From the NCBI RefSeq assembly GCF_009762795.1, contig NZ_CP046400.1, positions 969,501 through 1,033,500 on the forward strand: 64,000 nt of DNA. Direction: 5' to 3'. Below, piece after piece: positions 1 through 64,000 of the stretch; within the stretch, counting starts at the first letter, position 1; every line of letters begins with the position of its first letter. This stretch comes from Pseudodesulfovibrio cashew. GTDB lineage: Bacteria > Desulfobacterota > Desulfovibrionia > Desulfovibrionales > Desulfovibrionaceae. Under the pieces are notes generated by a model. It did no database searches. It saw nothing but the letters and a program-made list of their open reading frames with translations, and had not been told where the DNA came from. The position numbers were made by a program, and so were the translations under genes.

Positions 1-179
1 ACCACATTCCAGCCCAGCCGCTTGAACTCAAGGGCCATGCCGTGTGACCTGAGCGACTTGAATCCCCGGAATTCGGCGAGCAGTTGCTCGTATCCCATCT
101 CCGCGAAATCCACCTGCTGAAGAAAATGGGCCTCCGCCCCCTGCAGGTAGTGCAGCATCACCATGGTCTGTCCGCTCAT
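1..179 (-). CDS. Partial protein of unknown function (N-terminal 59 residues)
   Basis: An open frame runs off the left edge on the minus strand. It starts at an ATG whose complement is at 177-179, preceded by AGAGGGTGG, a good ribosome site. The visible 59 residues begin MSGQTMVMLHYLQGAEAHFL and look helical and amphipathic, with no signal peptide and no motif I recognise. The downstream neighbour (GT2 glycosyltransferase) is divergent, so this is a separate transcription unit whose function must be read from sequence to the left. Coding character (no stop, GC-rich third positions) and the ribosome site support a real gene. Confidence 0.6.
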   Translation of the reverse strand, partial: MSGQTMVMLHYLQGAEAHFLQQVDFAEMGYEQLLAEFRGFKSLRSHGMALEFKRLGWNV

Positions 180-348
180 CGCCACCCTCTTTTCCACTCT
201 GCCCGCCGCCTCAACCGACTTGGGGACATTGCGCACACCCCGACTATGGGGTAATTCAAAAAAACAACCATCATGCCGGGCCGTTTCCAACATTCAAGGC
301 CCGACCGAATGCCTTCCCGGAGCACGGGACGGCCAACGAGGAGACCCC

Positions 349-1314
349 ATGGACTTTTCCGTCATCATGCCCAACTACAACCACGGCGACCGGATTGCCA
401 TCGCCCTGGATTCCATATTCAATCAGTCCGTGCTCCCGAAAGAAGTGATCGTGCTGGACGACGGTTCCACCGACGACAGCCTTGCCGTGCTTGAGCGCTA
501 CGCCGCGAACCAGCCCCTGCTCCGGGTCATCCGCTTCGAAAAGAACCGGGGAGCCGTGGATGCCTGCAACGAGCTCTTCCGGCAGGCCAAGGGGGAATAC
601 ATCCTGGGTTTTCCCGCAGACGACATCATTCTGCCCGGAGCCTTTGAGCGGGCGGCGGCCATGCTCGACGCCAATCCGGGCGCCGGAGTCTGCTGCGCCG
701 ACTACTTCATGGTCGACACCGCGAGCGGGAAGCTCGAACACTACCGCATGGGGTTCGCCGAAGAGGCCTGCTTCCTGGACCCTGAAAACTTCACTGAAAG
801 ACTCAAGGGATGGTGGGTTCCGAGTTTCACCAGCTTCATCCGCAGGGACGCCCTTGAGGCCGCCGGATATTTTCTCACCGACACCAGATGGCATTGCGAC
901 TGGCTGGCCTACCTGACCGTGGCCTTCCGCCACGGCCTCTGCTACATCCCCGAACCGCTTGCCGCCCGGCGCCGGCACGACGACGCCTACGGGACCAAAG
1001 GCAGGCGCAACAGGCAGGAGCAGGACCAGGTCCTGCGGAACCTCCTGGGCCGCCTCAAGAGCGACGAATTCCGCGACGTCATGCCTAAGTTCGTCCGCAG
1101 CGGAGCCATGCTCTTCTTCAACAACGAGCTGGACCGGCTGGTCATGTCCGACCCCGGCATGTGGGACAATGAGACCCTCATGCTCGCGCAGCTTCCGATG
1201 TGGTACAGGATGCGTGCCTGCAAAATGCATATGGACTCCATTTGGGACAGAAGGCTGGACGCCGAATCCGAACACCAGGCCTACATCAACGAGGCCCTGC
1301 TCGATGTCGAATAA
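349..1314 (+). CDS. Family 2 glycosyltransferase
   Basis: This 321-residue protein starts with SVIMPNYNHG and carries the GT-A nucleotide-sugar signature DDGS (residues 37-40) and a second acidic pair DD (91-92, in FPADDIILPG), the usual metal/nucleotide-binding site of GT2 enzymes. It should transfer a sugar from a nucleotide donor onto a cell-surface glycan on the cytoplasmic side of the membrane. I chose the ATG at 349 because AACGAGGAG precedes it; the longer frame from 163 has no homology-like sequence. It is about 300 bp from the sugar cluster and may act in the same surface polysaccharide. Donor and acceptor cannot be told from sequence. Confidence 0.88.
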   Translation: MDFSVIMPNYNHGDRIAIALDSIFNQSVLPKEVIVLDDGSTDDSLAVLERYAANQPLLRVIRFEKNRGAVDACNELFRQAKGEYILGFPADDIILPGAFERAAAMLDANPGAGVCCADYFMVDTASGKLEHYRMGFAEEACFLDPENFTERLKGWWVPSFTSFIRRDALEAAGYFLTDTRWHCDWLAYLTVAFRHGLCYIPEPLAARRRHDDAYGTKGRRNRQEQDQVLRNLLGRLKSDEFRDVMPKFVRSGAMLFFNNELDRLVMSDPGMWDNETLMLAQLPMWYRMRACKMHMDSIWDRRLDAESEHQAYINEALLDVE

Positions 1315-1607
1315 TGACCGAAACGTTTCGAAGCCCACCCGAATCAAGCGATATACACCTCTTGCATCATTCACTAAGTGAATAGTTTGAAGCAAGGAGG
1401 AAGTCAAACTAGTTGCCGAAGCCCCGTAATAGGGGAAAAATCGACAGTCCGCCAAAGACTATGCATGTATTGGACCAACGTCACGCTCGCTGGCACACGG
1501 CCTTGCCGGAAGGGGTGAGGAGGTGTCGACCTGACCAAAGTCAAACGCAACGGTTTGAAGTATAAAGCAAAATTGGCAGCAAAACCAGGAAGACTGCCTG
1601 CAATGCA

Positions 1608-1637
1608 CGGCGTGCGCCAAACTTTTGGCGCACGCCG
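1608..1637. terminator. Long perfect hairpin between convergent genes
   Basis: A 14-bp perfect stem (CGGCGTGCGCCAAA and its complement) lies just beyond the stop of the minus-strand gene at 1667 and after the plus-strand glycosyltransferase. There is no clean T-run on either side, so it may be a weak intrinsic terminator or an mRNA 3'-end stabiliser. The rest of 1315-1607 holds a smaller CCCC/GGGG hairpin near 1421-1435 and nothing else I recognise. Confidence 0.5.
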
Positions 1638-1666
1638 CTTTGCCTATGGGGAAAAGGGAGTCCCGC

Positions 1667-2638
1667 CTACTCGCCGCGTTCGGCCCGGCCGATGGCGGTC
1701 CACAGCTCGGGGAAGGCGTTGGCGTGGGTCTCGCGCACGTACCAACTGCCGCCCTTGCCCTCCACAGTGCGCACCAGCATGGTCTTCCAGGGCCGGAAAT
1801 AATAGTTGGGGTCGCTCTTGGACGCCTCGGTCCGGTAGGTCTCGGGCAGTTCCTTGAGGTCGCAGACCATGGTGGTGAAGTCGTCCACGGCCTCGCCGCG
1901 CTGGCGGGCCGCGTTGCGGACCATGGACAGGGCCTTGAGAAAGACCTCGGGACCCATGACCGCCGTGCCGAAGCTCGACACCGTGCCACCTTGCAGGGAC
2001 TGCAGCACCCTGGCGTAGTACAGGAAATCGGTGTGGCTGCACCGGCCCGAGGCCGCGCCGTCGAAGTTGGGGTGCTGGTGGATGATGTCGTAGCCGATGC
2101 CGATATGCACGGTCACGGGCACGCCCAGCCGGTATCCTGCGGCCAGCAGGCTGATGTCCTCGTGGGGCAGGCCGCTCTCCAGGATGTGCCGTCCCACGCA
2201 CTCGCCCAGCCCCTCGCCCCGCTTGGCGGCCTCGTTGATCACGTCGTTGAGCGCGCCGGTCTCCCGCCACAGCCCGAACCGGCCGTCACGGATATAGCGG
2301 GCCACGGATTCGGTGGTCTGCCCGATGAGCGCGAACTCGTAGTCGTGGATGATGCCCGCGCCGTTGAGGGCCAGACAGGAGATGTAGCCCCGCTCCATCA
2401 GGTCGATGAGGTAGGGCTGGATGCCCGAGCGGATGGCGTGGGCGCCCATCATGAACACGTTGGCTGCGCCCCGCGCCTTTGCCTCGACCATGTTGCGGGC
2501 CACGGCGGCAAAGGGCTCGCGGACCGTGTCCGAAGGAACCATTTCCTTAATGATCGAAAGGTCGAGATCGTGTTCCCGCTGTTCCAGGGGAAGGACCTCG
2601 ATCCTGCTGACGTCGAATTTTTCGTATTTTCCTGCCAT
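1667..2638 (-). CDS. Deoxyhypusine-synthase-like protein
   Basis: This 323-residue protein resembles the bacterial deoxyhypusine-synthase-like family: a segment GAHAIRSGIQPYLIDLMERG is followed by an NGAGIIHDYEFALIG motif and later an HIGIGYDIIHQHP stretch. True deoxyhypusine synthase transfers an aminobutyl group from spermidine to a lysine of eIF5A. Bacteria lack eIF5A, and bacterial homologues are often homospermidine-synthase-like or uncharacterised. The start at 2638 is chosen from an AAAGGTG ribosome site; the longer frame to 2728 is low-complexity. It diverges from the sugar cluster across a 352-bp gap, so a role on a sugar or polyamine substrate is possible. Substrate is unknown. Confidence 0.7.
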   Translation of the reverse strand: MAGKYEKFDVSRIEVLPLEQREHDLDLSIIKEMVPSDTVREPFAAVARNMVEAKARGAANVFMMGAHAIRSGIQPYLIDLMERGYISCLALNGAGIIHDYEFALIGQTTESVARYIRDGRFGLWRETGALNDVINEAAKRGEGLGECVGRHILESGLPHEDISLLAAGYRLGVPVTVHIGIGYDIIHQHPNFDGAASGRCSHTDFLYYARVLQSLQGGTVSSFGTAVMGPEVFLKALSMVRNAARQRGEAVDDFTTMVCDLKELPETYRTEASKSDPNYYFRPWKTMLVRTVEGKGGSWYVRETHANAFPELWTAIGRAERGE

Positions 2639-2990
2639 GAAAGCTACACCTTTTCTCCGTTTGCGCCGATAGGAAAAGCAGCCCGGGCCGGGATGTCCGG
2701 CCCTCCGGCCACGCCTGCTCCCTACCACAGCGCGGGCGGGTTGAAAATGCGGACGCGGGGAAAACCGCCGAGACCGGTTGAATTAGCTCTGGATTTGAAA
2801 AACCATCCCCGGTATGAAAAACCGAGACCGTTCGTTAAATGATCGATTGTTGGCCGCGCAATATAGGCATTTGCCTTGCAATACCATTGTGTTGGCGGAA
2901 CGCCTCCGCGCAACATATTGATTATATTGATTCTGTGCGGTCAAAAAATCGCCGCCGACGCGGCGCGGCCATCAACCGACGGCAGGAAAC
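2639..2990. other. Divergent intergenic region, presumed promoters
   Basis: This 352-bp gap separates the deoxyhypusine-synthase-like gene (minus) from the plus-strand sugar operon. It contains an AT-rich patch (around 2895-2930, with ATATTGATTATATTGATTC) where the sugar-operon promoter probably lies, but I see no good -35/-10 pair. The plus-strand gene has AGGA just upstream of its ATG at 2991. No ORF or RNA gene is evident. Confidence 0.4.
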
Positions 2991-4517
2991 ATGAACGTAG
3001 ACGACAAAATTTTACAACTCGATTCCCTGGCCGAGAGGCTGGAGCAGCACCGGCAACACGGTCAGACCGTGGTCCTGTGCCACGGCTGCTTCGACCTCCT
3101 GCATATCGGGCACATCCGCCACTTCCGCCAGGCCCGCGAGCTGGGCGACATCCTGGTGGTGACCGTCTCCCCCGACGAGTTCGTGGACAAGCGGCCCGGC
3201 GGCCCGGCCTTTGACCAGTCCCTGCGCACCGAGGCCCTGGCCTCTCTGGGCTACGTGGACTACGTGGCCGTGAACAAGTGGCCCACCGCCGTGGAGCTGC
3301 TCAATGCCCTCAAGCCGAATTTCTACGTTAAGGGTTCGGAGTTCAAGGAGATCGGCTCCGACTACACCGGCAAGATCGAGGAGGAGCGCCGCGTGGCCGA
3401 GGAGCTCGGCACCGAGCTGTTCTTCACCGAGGACATCGTCTTCAGCTCCTCCAACCTCATCAACCGTTTCTTCTCCGGCCAGCCCGAGGAGGTCCGCGAG
3501 TACCTGCAGCTCTTCCGCAAGCGGTACTCCAAGGACGACATCCTGGGGCTGATAGACGACATGGCCGGGCTCAAGGTCCTGGTCATCGGCGACACCATCC
3601 TGGATGACTACCACTACGCCGAGGGGCTGGGAAAATCCAACAAGGACCCGGTCCTGGCGCTCAAACACCAGTCCAACGACCTCTTCGCCGGGGGCGTGCT
3701 GGCCGTGGCCAACCACGTGGCCTCCTTTGCCGGGGAGGTGACCCTCTTCTCGGTCCTGGGCGACCGCGACCGTTACGAGGAGTTCATCCGTGACTCCCTG
3801 AACCCCAAGGTCACGGCCCGGTTCGTGACCCAGCCGGACAGCCCCACGGTGCTCAAGCGGCGGTTCATCGACAGCGGCAGCCTGAACAAGCTGCTCGAAA
3901 TCTACCACATCGGCGAGGCCACCCTGGCCGAGGAGCCCGACGCCAGCCTGCTGGCCATGGTGGAGGAGGTCATCGGCGACCACGACCTGGTCATCGCCGC
4001 CGACTTCGGCCATGGTGCCGTGTCCGACGCCATGGTCGAGCTGCTCGCGGCCAAGGCCCCCTACCTGGCCGTGAACACCCAGGCCAACGCGGGCAACCGG
4101 GGATTCCACACCATTTCCCGATACCCGCACGCGGACTTCGCCTGCCTGGCAGAGCACGAAATCAGGCTGGACTACCGCGACATGATCAGCCCGCTGCGCC
4201 CCATGATGGAGGACGTGGCGAAACGCCTCGACGCCGGACGGGTGGTGGTCACCCGGGGCGACAAGGGCACCCTGGTCCACGGCGGCAAGAACGCCTTCGT
4301 GGCCTGCCCCGCGTTCGTGGCCAAGTCCGTTGACCGCGTGGGGGCCGGAGACGCCCTGTTCTCCGTGGCCGCCCTGGCCGCCTGCCGGGGCGCGGACGAG
4401 GAGCAGATCGGCTTCATCGGCAACATCGTGGGCTCCCAGGCCGTGACCGTCATCGGCAACCAGAAGGCCGTTGACAAAAGAAGCGTGGAGAAGACCATCA
4501 CCACGTTCATGAAGTAA
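2991..4517 (+). CDS. Bifunctional cytidylyltransferase-like / PfkB sugar kinase, swapped domain order
   Basis: Residues 25-150 form a nucleotidyltransferase of the RfaE/TagD type, with H38-I-G-H41 and a following VKGSEF-like segment. Residues about 195-508 form a PfkB (ribokinase-like) kinase with GDTILDDYHY at its start and the catalytic GAGD at 451-454. The enzyme probably phosphorylates a sugar phosphate and then activates it as a nucleotide sugar. In classical HldE the kinase comes first and the nucleotidyltransferase second; here the order is reversed, so it is related but not simply hldE. It leads the plus-strand sugar operon, and the GmhA-like isomerase at 12930 would fit a heptose-type substrate. 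The exact sugar is not determinable. Confidence 0.82.
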   Translation: MNVDDKILQLDSLAERLEQHRQHGQTVVLCHGCFDLLHIGHIRHFRQARELGDILVVTVSPDEFVDKRPGGPAFDQSLRTEALASLGYVDYVAVNKWPTAVELLNALKPNFYVKGSEFKEIGSDYTGKIEEERRVAEELGTELFFTEDIVFSSSNLINRFFSGQPEEVREYLQLFRKRYSKDDILGLIDDMAGLKVLVIGDTILDDYHYAEGLGKSNKDPVLALKHQSNDLFAGGVLAVANHVASFAGEVTLFSVLGDRDRYEEFIRDSLNPKVTARFVTQPDSPTVLKRRFIDSGSLNKLLEIYHIGEATLAEEPDASLLAMVEEVIGDHDLVIAADFGHGAVSDAMVELLAAKAPYLAVNTQANAGNRGFHTISRYPHADFACLAEHEIRLDYRDMISPLRPMMEDVAKRLDAGRVVVTRGDKGTLVHGGKNAFVACPAFVAKSVDRVGAGDALFSVAALAACRGADEEQIGFIGNIVGSQAVTVIGNQKAVDKRSVEKTITTFMK

Positions 4518-4541
4518 TCAAACCAAACAAGGACGAAATAC

Positions 4542-5540
4542 ATGCAAGCGATCAAGACGGTTTTCGTTACCGGCGGCGGCGGATACGTGGGCAGCGCCCT
4601 GGTTCCCGCCCTCCTGAAAGAGGGCTACGAGGTGCGCGTGCTCGACCTCTTCCTCTACGGCGAGGACGTGTTCGACGCGGTGGAGGACAAGTCGAAGCTG
4701 ACCCTGATCAAGGGCGACCTGCGCGACGCGGACCTGCTGAAAAAGACCATCCCCGGTTCGGACGCGGTCATCCACCTGGCCTGCATCTCCAACGACCCCA
4801 GCTACGAGCTGGACCCGGAGCTGGCCAAGTCCATCAACTACGACGCCTTCCTGCCCCTGGTGGACATCGCCAAGGACTCCGGCGTGCGCCGCTTCGTCTA
4901 CGCCTCCTCGTCCAGCGTCTACGGCATCAAGGACGAGCCTCAGGTCACCGAGGACCTGCCCCTGGAGCCGCTCACCGACTATTCCAAATACAAGGCCCTG
5001 TGCGAGGAGTACCTCAACGCCCAGGCCGACGAAAATTTCATCGTCACCACCATCCGTCCGTCCACGGTCTGCGGCTACGCCCCGCGCCTGCGCCTGGACC
5101 TGACCGTGAACATACTGACCAACCACGCCATCAACAACGGCCTGATCACCGTGTTCGGCGGCCAGCAGAAGCGGCCCAACCTGCACATCAAGGACATGGT
5201 GGAGCTCTACCTGTTCATGCTCAAACAGGACGAGGACAAGATCCAGAACAAGATCTACAACGTGGGCTACGAAAACTTCAAGGTCATGGAGATCGCGGAA
5301 AAGGTGAAGGCCACCCTCGCCTCCGACGTGGAGATCAAGGTCACCCCCACGGACGACAACCGCTCCTACCACGTCAACTCCGACAAGATCAAAAACGAGC
5401 TCGGCTTCGTGCCCAGGCACACCATCGAGGACGCCATCCTCGAGCTCAAGGACGCCTTTGACGCGGGCCTGATCCCGGACTCCATGACGGACATCAAGTA
5501 CTTCAACATCAAGCTGATGCAAGCCATCAACATGCGCTAG
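4542..5540 (+). CDS. NAD-dependent sugar epimerase/dehydratase (extended SDR)
   Basis: This 332-residue extended short-chain dehydrogenase has the NAD-binding TGGGGYVG (residues 10-17), a D(60s) acidic turn, and the catalytic Y147-x3-K151 with an SSSVYG segment before it (about 122-128). Such enzymes epimerise, dehydrate or reduce nucleotide sugars in the cytoplasm. It sits 24 bp behind the nucleotidyltransferase/kinase and is probably translated from the same mRNA. The C-terminus (NSDKIKNELGFVPRHTIEDA) is typical of NDP-sugar epimerases. The specific reaction cannot be assigned. Confidence 0.85.
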   Translation: MQAIKTVFVTGGGGYVGSALVPALLKEGYEVRVLDLFLYGEDVFDAVEDKSKLTLIKGDLRDADLLKKTIPGSDAVIHLACISNDPSYELDPELAKSINYDAFLPLVDIAKDSGVRRFVYASSSSVYGIKDEPQVTEDLPLEPLTDYSKYKALCEEYLNAQADENFIVTTIRPSTVCGYAPRLRLDLTVNILTNHAINNGLITVFGGQQKRPNLHIKDMVELYLFMLKQDEDKIQNKIYNVGYENFKVMEIAEKVKATLASDVEIKVTPTDDNRSYHVNSDKIKNELGFVPRHTIEDAILELKDAFDAGLIPDSMTDIKYFNIKLMQAINMR

Positions 5541-5550
5541 GCGGTCCGCC

Positions 5551-6900
5551 ATGCACTCGTTCACCAAGTATATTGTCGAAGAAAAAGCCCTGGGCGACGA
5601 ACGGTTCACGGTCGTGGACGTGGGCGTCAGCGGCGGCCTGGACAGGAAGTGGTTCGACTTCGGAGGCCACCTGCGGGGCTTCGGCTTCGACCTGCTGGAG
5701 AACGAGGTGCGGGACCTGAACGACCGGATCGACTCCCGGCTTGGCGTCAGCTTCCACGCCGCCTGCATCGGCACCGGCGAAGACGAACCCGCCCCGGGTA
5801 CGCCGAGCAACTGGGTGCGCAGGGAAAGGCTCGCCACCAACCCCGACCAGGGCAGGATGTCGAGCAACTTCTCGACCACGGCCCCGGAGTTCACCGAAGT
5901 GAGCACGTCGCTGGACGGCTTCTTCCGGGACGAGACCGGCAGCCTCGACTTCATCAAGATCGACACGGACGGGGCCGACTTCGACGTCATCCGAAGCGGC
6001 AGCCGCATCCTGAACGACAATCGGGTCCTCGGCCTTGAGGTGGAGTGCCAGTTCCACGGCGGGACAGGACCGCGTGCAGAGGTCTTCGCCAACATCGACA
6101 CCTACCTGCGGGAGCGGGGGTTCTCCCTGTTCTCCATGGACCCGGTGCGGACCTCGCGCCGCGCCCTGCCCGGCAAGGCCAGGGAGCACATCATCGGCGA
6201 CAGCGACCGGGGCCAGCTCATCTGGGCCAACGTCCGCTACTTCCGGGACCTGGCAAACCCGGAGTACCAACGACACTGGCCCTTCGAGATCACGCCGGAG
6301 GCCGTCGTCAAGCTGGCCTGTCTGTATGAACTGCACGGCCTCAACGATTGCGCGGCGGAGGTGGTCCTGCGCTTCGAGGACAAGCTGAAGGGCCTGTTCG
6401 ACACCGGCCACGCCCTGGACCTGCTGACAAAGGGCTATTACGGGGAATTCGAGACCCGTGCCGAGCACATGGACGCCTTTGAACACGACCGGGGACGCTT
6501 CCTGCCCTCCGTTCAAAAACTGACCGAACGCTACGGAATCAGCTATGCCGAATTCGTGGACCTGATGGAACGCCTCAGGGAGATGCGCGCCCACCTCGAC
6601 ACCTATGACTTTTCCGGCAAGACCATCGTCTTCTACGGCGCCGGAGGGAGATTCCAGTCCCTCTACCCCGGCCTGAAACCGCAACTGGAAAAGACCGGCA
6701 CGGTCCTGGCCTGCGACTCGAATCCCGCCCTGCACGGCAGGGAAGTCGCGGGCGTCAAGGTCGTCCGTCCCGAGGACCTCCCCGGGATTTCGCCCGACCT
6801 GATCCTGGTCACTTCAGTGTATTACAAGGACATTGTTCTCGGGCTCTGGAAGCTGGCCAAGGATCACGGCACCCGCTTCGAGATATCCCTGCTCGACTGA
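5551..6900 (+). CDS. FkbM-family methyltransferase with C-terminal Rossmann domain
   Basis: The N-terminal part carries FkbM features: VVDVGVSGG (around 22-30) for S-adenosylmethionine, and IKIDTDGADFDVIR (around 131-144). A C-terminal domain (about 355-449) begins KTIVFYGAGG, a dinucleotide-type loop, followed by acidic residues that end the second strand (ACDSNP). A similar C-terminal fold is seen in the NDP-sugar methyltransferase two genes downstream. It likely O-methylates a sugar or glycan. It follows the previous stop by 10 bp. The central 180-residue stretch has no motif I recognise. Confidence 0.75.
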   Translation: MHSFTKYIVEEKALGDERFTVVDVGVSGGLDRKWFDFGGHLRGFGFDLLENEVRDLNDRIDSRLGVSFHAACIGTGEDEPAPGTPSNWVRRERLATNPDQGRMSSNFSTTAPEFTEVSTSLDGFFRDETGSLDFIKIDTDGADFDVIRSGSRILNDNRVLGLEVECQFHGGTGPRAEVFANIDTYLRERGFSLFSMDPVRTSRRALPGKAREHIIGDSDRGQLIWANVRYFRDLANPEYQRHWPFEITPEAVVKLACLYELHGLNDCAAEVVLRFEDKLKGLFDTGHALDLLTKGYYGEFETRAEHMDAFEHDRGRFLPSVQKLTERYGISYAEFVDLMERLREMRAHLDTYDFSGKTIVFYGAGGRFQSLYPGLKPQLEKTGTVLACDSNPALHGREVAGVKVVRPEDLPGISPDLILVTSVYYKDIVLGLWKLAKDHGTRFEISLLD

Positions 6901-6920
6901 CAACACGACGGATAGGCAGT

Positions 6921-7766
6921 ATGAAAAAAGAACCCGGATTACGACACGACGCGGCCCTCGCCGCCCCCCTGGACGAACGCTCCGTCACCCTCCGCCACCG
7001 CCTGGTGGACGTACTGGCCTCGGCCAGCCGGGGGCACCTCGGCGCTTCGGCCAGCCTGATGGAGATCATGCGCGTCCTGTACGACGACGTCCTCTCCTTC
7101 GATCCCGTGGCGCCGGACAGCCCGGCCCGCGACCGCTGCATCCTGTCCAAGGGACACGGCTGCATCGCCCAGTACGTCATGCTGGCCGACAAGGGGTTCT
7201 TCCCCCTGGAACGGCTCGGCGAGTTCTGCGCCGACGGCGGCCTGCTCGGCGGCCATCCCTGCGCCTCCAAGATCCCCGGGGTGGAGGTCTCCACCGGTGC
7301 GCTGGGACACGGCCTGCCCGTTGGCGTGGGCATGGCCCTGGCGCTCAAGGCCGACAGGAACCCGGCCCGTGTCTTTGCCGTCATGGGCGACGGCGAGTGC
7401 AACGAGGGCTCGGTCTGGGAAGCGGCCATGAGCGCGGCCAAGCACGGCCTGGAGAACCTCACGGCCATGGTCGACTACAACAAGTTCCAATCCTACGGCG
7501 AGACCGCCGAGGTGGCCGAACTGGAGCCCTTCGCCGACAAGTGGAGGAGCTTCGGCTTCGCGGTGCGCGAGGTCAACGGCCACGACGTGGACGAGCTGCG
7601 AAAGGTGCTGAAGAGCGTTCCCTTCGAACCCGGCAAGCCCTCGGCCCTCATCTGCCACACGGTCAAGGGCAAAGGGTTCCCGTTCGCCGAAAACAATCTG
7701 GAGTGGCACCACAAGTCCAACATTTCCGAGGAACAGGCCGCGAAAATGAGGGAGGCCATCGGCTGA
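6921..7766 (+). CDS. Transketolase, N-terminal (thiamine-PP) subunit
   Basis: This 281-residue protein has the thiamine pyrophosphate/Mg motif GDGECNEGSVWE (around 153-164), SKGHGC near residue 74, and GHGLPVGVGMALALK. It corresponds to the first half of transketolase; the second half is encoded separately at 9576. Two-subunit transketolases of this kind are common in prokaryotes and often belong to secondary-sugar pathways rather than central metabolism. Its place between sugar-methyltransferase and epimerase genes suggests a ketol transfer that builds the precursor of an unusual sugar. The ribosome site is poor (ACGGATAGGC), so coupling to the upstream gene is likely. Confidence 0.88.
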   Translation: MKKEPGLRHDAALAAPLDERSVTLRHRLVDVLASASRGHLGASASLMEIMRVLYDDVLSFDPVAPDSPARDRCILSKGHGCIAQYVMLADKGFFPLERLGEFCADGGLLGGHPCASKIPGVEVSTGALGHGLPVGVGMALALKADRNPARVFAVMGDGECNEGSVWEAAMSAAKHGLENLTAMVDYNKFQSYGETAEVAELEPFADKWRSFGFAVREVNGHDVDELRKVLKSVPFEPGKPSALICHTVKGKGFPFAENNLEWHHKSNISEEQAAKMREAIG

Positions 7767-7768
7767 TC

Positions 7769-8902
7769 ATGTCCTCCTGCATCGTCTGCCGCACGCCCAG
7801 CCTCGAATTCGCCGAGGCATACCGCACCCTCCCCCGAGTGGGATCGGACAGCCGCCCCCTGCCGCCCGGCGGGAGCCTGGGCCGCTGCCCCGTGTGCGGC
7901 ACGATTCAGAAGGTCATGGACGACGCCTTCCAGGCCGAGTGCGAGATGATCTACTCGTCCTACGTCATGTACGGCCAGTCCACGCAAGGGACCGAACCGA
8001 CGGTGTTCGACGGCAGGCCGGACGCCCGCTCGGCCAAGCTCGTGTACGCCCTGGGCAAATCCATGGACCTGCCCGACAGCGGCTCGCTCCTGGACGTGGG
8101 TTGCGGCAACGGCAACCTGCTGCGCGCCTTCAGGGCGGCCCACCCCGGCTGGGAGCTTTCCGGCCTGGAGCTGGACGACCGCCACCGCGAGGCCGTGGAG
8201 GCCGTGTGCGGAGGCGGCTCGCTGCTGACCGGCGAACTGGCTGGCGTGGCCGGGACCTTCGACCTGATCACGGCCATGCACGTGCTCGAACACCTGGCGG
8301 AACCGGTGGAATTTCTCGGCCTGATCAAAGATCGCCTCTCTTCCGAAGGGGCTCTGGTCATCCAGCTCCCCCTGTGGCGGGAGAACCCCTTCGACCTGGT
8401 GGTGGCGGACCACGCCGTGCATTACGACGCCGTGTCCCTGCTGCACGTCCTGGACAGGGGCGGCTTCAAGCCGGTCTTTCTGTCCGAGGAGATCGTGCCG
8501 CGCGAACTGACCGTCATCGCCCGTCCCGGCAAGGGGCCGTGGGACAGGGGCAAAGCGGCCGGACCGGGCCTCGATGCGGCCCTCGGCTGGCTCGCGGCCG
8601 TCCGCGACATGGCAGCCAGGGCCATGGAATCGGCGGGCAAGAACCGTTTCGGCATCTTCGGCACGGGCAACGCGGCCATGTGGCTGACCGGCGCCCTGGG
8701 CGAGGCCGGGTTCTACGTGGACGACGATCCCTCGCGCCAGGGGACCAACCCCATGACCGGCAGGCCGGTATACGCGCCCGAGGCCACCCCCGAGGGCAGC
8801 ACCGTGGTCATCTGCCTGCCGCCCGAACTTTCCGCGGCCATTTACCAACGGGTCCGCCGCGTGCCCGCAAACTGGCTGGTGACGCCGCCCTTGGAGCAGT
8901 GA
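7769..8902 (+). CDS. NDP-sugar C-methyltransferase-like (TylCIII family)
   Basis: The 377-residue protein starts with a Cys-rich zinc site (C-IVC at residues 4-7 and CPVC at about 40-43). It then has a class I methyltransferase core (LLDVGCGNGNLL, about 109-120; HVLEHL motif), and ends with a Rossmann-like domain (KNRFGIFGTGNAAMWL). This three-part layout matches NDP-sugar C-methyltransferases of the TylCIII/TcaB9 type, which add a methyl branch to a keto-sugar using S-adenosylmethionine. The start ATG at 7769 lies 2 bp after the previous stop, and the zinc site begins immediately, which fixes the start. Its C-terminal domain resembles that of the FkbM protein upstream. The substrate is inferred only by family. 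Confidence 0.78.
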   Translation: MSSCIVCRTPSLEFAEAYRTLPRVGSDSRPLPPGGSLGRCPVCGTIQKVMDDAFQAECEMIYSSYVMYGQSTQGTEPTVFDGRPDARSAKLVYALGKSMDLPDSGSLLDVGCGNGNLLRAFRAAHPGWELSGLELDDRHREAVEAVCGGGSLLTGELAGVAGTFDLITAMHVLEHLAEPVEFLGLIKDRLSSEGALVIQLPLWRENPFDLVVADHAVHYDAVSLLHVLDRGGFKPVFLSEEIVPRELTVIARPGKGPWDRGKAAGPGLDAALGWLAAVRDMAARAMESAGKNRFGIFGTGNAAMWLTGALGEAGFYVDDDPSRQGTNPMTGRPVYAPEATPEGSTVVICLPPELSAAIYQRVRRVPANWLVTPPLEQ

Positions 8903-8904
8903 TC

Positions 8905-9564
8905 ATGTCGCATGAACTCTGGATGGAAGTGATGGACGGGCTTGCGGACCGCAGCCTGGTCCTGTCCAAATATTTCAGCCACCAGGTGCTGGAGAATCCC
9001 CGCCACCTGCTCTTCACCCTGTCCCGGTACAAGGCCGCAGCCAAGATGCTGCCCCGCTACCGGGAGTGCTCCGTGCTGGAGCTGGGCTGCAACGAGGGCG
9101 TGGCCTCCCTGATCCTGGCCGAGAACGCCACCGCCTTTACCGGCGTGGATTTCGACGCGGACGGCATCGCCTGGGCAAAGGAAAACCTGGCTGGCGACAA
9201 GCTCTCCTTCGTGGCCGACGATTTCCTGGGCAAGACATACGGCAGCTTCGACGCGGTGGTCAGCCTGGACGTCATCGAACACATCGCCCCGGAGGAGGAA
9301 GGCCGGTTCATCGACACCGTCCTGGCCAACCTGGCGAAGGACGGCATCTGCGTCCTGGGCACGCCCAACGACACGGCCTCGCAGTACGCCTCGGCGGAGA
9401 GCCAGAAGGGGCACATCAACATGTACACGGCGGAACGCCTCTACAAGGCCGCCGCCGAGCGGTTCGCCAACGTCTTTTTCTTCGGCATGAACGACGAAGT
9501 GCTGCATACCGGGTTCGACCCCATGTGCCACTACCTGATGGTGCTGGCCTGCAACCCGAAATAA
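8905..9564 (+). CDS. Class I SAM-dependent methyltransferase
   Basis: This 219-residue enzyme has the nucleotide-binding motif VLELGCNEGVAS (about 54-65), a D residue for the ribose hydroxyls (GVDFDADGI) and the VSLDVIEHI motif IV. The start overlaps closely with the upstream stop, indicating translational coupling. It carries no zinc or Rossmann extension, so it is probably an O- or N-methyltransferase rather than a C-methyltransferase. It separates the two transketolase halves, which implies they are all one operon and one pathway. The methyl acceptor is unknown. Confidence 0.75.
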   Translation: MSHELWMEVMDGLADRSLVLSKYFSHQVLENPRHLLFTLSRYKAAAKMLPRYRECSVLELGCNEGVASLILAENATAFTGVDFDADGIAWAKENLAGDKLSFVADDFLGKTYGSFDAVVSLDVIEHIAPEEEGRFIDTVLANLAKDGICVLGTPNDTASQYASAESQKGHINMYTAERLYKAAAERFANVFFFGMNDEVLHTGFDPMCHYLMVLACNPK

Positions 9565-9575
9565 CCGGAGCGAGA

Positions 9576-10505
9576 ATGAGAAAGAAATGCCTCAATATGG
9601 TGCATGAACTGGCCCGGCGGGACGAACGCGTCTTCTTCGTGGGCTCGGACCTCGGGTTCGGCACCCTCAAGGAGATGCGGGAGGAGTTCCCGGACCGGTT
9701 CATCATGGAGGGCATCTGCGAGCAGAACACGGTGGGACTTGCCGCCGGGCTGGCCCTGGAAGGCAAGATCCCGTTCGTGAACACCATCGCCACCTTCATC
9801 GTGCGCCGCGCCCTGGAGCAGGTGGCCATGGACGCCTGCCTGCACGACCTGCCCGTGCGCTTCATCGGCAACGGCGGCGGCCTGGTCTACGCCCCGCTGG
9901 GCTCCACCCACCTGGCCGTGGAGGACATCGCCCTCATGCGCGCCCTGCCGAACATGACCATCGTCTGCCCGGCGGATGCCGAGGAGATGGAGCGGTTCAT
10001 GGAGACCACCCTGGACTGGCCCCACCCCATCTACATCCGGCTGGCCAAGGGCTACGACCCCGTGGTCACGGACCCGAGCCATGAATTCGCCATCGGCAGG
10101 TCCTACCGCTACGGCGAGGACGGCGAGGCACTGCTGGTCACCACCGGCGTGGGGCTGCGCTTCTGCAAGGACGCGGTGGAGCTGCTGAAAAAGGACGGCA
10201 TCGCAGCCTCCATCCTGTACATGCCCACGGTCAAACCCCTGGACGCGGCAGGCCTGTGCGCCGCCACAGAGGGCAGAAAGGCGTTAGTCACCGTGGAGGA
10301 GCACACCATCCTCGGCGGGCTGGGCTCGGCCGTGGCCGAGACGCTCATGGAGGCTGGCCTGGGAGGCGTGCCGTTCAAGCGCGTCGGGCTGCCCGACGTC
10401 TTCCCGGACCACTACGGCACCCAGCACAAGATCATGGAGCGCTACGGCATCTGGCCGGGGGGCATCGTCTCCACGGTGAAGTCCCTGCTGGGACAGGGGG
10501 AGTGA
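9576..10505 (+). CDS. Transketolase, C-terminal (pyrimidine/C-terminal) subunit
   Basis: This 309-residue protein contains the pyrimidine-domain features of the transketolase/DXS superfamily: a conserved Glu in MEGICEQNTVGLAAGLALEG (about 45-64), which activates the thiamine cofactor, and a C-terminal domain from about residue 190. It should pair with the 6921 subunit to form an active transketolase. The start at 9576 is preceded by CGGAGCGAG. Separation of the two subunits by two methyltransferase genes is unusual and is treated in the findings. Confidence 0.87.
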   Translation: MRKKCLNMVHELARRDERVFFVGSDLGFGTLKEMREEFPDRFIMEGICEQNTVGLAAGLALEGKIPFVNTIATFIVRRALEQVAMDACLHDLPVRFIGNGGGLVYAPLGSTHLAVEDIALMRALPNMTIVCPADAEEMERFMETTLDWPHPIYIRLAKGYDPVVTDPSHEFAIGRSYRYGEDGEALLVTTGVGLRFCKDAVELLKKDGIAASILYMPTVKPLDAAGLCAATEGRKALVTVEEHTILGGLGSAVAETLMEAGLGGVPFKRVGLPDVFPDHYGTQHKIMERYGIWPGGIVSTVKSLLGQGE

Positions 10506-10506
10506 C

Positions 10507-11574
10507 ATGGGCCTGCTCTACACCAAGATGAAAATCTTCCACTACAAGGACAAGCTCGACTCGCTGCCGCGTGACCGCGAGATCCTGCCGCCCCTGCATA
10601 TCCGCATCAAGCCCACCAACCGCTGCAACCACAACTGCGGCTACTGCGCCTACCGGGCGGAGAACCTCCAGCTCGGCCAGGACATGGACACCTCGGATGC
10701 CATCCCGCGTGAAAAGATGGCCGAGATAGTGGAGGACGTCATCGACATGGGCGTGGGCGCGGTCACCTTTTCCGGCGGCGGCGAACCCTTTGTCTACCCG
10801 CACCTGCTGGAGACGGCCACGGCGCTCAAGGCAGGCGGCGTGAAGGTCGCCTCCCTGACCAACGGCTCGCGCCTCTCCGGCGAGCTGTCCGAATTCTTCG
10901 CCCACGAGGGCACCTGGCTGCGCGTCTCCCTGGACGGCTACGACGACGAGAGCTACGCCCGCTACCGGGGCGTGAAGCAGGGCGCGTTCAGCGAACTCAT
11001 GGAGAACATGACCGCCTTCAAACGGCTCGGCGGGCCGTGCTACCTCGGCGTCTCCCTCATCGTGGACAGCGAGAACCAGGCCCACGTGCGAGACCTGCTC
11101 TTCCGGCTCCGGGACACCGGGGTTGACTCGGTCAAGGTCTCGCCCTGCATCGTGGACAACGACGGCGCGCGCAACAACGAATATCACCGCCCGTTCTTCG
11201 AGGCCGTGTCGAAGCAGGTGGCCGAAGCCAAGGCGGCCCTCGATGCGGAGGACTTTCTCATCTACGACGCCTACCATGAGTTGGACGAGAAATTTGGCAA
11301 GCCCTATGCCTCGTGCCCCTATTGCCAGATCCTGCCGGTCATCGGCGCGGACCTGAACCTCTACCCCTGCCAGGACAAGGCCTACAACCTGGAGGAGGGG
11401 CTGCTCGGCACCCTGAAGGACAAACGGTTCAGGGAGCTGTGGTTTTCGGACAAGAACCGGTTTTTCAAGATCGACCCCTCGGTCCACTGCAACCACCACT
11501 GCGTGGCCAACGCCAAGAACCTGCTCGTGCACGAGTACCTGGGCGCTGACCCGGAACACATGGAATTCGTCTAG
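10507..11574 (+). CDS. Radical SAM enzyme with SPASM-like C-terminal cysteines
   Basis: The 355-residue protein carries the radical SAM cluster motif CNHNCGYC (residues 39-46), the GGGEPF motif (about 92-97), and a second Cys-rich block near the C-terminus (C-PYC at about 275-278, PCQDKAYN, CNHHC). This is typical of SPASM/twitch enzymes that bind a second iron-sulfur cluster. These enzymes modify peptides or sugars by radical chemistry. In this sugar operon it may catalyse a dehydration, epimerisation or carbon rearrangement of the sugar. It follows the transketolase C-subunit by one base. The substrate is unknown. Confidence 0.8.
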   Translation: MGLLYTKMKIFHYKDKLDSLPRDREILPPLHIRIKPTNRCNHNCGYCAYRAENLQLGQDMDTSDAIPREKMAEIVEDVIDMGVGAVTFSGGGEPFVYPHLLETATALKAGGVKVASLTNGSRLSGELSEFFAHEGTWLRVSLDGYDDESYARYRGVKQGAFSELMENMTAFKRLGGPCYLGVSLIVDSENQAHVRDLLFRLRDTGVDSVKVSPCIVDNDGARNNEYHRPFFEAVSKQVAEAKAALDAEDFLIYDAYHELDEKFGKPYASCPYCQILPVIGADLNLYPCQDKAYNLEEGLLGTLKDKRFRELWFSDKNRFFKIDPSVHCNHHCVANAKNLLVHEYLGADPEHMEFV

Positions 11575-11582
11575 GAGGCGTC

Positions 11583-12053
11583 ATGGTCGACATCAGGCAG
11601 ACAGGCATCGCGGATAACGTCGTGTTCGGCGAAAACGTCACGGTCATGGCCCCGGCCAATCTTTACGGCTGCACCATCGGCGAGGGCACCTTCATCGGCC
11701 CCTTCGTCGAGATCCAGTCCGATGCGATCGTAGGCAAACGGTGCCGCGTCCAGTCCCACGCCTTCATCTGCTCCCTGGTGACCATCGGCGACGACTGCGT
11801 CATCTCCCACGGGGCCAAGTTCGTCAACGACCCCTTCACCAACGACGGCCCGGCCCGTGGCGACCAGTCCCTGTGGCGGTCAACGGTGCTCGGCAACAAC
11901 GTGTCCGTGGGCACCAACGCCACGCTCCTGCCGGTCACGGTCTGCGACAACGTGGTCATAGGCGCGGGCAGCGTCGTGACCAGGGACATCACCGAACCGG
12001 GGTACTACTGCGGCAACCCGGCCCGGTTTCTCAGGCCGCTCAACGGGAAATAG
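11583..12053 (+). CDS. Hexapeptide-repeat acyltransferase (sugar N-acetyltransferase-like)
   Basis: This 156-residue protein is built of left-handed beta-helix hexapeptide repeats (e.g. NLYGCTIGEGTFIGPFVEI, VTVCDNVVIGAGSVV). A conserved loop NDPFTNDG and the NPARFL ending are typical of sugar-nucleotide acetyltransferases such as those acting on dTDP-amino-sugars. It should transfer an acetyl (or other acyl) group from coenzyme A to an amino or hydroxyl group of the nucleotide sugar. It follows the radical SAM gene by 8 bp with GGAGGCG as ribosome site. The family does not fix the substrate. Confidence 0.8.
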   Translation: MVDIRQTGIADNVVFGENVTVMAPANLYGCTIGEGTFIGPFVEIQSDAIVGKRCRVQSHAFICSLVTIGDDCVISHGAKFVNDPFTNDGPARGDQSLWRSTVLGNNVSVGTNATLLPVTVCDNVVIGAGSVVTRDITEPGYYCGNPARFLRPLNGK

Positions 12054-12055
12054 CC

Positions 12056-12913
12056 ATGTACGCCGCACTTCCCAAAACCCTTGTCATCGGCGCGTCAGGC
12101 TATATCGGGCGGGCCATGCACCAGACGGCCAGGCGCGCCTTCCCCGACGCCATGGGGCTGACGCGCAACTCCGTGCCCCTGGAGCGCCCGGACCTCTCCA
12201 TCCTGGGCGTGGAGGACATGGGCTACGAGTGGGGCATCATCGCTGCCGCCGTGCCCGGCCTGGCCCATTGCGAGGCGTTCCCCCAGGAGACCAGGCGATG
12301 CAACGTGAAGGGCACCCTGTCCCTGGCCCGGCAATTGGCGGACCTGGGCATCAGGCCACTCTGGTTTTCGTCGGACCAGGTCTTCGACGGCACGGCTTCG
12401 CCCTATGCGGACGACGCGCCCCCGTCGCCGGTGAACGAATACGGACGGCAAAAGGCCGAGGTGGAAGCGAATTTCCAGGAGGCTAGCAGGGGTATGGGCC
12501 TGATCGTCAGGCTCTCCAAGGTCTACGACACCACGCCCGGCTCCGGTGCCCTGCTGGAAGGGATGCTGACCACCCTGCGAAGGGGTGGAGTGGAGAGGGC
12601 GGCGGAGGACCTGGTCTTCTGCCCGACCCATCTTGACGACGTGACGGCCTGCGCCTTCCGGCTCATGGCCCGCAACGAGTCCGGCATCGCCAACGTGGCT
12701 GCCGGGCCGATCTCCCGGCTGGACCTCGCCCTCATGGCCGCCGAAGCCGCCGGAACGGACCGCAACCAGGTGGAGCCCATACACGTGGCCGACCTGAAGG
12801 AGTCCTTCTCCCGGCCCGGTCCGGTGGAACTCCTTCCCTCGCCGAAGCTGGCGGGGTATGTATTTCAGGATGTGCGGACGTCCCTTGCCCGGCTGACCGG
12901 GCGGGACGCATAG
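12056..12913 (+). CDS. RmlD-like NDP-sugar reductase/epimerase (SDR)
   Basis: The 285-residue protein has an N-terminal nucleotide-binding loop GASGYIG (about 13-19), the WFSSDQVFDG motif (about 102-111) typical of RmlD-type dTDP-4-dehydrorhamnose reductases, and the active-site Y-x3-K in NEYGRQK (about 126-132). It probably reduces or epimerises the 4-keto group of a nucleotide sugar with NAD(P)H. The start ATG at 12056 overlaps closely with the preceding stop. It lacks an RmlC partner nearby, so the product need not be rhamnose. Confidence 0.78.
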   Translation: MYAALPKTLVIGASGYIGRAMHQTARRAFPDAMGLTRNSVPLERPDLSILGVEDMGYEWGIIAAAVPGLAHCEAFPQETRRCNVKGTLSLARQLADLGIRPLWFSSDQVFDGTASPYADDAPPSPVNEYGRQKAEVEANFQEASRGMGLIVRLSKVYDTTPGSGALLEGMLTTLRRGGVERAAEDLVFCPTHLDDVTACAFRLMARNESGIANVAAGPISRLDLALMAAEAAGTDRNQVEPIHVADLKESFSRPGPVELLPSPKLAGYVFQDVRTSLARLTGRDA

Positions 12914-12929
12914 CCAACGGAGGTAGCTT

Positions 12930-13499
12930 ATGGCCTGGACTGATATGGTAACCTGTCTCGCGGACTGCCTTGCCCGGCTGGAGGTGAGCAACGGCAGCGG
13001 CCCCATGGACGTGGAGGCCGGCTTCAAGCACCTGTGCCACGCCTCCCGCGAGCTGAAGCGGCGGAACGGCACCATCTTTCTGGTGGGCAACGGGGCGAGC
13101 GCGTCCATGGCCAGCCACGTGGCCGCCGACCTGGCCAAGAACGCGCACATCCGCACCGAGGTTTTTTCGGACCTGGCCCTGATCACCGCCGTGGCCAACG
13201 ACATCGGCTACGACCAGGTATTTGCCGAGCCGCTCAGGCGGCGCATGCAGCCCGGCGATATGCTGGTGGGTATCTCCAGCTCCGGCAACTCGCCCAACGT
13301 GGTCAACGCCGCGGCCATGGCGCGGGAACTGGGCGGCGAGGTGGTCACCCTGACCGCCATGGAGCCCGGCAACCGGCTCAGGCAGGCGGGCGGCCTCAAC
13401 TTCTACCTGCCCGGCGGCACCTACGGCCTGGCCGAGTCCGGGCACGCCGCCGTGCTCCACCACTGGATCGACATGATGGTCGCCGACTGCCAAGGATGA
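12930..13499 (+). CDS. SIS-domain sugar-phosphate isomerase, GmhA-like
   Basis: This 189-residue SIS-domain protein has the sugar-phosphate loop VGNGASASMASHVAADLAK (about 51-69), an ISSSGNSPNVV motif (about 113-123), and an ESGHAAVLHHW segment near the C-terminus. These are the features of phosphoheptose isomerases (GmhA), which convert sedoheptulose 7-phosphate to a D-manno-heptose phosphate. Together with the transketolase pair, which can supply sedoheptulose 7-phosphate, and the nucleotidyltransferase/kinase at 2991, it suggests a heptose-type activated sugar. The ribosome site is CGGAGGTAG. Confidence 0.8.
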   Translation: MAWTDMVTCLADCLARLEVSNGSGPMDVEAGFKHLCHASRELKRRNGTIFLVGNGASASMASHVAADLAKNAHIRTEVFSDLALITAVANDIGYDQVFAEPLRRRMQPGDMLVGISSSGNSPNVVNAAAMARELGGEVVTLTAMEPGNRLRQAGGLNFYLPGGTYGLAESGHAAVLHHWIDMMVADCQG

Positions 13500-13502
13500 C
13501 CC

Positions 13503-14126
13503 ATGCGCATCGGCCTGGACTTCGACAACACCCTGGTGGCCTACGGCCACGCGTTCCGCGACCTGGCCGTGGAGCGCGGGCTGGCGCCGGAGTCCACTCC
13601 GCCGGACAAGGCGGCGGTGCGCGCCCACGTCTGGGAACACCATGACGACAAAGTGTGGCAGCTCCTCCAGGTGGCAGTCTACGGCCACCACATCGACCGG
13701 GGGCGGCTGACCGATGGGGCCGGGGACTTCCTGCTCCTGTGCCGCGACCGGGGCGCGGAGCTGTGCGTGGTCAGCCACAAGACCGAGTTCGCGGCCATCG
13801 ACCCCGGTGGGATCAACCTGCGCCGCGCCGCCCTTGGCTGGATGGAGGCCAGGGGCTTCTTCCTGCCGGTCTGCGCCGGAGGCTTCGGCTTCTCGCCAGG
13901 CGAGATCTTTTTCGAGGACACCCGCGCGGCCAAGGCGGCGCGCATCAACGGGCTGGGGTGCGATGTGTTCGTGGACGACCTGCCCGAGGTCCTCTGCCAC
14001 CCGGACCTCGACTCGGGCGTGGAGCGCATCCTGTACCGGGAGCGCCCTGAGGGCACGGACTGCTGCACCCTGGCCGGACCGTGGCCGGCCATCGCCGATC
14101 ACCTTTTTCCCGACAGGAGGCCGTGA
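13503..14126 (+). CDS. HAD-superfamily phosphatase-like protein
   Basis: The 207-residue protein begins with the HAD motif I, GLDFDNTL (residues 4-11), has a motif-II-like VSHK (about 97-100) and a late acidic DVFVDDLPEV (about 157-166). HAD enzymes remove phosphate via a phospho-aspartate. It may act as the bisphosphate phosphatase step of a heptose-like pathway, which would complete the GmhA/kinase/nucleotidyltransferase set. It does not closely look like GmhB. The ATG is 3 bp after the previous stop, and its stop overlaps the next ATG (TGATG). Confidence 0.7.
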   Translation: MRIGLDFDNTLVAYGHAFRDLAVERGLAPESTPPDKAAVRAHVWEHHDDKVWQLLQVAVYGHHIDRGRLTDGAGDFLLLCRDRGAELCVVSHKTEFAAIDPGGINLRRAALGWMEARGFFLPVCAGGFGFSPGEIFFEDTRAAKAARINGLGCDVFVDDLPEVLCHPDLDSGVERILYRERPEGTDCCTLAGPWPAIADHLFPDRRP

Positions 14127-15184
14127 TGCCGAAAAGGACACCCTACGTGGACACCGCGTTCTTCGATCTGCCGCCCGGCACCGAGGCCTCGCCCCTGGGT
14201 GGGGGCCGCAACAGCCAGGTCTTCCTGGTGCAGCCGCCGGGCCGTGACCCCATGGTCTTCAAACGCTACTTCGTGGACCCGTCCGACAAGCGGGACCGCC
14301 AGGCCACCGAGGCCCTTGCCCTGCGCTTCCTGGAGCGGTCCGGGGTCGAGTCCGCGCCGCGCCTGCTGACCCTGGACACGGACCGGCAGGTCTCCATGCT
14401 CGCCTATGTGGAGGGAACCAAGGTGACGGAACCCACGAGCCGGGACATGGACCTGGCCGCCGAGTTCCTGCTCAGGCTCATCCGCCTCTCCACCACGGAC
14501 GAGGCACGCGAGGCCGGATTTTCCCCGGCCTCGGAGGCCTTTTTCTCGGTGACGGGCATTCTGGAAAACATCGAGACCCGACTTGCCCGGCTGGAGGGCG
14601 TCACCGAGGAGTGCCCCCTGTGCCGGGAACTGAGCGACTTCCTGGCCGAGCGGCTCCGACCGGCCATTGTCACATACGCCCGCCGCTGCCGTGAACGCCT
14701 TGAGAGCGCGGGTATGACCGTGGACCGGGAGATTCCTGAGGAATGGCGCATCCTCAGCCCCTCCGACTTCGGCCTGCATAATGCCGTAAAGCGGCCAGAC
14801 GGCGGCCTGTCCTTCTTCGACTACGAGTATTTCGGCTGGGACGACCCGTCCAAGACCCTGGCGGACTTCTGCCTGCACCCGGCCATGAACCTGGCGGACG
14901 CACTCCAGCACCGGTTCCTGTCCACCGTGGTGCCCGAACTGGAGTCCCTGGGCTATAACCGGGACCGGGGCGTGGCCCTGTTCCCGCTCTTCGGTATCAA
15001 GTGGTGCTGCATCCTGCTCAACGAGTTCGTGCCCCGCGAGGCCGCCCGGCGCAGCTTCGCCCGCATCGAACGAACCGAAAGCGAAACCCGGGTGCTCACC
15101 CGACAGCTGGACAAGGCCCGCGCCATGCTCGACTCCCTGGACGACCGCACCGAGACCTTTGCACGGCAGATGGCGGGCATCTGA
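14126..15184 (+). CDS. Aminoglycoside-phosphotransferase-fold kinase
   Basis: This 352-residue protein has APH/choline-kinase-like features: a glycine-rich GGGRNSQVFLV (about 27-37), the catalytic loop SPSDFGLHNA (about 212-221), and the DYEYFGWDDP metal-binding segment (about 231-240). It likely phosphorylates a sugar or polyol hydroxyl. Its ATG overlaps the previous TGA (GTGATG), with GACAGGAGG as ribosome site, so translation is coupled to the HAD gene. In the sugar operon it may supply or remodel the phosphorylated sugar. It is not an obvious antibiotic-resistance enzyme. Confidence 0.75.
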   Translation: MPKRTPYVDTAFFDLPPGTEASPLGGGRNSQVFLVQPPGRDPMVFKRYFVDPSDKRDRQATEALALRFLERSGVESAPRLLTLDTDRQVSMLAYVEGTKVTEPTSRDMDLAAEFLLRLIRLSTTDEAREAGFSPASEAFFSVTGILENIETRLARLEGVTEECPLCRELSDFLAERLRPAIVTYARRCRERLESAGMTVDREIPEEWRILSPSDFGLHNAVKRPDGGLSFFDYEYFGWDDPSKTLADFCLHPAMNLADALQHRFLSTVVPELESLGYNRDRGVALFPLFGIKWCCILLNEFVPREAARRSFARIERTESETRVLTRQLDKARAMLDSLDDRTETFARQMAGI

Positions 15185-15238
15185 CGGAAGCATTCCGGCA
15201 ACTCCGACTCAACGAACCATCAATACGAGTAGACACAC

Positions 15239-16216
15239 ATGACCCGGAACATCCTCGTCACCGGCGGCGCCGGATACATCGGCAGCCACACCTGCAAGGC
15301 GCTGGCCGCACGCGGCCTGACCCCCGTCACCCTTGACAACCTGGTCCACGGCCATGAGAGCGCGGTCAAATGGGGCCCGCTGGTCAAGGGCGACATGGGC
15401 GACCAGGACCTGCTCGACCGGATCTTCGAAGAGTACAGTCCTGCGGGCGTCATCCATTTCGCGGCCTACTGCTACGTGGGCGAGTCCGTGGACGACCCGG
15501 CCAAATATTACCGGAACAATGTGGCCGCCACCCTGACCCTGCTGGAAGCCATGCGTGATCACGATGTCAGGCCCCTGGTCTTCTCCTCTTCCTGCGCCAC
15601 CTACGGCATTCCCAAGACCGAAGTCCTGACCGAAGACCACCCGCAGTGGCCCATCAACCCCTACGGCTGGTCCAAATTCATGGTCGAGCGCATGCTCGAG
15701 GACTTCGGGCGGGCCTACGGCACACGGCACTGCGCCCTGCGCTACTTCAACGCCGCAGGGGCCGACCCGGAGGGCGAGACAGGCGAGGACCACGACCCCG
15801 AGACCCACCTCATCCCGCTGGTGCTCATGGCCGCCCGCGACCCGGAACGGTCCGTGACCGTGTTCGGCGAGGACTACGATACCCCGGACAACACCTGCAT
15901 CAGGGACTACATCCACGTCAGCGACCTTGCAGACGCCCATGTCCGCGCCCTGGACTATCTGGAGGACAACAAGTCCGCCGCCATCAACCTCGGCACAGGA
16001 ACCGGCTGCTCGGTGCGGGAGATCATCAGGGCCGCACGCGAGGTCACGGGCAGGGACATCCGCACCCTGTCCGGCAAGCGACGGCCCGGAGACCCGCCGC
16101 GCCTGGTGGCGGACCGCACCCTGGCCGAACAGGCCCTTGGCTGGACGCCACGCTACACGGACATCCGCGAGACCATCGCCCACGCCTGGAGCTGGATGAA
16201 CCGGCCCGCCAGGTAA
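15239..16216 (+). CDS. galE: UDP-glucose 4-epimerase
   Basis: The 325-residue protein shows TGGAGYIGSHTCKAL (residues 8-22), VFSSSCATYG (about 118-127), and the catalytic Y-x3-K in NPYGWSKFMVE (about 139-149). It also has RYFNAAGAD and NLGTGTGCSVREI near the end, all typical of GalE, which interconverts UDP-glucose and UDP-galactose. It would provide UDP-galactose (or UDP-N-acetylgalactosamine) for surface glycans. It follows the APH-like gene by 54 bp and closes the sugar cluster. Confidence 0.88.
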   Translation: MTRNILVTGGAGYIGSHTCKALAARGLTPVTLDNLVHGHESAVKWGPLVKGDMGDQDLLDRIFEEYSPAGVIHFAAYCYVGESVDDPAKYYRNNVAATLTLLEAMRDHDVRPLVFSSSCATYGIPKTEVLTEDHPQWPINPYGWSKFMVERMLEDFGRAYGTRHCALRYFNAAGADPEGETGEDHDPETHLIPLVLMAARDPERSVTVFGEDYDTPDNTCIRDYIHVSDLADAHVRALDYLEDNKSAAINLGTGTGCSVREIIRAAREVTGRDIRTLSGKRRPGDPPRLVADRTLAEQALGWTPRYTDIRETIAHAWSWMNRPAR

Positions 16217-16316
16217 TACCCGCCTCTTTTCAAAGCGCGCCTTCAGGCGTAGGGTGAACCGTGTTGGTCCTGATTTTCGCAGTCCGCACCTGAACCTCCC
16301 GCCATCGAGGCACTCC

Positions 16317-17351
16317 ATGACCGGCCGACTTCGCTTTGCCCATCCCGAACCGGAACCCGCCCGCTCCCGCGTCTGGCCGGTATTCATTCCCTTTGCAGGC
16401 TGCCCCTACCGCTGCGTGTACTGCGCCCAGGACAAGCAAACCGGGCAAGGAGACGCCGACCTCACTGACGTACTCCGAAACATGGAGCAGGATCTGGACG
16501 CCGCCCTTGCCGATGGACGCGGCCCGTACGAACTGGCCTTTTACGGCGGCACCTTCACGGCGCTGGCCCGCGCCTGGCAGGAGAAATTCCTCAATGTGGC
16601 CGGAGGCTACCGCGAGCTGGGTCTCGTCACCCGGGTTCGCTGCTCCACCAGGCCGGACTGCGTCGAAGCCGAATGGCTCTCCGCTCTCCGCGACATGGGC
16701 CTCGACATGGTTGAGCTGGGCATCCAGTCCTTTGACGACGACGCCCTGAGAAAAGCCGGACGAGGCTATGACGGCGACCTGGCCCGCAGCGCCTGCGCCC
16801 TGGTCAAGGCGACGGGACTCGCCCTCGGCATCCAGCTGCTGCCCGGCCTGCCTGGAGACCGTCCCGGCGTATTCCGGGATGACGTCCATCAGGCCGTCCT
16901 GCTGGCGCCGGAAACCGTGCGCCTCTATCCCTGCCTGGTCATTCGCGGCACCCCGCTGGCCACCCTCTGGGGCCACGGGCTGTTCATGCCGTGGACAGTG
17001 GACCGCGCCAGGGAAGAGCTGGCCGCCGCCCTGCCGCGCCTGTGGGAGGCGGGCATCCGGGTCATTCGCCTGGGTCTGCCACCCGAAGGCACCCTGGCCG
17101 AACACATCCTGGCCGGACCGTGGCACCCGGCCCTGGGGCAGTCGGCGCGCAGCCTGGCCCTGTTCGAGATCGTCCGGGAAAAGGCCGCGGAACTGGACAC
17201 CCCGCCCGCCCTGCTGGAGGTCCCCCGCCGCTACCAGGGAGAGCTCTTCGGCCACGGCGGCGATCTGGTTGAAAAATATGCTGAAATACACCTGGACAAG
17301 ACTCTCGTCCGCTACGTCGGCGACGCGTATTTCACCCTCTCCGGCCGCTGA
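16317..17351 (+). CDS. Radical SAM protein (Elp3/HemN-like superfamily)
   Basis: The 344-residue protein has an FIPFAGCPYRCVYC cluster motif (about 23-36), GGTFTA (about 77-82) and ELGIQS (about 140-145), which resemble the radical SAM proteins of the Elp3-related COG1243/COG1244 kind. The C-terminus ends in an Elp3-like RYVGDAYF segment. The GNAT domain of true Elp3 is absent. The ATG at 16317 is preceded by CGAGGCACTCC; an earlier GTG at 16254 has a worse site. Its reaction is unknown; tRNA or protein modification is possible by family. Confidence 0.75.
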   Translation: MTGRLRFAHPEPEPARSRVWPVFIPFAGCPYRCVYCAQDKQTGQGDADLTDVLRNMEQDLDAALADGRGPYELAFYGGTFTALARAWQEKFLNVAGGYRELGLVTRVRCSTRPDCVEAEWLSALRDMGLDMVELGIQSFDDDALRKAGRGYDGDLARSACALVKATGLALGIQLLPGLPGDRPGVFRDDVHQAVLLAPETVRLYPCLVIRGTPLATLWGHGLFMPWTVDRAREELAAALPRLWEAGIRVIRLGLPPEGTLAEHILAGPWHPALGQSARSLALFEIVREKAAELDTPPALLEVPRRYQGELFGHGGDLVEKYAEIHLDKTLVRYVGDAYFTLSGR

Positions 17352-17478
17352 GGCATCGCGTTTCCCGACAGGGAAATGACTGGACCTTCCATCGGAAAAG
17401 CAGTACCTCTTACTTTCAGTCCGTGCGCGGACACGTCACCAGAACATCTGCCCTGCCAAAGGAAGCCGAACGCAGCGA

Positions 17479-18609
17479 ATGCCTGAACTTTTTCGTGCGG
17501 CCAAAGCCGCGACCATGATCCCGGGCGCGCCTGTCATCGAAGACGCCGCAATCATCGCCCACCAGGGGATTATCCAGGAGATCGGACGCCACGCCGACCT
17601 GCGGAGTTCCTTTTCCGGCACCGTCACCGACCTGGGCGACGTCACCCTGGCCCCCGGCCTGGTCAACGCCCATTCCCACCTGGAACTCGCCCACCTGCGC
17701 GGCAAATGCCCGCGAGGGGCCGGGTTCGTCACCTGGGTGGAGGACCTCCTCAAACAACCCATCTTCGATCTCGACCAGACGGCACTGGACGAAGCGGTAA
17801 CCGAGCTCAAGCGAACCGGCACCGCAATGGTCGGAGACATCGCCACCCGTTTCGCCAAGAAGATGGCCGGAGTGCTCGAAGCTTCCGGCCTTTCTTTTGC
17901 GGTCTTCGTGGAGGCCATCGGCGAGACCGTTCCGAAGAAGACATTTCTCCCCAAGGGCGAGTTCGAGCACGGAACCTTTTCCGTGGCCGGACACTCCCTG
18001 TACACCACTCACGTGGATGTGCTCCGGGCGGCCAAGGCCGAAGCCCGGCAGCGTTCCCTGCCCTTTTCCCTGCATCTGGCGGAGCACGACGACGAGGTGG
18101 CGATCATGGCCGGGGAGCCGAGCGCATTCCTCGACCTGCTCCAGGGGCGCGGACGACTGCTGGATTTCGCCCCGCCGAAGAAGCGCCCGGTAGAGCAGGC
18201 GGCGGCCCTGGGCCTGCTGGACGAGACCACCCTGGCCGTGCACTGCGTCAGGGTCACGGACGAGGACATCGAAACGGTGCGGGAATCCGGGGCCACGGTC
18301 TGCCTCTGCCCGCGCTCCAACGAATTCATCGGCGTGGGCCGCGCCCCGTGGGAGAAATGGGCCGCGTCGGGCGTTCCCCTCTGCCTGGGCACGGACTCGG
18401 CCGCGTCCAACGATGATCTCGACCTGTGGAACGAGGCGGTGTATCTCAAAAAGAATTTCAACGGTGGGCTCGGGTTCGACGACCTGCTCGCCATGGTCAC
18501 CCGCACCCCGGCCAGGATTCTGGGCGCAGGGCGCAAACTGGGCACGCTGGAGCCGGGAAAGCTCGCCGCTTTCTCCATGGTTCCTGATAAAATATACGAG
18601 CTTTTCTAG
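17479..18609 (+). CDS. Amidohydrolase, aminofutalosine-deaminase-like
   Basis: This 376-residue amidohydrolase has the metal ligands NAHSHLE (about 63-69), HLAEHDDE (about 199-206), VHC (about 254-256) and a late LGTDSAASND (about 306-315), a TIM-barrel deaminase signature. Its family includes cytosine, guanine, S-adenosylhomocysteine and 6-amino-6-deoxyfutalosine deaminases. Since sulfate reducers often make menaquinone by the futalosine route, aminofutalosine deamination is plausible. It is 21 bp upstream of pyrB and probably co-transcribed, which would also allow a pyrimidine role. The substrate is not proven. Confidence 0.72.
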   Translation: MPELFRAAKAATMIPGAPVIEDAAIIAHQGIIQEIGRHADLRSSFSGTVTDLGDVTLAPGLVNAHSHLELAHLRGKCPRGAGFVTWVEDLLKQPIFDLDQTALDEAVTELKRTGTAMVGDIATRFAKKMAGVLEASGLSFAVFVEAIGETVPKKTFLPKGEFEHGTFSVAGHSLYTTHVDVLRAAKAEARQRSLPFSLHLAEHDDEVAIMAGEPSAFLDLLQGRGRLLDFAPPKKRPVEQAAALGLLDETTLAVHCVRVTDEDIETVRESGATVCLCPRSNEFIGVGRAPWEKWAASGVPLCLGTDSAASNDDLDLWNEAVYLKKNFNGGLGFDDLLAMVTRTPARILGAGRKLGTLEPGKLAAFSMVPDKIYELF

Positions 18610-18630
18610 TCTGTTGGAGGCTACTTAAAG

Positions 18631-19560
18631 ATGAAATGGCAACACAAGGATTTACTGGACGTCTCCCAGCTCTCCCGATCCGAGATCACCACGATCTTCG
18701 AAACCGCAGGGCGGTTCCAGGAGTTGCAGGAGCGGCCGGTCAAGAAGGTGCCGACCCTCAAGGGACGAAGCGTCATCCTCTTTTTCGCGGAACCGAGCAC
18801 GCGCACCAAGACCAGCTTCGACGTGGCCGGCAAGCGGCTCTCGGCGGACACCTTCTCCCTGGCCAAGAGTTCGTCCAGCCTGACCAAGGGCGAGACCCTC
18901 AAGGACACCGCACTGACCCTCCAGGCCATGGCCCCGGACGCCATCGTCATCCGGCACTGGTGCTCGGGCGCGGCGCGATTTCTGGCCGACCGGCTGGAGT
19001 GCGCAGTGATCAACGCCGGCGACGGGCGCCACGCCCACCCCACCCAGGCGCTGCTGGACTCCTTCACCCTGCACCAGGAGTGGGGCGACGTGGCAGGCAA
19101 GACCGTGCTCATCCTCGGCGACATCGCCCACTCGCGCGTGGCCCGGTCCAACGTCATCCTGCTGAACAAGCTCGGGGCCAAGGTCCGGCTCTGCGGACCG
19201 CGCACCCTGCTGCCCCACGGCGTGAAGCAGTGGCCGGTCACGGTCTACTCCGACCTGAACGAGGCCGTGAAGGGCGTGGACGTGGTCATGTGCCTGCGGC
19301 TCCAGCTGGAGCGCCAGAAGGACGGCCTGCTGCCCGACCTGCGCGAATATTCCCGGACCTTCGGCCTGGGACAGCGCCACATCGACCTGGCCAACCCGGA
19401 CGTACGCATCATGCACCCCGGCCCCATGAACCGGGGCGTGGAGATCTCGTCCGACCTGGCCGACAGCGCAGGGTCACTCGTCCTGGACCAGGTCTCCAGC
19501 GGCGTGGTCGTACGCATGGCCCTGTTGTTCCTGTACATGACCCGCAAGGGTGAAGAGTAG
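18631..19560 (+). CDS. pyrB: Aspartate carbamoyltransferase catalytic subunit
   Basis: The 309-residue protein has the carbamoyl phosphate motif [20 protein letters not shown] (about 51-70; key residues S-T-R-T), and the [11 protein letters not shown] segment (about 134-144). It also has [11 protein letters not shown] near the C-terminus, all diagnostic of aspartate carbamoyltransferase. It makes carbamoyl-aspartate in pyrimidine synthesis. The ribosome site is TTGGAGG before the ATG at 18631. It is followed by pyrC after a 303-bp repeat-rich gap. Confidence 0.95.
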
Positions 19561-19598
19561 GGTAGGGATGCCGCTACGCGGCGAGGTCGGGTGACTTC

Positions 19599-19636
19599 GC
19601 CTCCGGCGGCCAAAGGGCGAGCCCTTTGGAAACCCC
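19599..19636. repeat. Intergenic palindrome (CCAAAGGGC type)
   Basis: After pyrB lies GCCTCCGGCGGCCAAAGGGCGAGCCC and its continuation, with a perfect 9-bp stem CCAAAGGGC/GCCCTTTGG around GA (19610-19629) and the following TTTGGAAACCCC. This short motif resembles the dispersed palindromic elements seen in intergenic DNA of Desulfovibrio relatives. It may form a transcript-end hairpin for pyrB. I cannot show other copies in this window except a looser relation to the next repeat. Confidence 0.6.
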
Positions 19637-19775
19637 TTTTCGCACCTCCGGTGCGACACCCAAACAAACTGAACAAGATAACTTGACAGCATATTTGAAA
19701 TAATTGGCCCGGCCACCGATCCCGCTCCCCGCGAAGCGCACCAAAGAGTTTAGGAGGGAGAGAGGGGATGGGGGT

Positions 19776-19836
19776 CCGGGGGAAGGGGAGAGAGGGAAGC
19801 CCTTTGCAAAGGGGTCCCTCTCTCCCCTTCCCCCGG
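19776..19836. repeat. Long inverted repeat upstream of pyrC
   Basis: Two 22-bp arms (19776-19797 and 19815-19836), perfectly complementary, flank a 17-bp centre that itself contains the palindrome CCCTTTGCAAAGGG. The arms are strand-asymmetric, with a purine-rich left arm (GGGGAAGGGGAGAGAGGG) and a pyrimidine-rich right arm. As RNA it would fold into a very stable rod just 28 bp before the pyrC start at 19864. It may regulate or terminate the pyrBC transcript, or be a dispersed repeat unit. Confidence 0.8.
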
Positions 19837-19863
19837 CCGCCGGAGGCCACCATGGAGGTAGAC

Positions 19864-21147
19864 ATGGCGAACATAGATTTGATCATCCGCAGGGCGCGGC
19901 TTGACGACAGGGAAGTGGACATTCTGGTGTCTGACGGCGCCATTGCCGAAGTGCGGGACGCCGCCGACACGCTGGATACAGGCGACGCCCAGGTGGTGGA
20001 CGCGTCCGGGCTGACGGTGCTGCCGTCCATGACGGACTGCCACGTGCACCTGCGCGAGCCCGGCTTCGAATACAAGGAGGACATCGAGTCCGGACTGCGC
20101 GCCGCGGCCTGGGGCGGATTCTCCAACATCATGTGCATGGCCAACACCAAGCCGGTCAACGACACGGCCCCGGTGACCGAGATGATGCTTGAGAAGGCCG
20201 CCCGCCATTGGCCCGGAGGCCCGAGGCTGTTCCCCATCGGCGCGCTGACCAAGGGGCTGAAGGGCGAGGAGCTGGCCCCCATGGCCGAACTGGCCGATGC
20301 GGGCTGCGCGGCTTTCTCCAACGACGGCGTGCCGGTGAAGTCTACCGAGCTGTTCCGCCGGGCCATGGAATACGCCTCCGACTGGGACCGGGTGGTCATC
20401 GACCACTGCGAGGACCCCTACATGGGCGTGGCCGCGGGCGTGAACGAGGGCGCGGTTTCCAGCCGCCTCGGACTGCCCGCCCAGCCTGACATGGCCGAGG
20501 CGCTCCAGGTTGCCCGCGATGTGCTGCTGGCCGAGTACCTGGAGCTGCCCATCCACCTGGCGCATATTTCGTGCAGGAAATCCGTGGACCTGATCCGCTT
20601 CGCCAAGGCGCGGGGGGTAAGGGTCACGGCCGAGACCGCGCCGCACTACCTGCTGCTGACCGAAGACTATCTTGAGGGCGAGGCCACGCAGTATGACACC
20701 AACGCCAAGGTCAACCCGCCGCTCAGGACCGAAGACGACCGGCAGGCCATGCTGGACGCCCTTAACGACGGAACCATCGACTGCCTGGCCACGGACCACG
20801 CGCCCCATGCAGGCCATGAGAAGGAGACCGAGTTCGACGTTGCCCCGTGCGGCATCACCGGGCTGGACACGGCCCTGTCCGTCACCTGGCAACTGGTACG
20901 CGAGGGCAAGCTGGAAAGGGGCGCATTCATCCGCGCCTGGACCATGGCACCGTGCTCCATCTTCAACCTGCCGGTGAACACCTTCCGGGTGGGCGACCCG
21001 GCGGACTTCTTCCTGTTCGACGAGGACGAGGAATGGACGGTGGCGGCGGACACCCTGCACTCCAAGAGCAAGAACACGCCGTTGCTGGGAACCACTCTGA
21101 AAGGGCGGGTAAAAACCCATTTCATTCAGGGCAAAAAGATTGTATAA
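19864..21147 (+). CDS. pyrC: Dihydroorotase
   Basis: This 427-residue amidohydrolase contains DCHVHLREPGFEYKEDI (about 59-75), where the HVH pair and following residues bind zinc. It also has the LAHIS segment and a late CLATDHAPHAGHEKE (about 305-319), the dihydroorotase signature. It cyclises carbamoyl-aspartate to dihydroorotate. I placed the start at the ATG 19864 because GGAGGTAGAC precedes it; an ATG at 19852 has no such site. It is the next pyrimidine gene after pyrB, and probably shares its mRNA despite the intervening inverted repeat. Confidence 0.94.
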   Translation: MANIDLIIRRARLDDREVDILVSDGAIAEVRDAADTLDTGDAQVVDASGLTVLPSMTDCHVHLREPGFEYKEDIESGLRAAAWGGFSNIMCMANTKPVNDTAPVTEMMLEKAARHWPGGPRLFPIGALTKGLKGEELAPMAELADAGCAAFSNDGVPVKSTELFRRAMEYASDWDRVVIDHCEDPYMGVAAGVNEGAVSSRLGLPAQPDMAEALQVARDVLLAEYLELPIHLAHISCRKSVDLIRFAKARGVRVTAETAPHYLLLTEDYLEGEATQYDTNAKVNPPLRTEDDRQAMLDALNDGTIDCLATDHAPHAGHEKETEFDVAPCGITGLDTALSVTWQLVREGKLERGAFIRAWTMAPCSIFNLPVNTFRVGDPADFFLFDEDEEWTVAADTLHSKSKNTPLLGTTLKGRVKTHFIQGKKIV

Positions 21148-21270
21148 ATCGGTTGCTCACGCGGCCACGGCCGCGAAAAAATCGACACAATAGACGCTGT
21201 CCCGAAGACCGGGCGAGACCGGCGCACAAGCCGATGTCCCCGCTCGCGGCCAGCTGACACAAGGAGAGAC

Positions 21271-22605
21271 ATGAGTCAGCCTTTCAAAGACGCGGTAGGA
21301 TTTTGCAAGACCATCATGCGCAACGGCTTTGACGCCTACGTGGTCAACGTCCGTTTGCAGGCGCTTACCTTGAGCGAAGCCGGCAATGAAAAGGAGCTGG
21401 ACATCTGCACCGACGCCGGCCTGGCGGAATTGCAGAAGTATTTCCCCAGCCTGACGGCTTCCGACGACAAGGGTATCGTCGGATTCCTGACCGAGGGCGA
21501 CACCACCTATTATTTCTACGCCGCCGACGTGGACGACGCCTCGCACCTGAGCGAGGCCATCTCGACCATGACTCCCCGGCTGCTCAAGCGGCTGGAACAG
21601 CGCGGTGACATTCCGCTCTCGGCGGTCTGCCCGTTCATCCCCAAGGCCAAGGACACCTATGCGGACTTCGCTGACTTCGCCGAAGGCAGAATCCGCTTCA
21701 AGGGCGACCCGGACCAGGCGCTGAAAAAGGACTATTCCCTGGCCTACCGGGCCCTGCGCTTCGCCGCGAACTTCGACAAGGAGATCGCGCCCAACTCCTG
21801 GACGGCCATCGTACGCAATGCGCCGCAGGTCCTGGAGTTCGTGCCCATGGCCGACTTTCTGGACGAGTGGCACAAGGTCGAAGCGGAGTCCATGTACCGC
21901 TTCTTCGCCCTGCTTTTCGATTCCATGCTGCTGCACGGCCTGATCCCGGAGATCGCGGCCCTGTCGCGGATCAAGCAGATCCGCAACCCCGAGGAAGGAG
22001 CCGAGGAGACCGTGCTCCAGCACACCCTGGACGTCATGAAGGCCTACCCCGAGGAGCTGCCCTACGACTGGAAGGGCACCGTGGCCTGCCTCTTCCACGA
22101 CCTCGGCAAACTCTACACAGCCGAATATTATGACGAGCAGTGGCACTTCCTGCAGCACCACCGGGTCGGGGCCAAGGCCGCCCGCCAGGTGCTCAAGCGA
22201 CTGCGCTTCGAGGAGCAGGACATCGACCTGATCTGCGATCTGGTCCAGAACCACATGCGCCCGCACTTCATGCTCACGGACAAGGGCATCCGGCGACTGC
22301 GCTCCCTGGACGAATATCCGCGCATCATGGAGATGGTCAAAGCGGACATCAAGGCCCGCGACGGCTCCTGGCGCGAGTACAACCACAACCTGAAGATGGC
22401 CGAGCGCGCCGACATCCCGGACAACGAGATCGAACCCATGCTCGACGGCAACCAGATCATGGAAATGACCGAGCTCAATCCCGGCCCGGTCATCGGCGAA
22501 ATCCGCCAGCAGTTGCTCAAGGCCCAGATCGCCGGTTCGGTCAACTCCATGGAAGAGGCCGAGGCCTTTGTCCACACGTACGTGGCCAAGAACAAGATTC
22601 AGTAG
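21271..22605 (+). CDS. HD-domain protein related to tRNA nucleotidyltransferases
   Basis: The 444-residue protein has an HD phosphohydrolase domain (about 240-345) with LQHTLDVMK, then CLFHDLGKLY (HD at about 274-275) and later a QHHRVGAKAA segment. The N-terminal half (about 1-200) is reminiscent of the poly(A) polymerase/CCA-transferase head but lacks an obvious GSxxRG catalytic loop. The layout resembles bacterial tRNA nucleotidyltransferase/HD proteins in which the transferase site may be lost. It follows pyrC by about 120 bp and ends in a strong terminator. Its substrate is unknown; phosphodiesterase or nucleotidase activity is suggested. Confidence 0.7.
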   Translation: MSQPFKDAVGFCKTIMRNGFDAYVVNVRLQALTLSEAGNEKELDICTDAGLAELQKYFPSLTASDDKGIVGFLTEGDTTYYFYAADVDDASHLSEAISTMTPRLLKRLEQRGDIPLSAVCPFIPKAKDTYADFADFAEGRIRFKGDPDQALKKDYSLAYRALRFAANFDKEIAPNSWTAIVRNAPQVLEFVPMADFLDEWHKVEAESMYRFFALLFDSMLLHGLIPEIAALSRIKQIRNPEEGAEETVLQHTLDVMKAYPEELPYDWKGTVACLFHDLGKLYTAEYYDEQWHFLQHHRVGAKAARQVLKRLRFEEQDIDLICDLVQNHMRPHFMLTDKGIRRLRSLDEYPRIMEMVKADIKARDGSWREYNHNLKMAERADIPDNEIEPMLDGNQIMEMTELNPGPVIGEIRQQLLKAQIAGSVNSMEEAEAFVHTYVAKNKIQ

Positions 22606-22628
22606 CCCCCAGGGACAAGACAGACTTC

Positions 22629-22670
22629 AACGCCCGCTCCGGCAATGCCGGGGCGGGCGTTCCTCTTTTT
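22629..22670 (+). terminator. Rho-independent terminator after HD-domain gene
   Basis: A stem AACGCCCGC/GCGGGCGTT (22629-22637 with 22653-22661) encloses an inner CCGGC-AAT-GCCGG stem, and is followed by TCCTCTTTTT on the plus strand. This is a textbook intrinsic terminator for the pyr/HD transcript, and separates it from the convergent histidine kinase. Confidence 0.85.
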
Positions 22671-22716
22671 CGGGCGTTCAGGCGGTACGGCCTGCGACGG
22701 GCGATGACGTCGCCTT

Positions 22717-24744
22717 CTAATGAGCGCACTTGTCGGCCTTGCGGAGCAGGGTGCCGACCGTTGCCACCAGGTTCTCCTCCCGAACGGGCTTGGAGAGATA
22801 TTCATCCGCCCCTGCCTTGAGGAACTTGTCCCGGTCCTCGGCCATGGCGTAGGCGGTCAGGGCGACGATGGGGATGTTCCTGTTGGCCTCACCGGTAGCG
22901 CCGTCCCGGATGGCCCTGGTCGCCTCCACCCCATCCATGACGGGCATCTGGATATCCATCAGGACCAGGTCGTAATCGTGGTCCGCCAATTCCTCGAGAG
23001 CTTCCTTTCCGTTCCCCACGGCCACCACCCGGTATCCCGCCCTTTCCGTGATGGACTTGATTGCCAGCCGATTCACGGACTCGTCCTCCACCAACAGGAT
23101 GGCGTGGGAAGAGGAGGGCTCACAGGGGACTGCAACCGCCTCCTCCGTCTCTGGCTGGAGGGCCTCCCCTATGGTGAACGGCAGGCTGAAATGGAAGGCC
23201 GTGCCCTTTCCCGGCTCGCTCATGGCGCAGAGGTTGCCGCCCAGCAACCCCACCAGTTGGCGCACGATGGACAGGCCCAACCCCGCCCCCTGGTAGGAGC
23301 GGCGGAACCCTTCGTCCGCCTGGGTGAATTCCTCGAACAATTCCTCGATCCGGTTCTCGTCAATGCCGATACCCGTGTCCGAAACGGAAAACAGGACCCG
23401 CACCTGTCCGGGCGGACTGTTCTTCAACGGCGAGGCGGACACCGCGATCGTTCCCGTATCCGTAAACTTCACGGCGTTGCCCACAAGATTGTTCAGGATC
23501 TGCTGCAGGCGCACGGAAGCGCCCAGCAGGTTCGGGGGAATGCCTTCATCCATGTGCCGGCTCAGCAGGATGCCCTTCTGGCCGCATGCCGGACCGAAAA
23601 GCTGCTCGACCAGATTGAAGACCCTGGCAATATCCAGCGGGGTTTCGACAACCCGCATCTTGCCGGATTCGATCTTGGTCAGATCCAGGATATCGCTGAG
23701 AAGTCCGGTCAGCCGGTGCGCCGACTGGATGGCAAGGGATACGTATTGGGACTGCTCCTCATCCAGCCTGGTGGACTTCAGGAGCTGCTGCATCCCCATG
23801 ATGCCGTTCAGCGGCGTTCGCAGTTCATGGCTCATGTTGGCCAAGAACATGGATTTGGCGTAGCTGGCCTGCTCCGCCTGCTTCTTGGCCTCGCGCAACT
23901 CCTCCAGATACCTGCCCTGCTGTTCGATGGAGTTCTCCAGTTGACCCACATGAACCTTCTGCGCCAGCTTCGTGGTCAGAAAAAGCAGGGCGACGACGGC
24001 GATGGAGAAGGGATAGACCAGCACCAGCAGGCCCCGATAGAAGTCTACCCGAGCCTGCGCCTGGGCCACGGCCTTTCCGGTCCGCATGTCGATGGCCGCG
24101 TAAAAGTCATTGATGGGCTGCATAATGCCACGCTTGGCCTCATGGTAGGCGGCCCCGAAGACGATTCCCCTGGCTCTGACTGGGTCAGGGTCCCCCTTTT
24201 TCGCATACTTCCCCTCGGCATCCTTGAAGATTCCCTTCATGGCGTTCATGGCTTCGATTTCCATGAGGATCAGGGCGTCGGAATTGAGCTTGGCCCTGGA
24301 CAGCAGGTCAAACTCCTCATCCGTGACTCCGGCCTGGCGCATCAGCGTCTCCAGCGGCACCCTGGCCCCGGCCCCGGAGGAGGGGGGCTTCGCATCGGCC
24401 GTGACGAAGTCCCAATAAATACGGCCATACCCTCCCGGGCGCGTTTTCATGCCGTCCCGGATGGCGACAATCTCCCAGAAATACTTCTCAAACCGGGCGT
24501 CGCCTGTGGCCGTATAGGTCCGAACCATCCGCGTCAGGTCGTCGGAACTCTGCCGAAGCTGGTCGGCAAGCTGGTAGGATTCGTACCGGATATGCGTTGC
24601 GCCGCTCAGCCTGTCCAGGGAGACCTTCTGCATGGCCAACCCGTAGGCTGCGATCAGGATCAGGCAGACAAGCACCACGCTCTCGACCAGGATGATCGTA
24701 GGCAACAGCTTTTCTTTATTGAGCCATGTCGCGGAACCGCCCAT
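22717..24744 (-). CDS. Hybrid sensor histidine kinase with C-terminal receiver
   Basis: This 675-residue protein has a transmembrane segment near residues 14-36, a periplasmic sensing region to about 238, and a second transmembrane segment near 239-259. A coiled linker follows, then the phospho-acceptor H306 in [11 protein letters not shown], an ATPase domain ([22 protein letters not shown]), and a receiver domain (from about 547) with phospho-acceptor D597. It senses a periplasmic signal, autophosphorylates, and passes phosphate to its own receiver. The periplasmic part carries a Thr-rich helical hairpin-like pattern but no ligand motif I recognise. The start at 24744 (ATG) precedes the first membrane helix. 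No cognate regulator lies beside it. Confidence 0.88.
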
Positions 24745-25059
24745 TCCCTTTACCCTCAGACTCCGGCACAGCCGGCTGGTTTTATCGACAATTGCAACTA
24801 TCCGAATAGAGAAATGCCTCGACCATAGCCCTGCTGAACATATGCGTCGATTATTTCCTGCCCCCCGCCGGAAAGGCTCGTCTTCCGACCTCGTTTGGCC
24901 GGCGCCCCATCTCCTGCCCCGGGGACTGCGCGGCCAGCCAGGGAATTCCAGCACGCCGGACTTTTCATTCCCGCCCACATCTCCTACAGAAATGGCGCGG
25001 GGTGACGCTGCCCGGTCACCCGCCTAAAGGACTTCACCAAGCTCAACAAGGGATGCGAC

Positions 25060-25578
25060 ATGACCGACCGACCCGTGCTGTACGTATTTTCCGGCCTCCC
25101 CGGGACAGGGAAGACAACACTGGCGCGATGCCTCTCGCGGCACCTCGGAGCATGCTTCCTGCGGATCGACACCATCGAGCAGGGGCTCAGGGACCTTTGC
25201 GGCTGTGACGTTCAAGGCGAGGGATACCGGCTCGCCTACAGGATTGCCCAGGACAATCTCCTGAACGGGGTCAGCGTCGTGGCCGACTGCTGCAACCCCA
25301 TCGCCCTCACGAGGGATGAGTGGAACGATGTTGCCGAGCGAGCCGATTCCGACAGGGTCAACCTGGAGATCACCTGTTCCGACCCAACCCGCCACCGCGA
25401 ACGGGTGGAGTCTCGCTCCTCCGACATACAGGGCCTTGCGCTCCCGACATGGGAGGACGTGCTCGCCAGGAAGTACGATCCATGGGAAGGGGATGACGTC
25501 ATCCGCCTGGACACAGCCTGCCGGTCCATAGAGGAAAGCCTCGATGCGCTGCTTTCAGCCATCGAAAACCGGCCCTGA
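25060..25578 (+). CDS. P-loop ATPase / small kinase
   Basis: This 172-residue protein begins with an SGLPGTGKTTLA Walker A (about 11-22), has the sugar/nucleoside-kinase-like RIDTIEQ segment and a DCCNPIALTRDEW stretch resembling kinases of the AAA_33 (zeta-toxin/gluconate kinase-like) group. It probably phosphorylates a small molecule or RNA. The ATG at 25060 follows AAGGGATGCGAC. It stands alone between two minus-strand genes, so no operon context helps. A toxin role cannot be excluded but there is no antitoxin partner. Confidence 0.65.
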   Translation: MTDRPVLYVFSGLPGTGKTTLARCLSRHLGACFLRIDTIEQGLRDLCGCDVQGEGYRLAYRIAQDNLLNGVSVVADCCNPIALTRDEWNDVAERADSDRVNLEITCSDPTRHRERVESRSSDIQGLALPTWEDVLARKYDPWEGDDVIRLDTACRSIEESLDALLSAIENRP

Positions 25579-25598
25579 CGGGCTCGAAACAAAGGAAA

Positions 25599-26531
25599 CT
25601 AGACCGCGAGGTCGGCGAACTGCGGCTCGGCAGCGGTGGTGCCTGCCGCGCCATAGGCGGCCATGGCGGCCTGGTAGGTTGCTGAGGTCGGGGAGAACTC
25701 GGCCTCGAGCTGGCTGGTCAGGTCCTGCAGCTGAGCGGTCTCGTCCAGATCACCCTTGAGGTCGTTGAGAAGCTGCTCAGTAAGGTTGACCTCGTCGGCG
25801 GGGTCACCGGCAGAGGCTTCCACCGCACGCATATACAGGCGCGTGGTCAGGTCCTGGGTCGCGGTCGCACCGCCCACAGGGGCTTCGCCGGCGAAGAAGA
25901 CCTCGTCGGACCCGTTGTCGAAGTAGGTGTTGATGGCGTTGTTCAGCGAGCCGTTGAACTGGGCGATGGCCGCATCGCCCGCGGCAAAGCCGAAGTTGCG
26001 GTCGATAATCTTCAGGGTGGAGACAAGGCCGTCGGAGAGGGATTCCTCGGTAACGCCGGAGCCGGTGGCCTTGAGAATGGACCCCGCCGCCGCGGCTGCC
26101 GCGTCGTCGCCGAAGCGCTCGCGAATCCAGTCCATGGTGTCGGCCAGGGACTGGCGCAGGTCGGAGGAGTCTTTCTGCTCGCCGTCCGCACCGGTCTCGG
26201 TGCCGGTTCCGTTCTCCTCAAGGCGGCGGATGACCTCATGGGCGAAGACCGCGCCGAGGGTCAGCTCGCCTGACCGCTGGCCGGTGGCATCGGTGACGGT
26301 CTCCACGGGCAGCTTGCCCTGCTGGCCCGGAGCCTTGGCCAGGGCCTCGGCAGCCGGTGTGAGCCCGGCATGGGCGGGATCGATGCCGATGGCCTGGGCC
26401 AACTGGCCGAGCCGCTTGCCCGGCGCATCGATCAGCATATCCCCGGACGAGTCAACGGCCTTGCCCTGTCGCTGCTGCGCGGCAAAGTCCTGCATGAACC
26501 CTAGGTTGATATGGCTGCCCTGTATTTGCAT
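25599..26531 (-). CDS. Conserved hypothetical protein, Ala/Gln-rich
   Basis: The 310-residue protein starts MQIQGSHINLGFMQDF and is rich in Ala, Gly, Asp and Thr, with no cysteine and no signal peptide. Its mid part (DTMDWIRERFGDDAAAAAA) and end (TSQLEAEFSPTSATYQAAM) suggest helical bundles. I do not recognise a family; the lack of hydrophobic segments makes it cytoplasmic or secreted by a non-Sec route, as seen in flagellar or cell-surface-linked proteins. The ATG at 26531 has GATAAGAAGGAC before it; an upstream in-frame TTG at 26552 would add seven residues. Confidence 0.6.
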   Translation of the reverse strand: MQIQGSHINLGFMQDFAAQQRQGKAVDSSGDMLIDAPGKRLGQLAQAIGIDPAHAGLTPAAEALAKAPGQQGKLPVETVTDATGQRSGELTLGAVFAHEVIRRLEENGTGTETGADGEQKDSSDLRQSLADTMDWIRERFGDDAAAAAAGSILKATGSGVTEESLSDGLVSTLKIIDRNFGFAAGDAAIAQFNGSLNNAINTYFDNGSDEVFFAGEAPVGGATATQDLTTRLYMRAVEASAGDPADEVNLTEQLLNDLKGDLDETAQLQDLTSQLEAEFSPTSATYQAAMAAYGAAGTTAAEPQFADLAV

Positions 26532-26782
26532 GTCCTTCTTATCGGAAGGCAAACGCCTATCTTTAGGGTCTCTGCACGAAAAATCGGCGTCATCATTGGG
26601 CTGACGGTCGACTCATCGCCAAAAGTGAAGCTATCTCTTTCAGTTGCCGATTGGATAGACGGGAATAAAGCCGCCCCCCCCAAAGGGGATGGCCAAATGA
26701 GGAGGATGACACCGGACCGGGGGCTCCCCTCCCTCGCCAGGATGCGGAAGGACCTTGATTCCGGGCTGTTGCCCCTGTGGAG

Positions 26783-27658
26783 CTATTTCACGGCAACCCA
26801 GCTGGAGGCCATGGAGACCAAGGTTACGCCTCCGGCCAGCATGGCCAGTTGGGACAGGGGCAGAAAATGGATTTGCAGCATGAACGGCGGGAAGTTGAGG
26901 GCGTCCGCCGTAAAGGCGTGAACCGCATAGAGCAGGCCGATGCCCCCCAGTGAACCGAGCAGCCCCTGGATGAAGCCGCCGGTCAACAGGGGCCAGCGGA
27001 TATAGCTCGGCCGTGCGCCCACCAGGGAGAGGATTTCCACCTCATCCATGCGGGTCATGAGCGAAAGCTTGATGGTGTTGTGCACCACCAGGGAAACGAC
27101 AAGCCCAAGGAAGCCGAGCACGGGCCAGATGACCGCCTTGGCGATGGTGGTCCAGCCCTGAGCCAGATCGCCCTGGAACGGGGTGTAATCGACCTGGTCC
27201 ACACCGGGCAGGCTCCTCAGGTCCGTGAGCAGCGCATTGGCCCACCCCTGCTTCTGGGCCTCGGGCGGGACCTTGAACGAAGCCAGGGCGGAGTACGGCA
27301 AAGGATTGTTCTCCTCAAGCCAGGAAAAATCGCCGCCCTCACCCATGGTGTCGGCAAGCTCCTTGAGCGCGCTCTCCGGGGTGTACGTCTTGAACTCGTC
27401 CAGATGCGGCATGGCCTGCACCACGCCCCAGTCCTTGCGCACCGCCTCACCATTGAGGCCGGTCTTCCAGTAGACCTGAAACTCCACCTCGCCGCGCGAT
27501 TTGGCCAGCTCCAGGTTCACGTTGAAAATCCCGGTCAGGATCAGGCCGGTGAGCAGCGTGACCATGGCCACGGCGACCAGCGTGAGCAGTTGGGCCACGG
27601 GGTGGAGCATGAAATCCGCGATGCCGCGCAAGGTGAGCCGGAAGAGTTGCCCGATCAC
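26783..27658 (-). CDS. ftsX: FtsX-like cell-division ABC permease
   Basis: This 291-residue protein has four predicted transmembrane segments (near 20-45, 175-197, 215-240 and 255-280) with a periplasmic loop between the first two, as in FtsX. It pairs with the ATPase FtsE to control peptidoglycan hydrolysis at the septum. The ftsE stop overlaps the start (GTGATC, start at 27658), and GGAGGGG lies just upstream, so translation is coupled. The C-terminus ends within a membrane helix as in family members. Confidence 0.9.
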   Translation of the reverse strand: MIGQLFRLTLRGIADFMLHPVAQLLTLVAVAMVTLLTGLILTGIFNVNLELAKSRGEVEFQVYWKTGLNGEAVRKDWGVVQAMPHLDEFKTYTPESALKELADTMGEGGDFSWLEENNPLPYSALASFKVPPEAQKQGWANALLTDLRSLPGVDQVDYTPFQGDLAQGWTTIAKAVIWPVLGFLGLVVSLVVHNTIKLSLMTRMDEVEILSLVGARPSYIRWPLLTGGFIQGLLGSLGGIGLLYAVHAFTADALNFPPFMLQIHFLPLSQLAMLAGGVTLVSMASSWVAVK

Positions 27659-28434
27659 GACCACCCCTCCCCGAACGGGTTGTCATCCTCGCCGGAATCC
27701 TCGTCCTCATCGTCATCCACCCCTGCCACGCCGAGCGTTCCGCCCGGCCCTTCCGGGTCGTACCAGCTGGAGTCTCCATCCATGACCACGCGGCCACCCT
27801 CCAGGTGGAGGATGCGGGCGTCGGGCACGCATTCCAGAACCTCGCGGCTGTGCGTGGCCATGATGACCGAGGTGCCGTAGGTGTGGAACTGCTTGAAAAT
27901 TTCCATGAGATGCATGGTCAGGTCGAAGTCCAGATTGCCGGTTGGCTCATCGGCCAGGATCAGCTCCGGGTTGGCGACCATGGACCGGGCGATGGCCACC
28001 CGCTGCTGTTCGCCGCCGGAGAGCCGCTCGCACAGGGAGTAGGACTTGGCCTCCAGGCCCATGGCCCGGATGATGGCCCGCACCCGGCGCTCCAGGTGCG
28101 TCCGGGGCATACCCCGGACCTCCAGGGCCATGGCCACGTTGTCGAAAACCGTCCGCTTGGGCAGGATCTTGAAATCCTGAAAGACCACGCCGACCTTGCG
28201 CCGCAGCAAAGGCACCTGACGCCGCTTCAGCCGGTTCAGCTCCATGCCCGAAACCACGGCACGACCGCGCGTCACCGGCAGCGCTCCGTAGAGCAGCCGC
28301 AACAGCGTGGTCTTGCCAGCGCCCGAATGGCCGGTCAAAAACAGGAATTCGCCCTTGGCCAGCGAAAAGGAGACATCCTTGAGCGCCCAGTACGAACCGA
28401 AGTTGTGCGACAGACGCTCCACTTGCACCATCAT
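27655..28434 (-). CDS. ftsE: FtsE-like cell-division ABC ATPase
   Basis: The 259-residue protein contains Walker [10 protein letters not shown] (about 35-43), a Q-loop in VFQDFK, signature LSGGEQQ (about 139-145), and Walker [10 protein letters not shown] (about 158-166), as in FtsE. An unusual acidic tail after about residue 235 is rich in Asp and Glu ([12 protein letters not shown]), which is longer than in typical FtsE and may mediate contact with a partner. It is transcribed before ftsX. The two start codons at 28434 and 28431 are both possible. Confidence 0.9.
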
Positions 28435-28570
28435 GCCGTCGGTGTACCTTGACCCGCCATTTTTGTACAGGGGCGGTCCGCCAGGAACGGGATTTCTCCC
28501 TCATGGCAGGCAGCGTTTAGGCGCAGGCCGGAGGCGGCCCCCTCACGCCCGAGATGGGGAAAAGTCGACA

Positions 28571-28607
28571 AAGGGCGGCCAACCGACAGGTCAGCCGCCC
28601 TTTTTTG
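28571..28607. terminator. Strong hairpin terminator (bidirectional-looking)
   Basis: A 10-bp stem AAAGGGCGGC/GCCGCCCTTT (28571-28580 and 28595-28604) lies between the ftsE start and the Sel1 gene's stop at 28648. It is followed by TTTTTT on the plus strand and by TTTGTCGACTTTT on the minus strand. It most likely ends the minus-strand Sel1 transcript. The plus-strand T-run raises the question of a plus-strand transcript in 28440-28570. Confidence 0.8.
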
Positions 28608-28647
28608 CATCAAACAACCGCAGGCAAAGCGAGCCCAGAGGCGCTCT

Positions 28648-29424
28648 CTACCGCCGTGCCCCGATCCAGGCGTTGGCCTGGTCGGCGGCCTCGTTCATTT
28701 CGTCCTTGGTCATCTCCTTGGTGACCAGCATCAGGAGCTGGTTGGCCCGGGGATGGCCCTGGCTCCCGGCGATGGCAAACCACTTGCAGGCCTGGACGCG
28801 GTCCGGCTTGCCCGCGATACCGGAGAGGAACACCTCTCCCAGGGCAACCTGGGCTTCGAGGAAATTGTGGTCGGCGGACCGGATGAGCAGTTCCTTGCCT
28901 TGCTGCACGTCGCGTTTCACGAACTGTCCGGCGAGATAGAGCACGGCCAGATTGTACTGACTGGGCGCGTCCTCGTTATGGGCGGCGCGCTTGAGCCACT
29001 GGACCAGTTTGCCGGTGTCCTTTTCCACGCCCTCGCCCTGTGCGTAGGCCAGGGCCATGACGGCCTGGGCGCGTGGCATGTCCTGCTCGGCGGCAGCCCG
29101 AACCAGGGCGATGCCCTTTTGCGTGTCCTGGGCCACCCCTTTGCCCCCCAGGTACATGAGACCGAGGGTGAACTGCGCCTCACGCTGGCCCTGATCGGCG
29201 GCCTTGGCGGCCCACTCCATGGCCTTGTCCACGTCCCGCTCCACAGTGACGCCTTCGAAGTACATGCGCGCCAGTTGATACTGGGCTGCGGGATCGCCCT
29301 CTCGAGCGGCGGTTTTTATCTCCGCGCCCAACTCGGGCATGGGGAAGGAGAAGCAGAGGTAGGGAATGACGGCGAGAAAAACGAAGGAGTAGACTGTGGT
29401 ATAAACCATTCGAAACAGCGGCAT
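28648..29424 (-). CDS. Sel1-repeat protein with N-terminal membrane anchor
   Basis: The 258-residue protein has a hydrophobic segment near residues 8-26 (signal peptide or anchor). It is followed by about five Sel1/TPR-like repeats with the A-x-x-x-L-(A/G)-x-x-Y pattern: AAQYQLARMYFEG, AQFTLGLMYLGGKG, AQAVMALAYAQGEG, SQYNLAVLYLAGQF, and AQVALGEVFLSG. Sel1 proteins scaffold protein-protein contacts, often in the envelope. It lies between the helicase-exonuclease gene and ftsE. The ribosome site is AAGGAT. A function in envelope assembly is inferred only from family. Confidence 0.85.
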   Translation of the reverse strand: MPLFRMVYTTVYSFVFLAVIPYLCFSFPMPELGAEIKTAAREGDPAAQYQLARMYFEGVTVERDVDKAMEWAAKAADQGQREAQFTLGLMYLGGKGVAQDTQKGIALVRAAAEQDMPRAQAVMALAYAQGEGVEKDTGKLVQWLKRAAHNEDAPSQYNLAVLYLAGQFVKRDVQQGKELLIRSADHNFLEAQVALGEVFLSGIAGKPDRVQACKWFAIAGSQGHPRANQLLMLVTKEMTKDEMNEAADQANAWIGARR

Positions 29425-29595
29425 GATTACATCCTTGGGTTGGGGTTGCCGGAGTGTTCAATAACGCACGAATGCCGCGTTGACGGAAAAAGTGCAAGCC
29501 GAACCGCCCGGCGGACCGCCGCCGGACACGGGTTGCTCTCGCGTCCTTCGCGGGCTCGGCAGAGGGTTGCCCGATATTTTCCCTTCACCACGACG

Positions 29596-32475
29596 CTACC
29601 AGTCCACGGGCAGCTTGACCTTTTGCCCGGCCTTGTTGGTGAAGAAGACGTGCCCGTTTTCGCGCCCGAAGAGATAGACGTCGCGGGTGACGGCCACATC
29701 CTGCCGGCAGTATTCGGTGATCAGGTCCAGGCGGCCCTCCTTCCACCACTTGAGGGCCTGGAGGCCGTCCGCGGACTTGCCGATGTCCAGAGTGGCCTGG
29801 GCCACGTTGTCCAGCTTGAGCCGGTAGCCCAGCCGGTTGTTGATCTCCACCAGCAGGTCGAGATTGGGCAGGGAGCGAAAATTGAAGGGGTGGAGCCCAC
29901 CCAGGACCGCGTAGTCGAATTTCACGTGGTTGAAGCCGATGACCAGGTCAAAGTCCTTCAGGTGGGACACCAGGTCGTCCATCCGGTCCTGCTCGTAGTC
30001 GTGCATGGCGCCGTCCTCCGAATCGTAGACGCAGGCAATGGACACGCCCATGCGGTCGGCGCGGTTCCAGCCGCCCACCTCGTCGGCGGAGTAGCGGGTC
30101 TCGATATCGAGCACGCCGTAGCGTTTGGGAGCGGGCCGTTTCAGATCTATGCCGGGGAGATTCACGTCGATGTCCTTTGGTTCGATGGCCTTGGGGTCGC
30201 CGTGCAGGATCGCTTCCAGCACGAACTGGGCGGCGCGCTTGTCGATGGGCCGGTTGCCGGACCCGCACTTGGGCGAATGCACGCAGGACGGGCAGCCCAG
30301 CTCGCACTCGCAGCCCGTTATGGTACGCAGCGTGGTTTCGACCAGCTCTCCGGCCTTGTCAAAGGCCTGGCGGGTCAGCCCTGCTCCGCCCGGCATGCCA
30401 TCATAGATGAAAACCGCCGGTCCATCCACCTGCGGGTGCATGGGCGTGGAGATGCCGCCCAGGTCGTTGCGGTCGGTCATGACCAGCAGGGGCAGCATGC
30501 CGATGGCGGCGTGCTCGAAGGCGTGGATGCCGCCCATGAAGTGGAGGAACTCGTCCTCGCAGCGGCGGCGGATCTCGTGCCCCACCTCGAACCAGACGCC
30601 CTCTGTCTCGAAGACCAGCGGCGGGAGGTCCAGTGGGGTGATGCCGAGCAGCTTGCCGCCGCGCACGCTGCGCTTTTCGTAGCCGGTGATCTGCTCGGTG
30701 ACCCTGAGCCGCCCGAAGTAGACGCGGGTGCCGAAGCACGCCTTCTGTCCGAGGACCTCCAGGATGTCGGTGCTCTTGCTGCCGCGCACCTTGGTGTAAT
30801 AGCCCACCCGCTGGCGCACCGAGCGGACGGCCTTGGCTCCGAGGTCCAGGTCGGTGACCACGTAGGTCTCGCCCCGGTGCAGGTAGACCGCGCCGGGGTG
30901 GGTCTCGCGGTAGGCGCGGAACTCGTCGATGGTTCCGATGACAGGAGCCTTGCCGCCCTGGGTATTGTCCTCGATGTGCAGAGAGCGGCCAGCGCCGCGC
31001 AGGTCCACTTCCCGATGCGGCCGTTTGCGGTGGGAGACAATCTCGGCGGCGTGGCCGGGCAGGTCGCCCGCCACTTCGAAGAGCACGCCCCGCTCCACCA
31101 GCTCCTCCACGCGGGTTTCGATGTCCGGCTCGCGCAGGAAGGTCTCGGCCCGACGCAGGGTCAGCTCGGCGGACGCGCAGACCAGGTGGCGGTCCATGAT
31201 CACCGGGTTGTACGGGTTGAGCATGGCCGACTCGGGCGGACGGGAGAAGAAATCGTCCGGATTGCGCATGAAATACTGGTCCAGGGCGTCCTCCTGGGCT
31301 ACCAGGGCGACCACGGAGTCGCGCGTCGAACGCCCCACCCGACCGCCGCGCTGGTGGGTGGCCATGACCGAGCCGGGGTAGCCGACCATGATGCAGACGT
31401 CGAGGCCGCCGATGTCGATGCCCAGCTCCAGGGCCGAGGTGGAGATGACCGCCAGCAGGTCCCCGTCGGCCATGCGCATCTCGATCTCGCGCCGCTCCTC
31501 GGGCAGGAATCCGGCGCGGTAGGCGGAGATACGCCCCTTGTACTTGCCGCTCTTTTCGGCGGCCCACAGGGCGATGAGTTCGGTCAGCTTTCGCGACTGG
31601 CAATAGACGATGGTGCGCAGATCCCGGGCCAGGGCGGCCTGAAGAAGCTGTATCGCGGCCTGAGCCGGGGAGCCGTCCGGGTTGAGAAAAATCATGTGCC
31701 GCCCGCCCCTGGCCGCGCCCGATTCGAGGATGGGGTGGACCTCCAGGCCGGTAAGCAGGTGGCAGAGCTCAACGGGGTTGCCGATGGTGGCCGAGCAGAA
31801 GACGAAGGTGGGGTGCGCGCCGTAGTATTCGCACAGCCGGAGCAAACGGCGGAAGACCATGGCCATGTGCGAGCCCATGACGCCCCGGTAGGTATGCACT
31901 TCGTCCACCACGATGTGGGTCAGGCCGGACAGGAACTCGGCCCAGGAGGCGTGGTGGGGGAGCATGGACAGGTGGACCATCTCCGGGTTGGACAGGATGA
32001 CGTTGGGCGGCGAGTTGCGGATCTTCTTGCGAAAATGCGGCGAGGTGTCCCCATCGTAGATGGCGGCCGTGGGGCGGCGCTCCTCCGGGAGGAGGGCGGC
32101 CAGTTCGTTGAACGCCTTGAGCTGGTCCTGGGCCAGGGCCTTGAGCGGAAAGAGATAGAGGGCCTTGGCCTCGGGGTCGGCCAGACAACGCTCCATGACC
32201 GGCAGGTTATAGGTCAGGGTCTTGCCCGAGGCCGTGGGCGTGGCGGCCACCACGTGGCGTCCGGCGCGCACGTAGTCGGCGGCCTCGGCCTGATGGGAGT
32301 AGAGCCGCTCGATGCCCATGAGCGAAAGGGCGTGACGGAGGGGCGCGCTCAGCGGACGACGAGGCTCGGCATACCGGGAGTCCGCGCCATCCAGAATTCG
32401 ATGGTGCGCCACCTGATGCGCCATGCGCTCGCTTTCCAGCAATGCAGTGACATAGTGTTCTACTGTCTTGTCCAC
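29596..32475 (-). CDS. DEAD/DEAH helicase fused to a DnaQ-like exonuclease (MrfA-MrfB fusion)
   Basis: This 959-residue protein begins with an SF2 helicase: motif I TPTASGKT (about 79-86), DEVH (about 193), and a helicase C-terminal half. It then has a DUF1998-like region with a cysteine cluster at 722, 724, 728, 731 and 737, as in MrfA (YprA). A DEDD exonuclease domain follows (about 785-959), with D790-x-E792, N-HVKF-D854, and Y922-x3-D926. MrfA and MrfB are separate proteins in Bacillus subtilis that repair mitomycin C damage; here they are one chain. The Tyr before the last Asp suggests a DEDDy exonuclease. It starts at GTG 32475 with a weak ribosome site. The HD-GYP regulator diverges from it. 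Confidence 0.85.
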   Translation of the reverse strand: MDKTVEHYVTALLESERMAHQVAHHRILDGADSRYAEPRRPLSAPLRHALSLMGIERLYSHQAEAADYVRAGRHVVAATPTASGKTLTYNLPVMERCLADPEAKALYLFPLKALAQDQLKAFNELAALLPEERRPTAAIYDGDTSPHFRKKIRNSPPNVILSNPEMVHLSMLPHHASWAEFLSGLTHIVVDEVHTYRGVMGSHMAMVFRRLLRLCEYYGAHPTFVFCSATIGNPVELCHLLTGLEVHPILESGAARGGRHMIFLNPDGSPAQAAIQLLQAALARDLRTIVYCQSRKLTELIALWAAEKSGKYKGRISAYRAGFLPEERREIEMRMADGDLLAVISTSALELGIDIGGLDVCIMVGYPGSVMATHQRGGRVGRSTRDSVVALVAQEDALDQYFMRNPDDFFSRPPESAMLNPYNPVIMDRHLVCASAELTLRRAETFLREPDIETRVEELVERGVLFEVAGDLPGHAAEIVSHRKRPHREVDLRGAGRSLHIEDNTQGGKAPVIGTIDEFRAYRETHPGAVYLHRGETYVVTDLDLGAKAVRSVRQRVGYYTKVRGSKSTDILEVLGQKACFGTRVYFGRLRVTEQITGYEKRSVRGGKLLGITPLDLPPLVFETEGVWFEVGHEIRRRCEDEFLHFMGGIHAFEHAAIGMLPLLVMTDRNDLGGISTPMHPQVDGPAVFIYDGMPGGAGLTRQAFDKAGELVETTLRTITGCECELGCPSCVHSPKCGSGNRPIDKRAAQFVLEAILHGDPKAIEPKDIDVNLPGIDLKRPAPKRYGVLDIETRYSADEVGGWNRADRMGVSIACVYDSEDGAMHDYEQDRMDDLVSHLKDFDLVIGFNHVKFDYAVLGGLHPFNFRSLPNLDLLVEINNRLGYRLKLDNVAQATLDIGKSADGLQALKWWKEGRLDLITEYCRQDVAVTRDVYLFGRENGHVFFTNKAGQKVKLPVDW

Positions 32476-32565
32476 GGGGGCGGATGGTAGTACGCCATAA
32501 CTGGTGAATCAATATAATTGTCCGGTCCGACATTTTGCCGCATGGTAGTGCCGAGGAGAACCGTT

Positions 32566-34005
32566 GTGCCGACAAACAGATATGCTGCAAAACAAGCCGA
32601 TCCGATAGAGCCCGCCCGAATTCTCGTGGTGGACGACTCCAGCTCGGTTCGCTACGCGCTGGACAAGAGCCTGAGCGAGGCGGGTTTCGCGGTCTCCCTG
32701 GCCGTGGACGGAGAGGAAGGGCTGCGCTACGCCGTGGAGCAGGACTTCGACCTGGTCATCACGGACATCGACATGCCGAACATGGACGGGTTTGAGCTCT
32801 GCGCCAGACTCAAGGGCGAATTCAAGACTTCGCACATCCCGATCATCGTCCTCTCGACCCGGGACTCGGACGAGAACGTGGAGCAGGGTTTCCGCCTGGG
32901 CGTGGACGCCTACCTGTCCAAGGGCGGGGACATGGATGAAAACATCCAGCGGATCAAGGATATCCTGCAGGCCCGCAGCTTCCTGACCGGCAGCCGCATT
33001 CTGGTGGTGGACGACTCCTCCAGCGTACGCCTGTTCCTCCAGTCCGACCTCGAGGAGGAAGGATTCGTGGTGCAGACGGCGGAAAACGGACGCGAAGCCA
33101 TGGACCTCTTGCCCGGATTCAAGCCCGACCTGGTCATCACGGACCTGATGATGCCCGAAATGGACGGTGCGGAGCTGTGCCGGGCCATCAAGAAGTCCAA
33201 GGAATACGGCTCGTTGCCGGTCATCGTCATGTCGTCCCTGGGCGACAAGCCGGTCATGCGCCGACTGATGCGCGAAGGCGCCGCCTCTTTCCTGGTCAAG
33301 CCGTTCACCACGGCGCAGATTTCCATTGTCATCGAAGAGGTCTTCTCCTCCAACTTCCGGTTGCTGCTGGAAGAGAAGGAACGGCTGCGCATGGAGCATG
33401 AGCTGACTCTCGCGGCCATCGCCAGCCTGGTCCAGGCCCTGGAAGCGCGCGACCCCATGACACGCGGCCACTCCGAACGCGTGGCCCGCATCGCCGTGGG
33501 CATCGGCGGAGAACTCGGGCTATCCCGCTTTGAGCTGGACCGCCTGCTGCTCATCGGCCAACTGCACGACCTGGGCAAGATCGGCGTACGCGACAACGTG
33601 CTGCTCAAGAAGGACCGGCTCGACGACGTCGAATACGAACACGTCAAGGACCACTCCAACGTGGTGGCCGATATCCTGCGGCCCATCAAAAGCCTGCACG
33701 ACATCCTGGAGGTCACGCTCTATCACCATGAGCGCTGGGACGGGAAGGGCTACCCCGCCGGACTCAAGGGCGAAGACATCCCCTTCAACGCCCGCCTGGT
33801 GGCCGTGGCCGACGTGTACGAGGCCATCACCTCGGAGCGGCCCTACCGCGACTCCATGCCCCGCCGGGTGGCTGTGGACATCATTACGGAAGAGCGGGGC
33901 AGGCAGCTCTGCCCCACCTGCGTGGACGCCTTCCTGGCCTGGTTCGAACGCACGGGCGGCAACATGGATATCCCCGAGGAGTTCCGGCAGGACTACGAAA
34001 GCTGA
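32566..34005 (+). CDS. Dual-receiver HD-GYP response regulator
   Basis: The 479-residue protein has two receiver domains, each with DDSSSVR then an Asp phospho-acceptor (DLVITDIDMP in the first; DLVITDLMMP in the second). It is followed by an HD-GYP domain with HSERVA, HDLGKIGV and HHERWDGKGYP. HD-GYP domains hydrolyse cyclic di-GMP (or cGAMP). The two receivers imply input from a phosphorelay. The GTG start at 32566 has GAGGAGAACC before it, which is better than the upstream alternatives at 32518 and 32542. The gene diverges from the helicase-exonuclease gene. Confidence 0.88.
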   Translation: MPTNRYAAKQADPIEPARILVVDDSSSVRYALDKSLSEAGFAVSLAVDGEEGLRYAVEQDFDLVITDIDMPNMDGFELCARLKGEFKTSHIPIIVLSTRDSDENVEQGFRLGVDAYLSKGGDMDENIQRIKDILQARSFLTGSRILVVDDSSSVRLFLQSDLEEEGFVVQTAENGREAMDLLPGFKPDLVITDLMMPEMDGAELCRAIKKSKEYGSLPVIVMSSLGDKPVMRRLMREGAASFLVKPFTTAQISIVIEEVFSSNFRLLLEEKERLRMEHELTLAAIASLVQALEARDPMTRGHSERVARIAVGIGGELGLSRFELDRLLLIGQLHDLGKIGVRDNVLLKKDRLDDVEYEHVKDHSNVVADILRPIKSLHDILEVTLYHHERWDGKGYPAGLKGEDIPFNARLVAVADVYEAITSERPYRDSMPRRVAVDIITEERGRQLCPTCVDAFLAWFERTGGNMDIPEEFRQDYES

Positions 34006-34106
34006 CAGCGCCTCTGGCCTGCAGACTCCGGGAACGGTTCGCCTTGCGCCGGAGGTCCGGTTGCGGTAGGGTTCCACAATCCCTGAACTCCAACCGCCCG
34101 GCCGCC

Positions 34107-35444
34107 ATGAAGATCCTCAAGCTCATCAAGTCCCATCAGACCATGACCCTGCTCGTCTACGGAGGAGCCGCCCTGCTGCTGTGCGCAGCAGTCTGGGTCG
34201 CCTACCAGTATGTCGAACCCCTGCCGCCGAACAAGGTGACCATCGCCACGGGCGGGCCCTCGGGCGCCTATGCCAAGTACGCCAGGGAATACGCAGATTA
34301 TTTCGCGAAACAGGGCTTTGAGCTGGAGATTATCGAGACCAAGGGCTCCATGGACAACCTGGCGCAAATGAGCGCGGAGAACAGCACCATCGACGCGGCC
34401 TTCATGCAGGGCGGCATCACCACGCCCGAGGAGCACCCGGACCTGCAAAGTCTCGGCTCCCTCTACTACGAGCCCATCTGGCTCTTCCATTCCCGGCGCG
34501 CCGGGCTCAAGAACCTGACCAGCCTGAAGAGGAAGCGGGTGGCCATCGGGGCCGAGGGCAGCGGCACCGCTCATGTGGTCGCCCGTCTGCTGGAAGAAAA
34601 CGGGATCACTGCGGAAAACTCCCACCTGATCGACATGGGCGCTGGCGAGGCCGCTCCGGAGCTGGTCAAGGGCAAGCTGGACGCACTGTTCGCCATAGCC
34701 GGGACCCGGTCCGCCGTGGTCGAGAGCCTGACAAGACCCGACAGCCGTGTGCGGCTGCTCTCCTTTGACCGGGCCGAGACCTACGCGCGATCCCATCCCT
34801 ACCTGACCAAGCTGACCCTGCCGCGGGGCGGCATCGATCTGGCCCTGGACGTGCCCGCCAAGGACGTCTCCCTGGTGGCGCCCACGGCCAACCTGGTGGT
34901 TCGGGAGGACCTGCACGGAGCCCTCAAATATCTCTTCCTGTTGGCCGCCGACGAGATCCACCGCAAGGGCGACATCTTTGCCAGGCCCGGCCAGTTCCCG
35001 AACAAGGAAGCCGTGCTCTTCCCGCTCAGCAGCGAGGCCGAGAGCTTCTACAAGAACGGCCCGCCCCTGCTCATGCGCTATCTCCCCTTCCAGCTCGCCG
35101 TGACCCTGGAACGGCTCAAGATCCTGCTCATTCCACTGCTGACCCTGCTGTATCCCCTGTTCAAGGTCACACCGCCCGCATACCGCTGGCAGATCCGCCG
35201 CCGCATCTTCAAATGGTACAAGGATCTCAAGGCGCTGGACATCAAGGCCTACGACACGACCTCGCCCGAAGAGGTCAGGGAGATGCTGGACGAACTCCTG
35301 GCCCTGGATAAACAGGTCATGGAGACGTCGGTCCCGCTTTCCTACATGGACTACATCTACTCCCTGCGCCTGCACATCCGGCTGATCCAGATACGCCTGG
35401 ACAAGATAGCCACGGGCAGCGACGGGGAGGAAGAGGCCGTCTAG
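34107..35444 (+). CDS. TAXI-type solute-binding protein with membrane anchors
   Basis: This 445-residue protein has an N-terminal membrane segment (about 14-33), then a TAXI periplasmic-binding domain (TIATGGPSGAYAKYAREYADYF near 43-64; VAIGAEGSGTAHVVARLL near 147-164). A C-terminal membrane segment is near residues 335-355, followed by a cytoplasmic helical tail. TAXI proteins normally bind glutamate-like ligands for TRAP transporters, but no TRAP permease gene is beside it. A membrane-tethered TAXI protein of this shape may instead sense the ligand. The ATG at 34107 lacks a clear Shine-Dalgarno sequence. Confidence 0.8.
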   Translation: MKILKLIKSHQTMTLLVYGGAALLLCAAVWVAYQYVEPLPPNKVTIATGGPSGAYAKYAREYADYFAKQGFELEIIETKGSMDNLAQMSAENSTIDAAFMQGGITTPEEHPDLQSLGSLYYEPIWLFHSRRAGLKNLTSLKRKRVAIGAEGSGTAHVVARLLEENGITAENSHLIDMGAGEAAPELVKGKLDALFAIAGTRSAVVESLTRPDSRVRLLSFDRAETYARSHPYLTKLTLPRGGIDLALDVPAKDVSLVAPTANLVVREDLHGALKYLFLLAADEIHRKGDIFARPGQFPNKEAVLFPLSSEAESFYKNGPPLLMRYLPFQLAVTLERLKILLIPLLTLLYPLFKVTPPAYRWQIRRRIFKWYKDLKALDIKAYDTTSPEEVREMLDELLALDKQVMETSVPLSYMDYIYSLRLHIRLIQIRLDKIATGSDGEEEAV

Positions 35445-35457
35445 GCCTCTGACCGGA

Positions 35458-36897
35458 CTACTGCATGGGCGGCGGTCCCATGCGCCCCTCGGGAACGCAG
35501 ACCGTGCCGTCCGGTGTATTCCGACAGATGCCGGACAGGGTGCCGTGGGGCGTACGCACCGTGCAGCCGTCGCCCAACTCCTTGTTTTCACAAGCCGTAT
35601 ACGCCTCCTCAGGCGGCCCTCCGCGCGGACGCATGCCCTGTTCCGACCCCTGACGCATGCCCTGTCCCTGCCTGCTTATGTTCGGATCGCCGCCCTTCCA
35701 CGCCGGGATCGGCAAATTCTCCGGCTCGATCATGGCCACCCCGCCATCGGTGACGCAACGGGCGTAGTTCAGGATGCGGATGTCGTCGCCCTGTGGGCCG
35801 TGGCCCTGGGGAAATCGGGCCGGGTTGCCGGATTTTGGATCGCTGCGCTGGGCTCCGGCGCCGTGGACGTCCAAAAACAGCTTGGCCGCGCTGCTCCCGG
35901 GCGGGGCGAAGTAGCCCATGGCCCGGCCAAAGGCCACGTAGACGGCCCTGTCCGGCCTGGGGCCGCTCAGATGTGTGGTCGAAGTCCAGAAATAGGACTC
36001 CGGCTCGGTGACGGCAAAGATCGGATCAATTGCCGCCGACCCGGTGGCTGGAGGCGAGCGGGTGTAATCCACGATGGACTGGAGCTCCTTGGCGTTCGGC
36101 AACCGCCAGTCCGTGCGTCCGCCGAGTTCCAAATTCTCGCAGTATGCCAGGGCCTGGCGCCAGTTTTTGGTTCCGCCACTGTCCTTCCGCTGCCAGGTCA
36201 GGCCTGTGGCCCGATCCGAGACCGTGCCGTCGCCGTTGTCCAGGAAATCGTTCTTCCCGTAGTTCGGGTTGCCGCGCACGAAGCGCATGAAGCGCCCTAG
36301 GCCGCGATGGTCGTACTGGGGATACCCCTTGATCCGGCCGTCCGCGAAGTTCACACCGAACGCGCTGGGGTTGCCGCCCAGAGTCTGTCCCCGGTAGACG
36401 GTGGAGGACCAGTCCTGGCAGTCGATGACGCGCTGCCCCTGGCTGGGATTGCCGTACTCGAAGCCGAAATAGCGGGTGTCCAGGTAGGGGATCGAGTCGC
36501 GCTCCCTGCCCTGGACCCAGCCGTTGAAGTCCATAAGCGAGTAGAGCTCCTTGATGGTGGGAGCGCGCCAGTCGTCATACCCGCCAACGCGGCAGCGGCG
36601 CACCTCGTCCATGGCCTTGTCCCAGGACATGCGCCCGCCCCTGGCCTTGACCCACATCAGGCCGGTGACCAGATCCGAAACAGTGCCGTCCCGGTTGTCC
36701 CTGTACCTGGCCCGGTTGCCTCGGTATTGGGCGTCCTGCCCGCGGAACGCCTCGTCAGGTCCGGGACAGGCGACCTGTCCCCTTTCGTCGAAGCAGGCGT
36801 CCTGGCCGGTATCCACCACGGGATAGCCCAGTCCCCACGCCTTTCCGGCCAGGGTGAACAGACAGAACATCAGGCAATAGAATCCTTTTTTCAGCAT
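35458..36897 (-). CDS. Secreted DUF1566 (Lcl-like) protein, two repeats
   Basis: The 479-residue protein has a signal peptide (about 1-22), then two DUF1566/Lcl domains with the repeating elements TVSDLVTGLMWVK...DDWRAPTIKELYSLMD and TVSDRATGLTWQRK...TDWRLPNAKELQSIVD. These domains occur in secreted surface proteins of Gram-negative bacteria. The C-terminal 90 residues are Pro-, Gly- and Gln-rich with several cysteines. It ends with the low-complexity segment QGQGMRQGSEQGMRP. The ATG at 36897 has AGGAGAC before it. It is probably an extracellular or envelope protein; ligand unknown. Confidence 0.8.
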   Translation of the reverse strand: MLKKGFYCLMFCLFTLAGKAWGLGYPVVDTGQDACFDERGQVACPGPDEAFRGQDAQYRGNRARYRDNRDGTVSDLVTGLMWVKARGGRMSWDKAMDEVRRCRVGGYDDWRAPTIKELYSLMDFNGWVQGRERDSIPYLDTRYFGFEYGNPSQGQRVIDCQDWSSTVYRGQTLGGNPSAFGVNFADGRIKGYPQYDHRGLGRFMRFVRGNPNYGKNDFLDNGDGTVSDRATGLTWQRKDSGGTKNWRQALAYCENLELGGRTDWRLPNAKELQSIVDYTRSPPATGSAAIDPIFAVTEPESYFWTSTTHLSGPRPDRAVYVAFGRAMGYFAPPGSSAAKLFLDVHGAGAQRSDPKSGNPARFPQGHGPQGDDIRILNYARCVTDGGVAMIEPENLPIPAWKGGDPNISRQGQGMRQGSEQGMRPRGGPPEEAYTACENKELGDGCTVRTPHGTLSGICRNTPDGTVCVPEGRMGPPPMQ

Positions 36898-37039
36898 TGC
36901 GTCTCCTGGTTGTGTTGCCAGTATACCCAACGCGCCGCCTCCCACAAGGTTGACAGGGCGGGCCTGTTAGGGCGGCGGAATCTCCCTCTTGCCAAACCGT
37001 CTTAATGTTTCTATAGTAACATTCCATTTGACCGATTCG

Positions 37040-37167
37040 GATTTGCCAATTCCCACGGACGGGAAGCGGAAAACCACGGGTCCCTCTGGAGTGAGCGAAA
37101 CGAAAGTTTCAGGGACGGCCGGGCTGCGATGTAACGCGCCACGGCCTTTTTTCATGGGAAAAAAGGC
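37040..37167 (+). ncRNA. Candidate structured leader (c-di-GMP-I/GEMM-like)
   Basis: Upstream of the small gene at 37193, the sequence GGAAAACCACGGG followed later by GGCCGGGCTGC (37067-37129) resembles the core of GEMM/c-di-GMP-I riboswitches, which place CCACGGG and GCCGGG-TGC-like strands around a P2 stem. The intervening part forms a hairpin GTCCCT/AGGGAC enclosing a GAAAC-GAAA-GTTTC stem. A separate hairpin GCC-TTTTTT/AAAAAA-GGC (37144-37167) follows, before a strong ribosome site (TAGGAGGGAGAC). The match to the 5' part of the motif is imperfect, so the call is a candidate only. Confidence 0.35.
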
Positions 37168-37192
37168 GGGCGGAATATCGTAGGAGGGAGAC

Positions 37193-37621
37193 GTGCGGGT
37201 CGCTTCCCACGCCTCTGAACAGTACCGCAGGAACGCGCTGGCCGTCAGGCAGCGCGAGTCCGTGCGCACCGAACCCCAGGCCAGCGTGAAGACCACGCTG
37301 TTCGGCTTTCGGCTGGGCAAGTTCGGGCTGGACTACGAATCGCAGAGCACCACGCTCGACCCCTCCCTTTCCCGCGACGTACGCGAACAGAAGAAGCAGG
37401 CACAGGCCTTCCGGGCCGAACGCGAGGTGGAATCCCTGCGCGCCGAGGTGGGGGCCTCCGGGGCAGTATACCGCGACTATCAGGGGTCTGCGCAGTCCGA
37501 CGCCTCGTCCGGCGATTCCTCGCCGTCCCTGCACCGCATCAAGACCGCACTGGCGGCCTACGCCAAGAGCACCGAAGACATCCTGCCCCCTCCCGGCAAC
37601 ATGCTGGCGAGCGTGGTCTGA
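37193..37621 (+). CDS. Small hypothetical protein
   Basis: This 142-residue protein starts at GTG 37193 with TAGGAGGGAGAC before it. It is rich in Ser, Ala, Arg and Glu (e.g. DPSLSRDVREQKKQAQAFRA), with a central helical region and no signal peptide or cysteine. I do not recognise a family. The structured leader upstream hints at riboswitch control. It is tail-to-tail with the GNAT gene (stops at 37619-37621 and 37622-37624). Confidence 0.6.
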   Translation: MRVASHASEQYRRNALAVRQRESVRTEPQASVKTTLFGFRLGKFGLDYESQSTTLDPSLSRDVREQKKQAQAFRAEREVESLRAEVGASGAVYRDYQGSAQSDASSGDSSPSLHRIKTALAAYAKSTEDILPPPGNMLASVV

Positions 37622-38107
37622 TCAGGGTTTCCATTCGAATTTCTGGGCCGTGACCTTCGGTCCCCAGCCTTCGTGCGGGCGCTCCTCGCAAAGGACGAAA
37701 CCGTTGCGCTCATAGAGCTTCCGGGCCGCGTCCAGCCCGGCAAAGGTCCACAGGTACACCGTGGAAAACCGCCTGGTCCGGCAGAACTCAAGGGCGGTGG
37801 CCAGCAGCGCCGCGCCCAGCCCGGCCCCCTGAAACCCCTCCGGCACGATGAACCAGCGCAGCCGCGCCTCGCCCAGGGTCTGGGTGCCGTCCACATACAC
37901 GGCCCCGGCGAACTGTCCGTCCATCTCCGCCCACCAGTAGCTGTCCAGCGCCGGATCGAACCGGCCCAGATACTCGCCCAGCTCCTGCCCGACCTGCTCC
38001 GCGAACCGGCAGTCGAATCCCCAACGGTCGCGGTAGTACGCCTCGTGGTGGAGGATGACCGCCTCGGTCGCCCCTTCCTCATTGTGATGCAAGGTAAGCC
38101 CATTCAT
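37622..38107 (-). CDS. GNAT-family acetyltransferase
   Basis: The 161-residue protein carries the GNAT acetyl-CoA motif in EGFQGAGLGAALLATALEFC (around 89-108; Q/R-x-x-G-x-G/A core) and an LYERNGFVLCEE motif near 130-141. It acetylates an amino group of a small molecule or protein. The family substrate is unknown. It is convergent with the small gene at 37193 with no gap. Confidence 0.8.
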   Translation of the reverse strand: MNGLTLHHNEEGATEAVILHHEAYYRDRWGFDCRFAEQVGQELGEYLGRFDPALDSYWWAEMDGQFAGAVYVDGTQTLGEARLRWFIVPEGFQGAGLGAALLATALEFCRTRRFSTVYLWTFAGLDAARKLYERNGFVLCEERPHEGWGPKVTAQKFEWKP

Positions 38108-38279
38108 GGCCTGGAATACTGCGCCTATACGTTGCCTCCGTCAATGTTGCGGATTGCCGATACCCCGCCACCCGCGTCGTTGCTTCAAGAGTGGCAGCCC
38201 CTCGCATGTGCGTATCTACGCTTCGGTTCGGAGCTCTTTTGGCGTCTGGCGATTGACGATTTCACGGCAGCCGCCCGGC

Positions 38280-38492
38280 CTAGGTAAAGCCCACCCACCA
38301 CCAGTGCGGGGCGATCCGGTAAAAGCCCACCACGTCGTCGCCCAGGCAGAGGAGGATAGGAAGAAAAAACCACGCGTTCCGCTTGAAAAAGCCGGCTATG
38401 GCCCACAGCAGGATGGCGAGGGTGAAGGCCGTCACGACCTTGGTTCGCCTCGTGTTGGCCTTGAATGAGTTCCATATCGATGCAAGCTTCAC
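38280..38492 (-). CDS. Small membrane protein
   Basis: This 70-residue protein, starting at GTG 38492, has two hydrophobic segments (about residues 19-36 and 41-55) and a basic N-terminus (SFKANTRRTK), as in small inner-membrane proteins. I do not recognise a family. There is no strong Shine-Dalgarno sequence, but a near-consensus minus-strand promoter (TTGACA-16-GATAAT at 38528-38555) points straight at it, which supports it being expressed. Confidence 0.55.
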   Translation of the reverse strand: MKLASIWNSFKANTRRTKVVTAFTLAILLWAIAGFFKRNAWFFLPILLCLGDDVVGFYRIAPHWWWVGFT

Positions 38493-38527
38493 TGTTCTAC
38501 TTATTATTAAATATTGAATGACAACAT

Positions 38528-38555
38528 ATTATCTGTGGCCACGATATGCTGTCAA
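38528..38555 (-). promoter_or_regulatory. Sigma-70 promoter with palindrome for the small membrane gene
   Basis: On the minus strand, TTGACA (38550-38555) and GATAAT (38528-38533) are separated by 16 bp. The spacer contains the palindrome GTGGCCAC inside an imperfect TATC/GATA inverted repeat, a possible operator. The predicted start of transcription lies about 30 bp ahead of the GTG at 38492. Confidence 0.6.
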
Positions 38556-38670
38556 ATAAAACGGAGTAAGATAAGGTGCCGACAAGTGACGAAACTTGCC
38601 CACCCCTTGCCAAAGCGGGTTCGAGTGCGCACTATGGGCTTTTGACCCTGCAAGGAAGGACGGCTCCCTT

Positions 38671-41148
38671 ATGGAAACAGTACAGGCACAGGTCAACGGC
38701 ATGCACTGCGCGGCCTGCTCGGGACGCATCGAGCGGGTGGTGGGCAAGATGGACGGCGTGGACTCGATCTCGGTCAACCTGGCCGCCGAAACCATGGCCC
38801 TGACCTATGACCCGGACACGGTCTCCCTGGACGAGATCGGAAGCCGCATCAAGGACCTCGGCTTCGAGGCCCTTTTCCCGGAACCCTCCGCCGGAGGGCT
38901 GGAGGAGCTCAACCTCGCCCTGGGCGGCATGCACTGCGCGGCCTGCTCGGCCCGCATCGAGCGGGTGACCGGCAAGCTGCCGGGCGTGAACGCCGCTGCC
39001 GTGAACCTGGCCGCCAACACCGGCTCCTTCACCTTCGACCCCTCCCAGGTCACGCGCCGGGACATCCGCCAGGCCATCGCCGACGCGGGCTTCACCTCCG
39101 AGGTCCAGTCCGCCGCGTCCAGCAGCTTCGAGGAGCGCCGTCGCGAGGCCGAGGAAAAACTGGCCGCCCAGAAGCGGGAGCTCATCCCGGCCTTCCTCTT
39201 CGCCCTGCCGCTGCTCATCCTCTCCATGGGCCACATGTGGGGCATGCCGCTGCCCGCCTGGCTCGACCCGGCCCACGCCCCGGCCACCTTCGCCCTGGTT
39301 CAGCTCGCCCTGACCCTTCCCGTGGTCTGGTCGGGAAGGAATTTCTATCTCCAGGGCATCCCGGCCCTGCTGCGCGGCGGCCCGAACATGGACTCCCTGG
39401 TGGCCATGGGCACGGGCGCGGCCTTCCTCTACTCCCTATGGAACACCCTGGCCCTGCTCATCGGCGGCCACGCCGGGCTGGCCATGGACCTCTACTACGA
39501 GTCCGCCGCCGTGCTCATCGCCATGATCTCCCTGGGCAAGTATTTCGAGGCGCGCTCCAAGCTCAAGACCTCGGACGCCATCCGCGCCCTCATGCAGCTC
39601 ACCCCGGACACGGCCACCCTGCTCAAGGACGGCGAGCAGGTCTCCATCGCCGTGGACGAGGTGGAGCCGGGCGACGCGCTCCTGGTCCGTCCCGGCGAGC
39701 GCATCCCGGTGGACGGCACCGTGGCCGAGGGCCGCTCCTCGGTGGACGAGTCCATGCTCACCGGCGAGCCCATGCCCGTGACCAAGGAGCCCGGCGACTC
39801 CGTGGCGGGCGGCACGCTCAACACCCACGGCGCCCTGACCGTCACGGCCAAGCGCGTGGGCCAGGACACCACCCTGGCGCGCATCATCCGGATGGTGCAG
39901 GAGGCCCAGGGCTCCAAGGCCCCCATCGCCAACCTGGCCGACCGCATCAGCTTCTATTTCGTGCCCGCGGTCATGGGTATCGCCCTGATTTCGGGCCTGG
40001 CCTGGTACATCGGCGGAGCGGGCTTCCCGTTCTCCCTGCGCATCTTCGTGGCCGTCATGGTCATCGCCTGCCCCTGCGCCATGGGGCTGGCCACGCCGGT
40101 CTCCATCATGGTCGGCACAGGCCGGGGCGCGCAGCTCGGCGTGCTCATCAAGTCCGGCCGCGCCCTCCAGGAGGCGGGCGACCTGGACACCGTGGTCTTC
40201 GACAAGACCGGCACCCTGACCCACGGCAGGCCCGAGGTGGCCGACGTGACCATGGTCCGGGGCACCATGGCCCGCACCGAGGCCGTGTACCTGGCAGGCG
40301 TAGCCGAATCCCAGTCCGAGCACCCGCTCTCCCAGGCCATGGTTCGCCACGCCAAAAAGCTTGGAGACGACCTGCCCGCGCCCGACGAATTCGAGGCCAT
40401 CCCGGGCAAGGGTATCCGCGCCAAGGTGGGCTACCGCGAAATCCTCATCGGCAACTGGGCGCTCATGGAGGAGAACGGCCTCGGCTTCGGCGAGGACACC
40501 CTCTCGCCCCAGGCCGTGCCCCACTACGAGAGCCAGGGGGCCACGGTGGTCTACTTCGCCAGCGAGAACAAGCTCAACGCCCTGTTCGCCATCAGCGACG
40601 AGATGCGCGACGAGAGCCCGGAGGTGGTCGCCGCCCTCAAGGAGCAGGGGCTGACCCCGGTCATGCTCACCGGCGACAAGGAGGCCAATGCCCGCGTCGT
40701 GGCGGGCAAGGCGGGCATCGACACGGTCATCGCCGGGGTCCTGCCCGAGCGCAAGGCCGAGGAAGTGGCCCGGCTCCAGGCCGAAGGCCGCAAGGTGGCC
40801 ATGGTCGGCGACGGCATCAACGACGCGCCCGCCCTGGCCCGGGCCGACATCGGCATCGCCATGGGCGGCGGCATCGACGTGGCCGTGGAGTCCGGCGACG
40901 TGGTGCTCATGCAGAACGACCTGCACGCCCTGCTCACCGGTCTGAATCTCTCCCGGGCAACCATGCGCAACATCAAGCAGAACCTGTTTTGGGCGTTCGC
41001 CTTCAACACCATCGGCATCCCGGTGGCCGCCGGGGTCCTCCACCTCTTCGGCGGACCGACCCTCAACCCGATGATCGCGGGCTCGGCCATGGCCATGAGC
41101 TCCGTGACCGTGGTCTCCAACGCCCTGCGATTGCGATTTTTCAAGTAA
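38671..41148 (+). CDS. copA: Copper-exporting P1B-type ATPase
   Basis: The 825-residue pump has two N-terminal heavy-metal domains, each with GMHCAAC (C13-x2-C16 in the first). It has membrane helices, the CPC transport site (C467-P-C469), phosphorylation site D511-KTGTLT, an SEHPLSQ segment, and [13 protein letters not shown]. It exports Cu(I) from the cytoplasm using ATP. The start at 38671 is preceded by GGAAGGA. A copper chaperone follows. A CsoR-type operator is not visible upstream, so copper regulation is not assigned. Confidence 0.95.
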
Positions 41149-41203
41149 TGGAAACAACGGGCGGAAGCGGAGACGCCCCGCCCAAGCCTTCAAGGAGAAT
41201 CCA

Positions 41204-41401
41204 ATGCCCGAAGTAACAGTCAAAGGCATGAGCTGCCAGCACTGCGTCAAGTCCGTGACCGAAACCATGGAGAAACTCGGCGCCAAGGACGTGGCCGTGG
41301 ACCTGCTCACCGGCGACGTCAAGTACACCGAAGACGCGCCCATCTCCCCCGAGGACATCAAGGAAGCCATCGACAAGATCGGCTTCGAGGTGGTCCGCTA
41401 G
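41204..41401 (+). CDS. copZ: Copper chaperone CopZ-like (single HMA domain)
   Basis: The 65-residue protein is a heavy-metal-associated domain with MSCQHC (C11-x2-C14), a beta-alpha-beta-beta-alpha-beta layout and the KIGFEV ending. It carries Cu(I) to CopA. Its start is at 41204, with AAGGAGAATCC before it, 55 bp after copA, so the two are one operon. Confidence 0.92.
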   Translation: MPEVTVKGMSCQHCVKSVTETMEKLGAKDVAVDLLTGDVKYTEDAPISPEDIKEAIDKIGFEVVR

Positions 41402-41515
41402 GCGCACGGGACGCAAGGGCGCGCGCCGCGGACCGTGCCGGTTGGCGGCGTGCGTCCGGCCCGGAGCCGGTCAAAATTTACAGCGGGAACGTGGGCCCCG
41501 GGGCGTCATGCCCCT

Positions 41516-41809
41516 TTATAGCCCCTCGGGATAATTCATGACGAAGAACTGACGAATGGCGGTCCGGGCGCTGGAAGAAAGGGGCTCTTCCTTCATGGCC
41601 GGTTTCTCCCTTTGGAGCACGCGCAGGGCCAGATCGGCCAGGGAGGTGGCGCCATGCGCCATGGCTTCCATCTCGTCGTCAGCGATCATGCGGTCGGCGA
41701 AACGTTCCCACAGGATGTATTTGAAGAGGGTGGCCTGGTCTGCGGAGGGATTCTGGTTCCGTTTGCGCTTCCAGGCGGACAGGATTTCCATGGCGATATT
41801 GGTGGGCAT
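41516..41809 (-). CDS. Small hypothetical protein
   Basis: The 97-residue protein begins MPTNIAMEILSAWKRKRNQN, is helical and has no cysteine or signal peptide. GGAGAAAGAAC precedes the ATG at 41809, a fair ribosome site. I do not recognise a family. It is divergent from the DUF1992 gene downstream, with 78 bp between starts. Function is unknown. Confidence 0.55.
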   Translation of the reverse strand: MPTNIAMEILSAWKRKRNQNPSADQATLFKYILWERFADRMIADDEMEAMAHGATSLADLALRVLQREKPAMKEEPLSSSARTAIRQFFVMNYPEGL

Positions 41810-41887
41810 GTTCTTTCTCCGTAAAAATGATTGTAGGCCGCGTCCCGTTGTTTTGACAAGCCGATTGGGCTGTGGGAAAAGAGGGCC

Positions 41888-42304
41888 ATGCTGTCGTATT
41901 CACAGATCGTGTCCGAGGACCGCATCAGACGGGCTCTTGAGGAGGGCAAGTTCGACAACCTGGAAGGCGCGGGCAAGCCGCTGCCGCCCGACGAGGCCAT
42001 GAACCTGCCGGCAGAGCTGCGCATGGCGTACCGGATGCTGAAGAACTCCGGATACATGCCCGCCGAGGTCGCCGAGGAGAAGGAGATCATCCAGACCATC
42101 GACCTCCTGGAGTGGATGGAGGACGAGAGCGAGCGCTACCGCCAGATGCAGAAGCTCAACGTGATGATCATGAAGATGAACGAGCGTCGGGGCAGGCCGG
42201 TCAACCTCGAGGCCAGTGACGACTACTACCGCCGCATCGTGGAGAAGGTCCGCCTCGCCGAAAAACGTTTCGGCTCCTCCGGGACTGAAGAGGACGCCGG
42301 TTAG
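41888..42304 (+). CDS. DUF1992 (DnaJ-like) protein
   Basis: This 138-residue protein has an ALEEGKFDNLEGAGKPLPPD segment (about 16-35) and a DYYRRIVEKV ending, matching the DUF1992 domain, also found at the C-terminus of human DNAJC28. Its role is unknown in bacteria; a chaperone link is inferred from the family name only. Its stop at 42302-42304 overlaps the stop of the convergent sensor gene (42301-42303). Confidence 0.8.
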   Translation: MLSYSQIVSEDRIRRALEEGKFDNLEGAGKPLPPDEAMNLPAELRMAYRMLKNSGYMPAEVAEEKEIIQTIDLLEWMEDESERYRQMQKLNVMIMKMNERRGRPVNLEASDDYYRRIVEKVRLAEKRFGSSGTEEDAG

Positions 42305-44697
42305 TCCTTGTCACGCCCCTGTCGCCGGGCTTGGATCAGTTCGCGTTCCATACGAATCTGATAGATGGCCAGGGCAAAGAGGTTGGCCAGGGTTTCGAGA
42401 GTTTCCAGATCCTCGTCATTGTAGTCCTGATCCGCGTTGGCCACGGCGACCTGTCCGACGACGCCCGCCTCATAGACACAGGGAACGGACAGAAGCCGGG
42501 TGAGCTTCACATGTCCTTCGGGAACGCCCTTGGCCATGGGGTGGTTGGCGGGCATATTGCTGTAGAATCCCTTTCCCGTATTCAGGCTCTCGCCCCACAG
42601 GGCCGGGTAAATGCCGTCCTCCTGCTTAAAGGCCATGTTGTCCGATTCCAACCGGCACAGGCCCTCCTGCATTACCGAGATCGCAAGAATCTGCAGGTCA
42701 TGGGAGCGCGGGTCGATCATTCCCACATAGCAGTAGCGGCTGCCCGTAAGCCGCAACGCCCAGTCGTAGACCTGCTTCGCGATGGAGCGGACAGTGGCAC
42801 TGTGCGAGGAGAGAGACTTGATGATCTCGGCCTGGGCCTGGTTGATGACCTGTTTGCTCCGCTCCCGGCGCTCCTTTTCCCTCCGCTTGCTGATGTCCCG
42901 TGAGATGACGAGCAGAACATCCTTGCCACCCACCTTGAGGCGCGCGGTCTTGAGCTCCGTGGGAATGGTGGTCCCGTCCTTCCTGCGGTGGGTGCTTTCG
43001 GTGATGACGGCGTTCTGCGACCAGAACCCCATGCGCCTGCTGCTGTCGGCCAGGGCCTGATCGACCTCCCACGTCTTGAGCTCCAGGAGTTCGGTGCGAG
43101 TATAGCCAAGAGTCAGGCAGGCTGCGTCGTTGACGAACAGGAAATGTCCCTCCATGTCGCAGACGAAGACGCTGTCGCCCGCCTGCTCCAGCAGGCTGCG
43201 GAAAAGCATTTCGCTCTCTTTCTGGGCGTCCGACTTGCGCTTGATCTCCGTCACGTCCTGGCAGAAGCCCAGGATGTTCCCGTTGTCCAGGAGCACCCCG
43301 TTGAACCGGACGTAGGCATATTTCCCGTCCTGGCGGAGCAATTCATAACCGCCCGTGTGGGCCGAAGTCCGCAGCAGCGAGGAGAGATCGGCCCTGGCCC
43401 GCTCATGAACGGCGGCGGGGAGCAGATTGAAGATCGACTCCCCGGCCAGGCGATCTTCGCCATAGCCGACCATCTCGGACATGGCCGCGTTGGCCTGGAG
43501 AATAACGCCTTCCGGGTCGAAGACCAGCACACCGTCCGGCGCGTTTTCCATGTAGGCCCGATATTGCTTCTCGTTTTCCACGAGCTGTTCGTTCACTCTC
43601 ACCTTGGCCCGGTTGATCCGGTACAGGCATGCCCCCACCAGGACGAGCATGAGGACGAGCACTCCCACCTCGATGAGAAGGACGCGGTTCGCCTCCCAGA
43701 AAGTCGGATCCGAATTGAGCAGGACGCTGCCCTGCGGCAGGAGACTCGTCGGGATATGGAAACGCTCCAGGGCGAGCTTGTCGAAAAGGAGGACATTGGC
43801 CTTGCCTCCGGTGACGACCGGCAGGTCCTTGGGCTTTCCCCCCGCCAGGATGTTGAGGACGAGTTCTCCGGCAAGCCTGCCGTGTTCCGTGAAGGAGATG
43901 ACCTTCCCGCCGACGATGCCCTTGCCGATGCCGTGCTCCCATAGATGGAAGACGGGCAGGTTGGCGCTGCCGGTAACCACGCCGAGCCCCTCTTCGAAAT
44001 CCACGGTCTTGCCGTCCTGGTCGCGGTAGCAGGAGAGAAGCAGAATGGCGTCCCTGGAGGACAGGCGGTGAAGCATGGTCGACGCGTCCTCCCAGCGCAT
44101 GGTGGAGAGGTCGAAGACGGAATATCGCTCGTCGCCCCGCAGGCGCATTATCTCCTTGAACCGCTTCAGGTCCTCCTGCCCGGAGGGCGTAGCGTCAGTG
44201 AGCACGACCACGTTTCTGGTGTCGGGAAGAAGCAGACGCATCAACTCGACGGTTTGTTCCATGGAGACCTGTTCGATGACGCCGGTCATGCCGAGGGTGC
44301 GGTGAAGCCGCATGGCTTTCTGCGCATTGTTGATGCCCAGAAAGACCACGGGCAGCCCCTTGAACAGGGTGTCCCGGTTTTCCACGGCATAGTCCAGGGC
44401 GTTGTCGTCCGCTACAACCAGCACGTCGTAGGGCGGAAGATTTTCGAGCTTGTATTGCAGGAGACGGGTGAAATTCCCCAGGTTCTCCGGGGTGAAGAAC
44501 CGCTTGGAGTCCATGAACTCCACATCGAGGTCCACGTTGTTGGCTGACAGAACCTCCCGCAGCCCGTCCACCTGGGCGTGAAAGGAGGGAAAGGACGGAT
44601 GGTACGCGCTCAAAAGCAACACCCGCGACCCCCGTGCCCCGGCCATGGCTGGAACAAGAAGAAGGAGGATGGCGGCGATAATCAACGTTGAACGCAT
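42301..44697 (-). CDS. Periplasmic-binding/PAS/PAS/GAF sensor protein lacking an output domain
   Basis: The 798-residue protein has a signal-anchor (about 1-22), a periplasmic ABC-type substrate-binding-like domain (about 25-345), and a membrane segment (about 350-372). Two PAS domains follow (about 392-510 and 517-630), then a GAF domain (about 650-790) that ends 10-20 residues before the stop. There is no histidine kinase, GGDEF, EAL or methyl-accepting region after the GAF. So the protein senses but has no output of its own, or its output was lost. The ATG at 44697 starts the hydrophobic segment; upstream frame to 44940 is not protein-like. It overlaps the DUF1992 stop. Confidence 0.8.
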   Translation of the reverse strand: MRSTLIIAAILLLLVPAMAGARGSRVLLLSAYHPSFPSFHAQVDGLREVLSANNVDLDVEFMDSKRFFTPENLGNFTRLLQYKLENLPPYDVLVVADDNALDYAVENRDTLFKGLPVVFLGINNAQKAMRLHRTLGMTGVIEQVSMEQTVELMRLLLPDTRNVVVLTDATPSGQEDLKRFKEIMRLRGDERYSVFDLSTMRWEDASTMLHRLSSRDAILLLSCYRDQDGKTVDFEEGLGVVTGSANLPVFHLWEHGIGKGIVGGKVISFTEHGRLAGELVLNILAGGKPKDLPVVTGGKANVLLFDKLALERFHIPTSLLPQGSVLLNSDPTFWEANRVLLIEVGVLVLMLVLVGACLYRINRAKVRVNEQLVENEKQYRAYMENAPDGVLVFDPEGVILQANAAMSEMVGYGEDRLAGESIFNLLPAAVHERARADLSSLLRTSAHTGGYELLRQDGKYAYVRFNGVLLDNGNILGFCQDVTEIKRKSDAQKESEMLFRSLLEQAGDSVFVCDMEGHFLFVNDAACLTLGYTRTELLELKTWEVDQALADSSRRMGFWSQNAVITESTHRRKDGTTIPTELKTARLKVGGKDVLLVISRDISKRREKERRERSKQVINQAQAEIIKSLSSHSATVRSIAKQVYDWALRLTGSRYCYVGMIDPRSHDLQILAISVMQEGLCRLESDNMAFKQEDGIYPALWGESLNTGKGFYSNMPANHPMAKGVPEGHVKLTRLLSVPCVYEAGVVGQVAVANADQDYNDEDLETLETLANLFALAIYQIRMERELIQARRQGRDKD

Positions 44698-44878
44698 ATC
44701 GTTATTAAACGCTAGCTTGAAATTATACGGAGAATGAACAATATAAGCTCCGCTTCCAGCGGACCATGATATTTTTTCGTTCCGCCGCCCCTCCGTGTTG
44801 CTTTTTCCGTCAAACGCGGCTAGGCGGTGGGGCATGGGCGGCACCAGCCGCCCGCAAGCCAAAGCAGCAAGGACAGCA

Positions 44879-45787
44879 ATGCACAAATTCGGAACCGTCG
44901 CCCTGATCGGGCCGCCCAACGCGGGCAAAAGCACGCTCATGAACCGCTATCTCGGACAGAAGGTGGCCATAGTGTCGCCCCGCCCGCAGACAACCCGCAA
45001 CCGCATCAGCGGCATCTACACGGACGACGACGCCCAGATCGTGTTCCTGGACACGCCCGGCATCCACCAGCTCCGGGGCAAGATGAACCGTTTCCTGCTG
45101 GAATCGGCCTGGAACGCCCTGTCCGGTGCGGACGCGGTGGTGGTGCTGCTGGACGCGGCCCTGTACGCGGCCAAGCCCCAGTTGCTGGAGAAGGAGATCA
45201 AGCCGCTGGTCAAGCCCGTTGCCGAGACCGGCCGTCCCGTGCTGGTGGCGGTGAACAAGGTGGACAGGATCAAGGACAAGCCCGCCCTGCTGCCGGTCAT
45301 GGCCCGGCTGGGCGCGTTGTGGCCAGAGGCCGAGTTCATTCCGGTTTCCGCTCTGCGCGGCCAGGGAACAGAGGAACTGCTGGCCCGCCTGCTCGACTTC
45401 ATCCCCGAGGGACCGCCCATGTTCCCGGAGGACCAGATTTCCACCGCGCCTGTCCGGTTCATGGCTGCGGAGATCATCCGCGAGCGGCTGTTCTATTCCC
45501 TCCGGCAGGAGCTGCCCTATTCCACGGCCGTGGAGATCGAGGCCTGGGACGAACAGACGCGGCCCGGAACCGCCATCATCAACGCGGTGATCTACACGGC
45601 GCAGAAGAACCACAAGGGCATGATCATCGGCAAGCAGGGAAGCAACCTGAAGAAGATCGGCAGCGAGGCCAGGAAGGAAATCGCCGAGCTGCTCGGCTGC
45701 AAGGTCCACCTCGAGCTCTGGGTCAAGGTCCGCTCCGGCTGGACCGAGGACCCCGGCTTCCTGCGAGCCATGGGGCTGGGCGAATAG
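44879..45787 (+). CDS. era: GTPase Era, 16S rRNA assembly factor
   Basis: The 302-residue protein has GPPNAGKS (11-18) as G1, a DTPG G3, NKVD G4 and SAL G5, and a C-terminal KH domain with IIGKQGSNLKKIGSEA. Era aids 30S ribosome assembly by binding the 3' end of 16S rRNA. AAGGACAGCA precedes the ATG at 44879; the longer frame to 44795 lacks family features. It ends before a bidirectional-looking terminator. Confidence 0.95.
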   Translation: MHKFGTVALIGPPNAGKSTLMNRYLGQKVAIVSPRPQTTRNRISGIYTDDDAQIVFLDTPGIHQLRGKMNRFLLESAWNALSGADAVVVLLDAALYAAKPQLLEKEIKPLVKPVAETGRPVLVAVNKVDRIKDKPALLPVMARLGALWPEAEFIPVSALRGQGTEELLARLLDFIPEGPPMFPEDQISTAPVRFMAAEIIRERLFYSLRQELPYSTAVEIEAWDEQTRPGTAIINAVIYTAQKNHKGMIIGKQGSNLKKIGSEARKEIAELLGCKVHLELWVKVRSGWTEDPGFLRAMGLGE

Positions 45788-45813
45788 CCCATTAGAAATT
45801 CACCGGACACGAC

Positions 45814-45849
45814 AAAGCCGCCGCTCTCCGAGAAGAGAACGGCGGCTTT
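45814..45849. terminator. Hairpin terminator between era and the EF-hand gene
   Basis: A 10-bp stem AAAGCCGCCG/CGGCGGCTTT (45814-45823 and 45840-45849) with an inner CTCT/AGAG stem lies between two convergent genes. It has A- and T-tracts at both ends, so it may serve both directions. This is the natural terminator for era and for the EF-hand gene on the minus strand. Confidence 0.7.
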
Positions 45850-45866
45850 GCCATGTCTGCGGGGCG

Positions 45867-46130
45867 CTATTCCCCGTGGGCGTCCTCGAACCCCTTGCTC
45901 TCCTTGTAGCTCTCCCACTCGTCGTGGGATACAGAGCCGTCCTTGTCCTGGTCGGCGGCTTCGAAGACCGTCATGTCGCCGTCGGAAAAGGCTACCAGAA
46001 ACTCACCCTTGGACACGGCCTCGTTGCCATCGGCGTCCAGGGAGAAAAAACAGACATTGTAGTTGGGTTCGGCCTGCGCAGGCAGGCACAGGGCTGCGAA
46101 GAGGCACAGGGCCAAAAACGCTTTTTTCAT
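45867..46130 (-). CDS. Secreted EF-hand protein
   Basis: This 87-residue protein has a signal peptide (about 1-20) and two EF-hand calcium-binding loops: DADGNEAVSKGE (about 34-45) and DQDKDGSVSHDE (about 61-72). It probably binds Ca2+ in the periplasm. It follows the CstR-like gene on the same strand by 33 bp, and may be in its transcript. Function is otherwise unknown. Confidence 0.8.
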   Translation of the reverse strand: MKKAFLALCLFAALCLPAQAEPNYNVCFFSLDADGNEAVSKGEFLVAFSDGDMTVFEAADQDKDGSVSHDEWESYKESKGFEDAHGE

Positions 46131-46163
46131 GTGTGGTTCCTTGTCTTGATCTATTTCAGTGTA

Positions 46164-46460
46164 TCAGCCATCGAGGAAGCCGGTCAGGACCTTGATGAAC
46201 TTGTCCAGCGAATCCTCGGGATTGGTGCCGTTGATCATGGCGTCGTGGTGGCAGCGGATCATGTACCGCTTCAGAATCAGCTTGTTGGCGGACTGGAGCG
46301 CGGAGCGCACGGCCCGGACCTGGACCAGAATCTCCTCGCACTCCTTGCCGTCCTCGATCATGCGCTGGATGCCGCGCACCTGCCCTTCGATGCGCTTCAT
46401 GCGCGCCAGGACGTTCTTCTTGAGCCGCTCCTGTTCAATTTCGCTTGCCGTACCGTTCAT
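46164..46460 (-). CDS. CsoR-family repressor, CstR-like (persulfide sensor type)
   Basis: The 98-residue protein is a CsoR/FrmR (DUF156) helical repressor, with ARMKRIEGQVRGIQRMIEDG (about 19-38). Its metal-site positions are C41 and C70, spaced 29 apart as in CsoR (C36, C65) and CstR (C31, C60). The His four residues before the second Cys in CsoR is Tyr66 here. Two Cys without the His matches persulfide-sensing CstR rather than copper CsoR. It diverges from a TorD-like gene across a CCC/GGG inverted repeat (46527-46545), and lies next to a sulfane-sulfur operon, which fits CstR. GGAGAAGAGG precedes the ATG. Confidence 0.82.
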   Translation of the reverse strand: MNGTASEIEQERLKKNVLARMKRIEGQVRGIQRMIEDGKECEEILVQVRAVRSALQSANKLILKRYMIRCHHDAMINGTNPEDSLDKFIKVLTGFLDG

Positions 46461-46526
46461 CCTCTTCTCCTCACCGGTAAAACCCTTCCCGGGCGGCGTA
46501 CAACGTTGCCGTTCCGCCCGTAATAC

Positions 46527-46545
46527 CGTACCCTCGCAGGGTACG
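46527..46545. promoter_or_regulatory. CsoR/CstR-type operator, divergent region
   Basis: CGTACCCT-CGC-AGGGTACG is a perfect 8-bp-arm inverted repeat around CGC. It lies between the repressor gene (minus, start 46460) and the TorD-like gene (plus, start 46574). CCC/GGG half-sites of this form are typical of CsoR-family operators. Two further repeats of the same design lie near 53.8-53.9 kb. Confidence 0.7.
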
Positions 46546-46573
46546 TATCATCACGGACAAAGGAGGCGTTCCC

Positions 46574-47221
46574 GTGCCCGTACCCGTCATCAGCCCTGTC
46601 GATGAACAGATCTTCCTTCTCAATGTCATCGAACTGCTCGCCGCGCTGTTCCGCACCCCCGACAGCGCTGGCTGGGCCGCGATCCGCGATACGGGCCTGC
46701 CTGCCTTGGCGGCCCGTGCCCCGATTCGGACGGGACAGCTTACGGATACGCTCGAAAAACTGCAAGGAGCATTAGACTCCTCTGAAAATACCATCGGAAT
46801 CATTGACGAACTGCTCTCCGAACAGGTCCGTCTTTTCGTGGCAGGACGCGGCGGCGTTGTCGCCCCGCCCTATGAGTCCTGCCACCGGCCCGGCGAATCG
46901 GGCGTCATGGGCGAGGCCGCCCTGTCCATGCGCTCGAGGCTGGCCGAGGCCGGACTCGAAGTCGCCCTTCCCTCCAACGAGCCCCCGGACCACCTCTCCC
47001 TGGAGCTGGAATACCTCCACCACCTGCTGTCCACGGCCTGGGCCGAACAGGACGGCACCCGGGAGGCGGAAGCCCTGGCCTTTTCCGGAGAGACCATGCT
47101 CCCCTGGGTGGCCCGCTTCCGGGACGCGCTGCTCGAGGGCACGCCCCATCCCGTGTTCACGCACGCCGCCGACCTTGCCGTGGCCCTGTTGGAGGAGCTG
47201 AGCTCCAGAGCCGACAAGTAG
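46574..47221 (+). CDS. TorD/DmsD-like molybdoenzyme chaperone
   Basis: The 215-residue protein has the all-helical pattern and the PPYESCH (about 96-102) and EPPDHLSLELEYLHHLL (about 137-153) motifs of TorD-family chaperones. These bind the Tat signal of molybdopterin enzymes and help insert the cofactor. The GTG at 46574 has AGGAGG seven bases before. Its partner is most likely the Tat-exported molybdoenzyme at 50982-53177. It is convergent with the selenocysteine-candidate gene (4-bp gap) and shares a divergent region with the CstR-like repressor. Confidence 0.8.
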   Translation: MPVPVISPVDEQIFLLNVIELLAALFRTPDSAGWAAIRDTGLPALAARAPIRTGQLTDTLEKLQGALDSSENTIGIIDELLSEQVRLFVAGRGGVVAPPYESCHRPGESGVMGEAALSMRSRLAEAGLEVALPSNEPPDHLSLELEYLHHLLSTAWAEQDGTREAEALAFSGETMLPWVARFRDALLEGTPHPVFTHAADLAVALLEELSSRADK

Positions 47222-47225
47222 CCGA

Positions 47226-48233
47226 TCAGGGCGTTGCCTTGGAGTCGGTCACCGCCATCCTGAGCGTTTCCAGGAAGTGGTCGTCCGGCTCGAAGTAGCC
47301 GCGTTTCACCAACTCGATGATCCAGTTCCCGTCGCCCTGCGACCGGACCAGATAGGCCAGGGGCAGTTGCGCCTGGCCCAGGCACTCGAAGATCTGTCCG
47401 TGGCTGTCCGAAAAGAGCGGGTAGGACACGTCGTAGTGCTTGCGGAACCTGACCACGTCCCTGTTGGTGTCGAAGACGCCCAGCCCGATGAACTTGAGCT
47501 TTCCGGCCAGGACCGGATCGGACTCCACCCGCTCGGCGAACTGCGAGAGCTTCTTGGTCTCGCTGACGCAGTCGTTGCACATGGTGTTGTACATCTGGAT
47601 GAGCACGAACTTCGCCTTGAGGTCGGCCAGGGAAAGCCAGCGGGCGCCCGACGGCAGGCCGAGATATTCCCGGTCCCTGTCTCCGCTGAGCACAGCCACC
47701 CGGCAGTCCGGGAACAGGTCGCCCACAGCCAGGACCTTGCGCTTGCCCTCGTCGCCCGAGACCAACTCCGGATGAGACGCCTTCCAGCCATGGAACCCCC
47801 TCGGATACCGGTACACGTTGGTGTACCCCATGCGCACTGCCCAGTGCGCTGCAATACTGCTGCGCAGTCAACGGAAACTCCGACAGTAGATGACCAGCTT
47901 GCGCTTGCGGTCGCTCCCCACCAGTTCCTCGAACGCCGCGCGCTTCTCCTGCGAAAGGGAGAGCTTGTCGCCCAGGTCGAACTCAAGGTTCTCCGCGTCG
48001 GGAACATGACCGGCCTCGAACTCATAGTCCGCCCGGGCATCGATGATGATGGCGTCGGTGTCCGAGTCGAGCAGCTCGGCAAGATCACGGGTGTCGATGA
48101 GCGAGTATCCTTCCCGGGCGGCCTCATCCACGGCGTCCTTCCACCAGATTTCATTCTCGTCCGCCGAGGCCGGCAGCGCGAAAAGACACAGGGCAAGAAG
48201 CAGGCATGCCGCAAACTTACGTGGTTTCCGCAT
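47226..48233 (-). CDS. Candidate selenocysteine rhodanese-thioredoxin fusion (in-frame TGA at codon 122)
   Basis: A strong start (AAGGAGGAGATC before ATG 48233) begins a signal peptide (about 1-24) and a rhodanese domain reaching LVIYCRSFR, then an in-frame TGA (47868-47870, codon 122). The same frame continues LRSSIAAHWAVRMGYTNVYR, the rest of the rhodanese. It then runs into a thioredoxin-like domain with CNDC in QMYNTMCNDCVSET, for 335 codons in all. C-x4-U matches the C-x4-C in the rhodanese domains of the neighbouring triple-rhodanese protein (YCGGFKC and YCGGYKC). An 18-nt hairpin follows the TGA and fits bacterial SECIS rules. Read as selenocysteine, it makes one intact periplasmic enzyme; read as stop, two fragments. 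A Cys-to-stop mutation is the alternative. selABCD are not in this window. Confidence 0.75.
47832..47870 (-). promoter_or_regulatory. Candidate bacterial SECIS element
   Basis: On the minus strand, the TGA at 47868-47870 is followed after 18 nt by GCGCACT-GGGC-AGTGCGC (47832-47849), a 7-bp stem with loop GGGC. The distance from TGA to loop is 25 nt and the loop starts with GG. Both fit the published bacterial SECIS model (16-37 nt to a loop with G among its first two bases). It would direct selenocysteine insertion by SelB. Confidence 0.65.
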
Positions 48234-48268
48234 GATCTCCTCCTTGCCCTGTTCAGTACAGGATGCGA

Positions 48269-48312
48269 GGCCGGGGGCTTGTTGGATCGGACCGCTGTGA
48301 CGGCCCCCGGCC
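48269..48312 (-). other. Intercistronic hairpin between the two rhodanese genes
   Basis: GGCCGGGGGC and GCCCCCGGCC (48269-48278 and 48303-48312) form a 10-bp stem with a 24-nt loop just after the triple-rhodanese stop (48335) and before the ribosome site of the selenocysteine candidate (48233). There is no T-run, so it is not an obvious terminator. It may stabilise the upstream mRNA or attenuate the downstream gene. Confidence 0.55.
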
Positions 48313-48334
48313 CATGGGTGTTATGGGCTCCCGA

Positions 48335-49429
48335 CTACTTGTTGGGATGCACCTCATAGCTGTTGTCTTCGCCGAAGTCGTTGGTGGCCTCCAGGTAGAA
48401 GACGTTCTTGGCGTCCGGAACCTGGTCCATGTAGAGGTAGTAGGCCTCGCCGGCGCGTGCGCCGGAAGCGCAAGAGAAGACGATGGGCTTGTCAGTGGGG
48501 ATTTCCTTGGCCTTCTTCTCCACTGCGTCAACGGGCATGTTGATGGCGGACGGGAAGTGACCGGCGGCGTACTCGGCGGGGTCACGCACGTCGATGAGCA
48601 GGATCGCGGACGGATTCTCCTTGATGGTCTTCAGGAACCAGTCGGTGTCCACGGCGCCTTCGGCCGCACCGGCCTTGACTTCCATGGCGGAACCGCCGCC
48701 GAACATCTCCTTCCAGCCGGGGTAGCCGGCTTCGGCGACCACGACCTTCTTGTAGCCAAGGTAGCGGGCCTTGACCGCGGACTTGTGGGACAGGGCGCAC
48801 TTGTAGCCGCCGCAGTAGTAGACCAGGGTCACGTTGGCCTTGTCCACGGGCAACATGCCGCGCTTGGCCGCAAAGTCGCGCTCGGGGATGCCCAGCGCGC
48901 CGGGGATGGCGCCGCCCAGGTACTTCTTGTACGGGCGGGCGTCGATGGAGACGAAGTTGTCGCCGTTGGCGAGCATGGCGCTCAGGCTCTCAAGGCCGAT
49001 GGAGTAGTACGGGGCCTTCTTTTTGAAATCGGGGAAGCCGGCGGCATAGACCTTGACGTTGGTGTAACCGAGAGCCTCGGCCTTGAACGCGGCCTTGTGG
49101 GACAGCGGGCACTTGAAGCCGCCGCAGTAGAAGATCAGCAGGTCGCCCTTGTTGGCGGGCAGCTTGTCCACCATCTTGTCGAACTGGCTGGTGGGAATGG
49201 AGACCGCAGTCGGGATGTACCCTTCCACGTACTTGGGCTTGTAGGGACGCGAGTCCACGATCATCACGCCCTTGGGCTTGGGCATCTTGGCGTACTTTGC
49301 AACGAACGAATAGTCCACGATGCTGTGGAACTTCTTGAATTCCTTGGCCTCGTTGGCCAGGGCGGTGCCGGCCAGGGCGGTCAGCGCGAAAGCCAGCATC
49401 ACGGCGACGGCCATCACTCTCTTTTTCAT
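48335..49429 (-). CDS. Secreted triple-rhodanese protein
   Basis: The 364-residue protein has a signal peptide (about 1-25) followed by three rhodanese domains. The first two have the active-site loop YCGGFKCPLSHKAA and YCGGYKCALSHKSA; the third has FSCASGARAGEAYY, with one cysteine. Rhodaneses move sulfane sulfur via a Cys persulfide. Located in the periplasm beside a molybdopterin sulfur oxidoreductase, it probably carries sulfur to or from that enzyme. GAGGAGAGTGTC precedes the ATG at 49429. It lies in the operon with the selenocysteine candidate. Confidence 0.88.
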   Translation of the reverse strand: MKKRVMAVAVMLAFALTALAGTALANEAKEFKKFHSIVDYSFVAKYAKMPKPKGVMIVDSRPYKPKYVEGYIPTAVSIPTSQFDKMVDKLPANKGDLLIFYCGGFKCPLSHKAAFKAEALGYTNVKVYAAGFPDFKKKAPYYSIGLESLSAMLANGDNFVSIDARPYKKYLGGAIPGALGIPERDFAAKRGMLPVDKANVTLVYYCGGYKCALSHKSAVKARYLGYKKVVVAEAGYPGWKEMFGGGSAMEVKAGAAEGAVDTDWFLKTIKENPSAILLIDVRDPAEYAAGHFPSAINMPVDAVEKKAKEIPTDKPIVFSCASGARAGEAYYLYMDQVPDAKNVFYLEATNDFGEDNSYEVHPNK

Positions 49430-49529
49430 GACACTCTCCTCGGGAGATCGGGTTGGGTACAAACCCCGCCCGGCGGCCCTTCTCCGCCGGGCAGAGCCCT
49501 TTGCATAAACACTATCGTTTCCGGGGGGA

Positions 49530-50246
49530 TCATTCCCCGCCGGTCTTGACCTTTTCCCACCACAGTCTGTGGTGATGCTTGGCGTAGCCGTCGGGGACCA
49601 CGCCGGTGAACATGGACTTGAAGCCCGGGCGTTCCTCGGGGGAGATGGCGGCCATGTAGACATGGACCAGCAGCCCGGCGAAGACCAGACCCACGGCGAT
49701 GAAGTGCACGGCCACGGCCCAGCCGATCAGCCCCGTGGACTCGGCCCCGAAGGTCCGGTCGGACAGGAGCATGATCACGCCGGTGGCCGCGATGACGATG
49801 CCGCCAACCACGCTGGCCTGGGCAAAGGCCTTCTGACCCATGTTGTAATAGCCCTGGTCGGGCAGGGTCGGGTCGACGCCCACGGCCTTGAGGGCCTTGG
49901 GCCCCAGGGTCATGAGCACCATTTTCTTGAGCATCCAGCCCATGTCGCGGGCCGGACTGACGGCGAAGACCTCTCCCAGGAAAAAGGCCGCGCCCCGGAA
50001 GTTGACCAGCAGGTAGAGGACGAAGCCGGTGATCCAGGCCAGGCCGATGTATTCGTGGATGAGCAGCAGGTTGCCGCCTCCGCCCACCATGGAACGCATG
50101 GCCTCGGGATAGCCCGAGCCGAACGGGTCGATGGCGGGGTTCTGAATCAGGCCCACGCCGGTCAGGAGCAGGAGCAGCCAGCACGCGGCGTTGAACCAGT
50201 GGATGAAGATGTCGGATTTGTCATGCCGCTTGTAGGTCTTAGGCAT
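49530..50246 (-). CDS. Membrane cytochrome b subunit (FDH gamma-like)
   Basis: The 238-residue protein begins MPKTYKRHDKSDIFIHWFNA and has four predicted membrane helices with several His residues (HWFNA, LLIHEYIG, AVHFIAVG, LLVHVYMA) as in cytochrome b subunits of formate dehydrogenase or hydrogenase. It would pass electrons between menaquinol and the FeS subunit. The start at 50246 overlaps the FeS stop by 8 bp, with AGGAGGATTCC before it, so it is translationally coupled. Confidence 0.85.
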   Translation of the reverse strand: MPKTYKRHDKSDIFIHWFNAACWLLLLLTGVGLIQNPAIDPFGSGYPEAMRSMVGGGGNLLLIHEYIGLAWITGFVLYLLVNFRGAAFFLGEVFAVSPARDMGWMLKKMVLMTLGPKALKAVGVDPTLPDQGYYNMGQKAFAQASVVGGIVIAATGVIMLLSDRTFGAESTGLIGWAVAVHFIAVGLVFAGLLVHVYMAAISPEERPGFKSMFTGVVPDGYAKHHHRLWWEKVKTGGE

Positions 50247-50982
50247 CGGAATCCTCCTTGTGGGAATCATCGCTTCCGGCAAAGAGCTGGCGGCCGAGCA
50301 TGGCCAGCACGCCCAGGCCGGACAGGCCGACGATGCCCTTGATCAGCGGGGCGGACTGCTGCATGGCCACCATGGAGGCGGGCACGACCGCTTCGCCACC
50401 CCAGTCGCCGGGACCGGGATCGCCGAGGTAAAACATGTTGGGCTTGGTGTCGGTCTTGGCCGCCACCCGGGTCAGCCGCTCCTTGTTCTTGCGGTACAGG
50501 AGCCCGGCCTCGGAGTTCGGGTCGTTGATGTCGCCGAACACGCGGGCCTTGGTCGGGCAGGTGTCCACGCAGGCCGGGAGCAGCCCCTGAGCGCGGCGCT
50601 CGGGACAGTAGTTGCACTTGTCGGCCTTGCGCTTTTCCGCGTTGCGGAAGCGCGCGCCGTAGGGGCAGGCCGGGATGCAGTTGCCGCAACCGATGCACAG
50701 GGTCTCGTCGATGACGACCGCACCGGTCTCCGCGTCCTTGAAGGTCGCGCCCGTGGGACAGGCGCTCACGCAGGTAGGATTCTCGCAGTGCATGCACGCG
50801 CCGGGCTGGAAGCGCGCCTTGGACCGGGGCCGAACGCCCGCCGCCGGAGCCTCCCCGGCGGTCTTGATCCAGTTGCGCCACTGTCCTTCGGGAACATGGT
50901 TGGCCACCTTGCAGGCGGCCACGCAGGCCTTGCAGTCGATGCATTTGGCCGCATCGATGACCATCGCCAGTTGCTGTGCCAT
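50239..50982 (-). CDS. Ferredoxin-like FeS subunit (four [4Fe-4S] clusters)
   Basis: The 247-residue protein has four Cys-rich sites: C14-x2-C17-x2-C20-x3-C24 (AKCIDCKACVAAC), ACMHCENPTCVSAC, LCIGCGNCIPAC, and KCNYCPE with CVDTC, typical of the B subunit of DMSO-reductase-family enzymes. It ends in a hydrophobic helix (VGLSGLGVLAML). It carries electrons from the Mo subunit to the membrane cytochrome. Its ATG overlaps the Mo gene stop (TAATG), a sign of coupling. Confidence 0.9.
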   Translation of the reverse strand: MAQQLAMVIDAAKCIDCKACVAACKVANHVPEGQWRNWIKTAGEAPAAGVRPRSKARFQPGACMHCENPTCVSACPTGATFKDAETGAVVIDETLCIGCGNCIPACPYGARFRNAEKRKADKCNYCPERRAQGLLPACVDTCPTKARVFGDINDPNSEAGLLYRKNKERLTRVAAKTDTKPNMFYLGDPGPGDWGGEAVVPASMVAMQQSAPLIKGIVGLSGLGVLAMLGRQLFAGSDDSHKEDSDA

Positions 50983-53177
50983 TACGCCACCTTCCTTGTT
51001 ACGGAGACGAACGTGGTGTGCATGGACGCGTTGCCCGTGACCTCGTCGTAGTCGTCTTCCAGGAGTTCGTTGATGGACGCGCCGTTGCCGTGGGAGAGGT
51101 GCTGCATGGTCGACAGGGTGTTGTACCCGGAGAGCATGTACACCGTGTCGCCACGGATGTTGTCCGAGACCTCGGCCTTGAGTTCCTGGGTGCCCACGGC
51201 GCTGGAGACCTGAACAAGGTCGCCGTCGTTGATGCCGAGTTCGGCGGCCTTCTCCCTGTTCAGCCACAGGGTGTTGGTCGGATGGAACTCGTTCAGCAGG
51301 GAGTTGTTGGCCGTGGAGGTCTGGGTGACCGTGGCGTCACGCCCGATGATCAGCCTGAACTGGTTCTTGGGCGTCTTGGCCGGGGCCGTGTACTTGGGCA
51401 GCGGGTCGATGCCCATCTGCTCGTAGCGCTGGTTGTACAGCTCGACCTTCTTGGACAGGGTCTTGTAGACCTTGCCGTCGTAGATTCCGTAGACCTTGGA
51501 CGGGTTGTAGTAGACGCCGTCACGGTCGAGAATCTCCTCGGCCCTGTTCAGCCCGGCCAGTTGCTTCTGCCGGTATTCGGGGATGGTGAAATCGAAGTAT
51601 TCACCCAGCTCCATGCGGTTGGCCAGCCCCTTCATGATGTCGAAGCAGGACCGGGACTCGTACAGAGGATCGATGACCGGGTCGCGCTTGATGACACAGG
51701 CGCAGGCGCTGGAGCCCTGAAGACCGGAGCAGGGATCGTACCGTTCCAGATAGGACTGGGAGGGCAGGACCAGGTCAGCAAACCAGGCCGTGTCGGACAT
51801 GGCGATGTCCACCACCGTGACGAAGTCCATCTTGTTCATCATCTCGATGGTCTTCTTCCGGTTGGGCGCGGTGCCCATGGGGTTGGTCTTGTAGACCAGC
51901 CAGCCCCGGATCTCGTACGGATCGTCGGCCAGGATGGCGTCGCGGGTGATCAGGAACGAGCCCTCGTGCTCGAACATCATGGGCACCTTGCCCTCGTCGA
52001 TGCGCTCGTAGTGGTTGTCGTCGTACCAGGGTGCGTCATAGGGCACGCCCTTGAGGCCCACCTGGCGGGCTGCCAGCAGGCCGCCGGGCTTGTCCCAGTT
52101 GCCGAGCAGGCCGTTGACTATGGCAAAGGCCCGCCTGATCTGGGTGGAGTCCTCGTAGTCGGAGCTGCGGCGGCCGGGGTAGACCATGGAAGCCGGGGCT
52201 GCGGCCGCCAGCTCGCGCGCCATGCGGGAGATGGCCTCAACCGGGATGCCGCACTCCTCGGCGGCAAAGCCGGGGGTGTACTGCTTCACGTGCTCGGCGA
52301 GCTGCTCGATGCCGTAGGTCTTTTCCTCGATCCACTGGGGATCGTAAAGCTTTTCCGTGATGATGACGTGGGCCAGGGCGAGCATGAGGGCCATGTCCGT
52401 GCCGGGCCGGATGGGATACCACTCGTCGGACAGGGCCGCGGTCTTGGTGTAGCGCGGGTCCAGGGTGACCAGCTTGCAGCCGTGCTCGCGCATGGCGGTC
52501 ATCAGGTCCATGGAGTCCGGGGTGACCAGGGCCTCGAACCGGTTGGCGCCGCTCATGAGCACGTACTTGGAGTTGAGCACGTCCGCATAGGGAACCTCAC
52601 CGAAGGTGTCCAGGAAGGCGCGGTTGTTGGAGACCAGGCACAGGGACTCGTGGGAAGTGACGTTGAACGAGCCGTAGACCTCGGCCAGCCTGCCCACGAA
52701 CTTGGAGTGCAGGTCGGTGCCAGCGGAGAACAGGTGCCCGCAGGGCAGGTACTTCTTGCGCACCTCGAGCATCTTCTCGGCGGCCATGTCCAGGGCCTCG
52801 TCCCAGGGGATGCGCTGCCACTTGCCTTCGCCGCGTTCACCCTTGCGCAGCAGGGGGTACTTGAGGCGGTCCGGGTCGTAGACCTGGCGGATGCCGGCGT
52901 TGCCCCTGGCGCAGAGCATACTGCGCGACTTGAGGAATTTAGGGTTCGGGTCCAGCTTGGTCACCACGCCGTCCTCAACCCGCGCGATGAGTCCGCACTT
53001 GTTGAAGCACATGTCGCAGGCCGAGAACTTGGAGTCCCAGGGCTTGACCGCGGGCGCGGCGGCGCTGGCCTTGCGCAGGCCGCCCAGGACCGAGGCGCCG
53101 CCCACGGCGCCCGCCGCGAATAGGCCGGAGGCCTTGAAAAAGTCGCGGCGTGAAACTTTATGATTGGATTCTGACAT
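50982..53177 (-). CDS. Tat-exported molybdopterin oxidoreductase (PsrA/PhsA-like)
   Basis: The 731-residue protein has a twin-arginine signal SRRDFF (residues 9-14), a [4Fe-4S] site C54-x2-C57-x3-C61 and C89, and the Mo ligand C180 in SHESLC. It has later DMSO-reductase-family segments. The Cys ligand and length fit PsrA/PhsA polysulfide or thiosulfate reductases, rather than Ser (DMSO) or selenocysteine (formate dehydrogenase) ligands. It is exported folded to the periplasm. It pairs with the FeS and cytochrome subunits downstream, a cytochrome c upstream, and TorD at 46574. Its substrate (polysulfide, thiosulfate or tetrathionate) is inferred by family and rhodanese neighbours. Confidence 0.88.
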   Translation of the reverse strand: MSESNHKVSRRDFFKASGLFAAGAVGGASVLGGLRKASAAAPAVKPWDSKFSACDMCFNKCGLIARVEDGVVTKLDPNPKFLKSRSMLCARGNAGIRQVYDPDRLKYPLLRKGERGEGKWQRIPWDEALDMAAEKMLEVRKKYLPCGHLFSAGTDLHSKFVGRLAEVYGSFNVTSHESLCLVSNNRAFLDTFGEVPYADVLNSKYVLMSGANRFEALVTPDSMDLMTAMREHGCKLVTLDPRYTKTAALSDEWYPIRPGTDMALMLALAHVIITEKLYDPQWIEEKTYGIEQLAEHVKQYTPGFAAEECGIPVEAISRMARELAAAAPASMVYPGRRSSDYEDSTQIRRAFAIVNGLLGNWDKPGGLLAARQVGLKGVPYDAPWYDDNHYERIDEGKVPMMFEHEGSFLITRDAILADDPYEIRGWLVYKTNPMGTAPNRKKTIEMMNKMDFVTVVDIAMSDTAWFADLVLPSQSYLERYDPCSGLQGSSACACVIKRDPVIDPLYESRSCFDIMKGLANRMELGEYFDFTIPEYRQKQLAGLNRAEEILDRDGVYYNPSKVYGIYDGKVYKTLSKKVELYNQRYEQMGIDPLPKYTAPAKTPKNQFRLIIGRDATVTQTSTANNSLLNEFHPTNTLWLNREKAAELGINDGDLVQVSSAVGTQELKAEVSDNIRGDTVYMLSGYNTLSTMQHLSHGNGASINELLEDDYDEVTGNASMHTTFVSVTRKVA

Positions 53178-53224
53178 ATGGATCCGCCTTTCTCCCTTGC
53201 AGCGTCGGGATTGTCAGGTGGAGG

Positions 53225-53249
53225 CCGTCCGTTCGGATCACCCGGACGG
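53225..53249 (-). other. Intercistronic hairpin before the Mo gene
   Basis: CCGTCCG/CGGACGG (53225-53231 and 53243-53249) form a 7-bp stem between the cytochrome c gene and the Mo gene on the minus strand. It may stabilise the cytochrome mRNA or adjust downstream expression. There is no T-run. Confidence 0.4.
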
Positions 53250-53312
53250 ACGGCCCGGAATGGCGATGGGAAACCGCCTTCGCAACCAGGCGGCTCCCTG
53301 CTTTACCTCGTA

Positions 53313-53636
53313 TTAGCTGCACTTGGCCGGGGACGGAGAGTCCGAGGCGTAGTCGTGCAGGTAGGTGAAGATGTCGTTGAGGTCCTTGTCGGAAATGGTC
53401 CAGTCGCCCGAACACTTGATCTTGGCCTTGTCGGCGAAGGTGGCGTTCCATTGGGCCTGGGTCTTGGAGGCGGGGCTCAGGTCGGAAGCCTCGCTGCCGT
53501 TGTGACAGGATCGGCAGTTCTTGCGGTACAGGAACTTGCCCTTGCGGGCGTTACCGCCACCCATGGCAAAGGCCATGGAGACGGCGAAAAGAGTGATCAG
53601 CGCGCTGGCAGCGATCAGGGTAAGTTTGCGGGACAT
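53313..53636 (-). CDS. Small periplasmic cytochrome c
   Basis: The 107-residue protein has a signal peptide (about 1-25) and one heme-binding site CRSCH (about 41-45). It has no Met after the heme motif, so the distal ligand may be unusual; two later cysteines (KCSGDW and AKCS) are non-heme. It likely shuttles electrons to or from the molybdoenzyme in the periplasm, and leads the operon. GGAGGAAACC precedes the ATG at 53636. Confidence 0.85.
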   Translation of the reverse strand: MSRKLTLIAASALITLFAVSMAFAMGGGNARKGKFLYRKNCRSCHNGSEASDLSPASKTQAQWNATFADKAKIKCSGDWTISDKDLNDIFTYLHDYASDSPSPAKCS

Positions 53637-53753
53637 GGTTTCCTCCATTGTCGGTTTATTTTGGGAACACAGCGATCCATGCTCGTGTTCTTATATGCCC
53701 TTGGCGATTTCCGCCATTATAACCTCTACCCGGTATGGGAACCTCTTTCCTTC

Positions 53754-53782
53754 CATATACCCATAGGGGGTATAGGTGTCAA
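53754..53782 (-). promoter_or_regulatory. Promoter of the Mo operon with operator in its spacer
   Basis: On the minus strand, TTGACA (53777-53782) and TATATG (53754-53759) are exactly 17 bp apart. The spacer and the -10 box contain the inverted repeat TATACCC-N5-GGGTATA (53756-53774). A CsoR-family repressor bound here would block RNA polymerase. The operon start (53636) lies about 110 bp downstream. This is the clearest regulatory site in the window. Confidence 0.75.
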
Positions 53783-53906
53783 GACTGGAATAGAAAAATA
53801 TAATGTCGGCGCGGCAGGGCATAGAAGATGCTAATCAAGTAGAAAATACAGCGTATTAGCTCGCAACAAAGCACCTGCCATCAGCATGGCAGCAAAAGAA
53901 AAGAGA

Positions 53907-53923
53907 ATACCCTACCTGGGTAT
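53907..53923. promoter_or_regulatory. Third CsoR/CstR-type operator-like repeat
   Basis: ATACCC-TACCT-GGGTAT is a 6-bp-arm inverted repeat near the stop of the metallophosphoesterase gene (53927). It is about 130 bp upstream of the operator in the Mo-operon promoter on the same minus-strand transcription direction. It may be a distal operator that helps repress the operon through looping, or a coincidence. Confidence 0.55.
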
Positions 53924-53926
53924 AAG

Positions 53927-54655
53927 TTACCAAAGGCGGTCGGCGAAGGCGCGGTGCAGGCCGTGGGAACGGATGAGTCTGACGGTCTTTTCGATGTCGT
54001 AGGACACGAAGCGCAGGGTCAGGATGCGGCTGTCCGTGTCGAAGAGGGCGTATTTGGCGCGGGGGTCACCGTCGCGGGGCTGGCCCACCGCCCCTACATT
54101 GAGGAGGTGGCGCAGGCCGGGGTCGAGGAGCGTCTCTCCCTCGGGCAGGGCAAGCTTTGCCGAGGCCTGGCCGTCTTTGGAGGTGAAGCGCATCAGGTCA
54201 TGGGTGTGGCCCACGAAGCATACCCCCTCCTGGTAGCGGCTGAAGACCTCGTCCATGCTCTCCTCGTAATTCCATATATACTCGTTGACCGAGTCGGGCG
54301 GGGTGCCGTGCACGAACCGGCAGTCGTGGGCCGTCGCGCTCTTGGGGTGGGAGACCAGCCACTGGTAGGTTTCCTCGCTGATCATCTCGCGGGTGCGCCG
54401 CAACGCGTCACGCGCAGGCTGGTTGAAGCGCGTCAGGTTGTGAATGTTGATCAGCCCCTGCTCGTGGTTGCCCTGGAGGATGACCATCTCCCGCGTGCGC
54501 AGCAGGTCGCAACACTCCTGCGGCTGCGGACCATAGCCGACCACGTCGCCAAGGCAGTAGATCTCGTCCGGACCTTGGGCGTCGATGTCGACGAGAACGC
54601 TTTGCAACGCCTCGAAATTGGAGTGGATGTCCGAGAGGATGGCGAGTTTGGTCAT
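53927..54655 (-). CDS. Calcineurin-like metallophosphoesterase
   Basis: The 242-residue protein has LSDIHSN (about 6-12), GDVVGYG (about 35-41), GNHE (about 61-64), and a late VGHTHD (about 158-163), the metal-binding residues of calcineurin-like phosphoesterases. Small bacterial members hydrolyse phosphodiesters, often cyclic nucleotides or nucleotidyl phosphates. The substrate is unknown. It is upstream of the Mo operon on the same strand but has its own start. The start at 54655 has no clear ribosome site. Confidence 0.85.
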   Translation of the reverse strand: MTKLAILSDIHSNFEALQSVLVDIDAQGPDEIYCLGDVVGYGPQPQECCDLLRTREMVILQGNHEQGLINIHNLTRFNQPARDALRRTREMISEETYQWLVSHPKSATAHDCRFVHGTPPDSVNEYIWNYEESMDEVFSRYQEGVCFVGHTHDLMRFTSKDGQASAKLALPEGETLLDPGLRHLLNVGAVGQPRDGDPRAKYALFDTDSRILTLRFVSYDIEKTVRLIRSHGLHRAFADRLW

Positions 54656-54782
54656 GGTTGTGAGGGTATACTCTCGCTTGGCGCAGGGCAAGGAGAGGGG
54701 GTACATCTCTTCGCAGAGAGCCAGCGTTGGGGCCTGCGGCCCCTCGCTTCCAGAATCGCGCTTGCAGCGCGCGAGAGCCGGG

Positions 54783-54857
54783 TTTGGGAGCTACGCTCCC
54801 AAAAGCCCTCCATGCCCTCCCGGCGGGGTCCATTTCTTTTGCTGCGCCAAAAGAAAT
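54783..54857. repeat. Pair of intergenic palindromes
   Basis: TTTGGGAGC-TAC-GCTCCCAAA (54783-54803) and ATTTCTTTTG-CTGCGC-CAAAAGAAAT (54832-54857) are two perfect hairpins, 9 and 10 bp. Such paired palindromes are common in intergenic DNA of Desulfovibrio relatives. The surrounding 54656-55520 has no convincing ORF. They may be dispersed repeats or transcript-end structures. Confidence 0.65.
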
Positions 54858-55261
54858 AGACGAAAGAAAAGGCGCTTGGAGAGGCATCCCCGCCCCGGTG
54901 CTCTCGGGCGAGAATCTCATCCAACCCGGTCGGCTCCGGACTTCGTTGAGTGGAACGCTCTGCCAACTTTACCATTCGCAGGCCGTCCCACGCCGTGCGT
55001 ATCGCGGCCAAAGAGCCGCCGCCCGCGTTGGTGAGCTTCTAGGCCCGGGAGCAAGGGGCTGACTGCGGACCTCCGAAGAAGAAGTCGAAGCGCCGGATTG
55101 CTTCTTGCTGAATCGTACAGAAGTACTTGCTCGGCCTGATGGGAAAAGTTGTCTTAATTAAGCAGCTTGGTGCTGGCTCTACATGGCGGACAAAGGCCTG
55201 TTGCCTCATCCGGTAAGCTACCAATCACCCCGGCAGCGACCGGTCATCGAGCTCGGGGCTT

Positions 55262-55353
55262 AGAGCCGCTTTTACACGGCGAAAGCGCAGCCCGAAGCGC
55301 GCCTGCCCGCAGGCTTTCGCATTTCGGGCAGCGGAAGCCGTGTTAGCGGCTCT
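55262..55353. repeat. Large imperfect inverted repeat
   Basis: AGAGCCGCT-TTT-ACACGGC (55262-55280) is matched by GCCGTGT-T-AGCGGCTCT (55337-55353). The centre contains additional paired segments (GCGAAAGC with GCTTTCGC; GCCCGAA with TTCGGGC), which overlap as in a nested or pseudoknot-like fold. It may be a structured RNA or a mobile repeat; I cannot name a family. Confidence 0.6.
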
Positions 55354-55395
55354 TGGCCCTGAGATCGCGCTGCAGCACAAAAAGCGCGTTTTTTG

Positions 55396-55427
55396 CTTAC
55401 TTTTGGACGCGCCAGCCCAAAAGTAAG
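55396..55427. repeat. Inverted repeat CTTACTTTTGG type
   Basis: CTTACTTTTGG (55396-55406) and CCAAAAGTAAG (55417-55427) are 11-bp perfect arms around ACGCGCCAGC. It is the third hairpin in this intergenic region. No gene overlaps it. It resembles dispersed intergenic palindromes in this group of bacteria. Confidence 0.6.
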
Positions 55428-55520
55428 TCGGCCCGGAAGGGCCGAAACCCTTCCTACGTCAATCGCCGCCTGAAAGGCGACTTCCTTTATCTTTTCAAGC
55501 CGCGCCGCACGGCATCACAC

Positions 55521-55554
55521 AAAAAAAAGCCGCCGCACCAATCGGTGCGGCGGC
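55521..55554 (-). terminator. Intrinsic terminator of cysS
   Basis: On the minus strand, GCCGCCGCACC-GATT-GGTGCGGCGGC is followed by TTTTTTTT (complement at 55521-55528). This perfect 11-bp stem with an eight-base U-run is a textbook terminator, 24 bp after the cysS stop (55578). Confidence 0.95.
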
Positions 55555-55577
55555 TGACTCTCATATTGAATCCGACC

Positions 55578-57035
55578 CTACAATACATCCCAGCTCGCGC
55601 CGAGGGCAGTATCCTTCACCTCAACCCCCATGGCTGTCATGGCGTTGCGGATATCGTCGGCCTTCTGGAAGTCCTTGGCCTTGCGGGCCTCCTGGCGGGC
55701 GACAAGGAATCCCTCCACCGTGGCCGGGTCGATGCCCGCCCTGGCGGCGCGGTTGTCGCGCAGCTCGGTCAGGAACTCGACGGGCTCACGCTCGAAGATG
55801 CCGAGGATGGCGCCCCACTGCTTCATGTCTTCCTGGATGCGGACAAAGAGATCGCGGCCGCCTTCGGACTTGCGCAGGTTCTTGTCCTCCGCCACGCGCC
55901 CGGCCAGGCGCATTGCGGAAAAGACGTGCCCCAGGGCCCCGGCGGTGTTCATGTCGTCCTCCATGGCCTCGTCGAAATGCTTCTCGATCTCGTCCAGCTC
56001 GGCGGTCAACTCCTCGGGGAACGGGGATTTCTTCCACTTGGTCTTTTCCAGTTCCAGCCCGATCTGGCCCAGGGCGGAGTAGACGCGCTTGATGCCCTTT
56101 TCCGCTTCCTCCAGGGCCTCGAAGGAGAAGTCCAGGGGCGAACGGTAGTGCATGGTCAACAGGAAATAGCGCAGGGTTTCGGGCAGGAACTTGTCCAGGA
56201 TGTCCCGGATGGTGAAGAAGTTGCCCAGGGACTTGGACATCTTTTCGGAGTTGATCTGCACGAACCCGTTGTGCACCCAGAAGTTGGCGAAGGGCTTGCC
56301 CGTGGCCGCCTCGGACTGGGCGATTTCGTTTTCATGGTGGGGGAAAGAGAGGTCCTGACCGCCGCCGTGGATGTCCAGGGGCAGGGGAGCGTACTTCTCG
56401 CTCATGGCCGAGCACTCCAGGTGCCAGCCGGGACGGCCCTGGCCCCAGGGGGATTCCCAGGACGGCTCGCCGGGCTTGGCCGCCTTCCAAAGGGTGAAGT
56501 CCAGCGGGTCTTCCTTTTCCTCGCCGGGAGCGATGCGCGCGCCGGACTCCAGTTCGTCGATATTGCGGCCCGACAACTTGCCGTAGCCGTCAAAGGAACG
56601 GACCCGGAAATAGACGTCGCCGGACGGGGCGGCGTAGGCGTGTCCCCTTTCGATGAGCAGCTCGGTGAGCTTGATCATCTCGGGAATATGCTCGGTGCAC
56701 TTGGGCTCCACGTCCGGCCGTTCAATGGCCAGGCGGTCCATGTCCACGTAGAATTCATTGATGAACTTCTCGGCGATGGCCCCGGCCTCGCTGCCCACCT
56801 CGTTGGCGCGCTTGATGATCTTGTCATCGATGTCCGTAAAGTTGCGGATGAAGGTGACGTCGTACCCCTTGTATTTGAGGTAACGGTAGAGCACGTCGAA
56901 GACCACGCTGGAGCGGGCGTGGCCGATATGGCAGAAGTCGTAGGCGGTGATCCCACAGACGTACATGCTGACCTTGTTGCCGTTGAGGGGCGTGAATTCC
57001 TGTTTCTTTCGGGCAAGGGTGTTGTACAGTCTCAT
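55578..57035 (-). CDS. cysS: Cysteinyl-tRNA synthetase
   Basis: The 485-residue protein has the zinc Cys27 and the HIGH motif at 36-39 in [14 protein letters not shown], a later WHLECSAM zinc segment, [11 protein letters not shown], and KMSKSLGN. These are characteristic of class I CysRS, which charges tRNA-Cys. It starts at ATG 57035 and ends in a strong terminator. The next gene upstream is a membrane-anchored protein. Confidence 0.97.
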
Positions 57036-57074
57036 CGCTAAGCTCCAATCATACTAATTTGAAATTATTGTCTA

Positions 57075-57941
57075 TTAATTACTTGCCGTTGTCTTGTCGG
57101 CGACCACGGTGACCCGCAGCAGCCTGAGATTCTCATAGAGGTCCCTGCCCATGAACAGATAGAGGCAGGGAACCGGCTCGACCGGAGCCGCCGTGACGGT
57201 CAGCGTACCGGGATCACTGACGAACTGGCTCAGGCCACGCAGGGCCTCGGCGGCCACCGCGTTGTCTTCCCCGGCGGCATAGTCGGCCATGGCCGTCAGT
57301 TCGTTCCTGGCCTGCAGCCGTGCGCCGCTCCTGCTCATTCCCAAGCGGTTCGCGGCCCGTTCGAAGAGCTTGTCCATGAATGACCCGTTGGCGACGGTGA
57401 GGCGCAGATCCTTCAGGCTCAACCCGAGGAGTTTTTCCACACGGAGCGCGTCAAGGTCAAGCTGCGTGAACGAACCCGAGAGTGCCGCCTCTCCCGCATC
57501 CCCAGCGTCGAAGGCCAGGGATTTTATGGTCAGGCTCCGACTTTTCGGGTCATAGGCGTAGTCCACAAAGAGGTCGCCCTTGATTGGCTCGGCCAAAGAA
57601 AGCCCGGGGAGGTCCGCGTCGCCTGGCCGGATGACCAACCCTTTGGCCCTGGCGGTGACAAAGTGGGGCGTCCTGTGCTTTCGGTCATAGGCGGTGACCA
57701 CGACCTCATCTGCCCTGAGCCGCTGCCCCGAAGGCAGCACCGCGTTCGCGTTGGTCAGGGTCACGGTGTGGTCGGCCAATCCCACGTCGAGGCCGTCGTA
57801 GGCCAGGGTAAGCCCGTCCACGTCGGACACGGCCTCGTCCAGCCCCTTGCGCACCTCGCCGTTCACGAACCAGACCAGTCCGCCGTAGCAGAGCGCAACG
57901 AAAATCGCAAAGGAAAGAAGAAACTTGGAAAGGCGGCTCAT
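57075..57941 (-). CDS. Membrane-anchored protein of unknown function
   Basis: The 288-residue protein has one N-terminal hydrophobic anchor (about 7-27) and a periplasmic beta-rich domain with Leu-x-Leu alternation (e.g. DGLTLAYDGLDVGLADHTVTL), reminiscent of AsmA-like or DUF945-like envelope proteins. There is no cysteine pair or lipobox. It starts 4 bp after ispDF ends on the same strand, so they are probably co-transcribed. Function is unknown. Confidence 0.65.
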   Translation of the reverse strand: MSRLSKFLLSFAIFVALCYGGLVWFVNGEVRKGLDEAVSDVDGLTLAYDGLDVGLADHTVTLTNANAVLPSGQRLRADEVVVTAYDRKHRTPHFVTARAKGLVIRPGDADLPGLSLAEPIKGDLFVDYAYDPKSRSLTIKSLAFDAGDAGEAALSGSFTQLDLDALRVEKLLGLSLKDLRLTVANGSFMDKLFERAANRLGMSRSGARLQARNELTAMADYAAGEDNAVAAEALRGLSQFVSDPGTLTVTAAPVEPVPCLYLFMGRDLYENLRLLRVTVVADKTTASN

Positions 57942-57945
57942 GGTG

Positions 57946-59142
57946 CTACAGTTCCCTCAAGGCGGTCACGGCGGCCACGGCCTTGATGCCCTTTTTCTCG
58001 CCGGTGAAGCCGAGTTTTTCCTCGGTGGTCGCCTTGAAGTTGACCTGGTGCGGGTCCAGGCCGAGCAACCGGCGCACGTTGGCCGCGATCTGGGCCGCAT
58101 GGGGGGCCAGCCTGGGAACCTGAGCAATGACGGTCAGGTCCGCGTGCACCACGCGCACGCCCGCTTCCCCGGCCATGGCCAGGACTTCCTTGAGGAAGAC
58201 GCCGCTGTTCGCGCCGGAAAATTGTTCGTCCGTGTCCGGGAAGTGGGTGCCGATGTCGCCGCCGCCGAATGTGCCGAGCACGGCGTCGGTCAGGGCATGA
58301 AGCAAGACGTCGCCATCCGAATGAGCCACGATGGTCTGTTTACCGGGAATGGGAACCCCGCCGAGCACCAGCGGGCGGTCGTTCTCGCCGCCGAAGCGAT
58401 GGACGTCGTAGCCCCAACCCACGCAAGGGACCGTGACCCGCTCCTCTTCCAGACGGGCCAGATCCTCGGGCGTGGTGATCTTCACGTTGCCCCGTTCGCC
58501 CTCGATGGCCCGTACCTCGGCCAGCCGTTCAACCATGCTCGCGTCGTCCGTGACTTCCCAGCCTTCGGCCTCGGCCCGTTCATGGGCCTCCAGCAGCAAC
58601 GCGGTCTCAAAGGCCTGGGGCGTCTGCACGCCGCGCAGGACCGCACGGTCCAGGGTCTCGGCAACGGTGTCGCCGTCCACACGCTTGATGGTGTCGGTTA
58701 CCTCCACCGCCGGAATCACGCCGCGCGCGCCCTCATTCAGGGCGTCGATGAGCCGGGAGATCATCCCGGCCGAAACAAAGGGTCTGGCGCTGTCATGAAC
58801 CAGCACGCCGCCACATGCCCGGGGCAATGCCCCGAGGCCGTTGCGCACGGAGTCCTGCCGCCGCTCGCCTCCGGCGCAGACGCGCCACTCCACTCCGAGG
58901 TCCTCGACCTTGAAAAAGTGGCGCACCTCTTTTTCCATGGCCTTGGCGTCGTCGGGCGGAAACACGAAGACCAGCCCCTTGACCCCGGCCACGCGGGAAA
59001 AGGTCCGGGCCGAATGCCAGAAGAGGGGGGCGCCCTTGTACTCCAGGTACTGCTTGCGCACCCCGCCCGAGGCCTCGGCCAACCGGGTGCCGGACCCGGC
59101 GGCGAGGATGATGCCCCATATATCGTTCAACGGTCGGTCCAT
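57946..59142 (-). CDS. ispDF: Bifunctional IspD-IspF (MEP isoprenoid pathway)
   Basis: The 398-residue protein joins IspD (about 1-230), with LAAGSGTRL (about 13-21) and the VHDSARPF substrate site, to IspF (about 240-398), with GYDVHRF (metal-binding D and H), AHSDGDVLLHA and the FKATTEEKLGF ending. It makes CDP-methylerythritol and then the cyclic diphosphate in isoprenoid synthesis. Fused IspDF enzymes are known in several proteobacteria. The start at 59142 is followed by the IspD nucleotide loop. Confidence 0.95.
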   Translation of the reverse strand: MDRPLNDIWGIILAAGSGTRLAEASGGVRKQYLEYKGAPLFWHSARTFSRVAGVKGLVFVFPPDDAKAMEKEVRHFFKVEDLGVEWRVCAGGERRQDSVRNGLGALPRACGGVLVHDSARPFVSAGMISRLIDALNEGARGVIPAVEVTDTIKRVDGDTVAETLDRAVLRGVQTPQAFETALLLEAHERAEAEGWEVTDDASMVERLAEVRAIEGERGNVKITTPEDLARLEEERVTVPCVGWGYDVHRFGGENDRPLVLGGVPIPGKQTIVAHSDGDVLLHALTDAVLGTFGGGDIGTHFPDTDEQFSGANSGVFLKEVLAMAGEAGVRVVHADLTVIAQVPRLAPHAAQIAANVRRLLGLDPHQVNFKATTEEKLGFTGEKKGIKAVAAVTALREL

Positions 59143-59310
59143 GTATCGTTCTCTCTATTGTGCCTGCCGCCCCTGTTGCGCGGCCCGGCTGAAACGGGGA
59201 TTGCCCCGCTCGATTTCAACCCTGGATGGCGGCTGCGCTCAAACCGAACTGGCTGGTCTCCTGCGCCGTAACGTAATCCGCCGTGCCACCTGCGTCTTCC
59301 AGTCAAAATC

Positions 59311-59592
59311 AGGAAGCTTCCCAGCCTTCTTCATTCTTCTCCCTCTCCGCTACCAGCCCGAAGCAAGGTTGCGCAGAAGGGGTCAGCCGCCAGGCGGACG
59401 GGTTCGCCTTTCCCGCAGGCGTATCCCAATACGCCAAGGACTCCGGCGATAACCGCCGCAATCCGGGAAGCTGCCCAACCTTCTTTTTCCTCCCTTCCCG
59501 CTATCAGCCCGAAGGGAGGTTGCGCAGAAGGTGTCAGCCGCTAGGCGGTCGGGTTCGCCTTTCCCGCAGGCGTATCCAAATACGCCGAGGAC
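59311..59592. repeat. Two tandem copies of a ~130-bp repeat
   Basis: 59311-59441 and 59465-59592 share strong similarity (e.g. AGCCCGAAG, GGTTGCGCAGAAGG, GTCAGCCGC, GGTTCGCCTTTCCCGCAGGC). Each ends in the palindrome GGCGTAT-N4-ATACGCC (59418-59435 and 59569-59586). They lie between ispDF and RNase P RNA. No ORF or known RNA family covers them; they may be dispersed palindromic repeats or tandemly duplicated transcript-end structures. Confidence 0.7.
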
Positions 59593-59652
59593 AAAGGCAA
59601 CCCGCTCAACGACGCGGATGGCGCCTTATGCGCCACCGGCGTATGAAAAACA

Positions 59653-60008
59653 GGAGTTGGCCGTAAGCCGGGTCTTGTTCCCCTTGCGGGGCGACTGTCA
59701 TTCATCTGGGACGGCTGTTACCAGACGCCTCTAGCAACCTACCCGATAGCTCGGCCGGGCCGGCCTACCACGCTACCCTATTTGGTCTTGCTCCGGACGG
59801 AGTTCACCTGGCCTGCCGCGTCGCCGCGACAGCCGGTGGGCTCTTACCCCACCCTTTCACCCTTACCGCCGGGCCGAAGCCCGGAGGCGGTCTACTCTCT
59901 GTTGCACTTGACGGGGATCGCTCCCCCTGGGCGTTACCCAGCGTCCTGCCCTACGGAGCCCGGACTTTCCTCGACAGCGGATGCTGCCGCGACAGTCTGG
60001 CCAACTCC
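59653..60008 (-). ncRNA. rnpB: RNase P RNA
   Basis: The minus strand begins GGAGTTGGCCAGAC, has GAGGAAAGTCCGGGCTC, CAACAGAGAGTAGACCG, GGTAAGGGTGAAAGGGTG, GGTAAGAGCCCACC and AGGGTAGCGTGGTAGG, and ends AAGACCCGGCTTACGGCCAA before ACTCC. These are conserved core segments of bacterial type A RNase P RNA, which matures tRNA 5' ends. The terminal helix pairs GGAGTTGGCC with GGCCAACTCC. It occupies about 356 nt with no competing ORF. Confidence 0.97.
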
Positions 60009-60342
60009 TAAATATTTTCCTGTGTGCCCCGGCTTGCGATCGCGGCGCATCCGCTGCGTTGCCGAGCGCGGTTTGATGCTCGACGTAGCCGGGCTACGCC
60101 TGCGCTCAAACCGGGCTCGTCTCCTTGCGGCTACACCACGCTCACAAGCCTCACTCTGTCAAAGAGGCCATCGTGGCAATTTAGACCACTCACTGGTGGT
60201 TTTTTGTGCCCGTTGCCTTGCGGCTGGGACCTTCTGCCCAGCCTCATGGTGTCAAAGACTGACGTTTCCGCACTACTTCTTGTAGTGAAGTAATGCGGAA
60301 CTCGTCGATGGCAACGGTTTGCGCCGCTGCCGAAGGCCGATT
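60009..60342. other. Hairpin-rich region upstream of rnpB
   Basis: This 334-bp gap between the zinc-ribbon gene's stop (60343) and rnpB contains several hairpins: 60064-60118 (CGGTTTGA/TCAAACCG with inner CGTAGCC/GGCTACG), 60185-60206 (ACCAC/GTGGT then TTTTTT on the plus strand), 60222-60243 (GGCTGGG/CCCAGCC), and 60266-60300 (TTCCGCA arms). A TGCGCTCAAACCG segment recurs near 59233. The rnpB promoter should lie at about 60010-60060, but I see only a weak TATTTA -10 box. No ORF is convincing. Confidence 0.5.
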
Positions 60343-61068
60343 CTACTCTTCGCCCTCGTCCTCGCGCTTCCAGTAGATGAGGCGCTGGCAGTTGGGGCAG
60401 CTCAGGATCTGCTTGCCCTTCTGCAGGTCGTTGTAAGCCTGCGGAGGGATCATGATGTGGCAGCCGTGGCAGACGCCGCTGGTGACCGGGACGATGACCG
60501 GGTTCTCCATGCGCTCGCGAATGAACTCGTAACGGCCCAGGATGGGCGGCGGCACGACCTTGCAGGCCTTCTTGCGCTTGCGGTCCAGGGATTCGAGCTT
60601 CTTGTTGGCCTCGGCCAGGCGCTCGTCCAGGGTGGTCTTGAGGGCGTCGTACTGCTCCTGCACACCGGACATCTCTTCGTTCAGGGCCGCGGTGGCGTCC
60701 TGCTGCCGAACCACTTCCTCCTTGACCGCGATCTGCTCTTCCTCGCGCATGCGGTTGAGCTTTTCCAGGGAATCCATCTCGCGCATCATGGCGTGATATT
60801 CCTTGGTGTTGCCCACCAGCATCAGCTTGTTCTTGGACTTCTTGATCTTGCCGGCGTCCTCTTCGATCTCCACGCCCAGCTTCTTCTTCTGGTCCTTGAG
60901 GATCTCCATGCGCTCGTCGATCTGAACCCGACGCTCGTCGAACTCCCGCATCTGGGCCTCGAGGTCGGCCAGCTCCAGGGGAGCCTTTTCGATCTCGTCC
61001 CTGAGAATGAGGATCTCGTCGTCCACCTGCTGGAGAATGATCAGTTGTTCAATTTGTTTCTCGTACAT
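60343..61068 (-). CDS. Coiled-coil protein with C4 zinc ribbon
   Basis: The 241-residue protein is nearly all coiled coil (residues about 5-170) and ends with a C4 zinc ribbon: CHGC (about 203-206) and CPNC (about 228-231). This layout fits the bacterial DUF164/C4-type zinc ribbon family, sometimes found near Nif3-like genes. It lies just after the Nif3-like gene and is co-directional, in one probable transcript. Function is unknown; nucleic acid binding is suggested by the ribbon. Confidence 0.82.
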   Translation of the reverse strand: MYEKQIEQLIILQQVDDEILILRDEIEKAPLELADLEAQMREFDERRVQIDERMEILKDQKKKLGVEIEEDAGKIKKSKNKLMLVGNTKEYHAMMREMDSLEKLNRMREEEQIAVKEEVVRQQDATAALNEEMSGVQEQYDALKTTLDERLAEANKKLESLDRKRKKACKVVPPPILGRYEFIRERMENPVIVPVTSGVCHGCHIMIPPQAYNDLQKGKQILSCPNCQRLIYWKREDEGEE

Positions 61069-61117
61069 TCGTAAACCTCTCTAATCTATTTGAAAACATC
61101 TAAAAATGGACTTTCCG

Positions 61118-62116
61118 TCATTTCCGGACGACAAAGCGCATGGGCTCGTCACCGGGGAAAAACCGTACGGCCACGCCGTCCAATTCGTCTTCCAGTTCCT
61201 TGGCGAAACGGCGCATCATCTCTTCTTCCAAAGAGAAATGGCCCACATCGGCCACGCAGACCGGAGTCTCCACTGCCGGGTGGTACTTCATGTCCCCGGT
61301 CACCAACACGTCCGCTCCGGCGCGGGCCGCCTTGTCCGCCAGGGAAGAACCGGACCCGCCGCAGTAAGCTACCCTGGACACAGTCTCGGGTTGCGGCCCG
61401 CAGACCATGAACGCATCCCTGTCGATGAGTCCGCCCAGCAGGTCCGCAAAGGCGTCCCAGGACAAGGGCTCGGGCAGGTCACCCACCTCGCCGAATCCGA
61501 CCTCGGCTGTGGGCGCGGTCAGGGAGCGCAGGTAGAAGACGGGCCGTTTGCCCAGCGAAAATTCAATGCCTCCGGCCACTTCGTTCCAGGCCGCCTCGTC
61601 GCAGACCACGCGCACCTCGCCCGCCCTGCTCTGGGACACGGAGTGGATACCCGGATGATTGGCCCAGACCGCCGCGGTCTCCCGCTCGATGGGCTTGTCC
61701 GCGTAAAAGGACGCCTCGATGGGCGCGCGCCCGTGTTCCACCTCCAGCAGTCGGGAGCCTGTCAGGCCCAGCGCCTCGCCCAGCCAGAAGGCTGGCCCGC
61801 CGGGCCGGGTATCCAGGGAGGTATGCGCGGCATAGAGCCAGGCCCCGCTGCCGATCACCAACCGGACCACGTCCAGATAGGGCGACGGCGAGCCGAGTCC
61901 CTTGGGCTTCATGTAGAGCGGATGGTGAGTAAGCACGGCCTGCGCTCCCCACTCCAGGCAGCGGGCCACCATGGCCGGGGTCGGCTCCAGACAGACGGCG
62001 ACCTTGCTCGCCGCGTCCGCAGCACCCGCTATCTGCACCCCGGAATTGTCCCAGGCCGACTGGTTCGCCTCAGGAGCCAATTTGTCGAAAATCGGCAAAA
62101 TATCCTTAATTTTCAT
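61118..62116 (-). CDS. Nif3-like dinuclear metal-centre protein
   Basis: The 332-residue protein has the metal-binding features of the Nif3/YbgI family: AWDNSGVQI (about 21-29), a THHPLYM motif (about 63-69), and an ADVGHFSLEEE segment (about 291-301). The middle carries an inserted domain as in longer family members. It binds two metal ions and is a hexameric, possibly GTP-cyclohydrolase-related enzyme of uncertain reaction. It precedes the zinc-ribbon gene, a pairing also common elsewhere. The ATG at 62116 lacks a strong ribosome site. Confidence 0.88.
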   Translation of the reverse strand: MKIKDILPIFDKLAPEANQSAWDNSGVQIAGAADAASKVAVCLEPTPAMVARCLEWGAQAVLTHHPLYMKPKGLGSPSPYLDVVRLVIGSGAWLYAAHTSLDTRPGGPAFWLGEALGLTGSRLLEVEHGRAPIEASFYADKPIERETAAVWANHPGIHSVSQSRAGEVRVVCDEAAWNEVAGGIEFSLGKRPVFYLRSLTAPTAEVGFGEVGDLPEPLSWDAFADLLGGLIDRDAFMVCGPQPETVSRVAYCGGSGSSLADKAARAGADVLVTGDMKYHPAVETPVCVADVGHFSLEEEMMRRFAKELEDELDGVAVRFFPGDEPMRFVVRK

Positions 62117-62144
62117 AGACTTATACCATACCCCCGGAATGAGA

Positions 62145-62220
62145 ATGCTCCCGTAGGGTTTCCCCCTCGGGAGCATCATATTCCTCTTCTATATCCCGGC
62201 CTTCGGCCTTAGTGGGATAT
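62145..62220. repeat. Two hairpins upstream of the Nif3-like gene
   Basis: ATGCTCCCGTAGGG pairs with CCCTCGGGAGCAT (62145-62176), with a single bulge, and ATATCCC/GGGATAT (62191-62220) encloses a GGCC-TTC-GGCC stem. They lie between the tRNA (minus strand) and the Nif3-like start, so may end the tRNA transcript. Neither has a clear U-run. Confidence 0.5.
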
Positions 62221-62297
62221 TTCAGGACCAGTGCGTTGAACGGTGTTCCTGTGTCGTATGCTATCAATCATTCCTCCCGGCAGGGGGGGGAGAGAGT

Positions 62298-62373
62298 TGG
62301 TGGGCCAGCCAGGATTCGAACCTGGGACCGACCGGTTATGAGCCGGTGGCTCTGCCAACTGAGCTACTGGCCC
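62298..62373 (-). tRNA. tRNA with CAT anticodon (Met elongator or Ile2)
   Basis: The minus strand folds into a cloverleaf: acceptor GGGCCAG/CTGGCCC, D-arm AGCTCAGTTGGCAGAGC, anticodon stem ACCGG-CTCATAA-CCGGT with anticodon CAT (complement at 62338-62340), T-arm GGTTCGAATCC, and encoded CCA. CAT can be elongator Met or Ile2 (lysidine at the wobble base); identity is not decided by sequence alone. The initiator is excluded because its loop and stem differ. Confidence 0.95.
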
Positions 62374-62484
62374 GTCGTGCGAACACAGGACGATAGACCA
62401 GACACCACAGGCGTGTCAAGCATGCAGCACAGGTGCAGTGCGATCATACAGGGGGAGTATGTCGGCAAACAGGCGGTCGTCTGA

Positions 62485-62763
62485 TCAGAGGGAGAGTTCG
62501 GCCACGTCCATCTCGCTGCGCGCGGCCTCGATGAAGCGCCTGATCTCCCTTCGCTGGTGGGGGGAGTAGCGGAGCTGGAGGATACCCTTGAACTTGTCGG
62601 TCACGGTGAATATGCCCAGGTTGTCATAGCCTTCGAGCAGAAACCGGAACAGGGCGATGCGGGCCGGGTCGATCCGCACGTAGAGCCGCTCCGAGAACAG
62701 GGGCGGCGGCGGACAGGGACGCTTGCGCGGGCGGCGGCGGGAAGATTTTTTCTGCGAAGCCAT
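62485..62763 (-). CDS. DUF4911-like small protein
   Basis: The 92-residue protein has a basic Pro-rich N-terminus (SQKKSSRRRPRKRPCPPPPL) and a compact domain with RIDPARIALFRFLLEGYDNL (about 30-49) and LRYSPHQR, resembling DUF4911 proteins of sulfate reducers. It may bind RNA or protein. It lies upstream of the tRNA gene on the same strand. Function is unknown. Confidence 0.65.
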   Translation of the reverse strand: MASQKKSSRRRPRKRPCPPPPLFSERLYVRIDPARIALFRFLLEGYDNLGIFTVTDKFKGILQLRYSPHQRREIRRFIEAARSEMDVAELSL

Positions 62764-62980
62764 AGCCGGGTCCTACCCGCTGCCGGGGCAAAGCGCAACG
62801 GCAAACATCGGCTCCTCCCGGCTGCCGGCAAGGGCCACGGCAGCGATACCGGCCGGATTCCATCCCCTCCAGGGCTGGAACCCTGCTTCGGGCCAGCACT
62901 TTTCCCGCAACCCGTCCCCCGCCCCTGCCTCAACAGCCCGCCAGGGCAGGCTTTATCGGCACTTCCGGGGAAACATTGGT

Positions 62981-63008
62981 TTGCCTTTCAAGCCGGATGC
63001 GGTATACT
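62981..63008 (+). promoter_or_regulatory. Candidate promoter for the right-edge gene
   Basis: TTGCCT (62981-62986) and TATACT (63003-63008) are 16 bp apart on the plus strand, 70-80 bp ahead of the ATG at 63080. The -10 box matches five of six consensus bases. It is the best promoter candidate for the FKBP-methyltransferase gene. The rest of the 62764-63079 gap has no ORF I can support. Confidence 0.45.
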
Positions 63009-63079
63009 CGGACCGAATCTTCTCAATCCGCCGCAACCCCTGCGCACCCGAGGACAGTACCTATCCCAGGAGGCCGCTC

Positions 63080-64000
63080 ATGGCTCGCATTACGCCGGAA
63101 TCTCTGGCGACAATATACTTCACTTTCACGTGGGAGAGCTCCCACGCCGTTCACATGGAACACTACCTGGCGGAGGACGTCAGTTTCACCAGGGATATGC
63201 TCCCCTTGGGAGTAAAAAGCCACATGCGCGGGCTGGGCGTGGGTGACTCGGTCCGGCTCAGGATGGACCCGTCCGAGGTCCCGGCCTTCAAGCCGGGCAA
63301 GGTGCTGGACATGCCAATCGCCCGGTTCCAGCCGCCCCTGCTCGACGGCCGGATCATCAAGCCGAGGCTCGGCAGGTTCTACCCCAAGAATTTCATCGAG
63401 CGCGTGCCCGGAACCCGCCCCGACTCGGCTACCCCGTTTCGCGTGACCGGGCTCAGCCAGGGGACCTTCAAGGCCGACCTGAACCATCCCATGGCCGGGC
63501 GGGAGGTCGCCATACTGGCCGAAGTCATGGGTGTCCGCCCCGGACAGGGCAGCGGCAAGCTCAAGCGGTGGCCGGAGATCATCCTGCAGGGACCGGGCAT
63601 GCAGGCCCGACTCCCCGAGACGCCCACCGACTTTCTGGGCGGCGAGCCGTTCAAGCGCAAGGACGAATCCTGCGACGCCCGGTTCTACGCCAAGCCTCGC
63701 CCGGTCCAGCATCTCGACCGCCGCGCCAGGGAGAACGTGCAGCACCTTCATGCCGAGCTGCTTTCCGACGACATGCGCATCCTCGACCTCATGGCCGGAC
63801 ACGAGTCCCACCTGCCAGAGGGCTTCCGCCCCGCCTCCATGGCCGGGCTGGGCATGAACCGGCAGGAACTGGAGGCCAACCCGGCCCTGACCGAGCACAT
63901 GGTCCGTGACCTGAACGAGAGCCCGCGCCTGCCCTTTGACGACGAGTCCTTCGACGCGGTCATCTGCACGGTCGGCGTGGAATACCTGATCCGGCCCGGC
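63080..64000 (+). CDS. FKBP/SlyD-like domain fused to SAM methyltransferase (partial)
   Basis: A frame open to the right edge starts at ATG 63080 after CCCAGGAGG. The first about 160 residues resemble an FKBP-type (SlyD-like) domain, with LGVGDSVRLRMDP (about 55-67) and the hallmark NHPMAGREV (about 136-144). After a linker, a class I methyltransferase core begins (ILDLMAGHES near 234-243; FDDESFDAVICTVGVEYL near 286-303). It may fold or bind a protein and methylate it or an associated molecule. The C-terminus is missing because the window ends, and neither activity is proven. Confidence 0.75.
   Translation, partial: MARITPESLATIYFTFTWESSHAVHMEHYLAEDVSFTRDMLPLGVKSHMRGLGVGDSVRLRMDPSEVPAFKPGKVLDMPIARFQPPLLDGRIIKPRLGRFYPKNFIERVPGTRPDSATPFRVTGLSQGTFKADLNHPMAGREVAILAEVMGVRPGQGSGKLKRWPEIILQGPGMQARLPETPTDFLGGEPFKRKDESCDARFYAKPRPVQHLDRRARENVQHLHAELLSDDMRILDLMAGHESHLPEGFRPASMAGLGMNRQELEANPALTEHMVRDLNESPRLPFDDESFDAVICTVGVEYLIRPG

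Follow-up and report, generated by a model that had tools for sequence, protein, structure and literature searches.

A Cx4U rhodanese-thioredoxin gene of Pseudodesulfovibrio cashew with an in-frame UGA: a predicted selenoprotein in a Phs/Psr-type molybdoenzyme operon

Introduction

Is a rhodanese-thioredoxin gene of Pseudodesulfovibrio cashew, whose frame is cut by a single TGA, a broken gene or the gene of a selenoprotein, and if the latter, what would selenium do in it? The gene lies in the 64,000-nucleotide stretch of DNA analysed here, which is referred to as the window. An earlier note on this DNA had proposed that the TGA encodes selenocysteine (Sec). The case was judged on the marks of a bacterial selenoprotein, namely a conserved in-frame UGA with Cys in the remaining relatives, the genes selA, selB, selC and selD in the genome, and a SECIS hairpin with a small G-bearing loop just past the UGA.

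Selenocysteine rhodaneses, which the earlier note described as predicted before, are already known. The portion of a May 2026 review used here (PMC13188914) lists five rhodanese selenoprotein forms, UxxS, UxxG, CxU, UxxG and TsoB UxxxxU; Cx4U is absent among these five. A Sec 'rhodanese-like domain' protein is mentioned in PMC8318568, with no motif in the text consulted, and Sec sulfurtransferases are listed in the corresponding part of PMC2398784, where the motif is not given. The Cx4U rhodanese may be an addition to the known Sec rhodaneses, and an earlier report of it is possible. With it the selenoproteome would gain a Cx4U rhodanese selenoprotein, and its conserved operon would tie selenium to respiratory sulfane-sulfur chemistry.

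Results

An exported rhodanese-thioredoxin gene with one in-frame TGA

The fusion gene had been placed at 47226..48233 with its strand unstated. The coordinates hold, and the gene is on the minus strand, reading from 48233 to 47226 (335 codons and a terminal TGA); translation of the plus strand over this interval gives no such protein. The ATG start at 48233 is preceded by AAGGAGG. When TGA is read as U, the minus strand yields a single protein of 335 residues with its sole U at codon 122. This translation and the Pfam matches agree with the one continuous frame described earlier, consisting of signal peptide, rhodanese and CNDC thioredoxin and interrupted only at that codon. The features of the gene are as follows.

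47226..48233, minus strand: predicted selenocysteine rhodanese-thioredoxin fusion gene of P. cashew, 335 codons plus terminal TGA
48159..48233, minus strand: signal peptide spanning roughly residues 1-25, with a basic start, then a hydrophobic stretch and ASA at its end (assigned by eye)
47778..48089, minus strand: rhodanese domain, residues 49-152 (Pfam PF00581, 62.4 bits)
47883..47885, minus strand: codon 117, Cys of the rhodanese loop (CRSFRU), presumed to be catalytic; Cys in 62/63 members
47868..47870, minus strand: in-frame TGA (codon 122), predicted to encode selenocysteine; 56 of 63 members have TGA and 7 have Cys
47229..47741, minus strand: TlpA/ResA/CcmG-like thioredoxin domain, about residues 165-335
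47568..47579, minus strand: CNDC redox motif, residues 219-222

The rhodanese score exceeds the PF00581 gathering cut-off of 22.2, and the loop Cys117 is present. The TGA sits five residues past this Cys, which gives a Cx4U loop (YCRSFR-U). For the second half, Pfam reports AhpC-TSA at residues 198-291; a thioredoxin fold and a CxxC place it with the TlpA/ResA-like thioredoxins, and the chains it matches are of AhpC-TSA, ResA-like and peroxiredoxin type. Because this thioredoxin half took up all listed Foldseek rows and the VIA-align list, the rhodanese half was assigned from Pfam and sequence matches. PDB chain 1qxn (named sulfide dehydrogenase), which we take to be Sud, was among the weak matches of the rhodanese.

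Codon 122 is TGA or Cys in every member

Homologues were searched in 288 family genomes, of which 125 had at least one match at 1e-10, in 348 genomes of the class, family genomes included (63 with a match at 1e-24), and, with a rhodanese-domain profile, in 395 genomes spread over the phylum (43 at 1e-20). The 63 class-search matches, the window's own among them, were aligned together with L083, a second match in genome G277. These 64 loci represent 63 distinct proteins, L030 being a duplicate. The Cx4U rhodanese occurs in several families of the window's class and in some Desulfarculaceae.

The column of codon 122 holds TGA in 56 of the 63 distinct members (own gene included), Cys in 7 and any other codon in none, which excludes chance. 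The homologues thus show only the two states that the selenocysteine proposal allowed. At codon 117 the single departure from Cys is a TGA in L083, a TsoB protein. Further in-frame TGAs are present in four rows. That of L083 is the first Sec of its Ux4U; those of L042, L055 and L067, near the C-terminal end, are probably true stops read through by the script. Twenty-one loci of named genomes (Pseudodesulfovibrio, Desulfocarbo, Desulfarculaceae, Desulfonatronum, Desulfonatronovibrio, Desulfonatronospira and others; assemblies partly shared with the 63-member set) carry Cx4U in 15 cases and Cx4C in 6. The residues right after the TGA (LRSSIAAHWAVRMGY) are well conserved across the family. Among 23 TGA-bearing members of the genus (253 pairs), median pN/pS was 0.28 downstream of the TGA (codons 123-325) and 0.40 upstream, as uncorrected proportions from related sequences.

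These data bear on the possibility that the TGA is a true stop, so that a short rhodanese is made and the thioredoxin is restarted at an internal GTG (47837). Gene calls in the protein collection do give the second half alone: the window gene's own piece is P0007 (201 aa), and strong matches other than the full-length ones are mostly second-half pieces of about 200 aa, some of them named redoxin or peroxiredoxin. The conservation of LRSSIAAHWAVRMGY just past the TGA is at odds with a stop, as are the Cys relatives, which are continuous; all nine full-length matches in the collection (P0004-P0006, P0008, P0009, P0012, P0050-P0052) have Cys here. Moreover, the TGA of the 17 stand-alone TGA members is followed by just about 30-50 codons (68 in L067 according to the script), which leaves no second gene to be made. 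A true stop is highly improbable. Ordinary gene calling splits the selenorhodanese-thioredoxin gene in two.

A recent nonsense mutation, a sequencing error or reassignment of TGA to Trp has nothing in its favour beyond the stop itself and is scarcely credible. The identical codon occurs in 56 distinct sequences, which disposes of the sequencing error that had been a concern; purifying selection after the stop argues against a recent mutation; the alternative residue is Cys and never Trp, and the gene itself terminates with TGA. Pseudogene, restart and code-reassignment readings were rejected on TGA/Cys conservation, downstream selection and the short tails of the stand-alone members. The apparently broken gene is almost certainly a selenoprotein gene, and comparative evidence makes selenocysteine the best reading of the UGA at codon 122.

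The genome encodes the selenium machinery

The P. cashew genome is one complete contig of 3.91 Mb, and selA, selB, selC and selD were all found in it. tRNA-Sec scored 80.8 bits and was also called as tRNA-SeC by ARAGORN; SelB scored 387 bits, SelA 608 bits and SelD 338 bits. Three FdhA proteins are above the model cut-off, two of which carry one TGA each. SelD and both Sec FdhA have hairpin loops beginning GG at 21-24 nt. By its sequence, the P. cashew SelD is a selenoprotein in its own right (VKAAGU, one in-frame TGA; L018, G000:C1:902389-903315). selA was found in 74 of the 75 genomes queried, Cys bearers included, and its presence or absence is uninformative with respect to the TGA; the sole genome without a match, G329, bears a TGA gene and is 77% complete. 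Three findings had been named as fatal to the selenocysteine reading, an odd residue at codon 122, absent sel genes and a sequencing error. None of them was encountered, and the reading is supported.

A SECIS-type hairpin follows the UGA

A hairpin with a small G-bearing loop was found just past the UGA in the window.

47832..47849, minus strand: SECIS-type hairpin GCGCACU-GGGC-AGUGCGC, 7-bp stem, loop starting 26 nt after the UGA

For each member, hairpins with a G-bearing loop lying 16-37 nt past the TGA were considered and the best one was taken; the members are related, and p-values are not to be read literally. The mean energy was -10.1 kcal/mol in the 56 TGA members versus -3.3 in 4662 other sequence windows of the same genes. 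Hairpins of -7 kcal/mol or better were seen in 45/56 TGA members, 5/7 Cys members and 15.6% of the control windows. None reaching this value was found in 11/56 TGA members, and L023 and L063 have only -2.6. With the register left free, TGA and Cys members differ at a one-sided p of 0.044.

The window's own register is kept with 6-8 of 8 pairs by 20 of the 23 TGA members of the genus; the other three (L026, L031, L037) have a hairpin whose loop lies at 23. Over the whole family at least six pairs form in 32/56 TGA members, and the remaining 24 would have their SECIS in another register or lack it. Five of the seven Cys members keep 2-4 pairs in this register. L044 keeps seven and L078 six; in these two Cys versions the hairpin persists for the most part in the Sec register, possibly as fossil SECIS of a recent Sec-to-Cys change.

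Covariation in 26 chosen sequences scored 0.187 versus 0.137 for shuffled alignments, a value reached by none of 500 shuffles. Three pairs are changed on both sides, which was matched by 43/500 shuffles, and the alignment slid by +2 columns also scores well (0.148). On this alignment RNAalifold preferred another set of helices, which had no two-sided change. Resampling of synonymous codons gave a mean z of -0.8, with 7/56 TGA members at the 5% level; it accounts for most of the hairpin energy and so counts against a SECIS. Single-sequence folding of the window hairpin (z of -0.5 to -1.3) was not convincing, and no SECIS family of Rfam was found at 45500-54000. As single-sequence folding and resampling give weak support, the SECIS claim leans on conservation, on the fixed-register comparison within the genus and on covariation. 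A SECIS is likely present, though it is the weaker leg of the selenoprotein case.

The gene is the last of a Phs/Psr-type operon

Upstream and in the same direction lie genes for a small cytochrome c, a molybdopterin subunit, a 4Fe-4S subunit, a cytochrome b561 subunit and a tandem rhodanese, behind which the selenorhodanese-thioredoxin gene comes last. Two further genes are found on the other side.

53313..53648, minus strand: small c-type cytochrome (PF13442)
50982..53177, minus strand: catalytic molybdopterin subunit of Phs/Psr type with a twin-arginine-like start (SRRDFFK)
50239..50982, minus strand: 4Fe-4S electron-transfer subunit (PhsB/TtrB/NrfC-like), start taken at MAQQL
49530..50282, minus strand: cytochrome b561-type membrane subunit, PhsC-like (PF01292)
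48335..49429, minus strand: tandem rhodanese, three PF00581 stretches, two Cx4C motifs
46574..47221, plus strand: TorD/DmsD-type chaperone, convergent (PF02613; TorD model 50.8 bits, below the cut-off of 132)
46164..46460, minus strand: CsoR/CstR-family repressor with Cys41, Cys70 and Tyr66 (PF02583; residues by eye)

The catalytic subunit scored 521.4 bits on the PhsA model NF012032, under its cut-off of 694, and is therefore called Phs/Psr type and not PhsA proper. Its closest solved structure is 2vpw (375 bits). Its substrate may be thiosulfate, polysulfide or another sulfur compound, as far as the sequence indicates.

This arrangement is conserved. Where the flank suffices, the own locus being included in all counts, the catalytic subunit is present in 20/20 loci and the cytochrome c in 19/19. 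The iron-sulfur and cytochrome b subunits are each present in 45/46 loci with enough upstream DNA, the exception being TsoB. The tandem rhodanese adjoins in 57/59 (misses L079 and TsoB), TorD is found in 47/61 and the repressor in 42/59. The selenorhodanese is very probably a part of the Phs-type operon, and the proposed linkage to a molybdopterin operon is borne out by the catalytic, iron-sulfur and cytochrome b genes upstream. The repressor had been called CstR-like. A CsoR/CstR-family repressor is indeed present, but PF02583 assigns it to the family only. Its Tyr66 presumably stands at the position where copper sensors have His.

The thioredoxin part lies outside the conserved core

The 63 members comprise 43 thioredoxin-like fusions (38 Cx4U, 5 Cx4C), 19 stand-alone rhodaneses (17 Cx4U, 2 Cx4C) and one TsoB. 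The rhodanese-thioredoxin fusion, which together with the operon and its repressor had made up a distinctive module in the earlier note, is real in the window gene but is not the core of the family, as 19/63 members stand alone. The thioredoxin part is absent from whole clades, in which the operon and the Cx4U remain. As judged from sequence, the constant unit is an exported Cx4U/C rhodanese in the operon. The further suggestion that CNDC serves as reductant fails as a general rule, because CxxC is missing in 5/43 fusions and 19/63 members are without a thioredoxin domain. The fusions that lack CxxC in their thioredoxin-like part (L058, L060-L063) retain the Cx4U and the operon.

The U/C state at the second loop position needs at least 8 changes on a tree of 102 rhodanese domains, in which ten TsoB-type rows group into a clade of their own and the domains of the tandem rhodaneses stand apart. 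The tree was built by a quick method from 113 columns, with 40/99 inner branches drawn open, and took in 22/67 neighbour domains, including 3/8 Sec-bearing ones.

The adjoining tandem rhodanese can be a second predicted selenoprotein

The TGA had been described as falling at the second Cys of the C-x4-C seen in both rhodanese domains of the neighbouring gene. The correspondence holds by motif (FYCGGFKC and YYCGGYKC in P. cashew), but the neighbour has three rhodanese stretches and not two. When the tandem rhodanese was read through TGA, an in-frame TGA replaced the second Cys of a Cx4C in 8/60 distinct loci. One belongs to the same genus (L023, 278-1381, plus strand; FYCGGFTU) and comes from one fragmented assembly. 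The other seven belong to one other family (L067, L069, L070, L073, L074, L075, L076), with FYCMNPAU, FHCQNLAU and similar motifs; L076 has FYUQNLAU, which is Ux4U. All eight have a hairpin with the loop GGA at 23 nt. One chemistry has apparently been recruited at the equal loop place in two adjoining predicted selenoproteins. The tandem rhodaneses of L074 and L076 begin with a lipobox-like stretch (by eye).

Likeness to known systems

TsoB (NF045694, PMC13188914 in the part used) comes closest. It is a related exported rhodanese, matching residues 13-153 of the window protein at 106 bits, with Sec at the second loop position and coupling to a thioredoxin-type reductant. TsoB differs in its Ux4U with two Sec, its length of about 570 aa and its DsbD membrane part, whereas the window protein has Cx4U with one Sec, a soluble TlpA/ResA domain and a Phs-type operon. 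Assignment of the window protein to TsoB was rejected, given 106.1 bits against a curated cut-off of 805, the Cx4U motif and a Pfam result that lists no DsbD; the positive control L083 scored 983.7 bits on the same model. L083 (2209-3921, minus strand, genome G277) is a full TsoB with Ux4U rhodanese and DsbD, and the same genome also encodes L048, a Cx4U rhodanese-thioredoxin. In the 7 kb examined at the L083 locus no Phs-type gene was found.

Forms 1-4 of PMC13188914, as described in the part used, likewise carry their Sec within or close to the active-site loop of the rhodanese. Form 3 (NF041203, CxU) gave the window protein 26.9 against a cut-off of 115; forms 1, 2 and 4 are set apart by their listed motifs and not by sequence comparison. 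With the TlpA/ResA/CcmG thiol-disulfide oxidoreductases the window protein shares fold and CxxC, but its domain is fused behind a rhodanese and is about 15-24% identical. Phs/Psr thiosulfate or polysulfide reductases share the catalytic, iron-sulfur and b-type subunits that adjoin the window gene, and the operon here adds a tandem rhodanese and a Sec rhodanese. Oleidesulfovibrio alaskensis G20 (P0050) and Pseudodesulfovibrio sp. (P0004) have the same rhodanese-thioredoxin architecture with Cys for Sec.

Discussion

In rhodaneses the loop Cys bears sulfane sulfur in the form of a persulfide, and a Cx4C loop disulfide has a precedent in the low-molecular-weight protein tyrosine phosphatases. The overall reading that we mildly favour is a periplasmic selenoprotein of sulfane-sulfur metabolism, acting as a thioredoxin-coupled persulfide reductase or sulfur-relay resolver. 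The persulfide-resolving mechanism itself is put forward with less than even confidence. The tandem rhodanese would collect sulfane sulfur from polysulfide, thiosulfate or the molybdoenzyme product, and Cys117 would take it as a persulfide. Sec122 ends the loop that holds Cys117 and would attack this persulfide, releasing H2S and leaving a Cys-S-Se-Sec bond. This bond would be re-reduced by the CNDC domain or, where the rhodanese is unfused, by a separate TlpA/DsbD-type donor. The protein would act beside the respiratory reductase, perhaps under control of the CsoR/CstR-family repressor.

Every aligned member has a second chalcogen, Cys or Sec, five residues further along, which suggests that the persulfide is resolved within the loop. 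The companion rhodanese with TGA at the matching loop position (8/60 loci, once as Ux4U) supports the mechanism. The fused TlpA-like domain here, and the DsbD and thioredoxin parts to which the Ux4U rhodanese is joined in the TsoB member L083, fit electron input. Given the fusions without CxxC and the members without a thioredoxin domain, reduction by CNDC would not be universal.

Alternatively, the Sec rhodanese could be a sulfur donor that hands sulfane sulfur to the Phs/Psr-type catalytic subunit, Sec speeding the transfer and the thioredoxin domain only protecting the loop from oxidation. Sud is thought to serve the polysulfide reductase of Wolinella as a sulfur carrier, and 1qxn is among the weak PDB matches of the rhodanese. 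The strict operon tie to a molybdoenzyme whose nearest solved relative is 2vpw and the adjoining tandem rhodanese agree with donation, which would also explain why stand-alone rhodaneses suffice in 19/63 members. Transfer, however, does not need the second loop chalcogen that is kept as Cys or Sec in 63/63, and fusion to thioredoxin, or to DsbD in TsoB, suggests electron input. We regard a donor role as rather unlikely. The sequences would fit sulfur flow between the rhodaneses and the molybdoenzyme in either direction.

Thiol-disulfide or peroxide defence was also considered, in which the rhodanese fold would serve as a disulfide-reductase scaffold for Sec-dependent redox repair of periplasmic cysteines of the sulfur enzymes. 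The AhpC-TSA, ResA-like and peroxiredoxin matches of the C-terminal domain point this way, and selenoproteins with known function almost all act in antioxidant defence according to the part of PMC9312934 used. Such a role is improbable in view of the conserved rhodanese Cys, the operon with a sulfur-respiration type enzyme, and the loss of the thioredoxin part in whole clades where operon and Cx4U stay.

Returning to persulfide reduction, a broader and still more tentative proposal is a selenium-based sulfur relay. Two adjacent periplasmic Cx4C/U rhodaneses, each with recruited Sec, would form a dedicated persulfide-reductase pathway beside the Phs/Psr-type molybdoenzyme, with interchangeable reductant modules (a TlpA-like domain, a degenerate domain, a separate partner, or DsbD in TsoB). 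The reason for Sec is testable, as Cys and Sec versions occur naturally within one genus. For annotation, the gene is split by ordinary calling, and the rhodanese next to it can be a second selenoprotein.

Two other genes of the window may be recorded. Next to the repressor lies a small exported-looking EF-hand-like protein (45867-46130, minus strand), which occupies the same place in many loci of the genus. Further away is a P-type metal ATPase (38596-41148, plus strand) with two GMHCAAC-type metal-binding repeats, of the copper type by its look.
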